A DNA stretch of 36,807 bases from Bacteroidales bacterium (GTDB taxonomy: Bacteria; Bacteroidota; Bacteroidia; Bacteroidales; UBA932): NCBI GenBank assembly GCA_024398125.1, contig JAKSJO010000024.1, positions 1-36,807 of the forward strand, given 5' to 3'. The first letter of the stretch is position 1; each line of letters begins with the position of its first letter. This document shows, piece after piece, positions 1 through 36,807 of the stretch. A program made the translations under genes and the position numbers. Under the pieces are notes generated by a model. The model did not search any database. It saw only the letters and a program-made list of their open reading frames with translations, and was not told the DNA's origin.

Positions 1-1272
1 CTCAACCACTGGGATTGGTTCCCTTCATTCTCTGCAGGTTGGAGAATCGACAAGGAGAACTTCTTCAACGTAAGCCCAGACAAGATCAGCCTTCTCAAGC
101 TCCGTGCAAGCTACGGTATCCTCGGTAACGAGAACATCGGTGAGTACCAGTACATGGACACCATGGTACGCGGAAACTACACCTACAGCTTCGGTGGCAA
201 CAAGGTTACCGGTTCAGCGGTTTCAAACTATGTCAACGAGGCTATCCACTGGGAGAAGAAGAAGACCCTCGACGTAGGTTTCGACCTCGGTCTCTTCAAC
301 AGCAGACTCGAGATCAACGGTGACTACTACCGTGCGACTTCCGAGGACCTTCTGTACAGCGTGGCAGTCCCTGCCGAGGCTGGTGTCACCAACGGTACCG
401 TAACCATGAATGCGGCTACCATGATCAACAGCGGCTTCGAGCTTGCAGCGGCATATCATAACTATGACAACGCTCTCAAGTACGACATCTCCGGCAACAT
501 CACCATCCCGCAGAACAGGGTTACCTCTCTCGGTGTATCAGGTGAAGGCCGTACCGACGGTTTCTGCCGCACCGAGGTCGGAAAGGAAGTCGGCCAGTTC
601 TATGGTTATGTATATGACGGCATCTTCCAGAGCCAGTCAGAGATCGACAACAACACCAATGCAGAGGGCAAGCATGTGAACCAGAACGGTGCGCAGCCAG
701 GCGATGTCCGCTACATCGACGTCAATGGTGACGGCGAGATCACCGACAAGGACCGCGACTTCATCGGCAACGGTATGGCAAAGGTCAACTACGGTCTCAG
801 CTTCCGTCTCGAATACAAGGGCTTCGACCTCAGCGTCGCTACATTCGGTGCTGCCGGTTTCAAGGTTCTCGACTATGTCGACATGACTCTCCGCGGATCT
901 TACGGCGCAACCAACAAGAGCACCGAGCTCATGAACGCATGGACTCCTCAGAACCCTAGCACCACTACCCCACGCGTAGCATACAAGGCTGAGGGTTCAG
1001 TGACCAACGACCTCTTCTCTTCACGTTTCCTCCAGAACGGTAACTACTGGAAGATCTCCAACGTAGAGTTTGGTTACAACTTCAAGGACGAACTGTTCAA
1101 CGGAATCATCTCAGGCGCACGCCTCTACATCTCCGCTCAGAACATCGCAACCCTTACCAAGTACAGAGGTTACAACATCGACTTCGCAGGCGGTGCTTTC
1201 ACTCCTGGTTACAACTACTGTTCATACCCAACCCCTATGACAGTGATGTTCGGTGCTAAGCTTTCATTCTAA
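1..1272 (+). CDS. SusC-like TonB-dependent outer-membrane receptor, C-terminal part
   Basis: The reading frame is open from the first base, so this is the last 423 residues of a gene that begins outside the window. Near the start it has the FPSFSAGW segment typical of SusC/RagA barrels. Alternating aromatic beta-strand segments follow (for example YGLSFRLEYKGFDLS), and the protein ends in AKLSF with the terminal aromatic residue used for outer-membrane barrel insertion. SusC proteins import oligosaccharides across the outer membrane with TonB energy, capped by the SusD lipoprotein encoded 30 bases downstream. The adjacent GH43 gene suggests an arabinan or arabinoxylan substrate; that is inference. 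The plug and carboxypeptidase-like N-terminus cannot be seen. Confidence 0.95.
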   Translation, partial: LNHWDWFPSFSAGWRIDKENFFNVSPDKISLLKLRASYGILGNENIGEYQYMDTMVRGNYTYSFGGNKVTGSAVSNYVNEAIHWEKKKTLDVGFDLGLFNSRLEINGDYYRATSEDLLYSVAVPAEAGVTNGTVTMNAATMINSGFELAAAYHNYDNALKYDISGNITIPQNRVTSLGVSGEGRTDGFCRTEVGKEVGQFYGYVYDGIFQSQSEIDNNTNAEGKHVNQNGAQPGDVRYIDVNGDGEITDKDRDFIGNGMAKVNYGLSFRLEYKGFDLSVATFGAAGFKVLDYVDMTLRGSYGATNKSTELMNAWTPQNPSTTTPRVAYKAEGSVTNDLFSSRFLQNGNYWKISNVEFGYNFKDELFNGIISGARLYISAQNIATLTKYRGYNIDFAGGAFTPGYNYCSYPTPMTVMFGAKLSF

Positions 1273-1302
1273 GAAGTCCAACCAGAATAAAAACAAGAAC
1301 AA

Positions 1303-3027
1303 ATGAAAAAGATCAATATACTTCTGGGAGCCCTCGCGATTGTATGCGGAATGTCGTCTTGCAGCAAGGCACTTGACGTCAAGAACCCTAACAACCAGAC
1401 GACTTATGACTTCGGCGCAACCGAATCAGACCTCAAGGAGGCTCTCGTAGCATGCTACAACAGAATCCGTCTCGAGGGTACATTCGCCCGCGTAGGATAC
1501 ACCATGGACGCTGTCCGCGGTGACGAGGTATGGAATGCATCACAGATCTGGTATCTTCCATACGACAACCTCAATGTAGCCAACACGGATGAAATCGGCT
1601 GCCAGTGGATCTGGCGCGACTGCTTCCATGTAGTCAACCGCTGCAACTTCATCATCACCAAGATCGACAACGCAAAGGTCTCTGAGAAGGCTTACAACGA
1701 GATCAAGGGTCAGGCACTGTTCCTCAGAGGACTTGCTTACTATGAGCTCGCTACTTACTATCAGAGCGTTCCTATCTTCAATGACTACAACCAGTATTCT
1801 TCACTCGAGACCATGTTCGCCCCAAACCAGAGCCAGGACGCTGTTCTTGACCAGGCTGAATCTGATTTCCAGGAGGCTTTGGCAATGCTCCCTAGCCGTG
1901 ACGCAGGCGGCGAGTTCGCAAAGGGCCGCGCCACCAACGGTGCAGCTGCCGGATATCTTGCACGTACATACATGTTCCGTCACAAGTATGCCGATGCACT
2001 TGTTCTCCTCAAGGACATCATCAACGGCAAGTACGGTCATTATGAGCTCATGGCAGACTTCGGTGCAAACTTCATGGAAGGCAGCCAGTATGAGAACAAT
2101 GCAGAGAGCCTCTTCGAAGTACAGTTCATGGATCATGACCAGCAGGGACCTGATGAGGAGTGGACTCCTGTAAACATCAGCTCAAACGCTTCTCAGGGCC
2201 ACGCTGTAGAAAGCAACTACGGTCCAAGCGAGTATGGCAGCTGGGGTGACCTCGCAGCAGCAGACTGGCTCTACGAGCTCTTCAAGTCAGAGCGCTGCAC
2301 CGACGGCAAGCTCGATCCACGTCTCTACTGGACACTCAGCACCTATGAGGCTGAATACGACTCATACACTGGAACCAAGACTGCAGCTTATCCTGCAGGA
2401 GACCCTCGCAAGAACGAGCTCTATTGCAATGCTATCACCGCTACTCCTGTATCCAACCCTACAAACGGCGGTATTCCTGTTGCAAAGTTCACCAACGCAC
2501 GTCTCGGTATCAGCGACAAGATCGTCACCGGTCTTCACTGCGGAATCAACCTCCGTATGATGCGATACTCAGATGTTCTTCTCCGCGCCGCAGAGTGCGA
2601 GAACGAGCTGAACGGTCCTACCGCCGATGCCATCAACTGGATCAACCAGGTACGCAAGCGTGCAGCTCTTTCTGAGCTCAAGCTCTCTGACTTCCCTACC
2701 GCTGACGCTCTGTTCGAGCAGATCGCCAATGTAGAGCGTCCAAAGGAGTTCGGTTGCGAGAATGGCCGTGGTATCGACCTCATCCGCTGGGGATTCTTCT
2801 ACAGCCAGGATCGTCTCAACCAGATCATTGCCCACAGCTCATTCAACGCAGCAGGAAGCAGTGACTCTTCAATCAGCTACTACAAGCCAGGACACGAGTA
2901 CTTCCCTATCTTCCAGGGTACACTTGACGCAAATCCTAGCCTGACTGGAAACTCTGCAAACGACAATCATGACAATGCCGAGGAGTTCTTCGCAGCAGGA
3001 TACAAGGTTCGTCCTGTAGTAAAGTAA
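1303..3027 (+). CDS. SusD/RagB-family glycan-binding lipoprotein
   Basis: This 574-residue protein has a lipoprotein signal peptide with the lipobox ending at Cys20 (GMSSC). The SusD N-terminal region follows, with the helical motif around GQALFLRGLAYYELATYY (residues about 138-155). Further on are the RLDPRLYW-like segment (KLDPRLYWTLS) and a C-terminal region containing INWINQVRKRAAL and ERPKEFGCENGRGIDLIRWG, all typical of the family. SusD proteins sit on the cell surface and close the SusC barrel as a lid. The gene lies 30 bases after the SusC stop, so the two form one operon. A strong hairpin with a T-run follows the stop, which should make SusCD mRNA more abundant than the downstream enzyme. 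Confidence 0.96.
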   Translation: MKKINILLGALAIVCGMSSCSKALDVKNPNNQTTYDFGATESDLKEALVACYNRIRLEGTFARVGYTMDAVRGDEVWNASQIWYLPYDNLNVANTDEIGCQWIWRDCFHVVNRCNFIITKIDNAKVSEKAYNEIKGQALFLRGLAYYELATYYQSVPIFNDYNQYSSLETMFAPNQSQDAVLDQAESDFQEALAMLPSRDAGGEFAKGRATNGAAAGYLARTYMFRHKYADALVLLKDIINGKYGHYELMADFGANFMEGSQYENNAESLFEVQFMDHDQQGPDEEWTPVNISSNASQGHAVESNYGPSEYGSWGDLAAADWLYELFKSERCTDGKLDPRLYWTLSTYEAEYDSYTGTKTAAYPAGDPRKNELYCNAITATPVSNPTNGGIPVAKFTNARLGISDKIVTGLHCGINLRMMRYSDVLLRAAECENELNGPTADAINWINQVRKRAALSELKLSDFPTADALFEQIANVERPKEFGCENGRGIDLIRWGFFYSQDRLNQIIAHSSFNAAGSSDSSISYYKPGHEYFPIFQGTLDANPSLTGNSANDNHDNAEEFFAAGYKVRPVVK

Positions 3028-3043
3028 ATAATTCCTATATTTA

Positions 3044-3082
3044 CAGGGGCGAAGGAATTGGCTTCGCCCCTGTTTCTTTTTT
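3044..3082 (+). terminator. Intrinsic terminator or attenuator after susD
   Basis: An 11-base-pair perfect stem (3044-3054 with 3062-3072, arms caggggcgaag and cttcgcccctg) with a 7-base loop is followed by the T-rich run 3073-3082. It ends directly at the first possible ATG of the GH43 gene. It can terminate SusCD transcription, or let part of it through. Confidence 0.85.
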
Positions 3083-3091
3083 ATGAGTGCT

Positions 3092-5020
3092 ATGAAATAC
3101 ACCAGCAAGATCATCAAGGCTTTTGCAGCAGCTGTCGCAATGATGGCTGTCAGCTGCGGAGAACCTGAACCTAATCCTACTCCTCAGCCTGGGCCTGACC
3201 CGACTCCCCAAGACAAGGTCATTGTAGCAAATCCAACAGTCTCGAACATCGAGTCTGGCAGCGCTACTGTGAAGTCGAGCACTGAACTCAATGCTTCTGA
3301 GATATCGATGAAGGGTTTCGTATATTCGCTGCAGGAGAATCCTACAATGTCTGCCTCAAGGAAGGATGTGGACGGACCGGATTTCACTGCGACCATCGAT
3401 GGTCTCAAGGGCGGTCAGACTTATCATGTCAGGGCTTTTGTAATGGCTTCCGGCAAGACCACCTACTCGGATGATGTCAGCTTCGACACTCCAAAGTCAG
3501 GCAATCTGGACGACTATGCTGCTCCAGCACAAAAGGACGACTATCGCAGTATTGCAGATTGGAGCAAGCGTGGTGAGTGGAACCTTGCAAACGTTCATGA
3601 CCCGTCAGTCGTACTCGCCGACGATGGATACTATTACATGTACCAGACTGACGCATCATACGGAAATGCTCATGATGGACATGGTCATTTCCATGGACGC
3701 CGTTCGAAGGATCTCATCAATTGGGAGTATCTCGGTGCCACCATGCAGTCTGCACCGTCATGGCTACTCGAAAAATGCAATGAGTTCCGCAGCGAACTCG
3801 GTCTCCCTGCCATCACCGAGCCTCAGTACGGCTATTGGGCACCTTGTGTACGCAAAGTGAAAGTAGGTGGACAGACAATCTACAGGATGTACTATTCAAT
3901 CATCCTGGACAACTACATCGGCAACGGAAAGCCTGTTTCAACCGCCTTTGACGGAACCTGGACCGAAAGAGCATTCATCGGTGTCATGGAAACTGCAGAT
4001 CCTGCCGATAACGGCAGCTGGGAGGACAAGGGCTTTGTGATCTGCTCATCGTCGGATCTCGGCAAAAACTGGAAGCGCAGCAATCAGTCCGACTGGAATG
4101 GCTACTTCAAGTTCAACGCCATCGACCCTTCATACATAGTCACCCCTGAAGGCGAGCATTGGCTGATCTATGGCAGCTGGCACAGCGGAATCGCTGCTGT
4201 CGAGCTTGATCCTGAGACCGGCAAGACCAAGGCCGAACTCCCTTCCCCTTGGGGCACAGCCGACGAGATCGCCCCTTACGGCAAGATGATCGAGAGCCGC
4301 GGTGGACGCTGGCAGGGATCAGAGGGTCCAGAGATCATCTATCGCAATGGTTTCTATTATCTCTTCGTAGCATACGATGAACTCAGCGTTGCATATAACA
4401 CCCGTGTTCTCCGTTCCGAGAACGTCGACGGCCCATACGTTGACATCAACGGTGCCAGCGCGATAGGTCTGGGACAGGCCTACCCTATCGTTACCCATCC
4501 TTACAAGTTCGGCAACAGCAATGGCTGGGTTGGCATCAGTCACTGTGCCGTATTCGATGACGGCAACGACAACTGGTTCTACTGTTCACAGGCCCGTTTC
4601 CCTGAGAATGGAGGCGGCAATGCCCCTAATGCTGTAATGCTCGGACATGTCCGCAGGATTGTATGGACGGAAGATGGTTGGCCTCTGGTTCTCCCTGAGC
4701 GCTACGGAGCCGTCCCTCAGATAGAGATTTCCGAAAATGAGATTGCCGGCGAGTGGGAGCACATCGACCTCTCGTATGCGTACAGAGAGCAGAAGGTTTC
4801 TTCAAAGATGAGCTTCGGAGCTGATGGAAAGATCAGCGACGGTCCATGGAAGGGTTCTACATGGGCATTCGACTCGGCGAAGAACATCGTAAAGGTTTCC
4901 AATGGTGTCACACTGTACGTCAGCCGCGAGTGCGACTGGGAATCTTCTCCTCGCAAGGCCACGCTTGTCTACGCAGCCACCGGAAAGAACAAGACATATT
5001 GGGGAAAGGCTGTAAAGTAG
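3092..5020 (+). CDS. GH43 arabinanase-family lipoprotein with FN3-like domain
   Basis: The predicted product is a 642-residue secreted lipoprotein (lipobox ending AVSC) with a Pro-rich linker of PNPTPQPGPDPTP type, an FN3-like domain (about residues 45-130) and a five-bladed GH43 catalytic domain. The three GH43 acidic residues are visible: Asp170 in VHDPSV (base), Asp345 in AIDPSYI (pKa modulator) and Glu411 in SEGPEI (acid). The last 90 residues resemble the beta-rich C-terminal domain of extracellular endo-alpha-1,5-L-arabinanases. Its likely job is cutting arabinan at the cell surface for the SusCD pair upstream. The start at 3092 gives a normal signal peptide; an ATG at 3083 touches the terminator T-run and is less likely. 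Xylosidase or arabinofuranosidase activity is the main alternative. Confidence 0.9.
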   Translation: MKYTSKIIKAFAAAVAMMAVSCGEPEPNPTPQPGPDPTPQDKVIVANPTVSNIESGSATVKSSTELNASEISMKGFVYSLQENPTMSASRKDVDGPDFTATIDGLKGGQTYHVRAFVMASGKTTYSDDVSFDTPKSGNLDDYAAPAQKDDYRSIADWSKRGEWNLANVHDPSVVLADDGYYYMYQTDASYGNAHDGHGHFHGRRSKDLINWEYLGATMQSAPSWLLEKCNEFRSELGLPAITEPQYGYWAPCVRKVKVGGQTIYRMYYSIILDNYIGNGKPVSTAFDGTWTERAFIGVMETADPADNGSWEDKGFVICSSSDLGKNWKRSNQSDWNGYFKFNAIDPSYIVTPEGEHWLIYGSWHSGIAAVELDPETGKTKAELPSPWGTADEIAPYGKMIESRGGRWQGSEGPEIIYRNGFYYLFVAYDELSVAYNTRVLRSENVDGPYVDINGASAIGLGQAYPIVTHPYKFGNSNGWVGISHCAVFDDGNDNWFYCSQARFPENGGGNAPNAVMLGHVRRIVWTEDGWPLVLPERYGAVPQIEISENEIAGEWEHIDLSYAYREQKVSSKMSFGADGKISDGPWKGSTWAFDSAKNIVKVSNGVTLYVSRECDWESSPRKATLVYAATGKNKTYWGKAVK

Positions 5021-5043
5021 CCTGTTCTTGCAATCATTGGAAG

Positions 5044-5075
5044 AAAGCCTGTCAGAGCCTGACGGGCTTTTTTTC
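5044..5075 (+). terminator. Intrinsic terminator after the GH43 gene
   Basis: A 10-base-pair stem with one G-T pair (5045-5054 with 5060-5069) and a 5-base loop is followed by a T-run (5068-5074). It closes the SusCD-GH43 unit. Confidence 0.88.
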
Positions 5076-5121
5076 GTTTAAAAGAAGGTGATACTCTGCC
5101 AAAATGACTATATTTATGGTG

Positions 5122-6201
5122 ATGGAAACAACTGTCAGGAAGATTAAGGTGATAGGACTGATGTCGGGAACTTCTCTCGACGGTCTTGATATGTGCCTCG
5201 TTGACTTCATGTATGACGGGCGATGGAATTATACGATCGATCGGACTGGAAGCGTGGGTTTTCCGGATTGGCTCAGGAAACAATTAGCCGATGCCCAGAA
5301 CATGACAGCCGCCGAATTCGCCCTGCTTCATACCCGGTATGGACATTTCATGGGCAGATCCGTGGCAATGTTCATCAAGGCAATCGGAATCAAGCCTGAT
5401 CTCATAGCGTCTCACGGCCAGACCGTATTCCACCAGCCTGAAATCGGTTTCACCTCACAGATCGGTTCAGGCGCAGCCATTGCCGCCGAGACCGGCATTG
5501 ACTGCGTGTGTGATTTCAGGACTACAGATGTAGCTCTTGGAGGTCAGGGGGCTCCCCTTGTGCCGATTGGTGACAAGGTACTGTTCGGCAAATACTCTTC
5601 ATGTCTGAACCTGGGAGGCTTCTCGAACATTTCGTACGCGAATGAAGACGGTTCCAGAGCAGCATTCGATATCTCTCCGGTCAATTATGTACTCAATCAT
5701 TACACAAGGAAGATCGGGCTCGAGTTTGACCGGGATGGAGAGATAGCGCGCAGCGGACAGATAACCAATGACCTTCTTCATGCTCTTGACGGACTTGGGT
5801 TCTACAAAGAAACAGGCCCGAAGTCGCTTGGAAGAGAATGGGTTGAAGCCGAGGTATTTCCTTTGATAGATTCATATGAGCTAGACACAGCGGATATCCT
5901 GGCTACTTTCTGCGAACATGTTGCGCATCAGATCTGCGCAAAGGCTCCTGAAGGCGAAGTGCTGACAACTGGCGGCGGCGCCTTGAACACATACCTGATT
6001 GAAAGAATGCAATCATGCGCCGGTGACAGGACGGTCTTCGTTATCCCTGACAGGCAGACGATCAACTTTAAGGAAGCTCTTGTATTCGCACTTCTAGGTG
6101 CAATGTATGTTTGGGATATGCCTGGTTGTCTGAGCAGCGTAACAGGAGCACGCATTGACAACATTGGAGGGTGCCTCTACAAGGCTCCCAAATGCAGATG
6201 A
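5122..6201 (+). CDS. anmK: Anhydro-N-acetylmuramic acid kinase
   Basis: AnmK phosphorylates and opens 1,6-anhydro-MurNAc to MurNAc-6-phosphate in cytoplasmic murein recycling. The 359-residue length fits the family. The actin-like ATPase motifs are present in order: VIGLMSGTSLDGLD near the N-terminus, ASHGQTVFHQP, DFRTTDVALGGQGAPLVP, NLGGFSNIS and TTGGGALNTYLIERM. I chose the third in-frame ATG because it puts MSGTS near residue 14, as in known AnmK proteins; ATGs at 5104 and 5116 are also possible. A TATATTTA element lies at 5109-5116. The stop overlaps the start of the next gene (ATGA), so the two are probably co-translated. Confidence 0.95.
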   Translation: METTVRKIKVIGLMSGTSLDGLDMCLVDFMYDGRWNYTIDRTGSVGFPDWLRKQLADAQNMTAAEFALLHTRYGHFMGRSVAMFIKAIGIKPDLIASHGQTVFHQPEIGFTSQIGSGAAIAAETGIDCVCDFRTTDVALGGQGAPLVPIGDKVLFGKYSSCLNLGGFSNISYANEDGSRAAFDISPVNYVLNHYTRKIGLEFDRDGEIARSGQITNDLLHALDGLGFYKETGPKSLGREWVEAEVFPLIDSYELDTADILATFCEHVAHQICAKAPEGEVLTTGGGALNTYLIERMQSCAGDRTVFVIPDRQTINFKEALVFALLGAMYVWDMPGCLSSVTGARIDNIGGCLYKAPKCR

Positions 6202-7484
6202 TTCACATGAAAACTTCTATCAAGACATTTTTCCTAGCGGCTGCATTGCTTGCGCCAGGTTCTTTGACAGCCCAGACTGTGCACTGCATAGTGACCAATC
6301 CTTCGGAAGACACATCAAGTTCGATGAAGGTCAGCTGGTGCAGCGAGATACCTGGCACTTATGTCGCAGTCAGGCCCGTTGCGGACCTGAAGACCAGTCC
6401 ATGGAATGTTCACCCGGAAATGGAAGATAGCTGCACTGTCTACGACGGCAATCCGTCCAGGATGGCAGACGGGACGAACTTCAACGAGAGTGCGGTATTC
6501 CTCAAATGCGGCGCAACACTGACATCCCTGAAGAAAGACACTGAATACAGTTACCATATCTGCGGAAAAGATGGTCAGATTCTCTCCGATGAATATGTTT
6601 TCAAGACCTCCGGAGCCAGGAAATGGTCCGCGACCATCATTTCGGACTTCCACAGCTATACTCCCATTCCCGCCAGGCTCGCCAGCGCGTCCGCGCTCGA
6701 GTCGACCATAAGGGATTTCGACCCCTCGACCGACTGGATACTGCATCTCGGCGACGTGACGGCATGGGGAGGCAGCCATTCACTCTGGAGGACCATGTAC
6801 GCGGAACCGATGTTCTCCAAGGCCATGGTCGCAGGCCTGAACGGCAACCACGACAACATGACCAGGACAAACGGCCAGAGCGGAGATTTCTTCCGCTACG
6901 CGAACTATCTGCCGGCCAACGGCTACGGTGACCAGAACGGCATATGCTACCATTTCATGTACTCGGACGTGCTGTTCATCATGCTCAACAGCGAGGCGAT
7001 GAAGACGGACGAGGGTCTCAAGGAGGCACAGGACTGGGTCAGGAAAGTCATAGCAGACTGCAGGGAGAGCAGGCACAAGCCATCATTCATTGTTGTCTGC
7101 GAGCACTACCAGTGGTTCTACGGCAAGGACGGGGCTTTTTCTCAGTTCTCAAGATGGAACACACTCTTCGACGAACTCGGCGTTGACCTTGCCCTCGGTG
7201 CGAACAACCACATATACGTCCGCAGTAACCCTATAAAGAATGGCAAGACAGTCGGAGCAAAGAAAGGAACCGTATACCTCCAGACCAGTTCTTCCGATAA
7301 TGAACGCGGTGAAGGAATGGATGAAAATGTAACCTATAATGCCGAGCTGATAGCGAGCCGCTGGACCGAAGGAGGCAAGACAATCAGTGGACTTGATATG
7401 AAGGTCAGTCCGAGAAAGATTGTAATCTACCTCATCGACAGATATGGAAACGTCCAGGACAACGTTGTAATCCCTAGGAAATAA
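6198..7484 (+). CDS. Secreted metallophosphoesterase with purple-acid-phosphatase-like N-domain
   Basis: This 428-residue protein has a signal peptide ending near SLTAQ, an N-terminal FN3-like domain of the purple acid phosphatase type (about residues 30-130) and a calcineurin-like metallophosphoesterase domain. Visible metal-site motifs are ISDFH (D-x-H), LHLGDV (GD), GLNGNHDN (GNHD) and VVCEHYQW (the later His). The last family motif, normally GHxH, reads GANNHIY, so one of the two His residues is missing. The ATG at 6198 overlaps the anmK stop; an ATG at 6207 starts directly at the signal peptide and is an alternative. The substrate is unknown; periplasmic phosphomonoesterase or nucleotide hydrolase activity is plausible. 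Confidence 0.87.
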   Translation: MIHMKTSIKTFFLAAALLAPGSLTAQTVHCIVTNPSEDTSSSMKVSWCSEIPGTYVAVRPVADLKTSPWNVHPEMEDSCTVYDGNPSRMADGTNFNESAVFLKCGATLTSLKKDTEYSYHICGKDGQILSDEYVFKTSGARKWSATIISDFHSYTPIPARLASASALESTIRDFDPSTDWILHLGDVTAWGGSHSLWRTMYAEPMFSKAMVAGLNGNHDNMTRTNGQSGDFFRYANYLPANGYGDQNGICYHFMYSDVLFIMLNSEAMKTDEGLKEAQDWVRKVIADCRESRHKPSFIVVCEHYQWFYGKDGAFSQFSRWNTLFDELGVDLALGANNHIYVRSNPIKNGKTVGAKKGTVYLQTSSSDNERGEGMDENVTYNAELIASRWTEGGKTISGLDMKVSPRKIVIYLIDRYGNVQDNVVIPRK

Positions 7485-7545
7485 GAAGCTGCTTTGAAAT
7501 AGTTTTTTGTAGATTTACAGCATTACCACACAAACTGATACCCAG

Positions 7546-8397
7546 ATGATAAAAGACATCGCACACATCGCCTTGAACCCATTGGACATGGACAAGAGCG
7601 TAGAGTTCTTCCAGAACGTATTCGGATGGAAGAAAGCATTCGAACTTCATCACGACAATGGTGATCCATGGATCGTTTACATGAAGATCTGCAAGGGACA
7701 TTTCCTTGAGCTTTTCTATGACGGAATCAACGACCGTGACTACGCTTTCGACTTCAAGAAGACCGGCTACAATCACCTTTGTGTCACCGTCGGTGATATA
7801 CGCAAGACTCTTCAGGAAATCTACGAGAAGGGCTACATCGACTCCCCTGAACCTGAGATCGAGAAGAGCAAGTGCAAGAACCTCTGGCTCTACGACCCTG
7901 ACGGAAACGGCATCGAACTCCAGGAATACACTCCGGAGTGCACCCAGATGCAGAGCAACGAGGCTCCATACGAGTTCGGTCGTGAGGGCTATGTCGGCAT
8001 CGGTCATGCGTGCTTCGTATGCAAGGATATCGAGGCTTCCCTTGACTTCTACTGCAACAAGCTTGGAATGAAGCTCGTCGGCATCCAGGACAACGACGAA
8101 GGCAAGCCATGGCTCCACTATGTCCGCATCGCTGACGGTGTCTATCTCGAGCTTATTCCTGATGGCGAAGGCGAAAACCCTAACCTCGGCTGGAATTCAC
8201 GCGGCTTCAACCACCTCTGCGTAGAGACCGACAACCTTCTCGAGGATGTAGAGCGCCTCAGATCGATCGGCGTAGAGATCGACCAGGAGCCAAAGACCGC
8301 AGCTGACCTTAACTGGCAGGCCTGGATCCACGATCCAGACGGCAACAAGATCGAGCTCATGATGATCCATCCAGATTCACCACAGGCAAAGGCATAA
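7546..8397 (+). CDS. Tandem VOC (glyoxalase-fold) metalloprotein
   Basis: The 283-residue protein contains two complete VOC modules and no signal peptide, so it is cytoplasmic. Domain 1 (about 1-128) has the metal-ligand set His in DIAHIAL, Glu in FLELFY, His in YNHLCV and Glu in NGIELQEY. Domain 2 (about 143-275) repeats it with GIGHACF, VYLELIP, FNHLCVE and NKIELMMI. Both sites therefore look intact. VOC proteins include glyoxalase I, extradiol dioxygenases and methylmalonyl-CoA epimerases, and sequence alone does not decide which. It starts 61 bases after the phosphoesterase gene. A VOC lipoprotein gene follows after 5 bases, so those two form an operon. Confidence 0.88.
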   Translation: MIKDIAHIALNPLDMDKSVEFFQNVFGWKKAFELHHDNGDPWIVYMKICKGHFLELFYDGINDRDYAFDFKKTGYNHLCVTVGDIRKTLQEIYEKGYIDSPEPEIEKSKCKNLWLYDPDGNGIELQEYTPECTQMQSNEAPYEFGREGYVGIGHACFVCKDIEASLDFYCNKLGMKLVGIQDNDEGKPWLHYVRIADGVYLELIPDGEGENPNLGWNSRGFNHLCVETDNLLEDVERLRSIGVEIDQEPKTAADLNWQAWIHDPDGNKIELMMIHPDSPQAKA

Positions 8398-8402
8398 CGA
8401 TT

Positions 8403-9032
8403 ATGAAGAAGATATTCCTTACAGGCATGATTGCAGCGATGGCTTTCGCATCATGTACCAACAGCACTCCTGCTGCGACTGAAACCGCAGACCCGCTCCA
8501 GACAAGCGACCCTGAACTCTGGGCCGCTCAGAACCAGAAGCTCGAGCTCAAGGCTGACCGCGGTGTAATGGAGAATCCGCTTGACCTCAATGGCTTTATC
8601 CAGATTGCAATCATCGTGGAAGACATCGAGGCAGCAGCCCGTGAATGGTCACAGCTTCTCAATGTCCCTATGCCGGAAATTACCTATTTCCAGACTGTGG
8701 AGACCGCTTCGCCGGATGTGATGTACTATGGCAAGAACTACAAGTTCGGACTGAAGCTCGCATCGATCATGGCTCCTCAGGGATTCATCATCGAGCTGCA
8801 TCAGATTCTTGACGACAATCCAAGCACATACAACGAGTTCATCAAGGAGCACGGCTATGGCGTGCATCACCTTGGCTTCGCAGTCGGCGACCGTCGCGAT
8901 GCAGTTGTGAACGAACTTATCGAGCGCGGCTATCCAAAGCGCGTCGAGCACTTCTATGACGGAGGAAGCTGGACCTTGATCGACAGTGAGCAGTCGCTTG
9001 GTGTCAACCTGAACATCAAGCCTCATATGTAG
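8403..9032 (+). CDS. VOC-domain lipoprotein
   Basis: This is a 209-residue protein with a clear lipoprotein signal (MKKIFLTGMIAAMAFASC, Cys18) followed by a Thr/Ala-rich linker and one VOC domain from about residue 60. The first metal-ligand position is Gln in GFIQIAI, the second Glu in FIIELHQ, the third His in GVHHLGF. The last is Asn or absent in LGVNLNI, so metal binding may differ from the cytoplasmic partner. Export of a VOC domain is uncommon. The 5-base gap from the tandem VOC gene implies co-transcription and a shared pathway, perhaps the same substrate class handled in two compartments. The function is unknown. Confidence 0.85.
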   Translation: MKKIFLTGMIAAMAFASCTNSTPAATETADPLQTSDPELWAAQNQKLELKADRGVMENPLDLNGFIQIAIIVEDIEAAAREWSQLLNVPMPEITYFQTVETASPDVMYYGKNYKFGLKLASIMAPQGFIIELHQILDDNPSTYNEFIKEHGYGVHHLGFAVGDRRDAVVNELIERGYPKRVEHFYDGGSWTLIDSEQSLGVNLNIKPHM

Positions 9033-9039
9033 GAAACAA

Positions 9040-9071
9040 TAAACGCCATCTCTTTTCCGAGATGGCGTTTA
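9040..9071. terminator. Hairpin between convergent genes
   Basis: A 13-base-pair perfect stem (9040-9052 with 9059-9071) with loop ttttcc lies between the VOC lipoprotein (plus) and the small gene at 9083-9262 (minus). There is no long T-run on either side; the minus strand continues with ttgtttcc. It probably ends transcription from both sides. Confidence 0.7.
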
Positions 9072-9082
9072 CTGTTGATGAA

Positions 9083-9262
9083 TCAGTCTGAACCAGTACC
9101 GGCATTCTTTTCGCTGTACTCACGGTTGAGTTCGGCGATTTCTTTCTTGCCGTCTACATAGTCGTCGTAGAACTCGTCATATTCGCCATCGAGGGCTTCC
9201 TTTACGATGGCTATGCGCTCCATCGGAGTCGTATCTTTGATAAGTATGCTCATGTCAGTCAT
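9083..9262 (-). CDS. Small acidic protein of 59 residues
   Basis: An intact 59-codon frame starts at the ATG complementary to 9260-9262 and ends in TGA at 9083-9085. The product begins MTDMSILIKDTTPMERIAIV and continues as a charged helical protein rich in Asp, Glu, Lys and Tyr (EYDEFYDDYVDGKKEIAEL). It has no cysteines or membrane segment. Codon choice (many C- and G-ending codons) matches the native genes of the window rather than the AT-rich helicase 37 bases upstream on the same strand. A convergent hairpin lies after its stop. The function is unknown; I infer a real gene from the frame, codon use and the terminator. Confidence 0.7.
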   Translation of the reverse strand: MTDMSILIKDTTPMERIAIVKEALDGEYDEFYDDYVDGKKEIAELNREYSEKNAGTGSD

Positions 9263-9299
9263 TCTTATATGTCATTATACTAGCCTCTATCATATTTTA

Positions 9300-12200
9300 T
9301 CATTCCGACAAACGTTTCTTTATTATTTTAATCACATTTTGTTCGCTGTCGTTCGTGCTGGTCTTGATGCGAAGCATTTCAATTCCAGAGTCCTTAGCTA
9401 TCGTATCCTTGATGAAATCATTCTTTTTTCTATCTTCTTCTTCGTGTCTGACACCATCGACCTCAATAGCTAGAACCTTTGATTCTGTAGAGACCAGAAA
9501 GTCAAAGTGCGCATGGTTGGCGCAATATTCCCGTTGACAATCAGTCAAGTTATCAATATTCTGCTTTATTTGGTCAACGTTTTTAAGTTCGACATTTCTA
9601 CTTATCGTTTCCTTACTGACAGGCAACGCTCTTTTTTCAATAGCAGCTACTAATGCAATCTCAAGTAAAGGCTCACAATCAGAGTATGTATCTTCTGAAG
9701 AATCCAAAACTTCTCTTATGATTCTCCTCCCCTGCTTGTCCAAGTAATCGAGAATCCTTCTGTCAAACATATAAGGCGTAGTATCATCATACTTATTACA
9801 GAAGGCCTTAAGCAACGCTGTAGGTATACACTTTGGCGAGAAGGACTTCTCTCCAGACGTATTTAGAGACAAATAGTACTTGAGTGCTGAATCGTGATAT
9901 CTATCCGGATTTCCAAAAACAATAAAGGAATGCTTTGCTCTGGAGACAGCAACATTTAACATGGTATTATCCATATCAATAAAACTCATATCCTTATCTT
10001 CGGAACCATATACGGATGAGAAAATGACTATATCAGATTGTGCCCCTTGAAGAGAATGGACAGTATCTATCACCATCCCCTCGAAAGGTGAATTGAAGCT
10101 ACCCCATATCGTCATATATGGCTCTTTTTCATTTTTCTTTTCTAAGGCGTCACGTACAGCCTCCTTTCCCAGTCTTTTGTCAATCTCCTCAAGATACTTT
10201 GTTTCAATGGTTGTCTTTATCGTTTCCTTAATTTTTTCTGCCTGAGATGCAAAAGGAGTAACGATAGCGACTAAATTACCGAGCGTTTTTTGTTTGCCAT
10301 ATAGTGTTTTATAATGACTTTCAATCTTCTTTTTATTCCTAAACAACCAGCTTACGATAGCTTCCGCCTCTTCATCGTTAACTTTTGATCGCGTACCTTC
10401 TACATAATGAGACAGAGATTTGATTGGGATGAACATGAAAGGTTTGAACAGATAATCATTCTGTTCTACAGTCAACACATCCAGGTTCCCATGATATACA
10501 AGTAAATTGCAGTAATCAATAATCTCTTTACGACACCTACGGTGTTCACGCAGAAGAACTCCTTTTTGGCTAAAACCATTGTTCTCGTCATAGATATTGC
10601 ATGAGGACTGGCAGAAGTTGACCATGTTTCCCGTGGAAGAGAACCATCCATAAGGTTTACAATTATCAAATCCATCTGCATCACACGCTTTAGATATCTC
10701 CAGGTTCCCCTTATCCATGCCTTCAGTAAAAGAATAGATTGGCTTCAGCTGCTCCGCATCTCCGAAAATCAAGGCCTTATTTGCAAATGCAAAAGGAGCT
10801 ACACCAAGTTCCGGCAAAGTCTGCCCTGCCTCGTCAAATATGAGGTAATCAGCAAAACTGTACAATGGAACAAGTTCCTTGCCCATGTATGCCATTAATC
10901 TAACTGCAGAATGGATCGTACTGACAAGACATGGGGTAAGCATTGCCATTTTGGTCAGTTCATTCTGCTTTTCCTCCTTTCCCTTCTTTCTACTCTTGCT
11001 CTCATCGGCTGCTAATAGCCACCTTGCCTCCCAATACCTTACAGCCAACTGGAAAGCCTTATATCGATATGTCACATCCAAGAGACATTCTATTCTCTCC
11101 TCATACCCTTCGACATTGTCAAACGTAGCAAAAGACATCATCCCTTCACTGAGATAATCCTTGTGAATCACAAGGTGGTTATCCTTCCCTACAGCATCCA
11201 TAATAGTGTTCCAAAGTGTTTCCTTATCCCTATCTTGATCTTCAAATGTCTTGATAAGGTCAATGGTGCTGACTAGGTCCTCATGTATCCTGTTCTTTAT
11301 CTTTTCAATGTCCTCATACTCATCCCCATAATAAGACTGGGCATTGACAATGTAACTGTCACGGGCCTTTGTTTTTTTGTCGATTATCTTATATTCCGCC
11401 CCCGGGAGCCTTGAAGCAATCTGCTTTTCCCCGACATACATGCGTGTATAATCCTTAGCTTCCTCCTTCCTATTCTTCGCATAACAATAAGTTGCATACC
11501 CGATATCACCACTGATCCAATGGACTGAATCAGAACCGTCATGAGTACTGAAACTGTCAATGATATTGGTAACTGCCTGATTTGTTGATGCGCAACACAA
11601 CGCAATAAATGGTTTTCCCTGTTTGTCAGGAGAATCATTTAGCGCACTCTCGACGATTTTACTTGCTACTACACTTCGTATCATTGTTGTCTTTCCTGTT
11701 CCTGGTGGGCCATTGACAACCATAATATCCTGTGTCTTTTCATTTGACAACCACACATTCAAAGCTTTTCTTTGAGAAGCTGAGAGAGGAAAGTGATTAT
11801 CCATCTGTCCAAAATGAAGCCGGCTAAGAGAGCCGTCTGCCTTCACGGCATTAGAACCAAAACTGAACAGAGATCTCAGGAGAGGAGTCTTCTCCGTATG
11901 GATACTGTTATATAGACTCCTTATATATTTAGAATAGTCATAAAGAACGCCCTCGACTCGGAAAGAAAGTTTTCTGTTGACTCTAAAAGGTTTACATGTG
12001 TATCTGTCGACACTCTTATTAGTCATATTCTTGAAAGCATTCTCCACGAAAGAATAGTATGCCTTCAAATCGTTGTTATCCTTGAGTTGAACAAACTGAT
12101 AGTTAGCCTCAAATAACTTACAATCTGTAAAGACAGGCGGACAATTCTCTTCCAACGAACATATTGGTGTCAGAAACTCTCTGTGAACGAATATATGGAA

Positions 12201-12794
12201 GTCATTGGGTACACTTATCTTCCAGTTTTCTTCATTTTCCTTGCGACTTATCTGGATAAAGAACCAGAAAGGAAAGTAATGATAATTCTTCCCATCCTCC
12301 TTGCGTCCCAAACTAAAGGGCGAAACCGCAATTGTATAATTGTCTTTTAACGCTACTCCCTTGGCAGGTTTTACAATCTTGGATAACTCTTCCCTGCTTA
12401 ATTCCGTCTTTTCTTTAAATGAAGCAAAGTTCAAGGACAACTGCGCACCTCTCTTTTCCTCCCTGGTATCAACTATGGAATAAAACAGACTTCTCCAATA
12501 ATACTCCAACCATGATTTGCAGTCCAGTTCAACCTTGACGTGAGGTTCGGCTTCAGTTATGCTTACTCTCACTCCAATATAGTTTTCTAGATGAAGGGAT
12601 TGTAGATACTTAGCATCAGAATACATTGTAAAAGTCATCAAGCATATCTTGGAAGAGTCATTAGCAATTCTAATGACTAAATTCTTGCCCTCGATGCCGA
12701 TACTGGTAAGTATGCCATCTATTCGCTTTGGTTCATATTTGCTGCGGCCTTTACGCTTAAAGGTACCTTGTTTTATATATACTAGCTCTTCCAT
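9300..12794 (-). CDS. UPF1-like SF1 helicase with C-terminal PD-(D/E)XK-type domain
   Basis: This protein has 1164 residues. After about 340 residues of unrecognised N-terminal region comes a split superfamily 1 helicase core: Walker A GPPGTGKT (362-369), motif II DEAG (654-657), motif III FGDAEQLKP, motif IV LREHRRC, the VTPFASQ segment, motif V VHSLQGAQSDIVIF and motif VI NVAVSRAKHSF. The C-terminus resembles DUF2726/DUF559-type nuclease domains, with Asp1098 in HFDFLV, Glu1111 and Asp1113 in AIEVDG, and His1117. Such helicase-nuclease fusions often act on foreign nucleic acid, so phage defence is a reasonable inference but unproven. The gene is AT-richer than its neighbours and uses more A/T-ending codons, which suggests transfer. 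It stands alone, with its own promoter at 12820-12827. Confidence 0.88.
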   Translation of the reverse strand: MEELVYIKQGTFKRKGRSKYEPKRIDGILTSIGIEGKNLVIRIANDSSKICLMTFTMYSDAKYLQSLHLENYIGVRVSITEAEPHVKVELDCKSWLEYYWRSLFYSIVDTREEKRGAQLSLNFASFKEKTELSREELSKIVKPAKGVALKDNYTIAVSPFSLGRKEDGKNYHYFPFWFFIQISRKENEENWKISVPNDFHIFVHREFLTPICSLEENCPPVFTDCKLFEANYQFVQLKDNNDLKAYYSFVENAFKNMTNKSVDRYTCKPFRVNRKLSFRVEGVLYDYSKYIRSLYNSIHTEKTPLLRSLFSFGSNAVKADGSLSRLHFGQMDNHFPLSASQRKALNVWLSNEKTQDIMVVNGPPGTGKTTMIRSVVASKIVESALNDSPDKQGKPFIALCCASTNQAVTNIIDSFSTHDGSDSVHWISGDIGYATYCYAKNRKEEAKDYTRMYVGEKQIASRLPGAEYKIIDKKTKARDSYIVNAQSYYGDEYEDIEKIKNRIHEDLVSTIDLIKTFEDQDRDKETLWNTIMDAVGKDNHLVIHKDYLSEGMMSFATFDNVEGYEERIECLLDVTYRYKAFQLAVRYWEARWLLAADESKSRKKGKEEKQNELTKMAMLTPCLVSTIHSAVRLMAYMGKELVPLYSFADYLIFDEAGQTLPELGVAPFAFANKALIFGDAEQLKPIYSFTEGMDKGNLEISKACDADGFDNCKPYGWFSSTGNMVNFCQSSCNIYDENNGFSQKGVLLREHRRCRKEIIDYCNLLVYHGNLDVLTVEQNDYLFKPFMFIPIKSLSHYVEGTRSKVNDEEAEAIVSWLFRNKKKIESHYKTLYGKQKTLGNLVAIVTPFASQAEKIKETIKTTIETKYLEEIDKRLGKEAVRDALEKKNEKEPYMTIWGSFNSPFEGMVIDTVHSLQGAQSDIVIFSSVYGSEDKDMSFIDMDNTMLNVAVSRAKHSFIVFGNPDRYHDSALKYYLSLNTSGEKSFSPKCIPTALLKAFCNKYDDTTPYMFDRRILDYLDKQGRRIIREVLDSSEDTYSDCEPLLEIALVAAIEKRALPVSKETISRNVELKNVDQIKQNIDNLTDCQREYCANHAHFDFLVSTESKVLAIEVDGVRHEEEDRKKNDFIKDTIAKDSGIEMLRIKTSTNDSEQNVIKIIKKRLSE

Positions 12795-12819
12795 ATAGGT
12801 TAATATCGGTAGATTATAA

Positions 12820-12850
12820 CAAATATAGCTATATTTACATTGTTTAAATA
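12820..12850. promoter_or_regulatory. Divergent promoter region with a 16-base palindrome
   Basis: On the minus strand 12820-12827 reads TATATTTG, an exact Bacteroidota -7 element, placed 25 bases before the helicase start. A TTTA follows at about the -33 distance (12845-12848, 17-base gap). On the plus strand 12830-12837 reads TATATTTA, facing the GH9 gene. The two elements overlap in the perfect palindrome AAATATAGCTATATTT (12821-12836), which could also serve as an operator. Confidence 0.6.
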
Positions 12851-12860
12851 ACGTTATGAC

Positions 12861-14285
12861 ATGAAACTAAGAAAGTCATTAGAAGCAATGATAAGCATCT
12901 ACGCAGTTGCAGCAGGAAGCGGAATACTCAGCAGCTGTTCCCAGAAGCCCGAATATGCAAATGAATTCCGCACAGCAACACGCGCCTTTTATCTCTGGCG
13001 CTGCGGGATGCCCGTAGAAGACGACTACAACGGCAACCACTACCATCATGATGCCTGCCATCTCGACGACGGCTACAGCGCATACATGGATATGGATTCC
13101 GTGAAGCTTGACCCTAAGGTACGTGAAGCATACGACATGGGCCATGACGGCACAGGTGGCTGGCATGACGCCGGTGACTACGGCAAGTACACCGTCAACG
13201 CCGGCATCACCGTCGGTTCCCTCTTCTACGCGTGGAATCACTTCGGCGACAAGATCAATAAGATCGCTCTCGACCTTCCGGACACAGCTCCAGGCTATCC
13301 TGAATTCCTAAAAGAGATCAAGTGGGAAACCGATTTCCTCCTCAAGATGGAATACCCTGACGGCACAGGCCGTGTCGCTCACAAGCTCACACGAGTTGCC
13401 TTCGCTCCATTCATCATGCCTGAGGAAGACGATGGCAAACGTTACTACACCGTATGGAGTTCGGCAGCCACTGCAGACTATGCAGCCATGATGGCAATGT
13501 CTGCCCGCTATTTCGCTCCTTACGACAAGCCATACGCCCAGAAATGCTACGAGGCGGCCAACAGAAGCTACAATTTTCTCCTCGGCCACCCGGAAGACAA
13601 ACGTCACATCCAGGGCGACTTCGAGACAGGAGCCTACGGAACCACCGATCCCGACGACAGGCTCTGGGCTGCGGCGGAGATGTGGGAGACCACAGGAAAC
13701 GAGAGAATGCTGAAAGACCTCGAGGAGCGCATCCGCAATGAGCGCGACATAGTTGACAACGACTGGGACTGGGGAAATGTCGCAAACCTCGGTGTCTATA
13801 CTTATGCACTCTCACAGCGCGAAGGACGTGATCCTGAGCTTCTGGCAAAGGTAAAGGAAGCTATTATCGCCGATGCTGACAGTCTTGTTGCCCGCGCCGC
13901 AAGAGACGAATACGGCCGTGCGATGCAGCGCTTCTACTGGGGCTGCAACGGTACTGCGGCAAGACAGGCTATCAATCTTCACGTTGCAGATATGATATCG
14001 CCAAATCCAGCGTACAAGGAAACCATCAAGGGAATAGCAAGGTATCTCCTCGGCAATAACGTTTATGGCCGATCATTCGTGACTGGACTTGGCATCAACC
14101 CTCCTATGCATCCTCATGACAGACGCAGCGGTGCTGACGGAATCGAAGATCCATGGCCGGGATATCTCGTCGGTGGAGGCCACAGCGCCACAGACTGGGT
14201 CGATGACCAGGAGGATTACAGCCGCAACGAGATTGCCATCAACTGGCAGGCCGGTCTGGTCTATCTCCTAGCCGCAACCCTCTAG
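12861..14285 (+). CDS. GH9 endoglucanase/cellodextrinase-family lipoprotein
   Basis: The 474-residue protein has a signal peptide ending in the lipobox LSSC and a single (alpha/alpha)6 GH9 catalytic domain. The catalytic acids are visible: Asp103 and Asp106 in GGWHDAGDYGKY, and Glu457 in YSRNEIAINWQAG, the GH9 C-terminal signature. The family segments DDRLWAAAEMWETTG and VTGLGINPPMHPHDR are also present. It lacks a clear N-terminal immunoglobulin-like domain and any carbohydrate-binding module, which favours short beta-glucans over crystalline cellulose. It starts from the palindromic divergent region shared with the helicase. The DUF1295 gene follows after 39 bases without a terminator. The exact linkage specificity is not known. 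Confidence 0.93.
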   Translation: MKLRKSLEAMISIYAVAAGSGILSSCSQKPEYANEFRTATRAFYLWRCGMPVEDDYNGNHYHHDACHLDDGYSAYMDMDSVKLDPKVREAYDMGHDGTGGWHDAGDYGKYTVNAGITVGSLFYAWNHFGDKINKIALDLPDTAPGYPEFLKEIKWETDFLLKMEYPDGTGRVAHKLTRVAFAPFIMPEEDDGKRYYTVWSSAATADYAAMMAMSARYFAPYDKPYAQKCYEAANRSYNFLLGHPEDKRHIQGDFETGAYGTTDPDDRLWAAAEMWETTGNERMLKDLEERIRNERDIVDNDWDWGNVANLGVYTYALSQREGRDPELLAKVKEAIIADADSLVARAARDEYGRAMQRFYWGCNGTAARQAINLHVADMISPNPAYKETIKGIARYLLGNNVYGRSFVTGLGINPPMHPHDRRSGADGIEDPWPGYLVGGGHSATDWVDDQEDYSRNEIAINWQAGLVYLLAATL

Positions 14286-14324
14286 CCACTTCTTCACAAA
14301 CCGAAACCAACCAACAACCGTACT

Positions 14325-15185
14325 ATGACCTTATTGCTATCCAATCTCCAGATGGAGATATTTCACGTCCTGGCTGCGATCTGCTTCTGCAGTTTCCTCT
14401 TCTGTTTCATTGTTGGAGAGCTGACTCTCAACAACAGCCAGATGGACAAGCTCTGGAGCATCCTTCCGCCTGTCTATGTGTGGGTGATTGCTGCAATGGG
14501 TGGAATGACACCCCGTCTTATCGTGATGGCCGTCCTTGCAACCATCTGGGGCGCTAGACTCACCTACAACTTCGGAAGGAAAGGAGCGTATTCAATCAAG
14601 TTCTGGAGCGGAGAGGAAGACTACAGATGGAAATTCCTCCGCGGCACCAAGTATTTCAAGTCCAGGGCCGTATGGGCTCTGTTCGACTTCCTGTTCATCT
14701 CCATCTACCAGAATGTGCTCGTATTGCTGACCACACTTCCAGCCCTAGCAGCAGTTGGTTCTACCAATGCCTTTGGATGGGTAGATGTACTCGCGACAAT
14801 CCTGACCGCTTCATTCATTCTCCTCGAGACAGTTGCAGACGAGCAGCAGTGGAAGTTCCAGACCACGAAGTGGAACATGATCAACGCCGGACGCAAGCTC
14901 GACGAGCTTCCTGAGCCATACAAAAAGGGTTTCAACACCAAGGGCCTCTGGGCAATCAGCCGCCATCCGAACTATCTTGGCGAGCAGGGAACCTGGATTT
15001 CGTTTTACATCTTCAGCATCGGTGCCGGTGTCGGCATTCTCAACTGGAGTGTCGTCGGAGCCGCATTGCTTGTGATGCTGTTCTTCGGAAGCGCATGGCT
15101 CGGCGAAATGATAACCTCTTCCAAGTATCCTGCATACGCAGACTACAAGAAGAAGGTCTCAAAGTTCATCCCGACAAGGTTCTAG
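14325..15185 (+). CDS. DUF1295 membrane protein (steroid 5-alpha-reductase-like)
   Basis: This 286-residue integral membrane protein has several hydrophobic helices (for example residues 11-32, 46-75, 120-170 and 235-262). It carries the signature WAISRHPNYLGEQGTWISFY near residues 207-226, shared by DUF1295 proteins and the isoprenylcysteine methyltransferase/5-alpha-reductase fold. The WGARLTYNFGRKG segment near 73-85 is also typical. Members are predicted NADPH-dependent reductases or methyltransferases of lipids; the real substrate is unknown. It follows the GH9 gene but shares no obvious function with it. Its end lies only 18 bases from the convergent GH13 gene, with no hairpin between them. 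Confidence 0.87.
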   Translation: MTLLLSNLQMEIFHVLAAICFCSFLFCFIVGELTLNNSQMDKLWSILPPVYVWVIAAMGGMTPRLIVMAVLATIWGARLTYNFGRKGAYSIKFWSGEEDYRWKFLRGTKYFKSRAVWALFDFLFISIYQNVLVLLTTLPALAAVGSTNAFGWVDVLATILTASFILLETVADEQQWKFQTTKWNMINAGRKLDELPEPYKKGFNTKGLWAISRHPNYLGEQGTWISFYIFSIGAGVGILNWSVVGAALLVMLFFGSAWLGEMITSSKYPAYADYKKKVSKFIPTRF

Positions 15186-15203
15186 TGATCTTCCGTTGAA
15201 ATA

Positions 15204-16931
15204 TCAGAACTTATAGATAGTCGCAGAACATCCTGCGGCTATTATTTTATCCTCTGTCTTGCCGAGCTTGTAACTCTGCTTTTTGCCGGTTCCTCCAATC
15301 ACCTTTGGCTGGGTGCCTTCGGTAGGTATGGAAGCAGATACCTGCTTTGCCGACGGGTTGATGACAACGAGACAACGGGACTCCCCTTCTCCTCTCTGAT
15401 AGATCATCGGATACGGCTGTTCGAGACTTGAGACAAGCTTCCAATCCGCGTCTGCGCCGAGCGCCTTGAATTCCTTTCTGAGCTCAAGGAGACCCTTGAC
15501 ATAGTTCAGAAGCGAGTTCGGGTCAGCCTGTTCAGACTCGACAGTTCTTCTTGATGGATCCGGATCCTGTGGAAGATAGAGCTTCTCAGTCGCAGCGGTC
15601 GAGAAACCGGCATTATTGGACGAGTCCCATAGCATAGGGATGCGTGTGCCGCAACGGCCACCACCACCCTCGACAGCCGGAACACCGGCGATATGCTTGA
15701 GACCGATCTCGTCACCATAGTACATGAATGGCACGCCCGGCATCGTCAGGAAGAAGGTCATCGCGACCTTGAGCTGGTCAGTGGAGGTACGGGCTCCATC
15801 ACAGAGACGGTTGAAATCGTGATTGCCTGAAGGCATGCTGACATATCCCTTGCCCTTTACAGCCTCGTACTGGAACGTGTAGAGGTCATACCATGTCTTC
15901 AGTTCTCCCTTGCCTTCAAGGTCAAAATATGGATAAACAGGACCGTTTCCAGCGCCACGTCCTCTCCTGTTATAGAAGAAAAGCGATGAGTAGTTGTATG
16001 TGCCGTCATGGCAGAAGAAGTCGATGTTGAAATCAGCTGCAATCGACTGTGAAGGATTGAACCATTCTGCAATCAGGAGGTTCTCTGGATAGTTCTCGTG
16101 GAACCATTTTGCAAGATCTTCCTTCCAGAGCTTTATTGTCGCTGACTTGTCAAAGTCATTCTTGACCAGACTGGCTGCCATGTCCACTCTGAATCCATCA
16201 ACGCCCTTGTCCATCCAGAACTGCATTATGTTCTTGAGTTCTCTGCGCATCGCCATAGGTCCCGGAGCATCTACGGCCTGCTCCCATGGATGTTCAGGAT
16301 CCGGATTCGCGAAGCCGAAGTTCAGTGCAGGCTGGGTGTCAAAGAAGTTCTTGATATAGTATGGGCCACGCGGAGCATCAGACTTGACGAACTTGGAGAT
16401 TATTCCGGCAGAAGAATTCATCAGCGCGTAATAGTCCTGAGGGCCGTCAGATGCCGGCATCTCAGGCTTGAACGAAGGCCAGATATAATAGTCGCTGTAG
16501 CGGAGATTTGCCGCCTCCTGGCTCTGCTTGAACCATTCGCTCTGGTCGGAAGAATGGCCGGCGACAAGGTCCAAAATCACCTTGATACCGAGAGAATGGG
16601 CCTTCTCGACAAGGTTGACGAGGTCTGTGTTGGTGCCGAAACGTGGGTCGACCTTGTAGAAGTCGATGACATCGTAACCGCCATCAGTCCAGCCGGACAC
16701 AAATATCGGATTCATCCAGATAGCAGTCACACCAACCGACTTGATATATTCCAGACGTGAGGCAATGCCCGGCAGATCGCCGATACCATTGCCATCGCTG
16801 TCCTGGAAAGAGGATGGATATATCTGATAAACCACCGCATCACTCAACCATGATGGCTGTCCCGGTTTCTGTGCTGATGCAGTTAGCGACATGGCTGCCG
16901 CCAGCGCTATGGTAAGAATTCTTCTGGTCAT
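15204..16931 (-). CDS. GH13 alpha-amylase/alpha-glucosidase-family enzyme, secreted
   Basis: The 575-residue protein has a cleavable signal peptide (MTRRILTIALAAAMSLTASA) and a GH13 (beta/alpha)8 barrel. Conserved regions appear in order: AVVYQIYPSSFQDSDGNGIG, GIKVILDLVAGHSSD, DGFRVDMA (nucleophile Asp), NLLIAEWF (acid Glu) and PSGNHDFNR (third Asp). A C-terminal beta domain follows with LVVINPSAKQVSASIP. The opening pattern is that of oligo-1,6-glucosidase and alpha-glucosidase relatives rather than a classic endo-amylase, so a periplasmic alpha-glucosidase is likely. I chose the ATG at 16931 because the in-frame ATG at 16946 would lie almost on the transcription start predicted from the promoter at 16956-16986. 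Confidence 0.92.
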   Translation of the reverse strand: MTRRILTIALAAAMSLTASAQKPGQPSWLSDAVVYQIYPSSFQDSDGNGIGDLPGIASRLEYIKSVGVTAIWMNPIFVSGWTDGGYDVIDFYKVDPRFGTNTDLVNLVEKAHSLGIKVILDLVAGHSSDQSEWFKQSQEAANLRYSDYYIWPSFKPEMPASDGPQDYYALMNSSAGIISKFVKSDAPRGPYYIKNFFDTQPALNFGFANPDPEHPWEQAVDAPGPMAMRRELKNIMQFWMDKGVDGFRVDMAASLVKNDFDKSATIKLWKEDLAKWFHENYPENLLIAEWFNPSQSIAADFNIDFFCHDGTYNYSSLFFYNRRGRGAGNGPVYPYFDLEGKGELKTWYDLYTFQYEAVKGKGYVSMPSGNHDFNRLCDGARTSTDQLKVAMTFFLTMPGVPFMYYGDEIGLKHIAGVPAVEGGGGRCGTRIPMLWDSSNNAGFSTAATEKLYLPQDPDPSRRTVESEQADPNSLLNYVKGLLELRKEFKALGADADWKLVSSLEQPYPMIYQRGEGESRCLVVINPSAKQVSASIPTEGTQPKVIGGTGKKQSYKLGKTEDKIIAAGCSATIYKF

Positions 16932-16955
16932 AGTTTCAATTATCAACGATGAAGG

Positions 16956-16986
16956 TAAATATAGTCATCGTGAGACTAAATAACAA
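16956..16986 (-). promoter_or_regulatory. Bacteroidota-type promoter of the GH13 gene
   Basis: On the minus strand TTG at 16984-16986 is separated by 20 bases from TATATTTA at 16956-16963. This fits the -33/-7 layout of Bacteroidota housekeeping promoters, with the last base of the -7 consensus changed from G to A. Confidence 0.6.
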
Positions 16987-17048
16987 GCAATCCTTGGAGT
17001 TGATGATAATAATCAGTAAGTTTGATTGGTAAATGGAACATATCAGGA

Positions 17049-17597
17049 ATGCTCAGCATAAACAGACTTAAAAGAGAATCACAGGACAGGCCAGAGGTAG
17101 AGAATCTCTATTTCAGCGCTTTTCCCGAGATTGAACGCCATACCCTCGACGAATTGTTCGAAGGATGCGATACCGGCAAGGCTGAATGGCTTGTATTCAA
17201 GGATGGTGAAGAATTCATCGGACTTGCCTACATGATAATCAACGACGGAATAGCGTTCATCCTCTATCTGGCAGTGGAAGAAAGCCACAGGAACAGAGGC
17301 TATGGTTCTGCCATTCTCCGGGAGATTTCAAGTCTGTACGAAGGCATGGAGGAAGTTCTCCTCATGGAAAGTCTCTATGAAGAATGTGACAACATGGACA
17401 TACGCATACGCCGCAAGGGATTCTACATGAGGAACGGTTTCCATGATACAGGATACATCCAATCGACATGCGAAGGCCAGGCTCTGTTCGACATTCTGTC
17501 CACGCGGGAGGATTTCAGTACGGAAAGATGGCAGACCTTCAGCGACCACTACCCCATGGAATCATATATGGACGATTATTACAAGGCAAAAGAATAG
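17049..17597 (+). CDS. GNAT-family N-acetyltransferase
   Basis: The protein is 182 residues from the ATG chosen here; an ATG at 17022 would add nine residues. It has the GNAT fold core: a strand FIGLAYMIINDGIAFILYLAV, then the acetyl-CoA pyrophosphate-binding loop HRNRGYGSAIL (R-x-x-G-x-G), then the RKGFYMRNGF segment before the last strand. The acceptor substrate is unknown. It is a single-gene unit: a divergent GH13 gene lies upstream and a terminator directly overlaps its stop codon. Confidence 0.87.
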   Translation: MLSINRLKRESQDRPEVENLYFSAFPEIERHTLDELFEGCDTGKAEWLVFKDGEEFIGLAYMIINDGIAFILYLAVEESHRNRGYGSAILREISSLYEGMEEVLLMESLYEECDNMDIRIRRKGFYMRNGFHDTGYIQSTCEGQALFDILSTREDFSTERWQTFSDHYPMESYMDDYYKAKE

Positions 17598-17630
17598 GGA
17601 GAGACTCGTATTGAATCTCTCCCCTTTTTA
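17597..17630 (+). terminator. Intrinsic terminator after the acetyltransferase gene
   Basis: An 8-base-pair stem (17597-17604 with 17616-17623) and an 11-base loop precede a T-run at 17625-17629. The stem begins on the last base of the stop codon. Read on the minus strand it may also help to end thiC transcription. Confidence 0.75.
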
Positions 17631-17644
17631 TTCTTCAAGAAGCC

Positions 17645-21594
<3,950 letters not shown>

Positions 21595-21665
21595 GAATGC
21601 ACTTTTATAATTCAGCAGATCGGCCTTCGAAGCGGATCTTATACAATTGTCTATAACTAGGAATC

Positions 21666-22814
21666 ATGAAGAAATCAATTCTTTCACTGGCTGCAATGGC
21701 AGCATTGATGGCAACGGCCATGTCTTGTCAGAGCACATCAGCCGAAACCGAATTTGAAAAGGATATAGAAGTCCTTCGCGAAGCAGTCGGCAACATCGGC
21801 ATGAGCGTCGCCGTCGTCAAAGACAACCAGATAATCTATACACATTCCTTCGGCTATGCTGACAAGGACGCGATGATTCCTGCAACAGACCAGACCCTGT
21901 ACAGGATTGCCTCGATATCCAAGTCTTTCACAGGAACTTCGATCATGCAGCTGCTCGAGCAGGGCAAGATATCTCTTGACATGGACGCGAGCGAGCTTGC
22001 AGGCTTCCCTATCAGAAATCCGAAGTATCCCGACACGGTCATCACAGTCGAAATGATGCTCTCCCACACATCGAGCATCAACGACTCCCAGGGTTATTTC
22101 AACTTCGACGGAATCAATCCGGCGACCAATCCGGACTACGCCAAGTGCTATAATGACTATGAGCCTGGAAAGGGTTATGAGTACTGCAATCTCAACTTCA
22201 ACCTCATGGGTTCATTCCTCGAGAAGCTCAGCGGCGAGAGATTCGACCAATATGTCGTGAATCATGTGCTCAAGCCACTTGATCTATATGGCGGCTACTG
22301 CGTGGATTCTCTCGATGTATCAAGATTCGCACACCTTTATGAATGGGACGGCAACGAATGGGAGGATGAGTACGAGGAGGCATACGAGCGCAGAAGCGAA
22401 AGGATCGCCAACTATCACCCTGGACTCGAAACAGCTGTATTTTCCCCTACCGGCGGCATGAAGATATCAGCTCCTGATCTTGCCAAGTACATGATCATGC
22501 ACATGAACTACGGAACAACTCCTGACGGTGTCAGAATCATCGGCGAAGACAGTTCAAAGAACATGCAGATTCCACGTTCCTCTGACGAGAACTACGGTCT
22601 GTCCCTCTGGGTTGAGGACACATATATTCCCGGCCTCAGCCTTGTCGGTCATACCGGTGGTGCTTACGGAATGCGCAGCGCTATGTTTTTCAATCCTGCC
22701 GAGAAATACGGTTTTGTCATCATCAGCAACGGTGCGAAGATCGAGGGAAATACCGGCGAAGACAATATTCTCCGTGGCTCGATCCAAAGGATGTATGAGT
22801 TTTTCATCAAATAA
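21666..22814 (+). CDS. AmpC-like serine hydrolase lipoprotein
   Basis: The 382-residue protein has a lipoprotein signal ending at Cys21 (ATAMSC) and a class C beta-lactamase/penicillin-binding fold. Its catalytic motifs are SxxK at Ser83-Lys86 (ASISKSF), YxN at Tyr173 (EYCNLN) and a KTG-like HTG at His329 (VGHTGG). The family also includes DD-carboxypeptidases, D-aminopeptidases and esterases. A lipid-anchored, HTG-bearing member is more likely a peptidase or esterase than a resistance enzyme. The gene stands between uvrD (71 bases upstream) and the convergent alkaline phosphatase gene. Confidence 0.9.
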   Translation: MKKSILSLAAMAALMATAMSCQSTSAETEFEKDIEVLREAVGNIGMSVAVVKDNQIIYTHSFGYADKDAMIPATDQTLYRIASISKSFTGTSIMQLLEQGKISLDMDASELAGFPIRNPKYPDTVITVEMMLSHTSSINDSQGYFNFDGINPATNPDYAKCYNDYEPGKGYEYCNLNFNLMGSFLEKLSGERFDQYVVNHVLKPLDLYGGYCVDSLDVSRFAHLYEWDGNEWEDEYEEAYERRSERIANYHPGLETAVFSPTGGMKISAPDLAKYMIMHMNYGTTPDGVRIIGEDSSKNMQIPRSSDENYGLSLWVEDTYIPGLSLVGHTGGAYGMRSAMFFNPAEKYGFVIISNGAKIEGNTGEDNILRGSIQRMYEFFIK

Positions 22815-22934
22815 GGGGGAGACGACTCCCCCTGTAACCCCTACGGCCTTTTCACCTTTCCGTATTTGTTCGTAAACTCACAAATACACGGCACGGCCGA
22901 TCCGCTGATGCGGATTCGCTTTCGCGAGAAATAA
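22815..22934. other. Hairpin-rich intergenic stretch
   Basis: Three inverted repeats follow the serine hydrolase gene: gggggag with ctccccc (22815-22821 and 22826-22832), gtatttgt with acaaatac (22862-22869 and 22880-22887), and atccgc with gcggat near 22900-22915. None is followed by a clear T-run. No reading frame of interest was seen. Confidence 0.4.
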
Positions 22935-22976
22935 AAGAGGCAGGTCATTTATTTGTCCTGCCTCTTCATTTTTTAT
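22935..22976. terminator. Bidirectional terminator
   Basis: A 10-base-pair stem (22935-22944 with 22957-22966, arms aagaggcagg and cctgcctctt) has a T-run on the plus side (22969-22974). An aaaa tract on the other side gives a T-run on the minus strand. It separates the convergent serine hydrolase and phosphatase genes and overlaps the phosphatase stop. Confidence 0.8.
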
Positions 22977-24379
22977 TTCTTGTAGCCAGCGACCTTTGCG
23001 ATGGTCTTTGGAACGTCGGTATTGTCCTGACAGCCGACGAATGATGAAGAGCCTGCGCCCTTGACGTAGAGACCTACAGGAGAGCCTGAGTGTGATCCGT
23101 GAGCCCAATTGTAGCCTGCACGCTTGTTGACGATATCGATAGCCTCAGATACGAGTCTGGTGCTGACAGAATAGAGAGTAACGACATTGCCTGGGCCTCT
23201 GTTGCTTGAAGTCTCCACAAACGAGGTAAGAAGAGCGCTTTCAGTAGCAGGATCGACTGGGATGCTGTCCCAGAGACCGAGATTCTCCTTGAGCCAAGCC
23301 TTTGTATCATCCCATGATGGTCTGCCCTTCTTAGACACTACGAATTCCTTGTACATGTCGTTGAGAACGACCTCTGACTTCTTCTGAGCGGCGAGAACTG
23401 CGGCAGACATTGCGTACTGACCTGAACCAAGCATGAGCGCGCCGGTCTCGTGATCTGCTGTGATGACGATAAGGGTCTCATTTGGATGCTGATTGTAGAA
23501 ATCGAGGACAACGTCGATGCTCTCGGCGAAATCATTGACCTCCTGGAATGTGCAGGCACCATCGTCATTGTGGGCAGCATAGTCAATCTTTCCACCCTCG
23601 ATCATGAAGAAGAAACCCTTCTTCGCATACTTTGCATAAAGGTTGTCGATGCCGGCCTGAACGAAGTCTGCAAGCTTGGTCTCACCTGGCTTGCGGTCGA
23701 TGGCATACTTGAGCTCTGTGTCCTTAGGATCAGCGCTGAATGCGATCACGCGCTCCTTATGTGATGCTGCGTTCTTGAGCTCTTCTCCACGGAGAATGGT
23801 GATGCCTGCATCCTTTGCAAGGCCTTCGAGATACTGTGAGTTATGACCTGTCTTCTTCTCCTCATTGAGGAAACCTGCGCCGGCAGCAAAGTCCATCTTG
23901 GATGCGATGAGCTGTTCTGCAAGCTTTTCATACTCGCTTCTTGAAGCAGCATGTGCATAGAAAGCGGCTGGAGTAGCGTGGTTGACACCTACTGAAGTAG
24001 CGACACCTGTACCGAAGCCGGCTGCCTTTGCCCACTCTGCGATATTTGAAAGAGGATTCTTGTCAACATCGACACCCATTGCGTCGTTGTAGGTCTTGGT
24101 TCCGGTTGAAAGTGCTGTACCTCCAGCTGCTGAATCGGTCACAAGTGAAGATGCTGAATGAGTGGTAACGAAGCCCTTGACAGGGAACTGAGTGAAGTTG
24201 ATCACTGCCGGACCTGCTGAATTGGCAACGTTATAGATCTGGGTTCCATAGACCTGGTTGATGCCCATGCCGTCTCCGATCATGTAAAAGACGTACTTTG
24301 GCTGTCCGGTCTTTGCAGCGACTGACAGGGAAACGAGAATCAGTACGGCTGCGAAAATGTTCTTTAAGGTATTTCTCAT
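22973..24379 (-). CDS. phoA: Periplasmic alkaline phosphatase
   Basis: This 468-residue exported enzyme (signal peptide to about residue 22) hydrolyses phosphate monoesters. The metal and catalytic residues are visible: Asp36 in MIGDGMG, the phospho-acceptor Ser83 in VTDSAAGGTALSTG, then VGVNHATPAAFYAH, FFMIEGGKIDYAAH, ITADHETGAL and the late His in WAHGSHSGSPV. The arrangement is that of the alkaline phosphatase family common in Bacteroidota. The gene sits downstream of the proC-like gene on the same strand, but a terminator separates them. A near-consensus -7 element TATCTTGC lies in the gap. No clear Pho box was seen. Confidence 0.93.
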   Translation of the reverse strand: MRNTLKNIFAAVLILVSLSVAAKTGQPKYVFYMIGDGMGINQVYGTQIYNVANSAGPAVINFTQFPVKGFVTTHSASSLVTDSAAGGTALSTGTKTYNDAMGVDVDKNPLSNIAEWAKAAGFGTGVATSVGVNHATPAAFYAHAASRSEYEKLAEQLIASKMDFAAGAGFLNEEKKTGHNSQYLEGLAKDAGITILRGEELKNAASHKERVIAFSADPKDTELKYAIDRKPGETKLADFVQAGIDNLYAKYAKKGFFFMIEGGKIDYAAHNDDGACTFQEVNDFAESIDVVLDFYNQHPNETLIVITADHETGALMLGSGQYAMSAAVLAAQKKSEVVLNDMYKEFVVSKKGRPSWDDTKAWLKENLGLWDSIPVDPATESALLTSFVETSSNRGPGNVVTLYSVSTRLVSEAIDIVNKRAGYNWAHGSHSGSPVGLYVKGAGSSSFVGCQDNTDVPKTIAKVAGYKK

Positions 24380-24411
24380 ATTACGATGGTTATATTGGCT
24401 GCAAGATAGTC

Positions 24412-24440
24412 AAAAAAATTGGCGTACGGGGCCAGGCCCC
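24412..24440 (-). terminator. Terminator after the proC-like gene
   Basis: On the minus strand, GGGGC and GCCCC (24436-24440 with 24428-24432) form a GC-only stem with a 3-base loop. A run of seven T residues (24412-24418) follows after a 9-base spacer. Confidence 0.6.
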
Positions 24441-24441
24441 A

Positions 24442-25215
24442 TTACTTTTTGTTGAGACGATCCATTACCTTCTGGAGGGCATCGGTCCACGGGGTGTATC
24501 CGTCAGCCTTGAGAATGGATTTGAGCGCCATTTCGTTGAGACCGCCTGGAGTCATCTCGTATGCGAGTTCCTTCAAGTCAGCCCCGTCAAAGGCGCGAGC
24601 CTTGATGTCAAGTGCTTCGTAGAAGGCCGTCATGTAGTCTGTAGAAGTCCTGCGGCTCAGTCCTTGTCTCATGCCGAATTCAACTGTCTCATGAACGAGC
24701 ATATAGTAGGCGCTCATGAGACCTGTCAGGCCGGAGATTACTGAAAGCTCGCTTTCCTTCCCCACCGCGATCAGGTTGCCCAGAGGGGCGAACAGGCGGT
24801 CGATTTCTTCGTCTTCAGGGAAGTATGCGATAGGGCCGACATGCATCGCTGCAAACGGAAGCGGCACCATGCGCCAGATCTTTTCAACCTTGCCCGTCAT
24901 GGCCTGGACATTCTCGATGGAGTGGTCGCTCATGATGGACAAGATTTTCTGTTCGGGACGGAACTTTACGTCCTTCAGGATCTCTTCAGCCATCCTGGGG
25001 ATAAGGCAGAGAAACACCATCTCGCTGCTGTCAACGACCTCCTGGTTGCTTCCGCAGACGGTTATCATGTCCGGATAGGCAGCCTTGAGGGCCGCAGCCT
25101 TCTCCGCATTGCGAGGAGAAAGATAGAAATGAATCTCTGTTTTGTTTTCCGCCGTACAGAAGCCATTAACCAGCGCCGAAGCGATTATTCCAGTACCAAG
25201 TACTCCAATATTCAT
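24442..25215 (-). CDS. proC: Pyrroline-5-carboxylate reductase-like protein
   Basis: The 257-residue protein has an N-terminal Rossmann fold with GVLGTGIIASALV (G-x-G-x-x-A) at residues 4-16. A basic residue later in FYLSPRNAEKAAAL is the usual NADP contact. The helical dimerisation domain of the ProC family follows (GLTGLMSAYYMLVHETVEFG). ProC makes proline from pyrroline-5-carboxylate in the cytoplasm. The second domain is divergent from textbook ProC, lacking the usual GSGPAYVF sequence, so a related imine reductase is possible. The start at 25215 places the Rossmann motif at the N-terminus; an ATG at 25224 would add three residues. It is divergent from the sigma factor gene. Confidence 0.65.
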   Translation of the reverse strand: MNIGVLGTGIIASALVNGFCTAENKTEIHFYLSPRNAEKAAALKAAYPDMITVCGSNQEVVDSSEMVFLCLIPRMAEEILKDVKFRPEQKILSIMSDHSIENVQAMTGKVEKIWRMVPLPFAAMHVGPIAYFPEDEEIDRLFAPLGNLIAVGKESELSVISGLTGLMSAYYMLVHETVEFGMRQGLSRRTSTDYMTAFYEALDIKARAFDGADLKELAYEMTPGGLNEMALKSILKADGYTPWTDALQKVMDRLNKK

Positions 25216-25260
25216 ATAAATCAAGTTCTATAATGGATCAAACCGATATCGGGGGAATCT

Positions 25261-25345
25261 TGGAATGATCTCTGACCCATTCCACAAATGTAACAACTAT
25301 TCGCCTTTATTTGACGGATTCCGGGAAATACTGTGTTTATATTTG
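25261..25345 (+). promoter_or_regulatory. Control region of the ECF sigma operon
   Basis: Three elements are stacked. The inverted repeat TGGAATG-N10-CATTCCA occupies 25261-25284. TGTAACA at 25289-25295 contains the AAC core often seen in ECF-dependent -35 elements. TATATTTG at 25338-25345 is an exact housekeeping -7 element. This fits a basal promoter plus an autoregulated one, but the ECF promoter is only a guess. Confidence 0.45.
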
Positions 25346-25362
25346 CAGCCAAAGCCAAAACT

Positions 25363-25926
25363 GTGATCGAGCTGTTGGATGAAAAAAGATTAGCCGAACT
25401 CTGTTCCGAGCATGACAGAAAGGCGGAAGAGGAACTGTATACACGGTATGCAGGGAGGCTTTTTGCGCTCTGCCTTCGATACAGCAGCAATCCCGACGAC
25501 GCCAAGGACTTGATGCAGGATGCTTTGATCAAGGCGCTGAACAGCATCGGGTCGTACAGATACCGCGGCAACGGTTCGCTGTACGCATGGATCAAGAGGA
25601 TAACGGTCAACATGGCCATCAACAGGATAACCCGCCAGAAGATCCACTTCATCCCATTTGACGTTTTCAGGATGGACAGAGCCGACGACACGGATGACGA
25701 TTCTGCCGAGATGGTACCGGAAAAAGTTCTGCTGAAGATGATATCTGAACTATCCCCGATGAAACGGGCTGTTTTCAACATGTTCTGCATCGATGGCTAT
25801 TCCCACATGGAAATCGCACAGCAGCTCGGAATAACCGAGAACGGTTCAGCCAGCATCCTGTCAAAAGCAAAGGCACAGCTCAAGAGACAGATTAAAGACT
25901 ACATCAGGAAATCGGAATTGCAATGA
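25363..25926 (+). CDS. ECF-type RNA polymerase sigma factor
   Basis: The protein is about 187 residues from the GTG at 25363. A GTG at 25333 would place the TATATTTG promoter inside the gene and is unlikely. Region sigma-2 is seen as YTRYAGRLFALCLRYSSNPDDAKDLMQDALIKAL with the following GSLYAWIKRITVNMAINR. Region sigma-4 is LSPMKRAVFNMFCIDGYSHMEIAQQLGITENGSASILSKAKAQL, an HTH that reads the -35 element. Sigma-1.1 and sigma-3 are absent, as expected for ECF factors. The stop overlaps the next ATG (ATGA), so the sigma factor and the barrel-bearing partner are co-translated. The partner is its likely anti-sigma factor. Confidence 0.93.
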   Translation: MIELLDEKRLAELCSEHDRKAEEELYTRYAGRLFALCLRYSSNPDDAKDLMQDALIKALNSIGSYRYRGNGSLYAWIKRITVNMAINRITRQKIHFIPFDVFRMDRADDTDDDSAEMVPEKVLLKMISELSPMKRAVFNMFCIDGYSHMEIAQQLGITENGSASILSKAKAQLKRQIKDYIRKSELQ

Positions 25927-27149
25927 AACGCTTTGAAGACATAGTCAAAGATAAACTGGAGACGTTCGAAGAAACGCTTCCGGAAACCGAGCTTGCCGAT
26001 TTCATGGCAAGACTTGATGAGTCACGTTCTTCATCAGCTCCAAGTCCGGCCAGGAAGAGCCGCCGCAGCATCTGGAACATCGCGACTCCTGCCGTTGCCG
26101 CCAGTCTGCTTGCAGTTTTTGTACTGACCAGACCGCAAGGTACGGAAGGTAATCTAGCCAATAATGAGCCTATGGCAGTCAACGAGTCTGTTGCAATCAT
26201 TGAAGAATCCGAGCCTATTGAACTGTTGGCTCAGGCTGATATTGCCGTCAATAAAGCATCTGACACTGATTCTATCGTGGATTCAATCGCTGAAGAAACC
26301 ACACCTGATTCTGCGCCTGAAGTGGCTCCATTTATTGATTCGGATAGTGTTTCCGGGGAAGCCGATGACAGCCAGATGGATTCGTCAACATCAAATGACG
26401 GTCCGTCGATCTTCGATACGGAAGACATTAAATCAGCTGGCAGCTATTCTGATAATCAGATATATATCAATGTCGTCAAGGGCGCGGCAAGCGCTATCAG
26501 CACAGTATCCCTGGTTACAGTCATGAGCTCGGTCGGAGGCTTCTTCACCCGCGATTATTCTTGTGACATAGGAGATCTCGGCCAACGTCCCGACGATCCA
26601 CCATACTCTGGCACTCCAGGAGAACAATATCCCGACGATCTCCCGAGCTACCCTGGCGAATTGGGTCCTGGTTACCCTTGGCCTAGGTTGGTCAAAGATT
26701 ATTTGCCTTTGACAATCGGCGCAAGTCTTCGCTGGAATTTTGCGGACCGACTGTCATTAACCACCGGTCTGGACTATAGCCGCTACAAGTCTGTTTATGA
26801 GACAAAGGGTAGGACTTTTGATCTGACAAGAGCGAGTGTCGGCATTCCTGTAAGGGTTGACTATTCCTTTGTCCGATCCAGGTTGATTGACCTTTATCTT
26901 GGTGTCGGCGGATCTGCCGAATGCTTTGTGTCAATTAATGTTGACGGTAGGAAGTCAAGTGAGGCCGGGCTGCTGATATCTGCTCAGGCTGCGAGTGGCA
27001 TGCAGGTAAATATTACAAAACACATCGGCGCCTACGTCGAGCCACGACTGACCTGGGTTCTTCCATCAGTCTTATATGATGACGACCCGTTCAGAAGAGA
27101 TCATCCCCTTTTCTTGAAACTGGCAAGCGGCATTAGGTATTCCTTTTAA
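25923..27149 (+). CDS. Probable dual-membrane-spanning anti-sigma factor
   Basis: The 408-residue protein has four parts. Residues 1-45 are a charged cytoplasmic region that could bind the sigma factor. RKSRR and a single hydrophobic helix (about 44-68) look like an inner-membrane anchor. Residues about 70-255 are acidic, low in order and rich in Ser, Asp and Pro, with repeated PDD/YPG motifs, long enough to cross the periplasm. From about 257 alternating strands (TIGASLRWNFADRLSLTTGL) end in IRYSF, a barrel-type C-terminus. This matches the Dma anti-sigma design described in Bacteroides thetaiotaomicron, in which one polypeptide spans both membranes. A second hydrophobic stretch near residues 184-205 is unexplained. 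No zinc anti-sigma motif is present. Confidence 0.8.
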   Translation: MKRFEDIVKDKLETFEETLPETELADFMARLDESRSSSAPSPARKSRRSIWNIATPAVAASLLAVFVLTRPQGTEGNLANNEPMAVNESVAIIEESEPIELLAQADIAVNKASDTDSIVDSIAEETTPDSAPEVAPFIDSDSVSGEADDSQMDSSTSNDGPSIFDTEDIKSAGSYSDNQIYINVVKGAASAISTVSLVTVMSSVGGFFTRDYSCDIGDLGQRPDDPPYSGTPGEQYPDDLPSYPGELGPGYPWPRLVKDYLPLTIGASLRWNFADRLSLTTGLDYSRYKSVYETKGRTFDLTRASVGIPVRVDYSFVRSRLIDLYLGVGGSAECFVSINVDGRKSSEAGLLISAQAASGMQVNITKHIGAYVEPRLTWVLPSVLYDDDPFRRDHPLFLKLASGIRYSF

Positions 27150-27286
27150 ATCTTTTTCATACATTTGTTACAAACCAACAATTGTAGCACTATGATTAAT
27201 GCTGTCATACTTTTCGCTGCACCACTTTACAGTTCTTATCATTGTTCCGTTCGTTTCTGACAAAGATAAGAAATCCAAAAGACTAA

Positions 27287-27994
27287 TCAGTCGCGACTGG
27301 TATCGGAGTCAAGGGCGTTGGAGTTCGTGGCGGTGAGGGCAATCCAGTCGATGCTTTCGGAGTCGGTAAAGATGTCGAACCGGACTGTGCCGCGAAAGAG
27401 GATCCCTGTATTGCTGATGCTGGCGCCGTACGCCGAGGTCTCATAAAGTCTGTCGACTGACTCGACACAAAGCGGGTTGCTCATGATGAAAGCACCATTC
27501 TGGGTATACAGCCTGGTCTGCATTGCATTGTGTTTATCGACAATACCATCGAACGACACGGCCATTTCAGCAAGGAATCCATTTTCATCGTAGATCGGCT
27601 CGATTGAAATGCCATCAGATCTCGTCCATGTCTTGCCATCCGAAGACAGATTCCAGCCGCTTCCCCATTTATTTGAAGACAATGGAAGTCCCAATGTATA
27701 TACCTCGTCAATTACCGGTCCGAAAAAGATATCATCCGCCTTCAGCCTGATTTTACCGGATGCGTTATACTTCTCCATCAACTCTGACTTCGCTGCTTCG
27801 TCTGCGACCTGATACTCATCGATAAAAAGGTATGCAGCCAGCTCATATGCCGGCAGAACAAGGCTTGAACAGAGCTTGCTTTCCGCATATTCAGTGAGCG
27901 ATTCCGACGTCACAGCGTTATCACGCCCGTTTTTAACGACACAGCCCGTTAATATCAGTATTACAATCAATAAAACAAATATGTTCTGCTTCAT
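27287..27994 (-). CDS. Lipoprotein of unknown function
   Basis: The 235-residue protein has a long hydrophobic signal and a lipobox ending LTGC at Cys18. The mature part is mixed alpha/beta without a domain I recognise. It has a helix-rich first third (ESLTEYAESKLCSSLVLPAYELAAYLF) and a beta-rich rest (FGPVIDEVYTLGLPLSSNKWG and following). The gene begins 12 bases after the barrel protein gene on the same strand, so they are an operon. It runs convergently toward the anti-sigma gene. It may partner the barrel protein at the outer membrane; that is inference only. Confidence 0.75.
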   Translation of the reverse strand: MKQNIFVLLIVILILTGCVVKNGRDNAVTSESLTEYAESKLCSSLVLPAYELAAYLFIDEYQVADEAAKSELMEKYNASGKIRLKADDIFFGPVIDEVYTLGLPLSSNKWGSGWNLSSDGKTWTRSDGISIEPIYDENGFLAEMAVSFDGIVDKHNAMQTRLYTQNGAFIMSNPLCVESVDRLYETSAYGASISNTGILFRGTVRFDIFTDSESIDWIALTATNSNALDSDTSRD

Positions 27995-28006
27995 AACAAA
28001 AATGTT

Positions 28007-28645
28007 TTATAGTCTTACACCAATGCCTACCATGCCTCCGAAGTACTGGGTACCGAGGCCGATTTCAGCAGTTCCATAGATCTTGCCGCCAAAGCGCAAA
28101 CCGAACGGGACAAGCTGTACCGCCGGGATTAAATCGTAATCCTTTTTGTACTTGACAGTCGTTTCGCCGTTAACCGTAATCGAAGTATGATGGCTGTCGG
28201 TAATGACGCCTAGACCGAGATTGACTGAAGAATAGAAATTGAACCTCGGTCTGTTAAGGTACTTGAATCTGAGGCCGGACATGAGCTGTACAGTCCCGTC
28301 TATGTCGCAATGGGTGTCGTTTGTAAGGATGCTGGAATGGTTCTGCCAAAGCAGATTTGTCGATAGGGTCAGCGGGACAGAGAGCCACTTCTTGACAGGC
28401 AAATCGCCAATCACTGCCATTGCGCCGGTCGACTTCATGTCCGAATAAGCGTCCCTGTAGATTGAACCAAGTGTGGGTCGCTCAAGAGCATAATCCCAAG
28501 AGAGACCAATACCGCCGAAGATGATATCCTCGACAAGCGGCCAGCCACCAAGATTGACGCTCAGACTGAATCCAGAGTCCTCCTGGGCAGCCGATTTAAC
28601 GCTCATCGCCATAATGAGTGCTATCAAACAAATAAGTCTTTTCAT
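28007..28645 (-). CDS. Small outer-membrane beta-barrel protein
   Basis: The 212-residue protein has a signal peptide (MKRLICLIALIMAMSVKSAA, cleaved before QEDSG). Alternating hydrophobic strands follow, such as FSLSVNLGGW, FNFYSSVNLGLGV and IYGTAEIGLGTQYFGGMVGIGVRL. Its size suits an 8-stranded OmpX/OmpA-like barrel, although it ends in Leu rather than Phe. A TATTTTTG -7 element lies on the minus strand at 28724-28731, leaving a leader of about 75 bases. It is co-transcribed with the lipoprotein gene downstream. The function is unknown. Confidence 0.75.
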   Translation of the reverse strand: MKRLICLIALIMAMSVKSAAQEDSGFSLSVNLGGWPLVEDIIFGGIGLSWDYALERPTLGSIYRDAYSDMKSTGAMAVIGDLPVKKWLSVPLTLSTNLLWQNHSSILTNDTHCDIDGTVQLMSGLRFKYLNRPRFNFYSSVNLGLGVITDSHHTSITVNGETTVKYKKDYDLIPAVQLVPFGLRFGGKIYGTAEIGLGTQYFGGMVGIGVRL

Positions 28646-28783
28646 CGTCTGATAATCTATTTCACACTATATAACGCACTGAAAAGCGAATCCTTGCATC
28701 ATGTAAAAAAGTTTTTCGTGTATCAAAAATACTAAAAAAGTCCAAAATGTGAATCAAAGAGGCAAGAGCCCCTGAGACAAGCA

Positions 28784-28814
28784 CTTGATTCATTTTAGGA
28801 AAACTCTATATTTG
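28784..28814 (+). promoter_or_regulatory. Bacteroidota-type promoter of the Smr gene
   Basis: TTG at 28785-28787, a 19-base spacer and TATATTTG at 28807-28814 give one of the best matches to the Bacteroidota -33/-7 consensus in the window. The start codon lies 21 bases after the -7 element. Confidence 0.7.
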
Positions 28815-28835
28815 TCACTTCAACAATCAACACTG

Positions 28836-29504
28836 ATGGAAGGATTCAACGATTTCAGCGCATTGAAAGGTCTCAAGAAGGAGCTTGAGAAGCAGGAAAA
28901 GTCTACGACGGATAACTCCAAGGAACAGAAGCAGCGCAGCCACGTCGTCGTGCATAAGACCAAGGAACAGCATGCAGGAGAACAGAAGGCTCGTGAGTTG
29001 GGCCTCAAGCCGGGTTGCACTGTGACGCTGATGGACTCCAACGACCGCGGAATCCTCCGTCATGTCCATAAAGACCACGTCGAGATAGAGCTGGACGGTC
29101 TTATGATAACCGCAGGTTTCAGGGACTTTGTCGTCAACAATCCTGAAGAAGACCGGGAGCTGCTGAGGCGCTCTGGAACCAGTAAGAAGAAAAAAGATTT
29201 AGAACAAATCCAGTCCCAGTCGCAAGCAGGAAGTCCATCAGAAGTAACCCTGGACCTGCACATAGAACGCATTCCAGGCGGCTATGATGCCCCGAAAGGC
29301 TTTGAGCTGGAATTCCAGATGGAGTATTTCAAGCGCGTCCTCCGCGACAAGATGAAACACCGCGGTCTTAGGATCAATGTCGTCCATGGAGTCGGAGACG
29401 GTGTTCTCCGCGACGCGATCAGAAAAGAGATCGACGAAGTATACGCCCTTCGATGCTCCTGGAGTCCAGGCATTGCCGGCGTTACCGTCATAACAGTAAA
29501 ATGA
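28836..29504 (+). CDS. Smr-domain protein
   Basis: The 222-residue protein has a charged N-terminus with EKQEKSTTDNSKEQKQR, then a small beta-rich middle domain (GLKPGCTVTLMDSNDRG to MITAGFRDFVV). A C-terminal Smr domain follows, with VTLDLHIER and the signature VVHGVGDGVLRDAI. Smr domains are nucleases or nucleic-acid-binding modules first seen at the end of MutS2. Here the domain is free-standing, in the DUF2027-like layout common in Bacteroidota. It may act on branched DNA or on RNA of stalled ribosomes, in the cytoplasm. The start is the first ATG after the promoter at 28784-28814. Confidence 0.88.
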   Translation: MEGFNDFSALKGLKKELEKQEKSTTDNSKEQKQRSHVVVHKTKEQHAGEQKARELGLKPGCTVTLMDSNDRGILRHVHKDHVEIELDGLMITAGFRDFVVNNPEEDRELLRRSGTSKKKKDLEQIQSQSQAGSPSEVTLDLHIERIPGGYDAPKGFELEFQMEYFKRVLRDKMKHRGLRINVVHGVGDGVLRDAIRKEIDEVYALRCSWSPGIAGVTVITVK

Positions 29505-29547
29505 CGCGAGGGGGATCAGTCCCAACGCAACAAGAATAGAAGAGCCC

Positions 29548-30135
29548 ATGCCAATACACCTACTGCCAGAATTGCTGCTATACATCGTGATGGTCGGATA
29601 CACACCCGGTCCGGGCAACCTGTATGCACTGTCGTGCTCGCTGAAATATGGAAGAAAAGCCGCTTTGAAAATGTGGTATGGCATGCTTTGCGGCTTCTTG
29701 ATCTCGGTCACCACTGTCGCCATCGCGACCCACCTGCTCGGCACAGTCATGGGCGAATACGTCGTCTGGCTCAAATACTTCGGAGCCGCCTACATCCTCT
29801 GGCTCAGCTGGAAAATCTTCAAGAGCAAAGGTCTCGCGGAGAACGACGCGAAGACATGTTCCTTTACTTCAGGTATGATAGTCCAACTGACTAATGCCAA
29901 GATGATTCTCTTTGACTTGACGGTCTTCTCAATCTTCGTACTGCCCTACTCCAACCGCCTTGTCGACCTGCTCGTCGTGAGCTATATCCTTACCATCGCA
30001 GGACCTATGGCAAACCTTGTATGGCTGCTCGCCGGCGGCTGGATGCGCAGATGGTTCACCAACTTCAAGAAAACGACCGATACCGTCATGGCCGTCCTTC
30101 TCGCCCTCTGCGCCATCGCTCTCTGTTTCGCATAA
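29548..30135 (+). CDS. LysE/RhtB-family amino-acid exporter
   Basis: The 195-residue membrane protein has about six transmembrane helices. It starts with the family signature GYTPGPGNLYALSCSLKYGRKAA (residues about 17-39). The middle segment YVVWLKYFGAAYILWLSWKIF and the later MIVQLTNAKMILFDLTVFSIF, with the Asn-x-Lys motif of LysE transporters, also fit. Members export amino acids or their derivatives; the substrate cannot be told. It begins 43 bases after the Smr gene and could share its transcript. It converges on the YolD-like gene with only 10 bases between the stops. Confidence 0.9.
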   Translation: MPIHLLPELLLYIVMVGYTPGPGNLYALSCSLKYGRKAALKMWYGMLCGFLISVTTVAIATHLLGTVMGEYVVWLKYFGAAYILWLSWKIFKSKGLAENDAKTCSFTSGMIVQLTNAKMILFDLTVFSIFVLPYSNRLVDLLVVSYILTIAGPMANLVWLLAGGWMRRWFTNFKKTTDTVMAVLLALCAIALCFA

Positions 30136-30145
30136 TCCGAACTTC

Positions 30146-30559
30146 TCAATCCTCCAATATCCGAAGATCGCATATATCCCGAAGAGGAATTGCGCGGTCA
30201 TCCGTCAGGACCATTGTCCCGGCGGCAAAATCGACGTTCCGGACATTTCCCTCGACCGCAACATAGCTGCCGCCCTCCTTGCGCGGATCCGGCACGAAAC
30301 GGGTCAGCCTGACGTGCGGACGCTCCGGCAACGCATCCAGAATGTCCCTCATGACCTCGTCAAGCCTTAGCACCTGCATCTCATCCAGCTCAACCCTCTC
30401 ATTCGTCTCACGTCCCGTCTCGGCAATCACTGAGTCATACCCGGTCAGCGCCGCGAACGGAGCGAACTGCGCGGCACGCTCCATCATCGACATCCTCGGA
30501 TGCCGAAGCGACACATGATGTTCATGGTCGATGATGCCTATATACTTCTCCATCCCCAT
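30146..30559 (-). CDS. YolD-like protein
   Basis: The 137-residue protein carries the segment MMERAAQFAPFAALTGYDSV and the following ETNERVELDE. These match the YolD-like family, whose genes usually sit beside Y-family DNA polymerase genes in Firmicutes. The C-terminal half is beta-rich (GGSYVAVEGNVRNVDFAAGT). Its role is thought to be accessory to translesion synthesis, by gene association only. It starts 3 bases after the polymerase stop on the same strand, so the two are surely co-expressed. An ATG at 30553 is an alternative start. Confidence 0.85.
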   Translation of the reverse strand: MGMEKYIGIIDHEHHVSLRHPRMSMMERAAQFAPFAALTGYDSVIAETGRETNERVELDEMQVLRLDEVMRDILDALPERPHVRLTRFVPDPRKEGGSYVAVEGNVRNVDFAAGTMVLTDDRAIPLRDICDLRILED

Positions 30560-30562
30560 AAC

Positions 30563-32014
30563 CTATGCCTTATGACCGCCCACCTGGGCATTACGTTCCT
30601 TCTGGGTTGCGCCTTCCTCGAAGTTGATGCCCTTGAGGATCGCATTTTTCCCGTATTTTTTCTTGATAGAGATAATCGCCTCCTGACGCTTCCGCTCCTT
30701 CTCCCCGTCCTGATTCAACTCCTCGAAAAGGTCCAGCTGGATACAGTCGATAGATTCCTCCGGCACAGTATGGTTCGCGACAACGGCCATGCGCCTCACC
30801 AGAAGTCCGAAATCGACGATTTTCTTGAAAAGGACAGCCGTAGCCGCCACGATCTCAGCCGTCGACGAAGTAGGATTCTTAAGGTTTATGGAGCCGTGCA
30901 CCGGCTTGGGCACAGGCCTGCCGTAATGGTCCATCACAACCGGCCCGCTGTAGCTGTACCCTCCCGTCAAAGACTCGATGTCATAGCCAACTGTCAGCAC
31001 TATCTGGTCACAGGCCAGATGCTTGTCAACCAGATCAAGCGACAGACTGTCCGCCATTTCCTTGATTACAGTCAGTGCCTTGGACGCCTCGTACGGCTCA
31101 GTAAGGACCTGGCCGACGCTGAGGCTGTGGGACGACGGTCTGTATGCCTTTATATGGGCGATAGTGCAGGGTTCCCAGCCCCATGCGTGGTCGATCAGCA
31201 GCTCTGCATTGACACCGAACAGCCTATAGAGAATCTGCTCGTTACGCTCAGACATCAGCGCGATGTCGCCCATCGTGTAAATGCCGTTTTCCCTGAGCCT
31301 TTTTGCAATACCGGCGCCGACCCTCCAAAAGTCGGTCAGAGGGGTATGGTCCCAGTATTTGCGGCGATAGCTCGCCTCGTCCAGCTCGGCGATACGCACG
31401 CCATCCTCGTCCGCAGGAGAATGCTTGGCCTCGATGTCCATTGCGATCTTGGCGAGATACATGTTCGTTCCGATGCCCGCCGTGGCTGTGATTCCCGTCG
31501 TCTTCAGCACGTCGCGGACCATCCTCATCGCCAGCTCATGCGCCGTACACCTGTAGCTGTGGAGATAGTCTGTCACGTCCATGAAGACCTCGTCGATGGA
31601 ATAGACATGGATGTCATCGGCCGAGACGTACTTCAGATAGGTCGCATACACGCGCGAGCTGACCTCCATGTACTTGTTCATGCGAGGCGGCGCGACTATA
31701 TAGTCCAGTGCCAGGTTCGGGTCGGCAAGAATCTTTGGGTTGCAGTACTCCCCCGCCGTCAGGTTGCGGTTGGTGCGGAAACGCCTCTGGACGTTCACCT
31801 CCCTCACCCTCTGGACGACCTCGAAAAGCCTGGCGCGGCCCGAGATGCCATAGGACTTCAGCGACGGCGATACAGCGAGACAGATGGTCTTTTCAGTCCT
31901 TGACAAGTCGGCCACGACGAGATTTGTCGTCAGAGGATCCAGTCCCCTGGCGACGCACTCGACTGAAGCGTAGAACGACTTCAGGTCAATCGCTATGTAT
32001 GTCCTGCCATCCAT
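30563..32014 (-). CDS. Y-family DNA polymerase (UmuC/ImpB-MucB-SamB type)
   Basis: The 483-residue protein has the Y-family palm motifs YIAIDLKSFYASVE (Asp10) and VYSIDEVFMDVT (Asp141, Glu142), which bind the catalytic metals. The thumb HhH region is TGIGTNMYLAKIAMDIEAK and GIAKRLRENGIYTMGDIA. A little-finger domain follows with RPSSHSLSVGQVL. Such enzymes copy past DNA lesions. The length and motifs fit the subfamily paired with YolD in Firmicutes and on mobile elements. The YolD-like gene follows after 3 bases and a Cys-rich mini-gene precedes it by 41 bases. No LexA box was recognised. Confidence 0.93.
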   Translation of the reverse strand: MDGRTYIAIDLKSFYASVECVARGLDPLTTNLVVADLSRTEKTICLAVSPSLKSYGISGRARLFEVVQRVREVNVQRRFRTNRNLTAGEYCNPKILADPNLALDYIVAPPRMNKYMEVSSRVYATYLKYVSADDIHVYSIDEVFMDVTDYLHSYRCTAHELAMRMVRDVLKTTGITATAGIGTNMYLAKIAMDIEAKHSPADEDGVRIAELDEASYRRKYWDHTPLTDFWRVGAGIAKRLRENGIYTMGDIALMSERNEQILYRLFGVNAELLIDHAWGWEPCTIAHIKAYRPSSHSLSVGQVLTEPYEASKALTVIKEMADSLSLDLVDKHLACDQIVLTVGYDIESLTGGYSYSGPVVMDHYGRPVPKPVHGSINLKNPTSSTAEIVAATAVLFKKIVDFGLLVRRMAVVANHTVPEESIDCIQLDLFEELNQDGEKERKRQEAIISIKKKYGKNAILKGINFEEGATQKERNAQVGGHKA

Positions 32015-32019
32015 CTCAA

Positions 32020-32027
32020 CAAAGATA
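32020..32027 (-). promoter_or_regulatory. -7 element directly before the Y-polymerase start
   Basis: The minus strand reads TATCTTTG, an exact match to TAnnTTTG, ending only 5 bases before the ATG. Transcription from it would begin at or next to the start codon, giving a leaderless message. No clear -33 partner was found. Confidence 0.45.
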
Positions 32028-32055
32028 AGACTATTTCAGGAGACTGCACAGCCCG

Positions 32056-32193
32056 CTATGCATCGTAGTCACGGTCATCCGAATCCATGCTCCAGCCGCA
32101 ATGTCCACAGAAACTTACGTCTCCATTCTTATATGCACAGCATACACATGACGAACAATCGATCCAAACAGGCATGTAATAATTCTCTTCCAT
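32056..32193 (-). CDS. Cys-rich mini-protein, zinc-ribbon-like, 45 residues
   Basis: An intact 45-codon frame begins at the ATG complementary to 32191-32193 and ends in TAG at 32056-32058. It starts MEENYYMPVWIDC and contains Cys13, Cys16, Cys18 and Cys19, then Cys29 and Cys32 in SFCGHCGWSMD. Two CxxC pairs spaced by about a dozen residues are typical of small zinc ribbons. The tail is acidic (DSDDRDYDA). It lies 41 bases upstream of the Y-family polymerase on the same strand and may be part of that operon. No function is known. Confidence 0.65.
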   Translation of the reverse strand: MEENYYMPVWIDCSSCVCCAYKNGDVSFCGHCGWSMDSDDRDYDA

Positions 32194-32311
32194 TTTGCAT
32201 TCGTTTTTGATTATGATGCAAAGTAAGAGGTAGATTATGCAGAATCGCGGCAGAGTCTCAAAAACATTTAAAAATATCTCCCGATATTATGGGCAAATGA
32301 ACCCAGATAGC

Positions 32312-32319
32312 TAACTTTG
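32312..32319 (+). promoter_or_regulatory. -7 element before the structured leader
   Basis: TAACTTTG matches TAnnTTTG exactly. It would start a transcript near 32325 with a leader of about 150 bases before the acetyltransferase gene. A convincing -33 element was not found. Confidence 0.45.
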
Positions 32320-32349
32320 CAGGCGTAATACTTTTGGATGTTTAATCTT

Positions 32350-32447
32350 AATATCAATCTGGATATTGTTCTCTAGCATCTGCAGCCGGGAATAACCGGT
32401 AAAGATGCAAGAACCCTGGAAGCTCACCTTGGCGGTCAAGTGTGGGC
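32350..32447 (+). ncRNA. Structured 5' leader with three hairpins
   Basis: Three successive stems lie between the -7 element and the start of the acetyltransferase gene. Hairpin 1 pairs 32350-32355 with 32362-32367. Hairpin 2 pairs gcatct (32376-32381) with agatgc (32403-32408) and holds an inner CCGG/CCGG pair (32386-32389 and 32396-32399). Hairpin 3 pairs 32422-32431 with 32437-32447, ten pairs with one bulged T and one G-T. No strong T-run follows. It does not match a riboswitch class I know. It may be a cis-regulatory RNA or a separate small RNA. Confidence 0.45.
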
Positions 32448-32477
32448 ATATATCGTTTAATCCACATCCAAACAATC

Positions 32478-33110
32478 ATGAATAGAAATTACATCATTCG
32501 CCTCGAGTGCGAATCAGACTATCGTACAGTAGAAAACCTTACCAGAGAGGCATTCTGGAACATCTATCAGCCCGGATGCACCGAGCATTACGTACTTCAC
32601 TGCTATCGCAGCAATCCCGACTTCATCCCCGAGCTTGACTTTGTAATGGAGGTCGAAGGCAGCATCATCGGCCATGTGATGTTCTCCAAGGCTGAAATCA
32701 TCTCGGACGACGGCCGCAGCATTCCGATCCTGACATTCGGACCTATCAGCATCTCCCCTGCTTACAAACGCATGGGCTACGGAATCGCCCTGCTGAGACA
32801 CGCCCTTTCAAAGGCCAGAGAGCTGGGATATGGCGCTGTCTTCATGGAAGGCAACATCGACTTCTACAGACACGCCGGATTTGTATTGGCGTCAAACCTC
32901 AGTATACATTACCACGCGGAGCCACGCGAAAGCGAAGTGCCATATTTCCTCGGCCAGGAACTGAAGGACGGCTATCTCTCGGGAATCGAAGGCACATACC
33001 ATACGCCTATAGGATACTACGCCGCCTTTGATGACCCGGATGGATTCGAGAAGTATGAATCCGGCTTCCCATACAAAGAAAAGCTGGTCCTCCCCGGTCA
33101 GCTGCAATAA
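32478..33110 (+). CDS. GNAT-family N-acetyltransferase
   Basis: The protein is 210 residues from the ATG chosen here; upstream in-frame starts lie inside the leader hairpin. It has a GNAT core with strand TFGPISISP, the acetyl-CoA loop YKRMGYGIALLRHAL (R-x-x-G-x-G) and the FYRHAGFVLAS segment. Its N-terminus (RLECESDYRTVENLTREAFW) and C-terminal extension fit the YhbS/PA4866-like predicted acetyltransferases. The substrate is unknown. The long structured leader suggests post-transcriptional control. A terminator follows 20 bases after the stop. Confidence 0.88.
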   Translation: MNRNYIIRLECESDYRTVENLTREAFWNIYQPGCTEHYVLHCYRSNPDFIPELDFVMEVEGSIIGHVMFSKAEIISDDGRSIPILTFGPISISPAYKRMGYGIALLRHALSKARELGYGAVFMEGNIDFYRHAGFVLASNLSIHYHAEPRESEVPYFLGQELKDGYLSGIEGTYHTPIGYYAAFDDPDGFEKYESGFPYKEKLVLPGQLQ

Positions 33111-33130
33111 GCTATAATCAATCACGCACT

Positions 33131-33158
33131 AAGCCCAAGTTCTCGCTTGGGCTTTTTT
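33131..33158 (+). terminator. Intrinsic terminator after the acetyltransferase gene
   Basis: A 9-base-pair perfect stem (33131-33139 with 33146-33154) with loop ttctcg is followed by a T-run to 33158. Confidence 0.9.
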
Positions 33159-33250
33159 CTTGCCGCTAGAAAACCCTTTTCGCAATAATATCGCGTTCAA
33201 ACAACCTTTTTTAGAAAACCGCATTATTCAATCATGAAAGAACTGGGTAA

Positions 33251-33276
33251 AATAAAACCACCGCGGTGCGGTGGTT
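33251..33276 (-). terminator. Intrinsic terminator after rubrerythrin
   Basis: On the minus strand a 9-base-pair stem (33268-33276 with 33256-33264, arms aaccaccgc and gcggtggtt) with a 3-base loop is followed by ttatttt, starting 21 bases after the rubrerythrin stop. Confidence 0.85.
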
Positions 33277-33297
33277 AGCTTGATAATTTCTTGAAGA

Positions 33298-33861
33298 TTA
33301 CTTCTTGAAGAAACGGTTGAAGAGTCCCTGGAAACCTGCTCCATGACGAGCTTCGTCCTTGGCCATCTCATGAACGCTGTCGTGGATGGCGTCGAGGTTG
33401 AGCTGCTTGGCAACTCTTGCGATGTCCATCTTGCCGGCGCATGCACCTTCCTCAGCCATCATTCTCTTCTCGACATTGGTCTTTGTATCCCAGACAACCT
33501 CTCCGAGCATCTCAGCGAAACGTGCTGCGTGATCAGCCTCTTCGTATGCATAGCGCTTGAAAGCCTCTGCAATCTCAGGGTAGCCTTCGCGGTCTGCCTG
33601 ACGGCTCATTGCAATGTACATACCTACCTCTGTGCACTCTCCAAGGAAATGATCCTTAAGACCCTGACGTACGAAATCGCCATCAGCTCCCTCTGGAATG
33701 GCGTTGGCGATACCAAGCTCATGCTCGGTTACAAACTGAAGGCCCTTTCCTTCCTCTACCTTGTTGAACTTACTTCCTGGCACCTTGCACATAGGGCACT
33801 TCTCTGGTGCTGCGTCACCCTCGTGAACATATCCGCAGACTGGGCAGATCCATTTAGTCAT
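33298..33861 (-). CDS. Rubrerythrin with N-terminal rubredoxin domain
   Basis: The 187-residue protein starts with a rubredoxin-type Fe(Cys)4 domain (Cys6 and Cys9 in CPVCGY, Cys22 and Cys25 in CPMC). A four-helix diiron domain follows, with Glu and His ligands in [30 protein letters not shown] and [12 protein letters not shown]. The order is that of reverse rubrerythrins, efficient NADH-linked peroxidases of anaerobes. It removes hydrogen peroxide in the cytoplasm. It is divergent from the gpx-ohrR operon, so this is an oxidative-stress locus. A TAACTTTG -7 element on the minus strand (33894-33901) lies about 32 bases before the start. Confidence 0.95.
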
Positions 33862-33893
33862 ATTTATAATCTTTTTAAATTAGTATTTCGTCA

Positions 33894-33901
33894 CAAAGTT
33901 A
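33894..33901 (-). promoter_or_regulatory. -7 element of the rubrerythrin gene
   Basis: The minus strand reads TAACTTTG, an exact match to TAnnTTTG, 32 bases before the ATG. No clear -33 element was found. Confidence 0.5.
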
Positions 33902-33963
33902 ATGTTTTTGACGAACTGAACCATACATTTCGCTATTTTGATTGAGAAGCTGTTTTGAAAATA

Positions 33964-34015
33964 TTGCATAATTCAAAAATAGCGCTACCTTTGCATTATA
34001 AAATTATATTGCATA
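33964..34015 (+). promoter_or_regulatory. Promoter and possible OhrR operator of gpx
   Basis: TTG at 33964-33966, a 19-base spacer and TACCTTTG at 33986-33993 form a good Bacteroidota promoter. Just downstream, over the expected transcription start, lies an AT-rich inverted repeat (tataa-aa-ttata, 33997-34008). The sequence tattgcata occurs both across the -33 element and after the repeat. This is where a MarR/OhrR repressor would bind; the operator assignment is inference. Confidence 0.55.
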
Positions 34016-34050
34016 CAACATAAATTTAATACCAGCACAACCGACTCGAT

Positions 34051-34524
34051 ATGAACCTCTACGATTTCACAGTTCTCGACATCAACAAGAAGCCCGTAAG
34101 CCTCTCGGAGTACAAGGGCAAGGTCGTTCTCATTGTCAATACCGCCACACGCTGCGGCTTCACTCCTCAGTTCGAGGGCCTGGAGAAGCTCTACTCGGAC
34201 TACAAGGACCAGGGTCTCGTGATTCTCGGATTCCCTTGCAACCAGTTCGCACACCAGGCTCCGGAAAACGATGCCGAGATTGCATCGTTCTGCTCTCTCC
34301 ACTATGATGTAAAGTTCCCTCAGTTCGCGAAGATAGAGGTCAACGGAGACAAGGCAGACCCTCTCTACAACTGGCTCAAGAGCGAACAGAAAGGCACGTT
34401 CGGCAACGCAATCAAGTGGAATTTCACAAAGTTCCTTGTTGACCGCGAGGGCAACGCCGTCGGCCGATTCGCGCCTACCGTAACCCCTGCCAAGCTTGAG
34501 GACGAAATCAAAAAGTACCTCTGA
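34051..34524 (+). CDS. gpx: Glutathione peroxidase-family thiol peroxidase
   Basis: The 157-residue protein has the Gpx catalytic set: peroxidatic Cys35 in TRCGFTPQ, Gln65 in FPCNQF and Trp123 in KWNFTKF. Cys81 is placed as the resolving cysteine of thioredoxin-dependent Gpx enzymes. It therefore probably uses thioredoxin rather than glutathione to reduce hydrogen peroxide and organic peroxides, in the cytoplasm. There is no signal peptide. The stop overlaps the start of the OhrR-type regulator gene (TGATG), so the two are translationally coupled. Confidence 0.95.
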
Positions 34525-34952
34525 TGGCTGTGAACGACTGTTTCGATCCACTGAAACTGGAGAACCAGATCTGCTTTCCGCTGTACGTGGCGGCGAAGGA
34601 GGTCGTAAAAAGGTATCGCCCGCTCCTGGATCCGCTGGGACTGACCTATACCCAGTACATCGCGATGATGGTGATGTGGGAGCATAAGTCAGTGACGGTC
34701 GGGAAGCTCTGCGAGCTGCTCTGTCTAGACACAGGCACCCTGACCCCGATGCTGAAGAAGATGGAGGCGGCGGGGCTGGTCGAGCGCAGGCGCAGCAAGG
34801 ACGACGAGCGCAGCGTGATCGTCTCGATCACTGAAACAGGCGAAGCCCTCAGGGCAAAGGCATCCGAAATTCCGGCCAGGATGGCACAGTGTGTCAGCCT
34901 GAGCACGGAAGACGCAGTAAAACTTCTTGAACTACTCAACAAAATAAGATAA
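34524..34952 (+). CDS. ohrR: OhrR-type MarR-family repressor
   Basis: The 142-residue protein is a winged-helix MarR regulator. Cys17 in the conserved context LENQICFPLY is the peroxide-reactive cysteine of OhrR. DNA-binding and wing segments are VGKLCELLCLDTGTLTPMLKKMEAAGLVERRR and DDERSVIVSITETG. Oxidation of the cysteine by organic hydroperoxides releases the DNA. In most bacteria OhrR controls ohr; here it overlaps gpx, so the controlled peroxidase is of another type. Probable targets are the gpx promoter at 33964-34015 and perhaps rubrerythrin. The membrane protein gene follows 5 bases later. Confidence 0.92.
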   Translation: MAVNDCFDPLKLENQICFPLYVAAKEVVKRYRPLLDPLGLTYTQYIAMMVMWEHKSVTVGKLCELLCLDTGTLTPMLKKMEAAGLVERRRSKDDERSVIVSITETGEALRAKASEIPARMAQCVSLSTEDAVKLLELLNKIR

Positions 34953-34957
34953 TACCG

Positions 34958-35350
34958 ATGGGTAAACGCGGTCTTTACCTTCTTAGCGCATTGCTGTGGT
35001 CCTTTGCCTCGTACAAGATACTGGGCAAGGGACTTCCTGCTTTGATTTCTTGCCATAGCTGGTGGGTCATCCTTCTGTGCATCCTTATCTGCACCGGCTT
35101 CATCATGATGTTCCACAAGGTGTCGGAGAATTACATCAAGAGAATCAGGAACCTTGAAGGAGAGCGCTTCGCCCCATGGAAGTTCATGTCCCTCAAGGGC
35201 TACTTCGTCATCGGCTTCATGATGACCCTCGGAATTGTATGTGGGCACATCCCAGGCATGCCCGGCGAGTTCTTCGCGTCCTTATATCCCGGTCTTGGTT
35301 CAGGTCTGCTTTACGGAGCGATCAAGTTCTACAAGGCCATTTTATCCTGA
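34958..35350 (+). CDS. Small membrane protein of unknown function
   Basis: The 130-residue protein has four likely transmembrane helices (about residues 7-23, 35-53, 81-99 and 104-125). A basic cytoplasmic loop lies between helices 2 and 3 (ENYIKRIRNLEGERFAPWKF). It does not match a family I know. It starts 5 bases after ohrR, so it belongs to the gpx-ohrR operon and may help in the response to peroxides or membrane lipid damage. That role rests on position alone. Confidence 0.75.
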   Translation: MGKRGLYLLSALLWSFASYKILGKGLPALISCHSWWVILLCILICTGFIMMFHKVSENYIKRIRNLEGERFAPWKFMSLKGYFVIGFMMTLGIVCGHIPGMPGEFFASLYPGLGSGLLYGAIKFYKAILS

Positions 35351-35398
35351 ATTTCTTCTTTATTTGCTCAAATTGAAAAATACATGATTATTTCTTGT

Positions 35399-35406
35399 TA
35401 TATTTG
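35399..35406 (+). promoter_or_regulatory. -7 element directly before the Nudix gene
   Basis: TATATTTG matches TAnnTTTG exactly and ends 3 bases before the ATG at 35410, so the message would be leaderless or nearly so. A TTG lies at 35373-35375, 23 bases upstream, a little too far for the usual -33. Confidence 0.5.
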
Positions 35407-35409
35407 AGC

Positions 35410-35802
35410 ATGAAAACAATCAATGTGGTTGCCGCTCTCATCGTAAATGATGGAACGATCTTCGCCACTCAGCGTGGATATGGCGACTGGAAAGGCTTCT
35501 GGGAGTTTCCCGGAGGAAAGGTCGAACCTGAGGAGTCTCCCGAGGATGCTCTAAGGCGTGAGATTTGTGAAGAGCTGGCCACCGAGATTGATGTAGAGCG
35601 CTTTATTACGACCGTTGAATGGGATTATCCTTCATTTCATCTGTCAATGCGCTGCTACCTCTGCAGTATAGTGAGTGGTTCGCTGACGCTGTTGGAGCAT
35701 GAGGCTGCGACATGGCTTGACCGAGAGCATCTTTATGATGTGAACTGGCTGCCCGCAGACAGGGATATTATCCCCGAAATTGAAAGACTGTTGACTATAT
35801 GA
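35410..35802 (+). CDS. MutT-type Nudix hydrolase
   Basis: The 130-residue protein contains a complete Nudix box, beginning GGKVEPEESPEDALRREICE and continuing ELATEI (G-x5-E-x7-REUxEE-x-x-U). It lies after a strand carrying FWEFPGG, the arrangement of (8-oxo-)dGTP diphosphatases of the MutT type. These clean damaged nucleotides from the pool and prevent mutations. The start chosen gives the usual MutT N-terminus (MKTINVVAALIV). The stop overlaps the crcB start (ATGA), so the pair is co-translated. Another NTP substrate cannot be excluded. Confidence 0.9.
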   Translation: MKTINVVAALIVNDGTIFATQRGYGDWKGFWEFPGGKVEPEESPEDALRREICEELATEIDVERFITTVEWDYPSFHLSMRCYLCSIVSGSLTLLEHEAATWLDREHLYDVNWLPADRDIIPEIERLLTI

Positions 35803-36173
35803 ACTTCTTGTACGTTTTCATAGGCGGCGGCACAGGTGCTGTACTGCGCTATCTTGTCTCCGAGGCATGGAAACACATGCAAGGTTCATCGGCCGTCATG
35901 ATATTCCCCTGGCCGACGCTCATCGTGAATGTGCTGGGCTGCTTCCTTATCAGTCTGTTCTATACGAACAGCGCGGAATGGGGACTGTCACCGGAGGTAA
36001 GGCTTTTGCTGACAACTGGGCTGTGCGGAGGATTCACGACCTTCTCGACATTGGGTTGGGAGTCGTTGAACATGCTGCGAAGCGGTATGTATGGATCTTT
36101 TGCCCTATATGTGCTGCTAAGTCTGGTACTTGGCATTGGACTTGCATCAATTCCGGTACTGTTGAAAAGTTAG
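35799..36173 (+). CDS. crcB: Fluoride channel CrcB/Fluc
   Basis: The 124-residue membrane protein has four helices and the family signatures GGGTGAVLRYLVS at the N-terminus, TLIVNVLGCFLISLF in helix 2 and TTGLCGGFTTFSTLGWE in helix 3. CrcB forms dual-topology dimers that let fluoride leave the cytoplasm. Its start overlaps the Nudix stop, so there is no space for a fluoride riboswitch directly upstream. Confidence 0.96.
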   Translation: MNFLYVFIGGGTGAVLRYLVSEAWKHMQGSSAVMIFPWPTLIVNVLGCFLISLFYTNSAEWGLSPEVRLLLTTGLCGGFTTFSTLGWESLNMLRSGMYGSFALYVLLSLVLGIGLASIPVLLKS

Positions 36174-36182
36174 ATACCGCCA

Positions 36183-36212
36183 TTGATATCTAATTTAGAA
36201 ATATTACATTTG
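36183..36212 (+). promoter_or_regulatory. Promoter of the terminal isomerase-family gene
   Basis: TTG at 36183-36185, a 19-base spacer and TACATTTG at 36205-36212 match the Bacteroidota consensus well. The leader before the start at 36261 is about 40 bases and very A/T-rich (attttt, then aacaacaaaaa directly before the ATG), as in strongly translated Bacteroidota genes. Confidence 0.7.
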
Positions 36213-36260
36213 AAAAAGTTTATTTGAAAACATATTAACTATTTTTAATAACAACAAAAA

Positions 36261-36807
36261 ATGATCAATCAACCAACCGTAAAGCTGGGAATCGTTGGCG
36301 TTAGCCGTGACTGTTTCCCTATTACACTTACCCAGGCTCGTGTCGCTGCCGTTATGGCAGAGGTAAAGAAGGCTGGCCTTCCTGAGGTTTATGACTGCCC
36401 TATCACCATCGAGAACGATGTTGATACCTACAAGGCTCTTGATTGGGCTAAGGAGAATGGCATCAATGCAGTATGTATGTTCCTCGGCAACTTCGGTCCA
36501 GAGGGTCCTACCACCCTTTTCTGCCAGAAGTTCGGCGGTCCTGCAATGGTACTCGCTGCAAAGGAGGAAGGCAAGGTTAACCTCGCTAACGACCGTGGTG
36601 ACGCTCTCTGCGGTGTTCTCAACTTCTCTTACTCAGTAGGTCTCCGTCGTCTTAAGGTATACATTCCTGAGTACCCTAACGTAACTCCTGAGGAGGCTGT
36701 CAAGGAGCTCGCTGACTTCCGCAACATCGCTCGCGTTGTTATCGGTGTCAAGAACCTCAAGGTTATCGGCTTCGGTCCACGTCCTTGGGACTTCCTCGCT
36801 TGCAACG
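36261..36807 (+). CDS. L-fucose/L-arabinose isomerase-family protein, N-terminal part
   Basis: The frame is open from the ATG to the window end (182 codons seen); the gene continues outside. The start MINQPTVKLGIVGVSRDCFP, with GVSRDCFPITL, is typical of the Bacteroidota/spirochaete members of the fucose-arabinose isomerase superfamily. It is followed by NAVCMFLGNFGPEGPTTLFC and GPAMVLAA. These enzymes interconvert aldoses and ketoses using Mn2+, but the metal-ligand residues lie in the missing C-terminal part. Codon use is highly biased to a few codons (GGT, CGT, CTC, AAG), which suggests strong expression. The exact sugar is unknown. Confidence 0.8.
   Translation, partial: MINQPTVKLGIVGVSRDCFPITLTQARVAAVMAEVKKAGLPEVYDCPITIENDVDTYKALDWAKENGINAVCMFLGNFGPEGPTTLFCQKFGGPAMVLAAKEEGKVNLANDRGDALCGVLNFSYSVGLRRLKVYIPEYPNVTPEEAVKELADFRNIARVVIGVKNLKVIGFGPRPWDFLACN

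Follow-up and report, generated by a model that had tools for sequence, protein, structure and literature searches.

In the window, by which we mean the whole 36,807-nt stretch of Bacteroidales DNA analysed here, an ECF sigma factor gene (25363..25926, + strand; 187 aa from a GTG at 25363) is directly followed by a 408-aa anti-sigma gene (25923..27149, +). The sigma gene was recognised by Pfam matches to Sigma70_r2 (E 7.6e-16) and r4_2 (E 7.9e-11) and by its place in a sigma tree, and the anti-sigma gene by the ORF table, an AF2 model and a profile alignment with the Reo-type group of proteins. Of two in-frame starts for the sigma gene, the GTG at 25363 chosen by an earlier sequence-only reading was preferred over the longer one at GTG 25333, because the latter falls inside a conserved -10-like element and the start of the relatives is equivalent to 25363. 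The same reading had reported an ATGA stop/start overlap of the two genes, which is present at 25923..25926 (+) in both the ORF tables and the sequence. Together with the sigma domains, this overlap points to a cognate sigma factor, and the gene layout suggests a single operon. A 4-nt overlap was seen in 13 of 33 loci examined (the window and 12 others), and among the 33 barrel loci of this genome and its relatives a sigma-aligning ORF lies just upstream in 27, three are sigma-helix-barrel fusions (L003, L022, L040), and no upstream ORF was called in L020, L025 and L029.

The anti-sigma protein had been described as a short N-terminal region, one helix, a disordered linker and a C-terminal barrel, and hydropathy, the AF2 model and profile alignment agree on that order. 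The AF2 model, built from 43 aligned proteins (the window and 42 loci), has a mean pLDDT of 66 and an overall pTM of 0.48, values that vary strongly along the chain. Residues 1-49 (25923..26069, +) are predicted to be a cytosolic sigma-binding region, with helices at 2-13 and 21-36 (pLDDT ~63-79) and homology to the N-terminus of the Reo group; they are also recognisable in relatives with a swapped C-terminus. Residues 50-68 (26070..26126, +) hold the hydrophobicity peak of the protein (1.96, 19-residue Kyte-Doolittle) and are the predicted inner-membrane helix, which reaches a pLDDT of only ~51-59 in the model. The following linker, residues 69-254 (26127..26684, +), is predicted to be periplasmic and disordered, with pLDDT mostly < 50 over residues 73-250. 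The distance from helix to barrel is 188 residues in the window, close to the median of 189.5 for 48 proteins, among which linker length ranges from 152 to 382 residues. A single protein running from the cytoplasm to an outer-membrane barrel thereby appears to be the brake of a gut bacterium's gene switch, and we consider it very likely that it is a dual-membrane anti-sigma factor acting on the adjoining sigma factor.

The C-terminal barrel and the class of the pair

Structure prediction of the C-terminal region had been set beforehand as a check, and it returned a confident barrel resembling OmpA and OmpX. In the predicted outer-membrane beta-barrel domain (residues 255-408; 26685..27146, +), pLDDT is mostly > 90 from ~261 to 408, with a dip to 72 at 381-390. 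Foldseek placed OmpA, OmpX and OmpW among the best solved structures (probability 0.99-1.0, E 2e-3 to 4e-2, TM-scores by target ~0.34-0.48), with no match at E 1e-3 or better. Because the OMP_b-brl match (E 4.4e-05) lies under the Pfam gathering score, the barrel claim rests on AF2, Foldseek and the profile alignment with the Reo-type group of Bacteroides/Phocaeicola, which spans 155 columns (hhalign prob 100, E 6.8e-42). A PDB sequence search with the barrel-locus alignment gave two matches only, both in the linker region.

Seven long strands are confident in the AF2 barrel. Outer-membrane protein C-termini are normally periplasmic, and since the linker also enters from the periplasm, an even strand number is expected. 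The eighth strand, which AF2 did not place, is probably a hydrophobic stretch inside the linker at residues ~186-207 (26478..26543, +; hydropathy 1.49), a candidate first strand of the barrel. The hydropathy of this segment is >= 1.36 in all 13 window-clade proteins, <= 1.07 in all seven of the Reo group and <= 1.26 in the remaining 28. The same stretch could be read as a second inner-membrane helix, which is unlikely, and the barrel would then lie in the cytosol.

The wider family was sampled by a sigma-alignment scan of a named-genome collection, from which the best 80 of 589 loci were kept; since the scan relied on one peptide pattern, these loci are a sample. Alignment A2 holds 71 of the 80 loci plus the window and leaves out L052, L053, L066, L077, L097, L113, L118, L121 and L123, whose frames are cut, misread or late-starting. 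Alignment A3 holds 42 loci picked for barrel-like ends; L081, L100, L113, L120 and L123, outside A3, were found barrel-positive later. The barrel profile was scored against 80 proteins (79 loci and the window, L053 having no long enough ORF) and was positive in 48, of which 28 are independent because 20 of the 80 proteins had been used to build it; among the 32 others, several are cut at contig ends or misread. At E 0.01, OMP_b-brl was found in 40/72 and OMP_b-brl_2 in 36/72, with CHU_C in 7/72 and TonB_C in 2/72, the window included. Queried at 1e-5, the window anti-sigma had matches in 25 of 37 genomes of its genus (its own included) and in one of 24 others of the order, and eight of the 36 other genus genomes matched at ~5e-20 or better. 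Some genomes occur twice, under different names, among the loci of this genus survey and of the sigma-alignment scan.

In a tree of 85 sigma factors (84 different), the window falls in a set of 15 rows with support 100/97 that stands apart from the Bacteroides set; the labels were given partly by eye (PKD/CHU, an unassigned pair), and the support values are independent of them. The N-terminal regions of the two groups are related, as 13 window-clade and seven Bacteroides-type proteins aligned over 31 columns (hhalign prob 91.6; as a single comparison, E 8.2e-7). The latter group includes L090, the locus of P. vulgatus ATCC 8482, in which a NigD gene (PF17415, 1.1e-31) lies beside sigma and anti-sigma; from this neighbour we infer that L090 is the EcfO-Reo locus. 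In the available text on EcfO-Reo from Bacteroides fragilis and Phocaeicola vulgatus (PMC9308784, PMC13114119), nigD adjoins the pair, the ECF sigma gene comes just before the anti-sigma gene, as in the window, and Reo has, like the window protein, a cytosolic region, one inner-membrane helix, a long periplasmic part and a C-terminal barrel. Both ends of the protein are homologous between the Reo-type group and the window, and a promoter-like site of similar layout and spacing is present in both. The window differs in its separate sigma-tree clade, in a -35-like element GACGNATT instead of the Reo-type GCAGTATT, in the absence of nigD at the locus and in the pre-barrel hydrophobic segment, which belongs to the window clade and not to the Reo group.

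The sequence-only reading had likened the pair to the Dma/Das pairs of Bacteroides thetaiotaomicron. This assignment is upheld by the profile alignment to the Reo-type group including L090, which covers the barrel and the N-terminal region, while the link of those pairs to vesicles found no support at the window locus. With Dma1/Das1 and Dma2/Das2 the window shares class and operon order, a likeness set by their available description (PMC13088901), and the vesicle or PUL evidence attached to them is absent here. By the features compared, the window pair belongs to the Reo/Dma class, with binding to the sigma factor and an outer-membrane location predicted from homology and the model. The pair is sound and well conserved, and its class is a known and recent one, not a new kind.

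Five such systems are present in this 2.3-Mb genome, namely the window (C17), pairs on C3, C46 and C47, and a fusion on C11, and the barrel profile matched all four of the other proteins (E 7.8e-35, 6.8e-9, 3.3e-30 and 2e-29, as listed for C3, C46, C47 and C11); Pfam gave no family in the C46 anti-sigma. They account for five of the seven sigma matches of the genome, those on C1 and C8 appearing to lie outside. The fusion (L003:370-1986) is a 538-aa sigma-helix-linker-barrel protein like Dma3, in which a sigma domain is fused to the barrel protein, unlike the two genes of the window; L022 and L040 are similar to it. In L003 and L040 the helix follows almost directly after the sigma domain, and a separate anti-sigma region is absent. 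On C46 (L008), nigD, an ECF sigma gene and a barrel anti-sigma gene stand in tandem, with the pair directly after nigD. Because nigD adjoins this pair, the C46 system and not the window is the nigD-linked one, and the window as the genome's nigD-linked EcfO/Reo counterpart was rejected. No nigD is adjacent to the window pair or co-regulated with it, both NigD matches lying elsewhere (the second, weaker one on C6) and no second promoter of the window type being found at one mismatch.

A conserved promoter-like site and its predicted outputs

Upstream of the sigma gene, at 25313..25340 (+), lies a predicted autoregulatory ECF promoter, GACGGATT-N14-GTTTAT, recognised by clade conservation and by a profile hit; its -35-like element is GACGNATT. 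Among the 20 clade loci, 16 carry the pattern GACGNNTT-N14-GTT no more than 250 nt ahead of the sigma gene, and L052, L059 and L065 have it ~550-620 nt ahead, which gives 19/20 and leaves L050 as the only clade locus without it, whereas it was found within 250 nt in 0/60 of the other loci. In a crude shuffle control (a two-base block shuffle, with the strict pattern drawn from the same 80 loci), 26 strict sites in the 80 loci compare with a mean of 4.7 and a maximum of 10 over 20 shuffles. At the same place, seven of eight Bacteroides loci checked carry GCAGTATT-N14-[AG]TTTA, L097 being without it. Before the divergent nigD of L090, GCAGTAAA-N14-ATTTAA can be seen by eye, and the pattern itself gives no match there.

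In its own genome the window site is the sole match, no second site of this type being found at one mismatch or fewer. A profile search in which 150 of 471 candidates were scored, and of whose model the window site is itself a part, gave this site 23.4 bits (E 1.3e-4) and the next 11.7 bits (E 0.70), with no significant match beyond the window site among the 150; weaker sites could be missed, since 150/471 were scored. In eight relatives, 16 sites were found at E 0.05 or better. Nine of these precede the sigma/anti-sigma operon, at least seven of them being in the model and two (L170, L175) new. The other seven lie elsewhere: those of L171, L173, L176 and L178 directly before lipoprotein-like genes, as judged by N-termini, and those of L172, L177 and L179 not clearly so. 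The model, R1, contains 29 sites, at least seven of them from the genomes searched (L012, L013, L014, L016, L017, L060 (= L018) and L064 (= L038)). From these positions, the sigma factor is predicted to act on its own operon and, in relatives, on a few lipoprotein genes, a theme like that of NigD in Bacteroides. Given the conservation of the site, positive autoregulation of the sigma operon is likely.

Some neighbouring genes are also worth recording. Serpin genes immediately adjoin sigma/anti-sigma pairs at L002:888-4012 (C3 region), L054:5732-6967, L065:5753-6988 and L069:5749-6984, and on C3 GCAGTATT-N14-GTTTA sites stand before the serpin and before a lipoprotein gene downstream of the anti-sigma. 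In the window, a lipoprotein gene and a 212-aa outer-membrane-protein-like gene (27287-28645, -) converge on the anti-sigma gene. Their membership in the system found no support, as they are convergent and have no significant Pfam family, and the 212-aa protein did not match the barrel profile (E 0.36).

Exchange of the envelope end in a sister clade

The sister clade of the window clade comprises six loci (support 100/91 in the sigma tree), all six with the promoter pattern. In the five compared, the N-terminal region and helix share 24-25 identities with the window in 64-65 aligned residues, which is similar to the 21/59 of the more distant L090; L050 of the window clade has 32/65. None of the six, however, ends in a barrel. 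The C-terminal domain is TonB_C in L056 and L062 (Pfam, 9.1e-19 and 6.1e-19; NCBIfam tonB_Cterm above cutoff). Carboxypeptidase-regulatory domains (2.9e-20) are found in L068 together with a weak Plug match (0.042), another weak Plug match (0.0013) is found in L061, and L058 shows nothing convincing. L053:4543-4839, a locus syntenic with the TonB-type L062, encodes 98 aa only, with the N-terminal region, the helix and a short tail. Farther out, in Flavobacteriales and others, PKD/CHU_C or short C-termini are found. The TonB-ended anti-sigma genes lie at L056:3747-4436, L062:3102-3821, L184-L186 and L194-L200, adjacent to an ECF sigma gene that has a promoter of the window type.

A fault in a single assembly does not explain the TonB type, because 10 of 37 genomes of one genus hold a match over the full query, the nine others being 52-60% identical to L056. 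Each of the ten proteins scores above the TonB_C cutoff, and the promoter pattern is present at every one of their loci. A search of the window's genus gave matches in 149/151 genomes; those listed all start from query residue 57 or later, in the linker/TonB end, as with ordinary TonB, and none among them is a TonB-type anti-sigma with the N-terminal region. For L056, AF2 with a single sequence as input reached a pLDDT of 42.8, too low for the model to be of use.

FecI/FecR, a system of ECF sigma, membrane anti-sigma and outer-membrane input, and VreI/VreR/VreA resemble the window in these three elements, but in both the receptor and the anti-sigma are separate, whereas in the window one chain is predicted across both membranes. 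In the sister clade, unlike either, the TonB domain and the anti-sigma form one fused protein. A domain of VreA is expected to be TolA/TonB-like in the available text on that system (PMC2729926). With narrow search terms, we found no description of an anti-sigma/TonB fusion in the open-access literature, most subscription papers lying outside it. Sigma, promoter, cytosolic region and helix are kept across the two clades, and the envelope end is a barrel, a TonB C-terminal domain, carboxypeptidase-regulatory/plug domains, another end or none. It is tempting, if still tentative, to see the former as a fixed chassis with an exchangeable sensor end. If this is true, a TonB-ended anti-sigma would link the release of sigma directly with TonB-dependent transporters, replacing the FecR/receptor pair; that contact with such transporters is the input is a guess.

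Two odd loci are noted besides. L066:3974-5527 joins, in frame, a sigma gene cut in region 4 to the latter half of the helix plus the barrel; it was dropped as a Dma3-like fusion, being without the region 4 end and the cytosolic region, and was taken for a deletion or an assembly fault. L083:4639-5817 begins like an anti-sigma factor, with its N-terminus and helix, and continues into a partial GH88 glycosidase domain, a possible misassembly.

Possible mechanism and meaning for the Bacteroidetes

The pair probably serves as a self-amplifying sentinel of the outer membrane, within the Reo/Dma class. As long as conditions are good, the anti-sigma would be anchored in the inner membrane, the BAM machine would have placed its barrel in the outer membrane, and its short N-terminal region would hold the sigma factor. 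If the assembly or integrity of the outer membrane breaks down, the barrel would be left uninserted or perturbed, and because it depends on BAM, such a failure would leave an exposed, unassembled chain for proteases to cleave. The leftover helix stub would then be cut and the freed sigma factor would use the GACGNATT-N14-GTTTAT promoter to transcribe the operon that encodes it, amplifying itself. An extended linker of ~186 residues is far longer than the periplasm is wide, and this slack speaks against a mere pull on the chain and in favour of proteases cutting it when it is exposed and unassembled. In the available text on EcfO-Reo (PMC9308784, PMC13114119), loss of the P. vulgatus anti-sigma activates the sigma regulon, and the toxin BcpT and the BamA inhibitor bacteroidetocin A induce ecfO-reo, an induction that the sentinel model fits, as it does the slack linker. 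Barrel assembly followed by proteolysis is put forward as the trigger with some hesitation. It is not the sole trigger for the class, because the sister clade keeps the sigma system without a barrel and must read something else.

It is rather unlikely that the barrel is instead a ligand receptor for a glycan or peptide outside, in which a conformational change and not failed assembly frees the sigma factor. Sensing of an unknown glycan by Dma2 is hypothesised in the available text of its authors (PMC13088901), and a stretch preceding the first confidently modelled strand, which may form an outer loop, is rich in Pro in the window and differs from one relative to another, but a disordered linker of this length would be a poor mechanical relay. 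A reading in which host or microbial proteases are sensed because they cut the periplasmic or surface portion, inhibitors being the output in some relatives, seems improbable. It draws on serpin genes placed 13-19 nt downstream of the anti-sigma in 3/20 clade loci (L054, L065, L069), and on the C3 paralogue, where one of the genome's two serpin genes lies 3 nt ahead of the sigma gene and is itself preceded by the GCAGTATT-N14-GTTTA site. Serpins beside four such systems hint at protease-linked envelope stress, yet the window locus has none and they may be output only. Least probable is that helix 50-68 is a signal peptide or inner-membrane anchor only and the barrel never at the outer membrane, leaving an ordinary single-membrane anti-sigma or plain outer-membrane protein: the low AF2 confidence of the helix, the 98-aa L053 and the commonness of non-barrel C-termini (the 32/80, several cut or misread) are outweighed by the 49 residues with invariant positions before the helix, the confident AF2 barrel and the natural sigma-helix-barrel fusions.

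For the sentinel reading and for the class at large, a sensor end that is swapped while the rest is kept raises the question of whether the sigma factor is released by barrel assembly, TonB contact or proteolysis. This modular exchange, the TonB-ended anti-sigma above all, is the part that a specialist may not expect. According to the available text of a coevolution study (PMC7406223), a class I anti-sigma is found nearby for only 6% of Bacteroidetes ECF sigma factors, compared with 32% over all phyla; the study suggests that anti-sigma factors of other classes may prevail in the Bacteroidetes. With five systems in one 2.3-Mb genome, the dual-membrane class is a candidate for these other anti-sigma factors.
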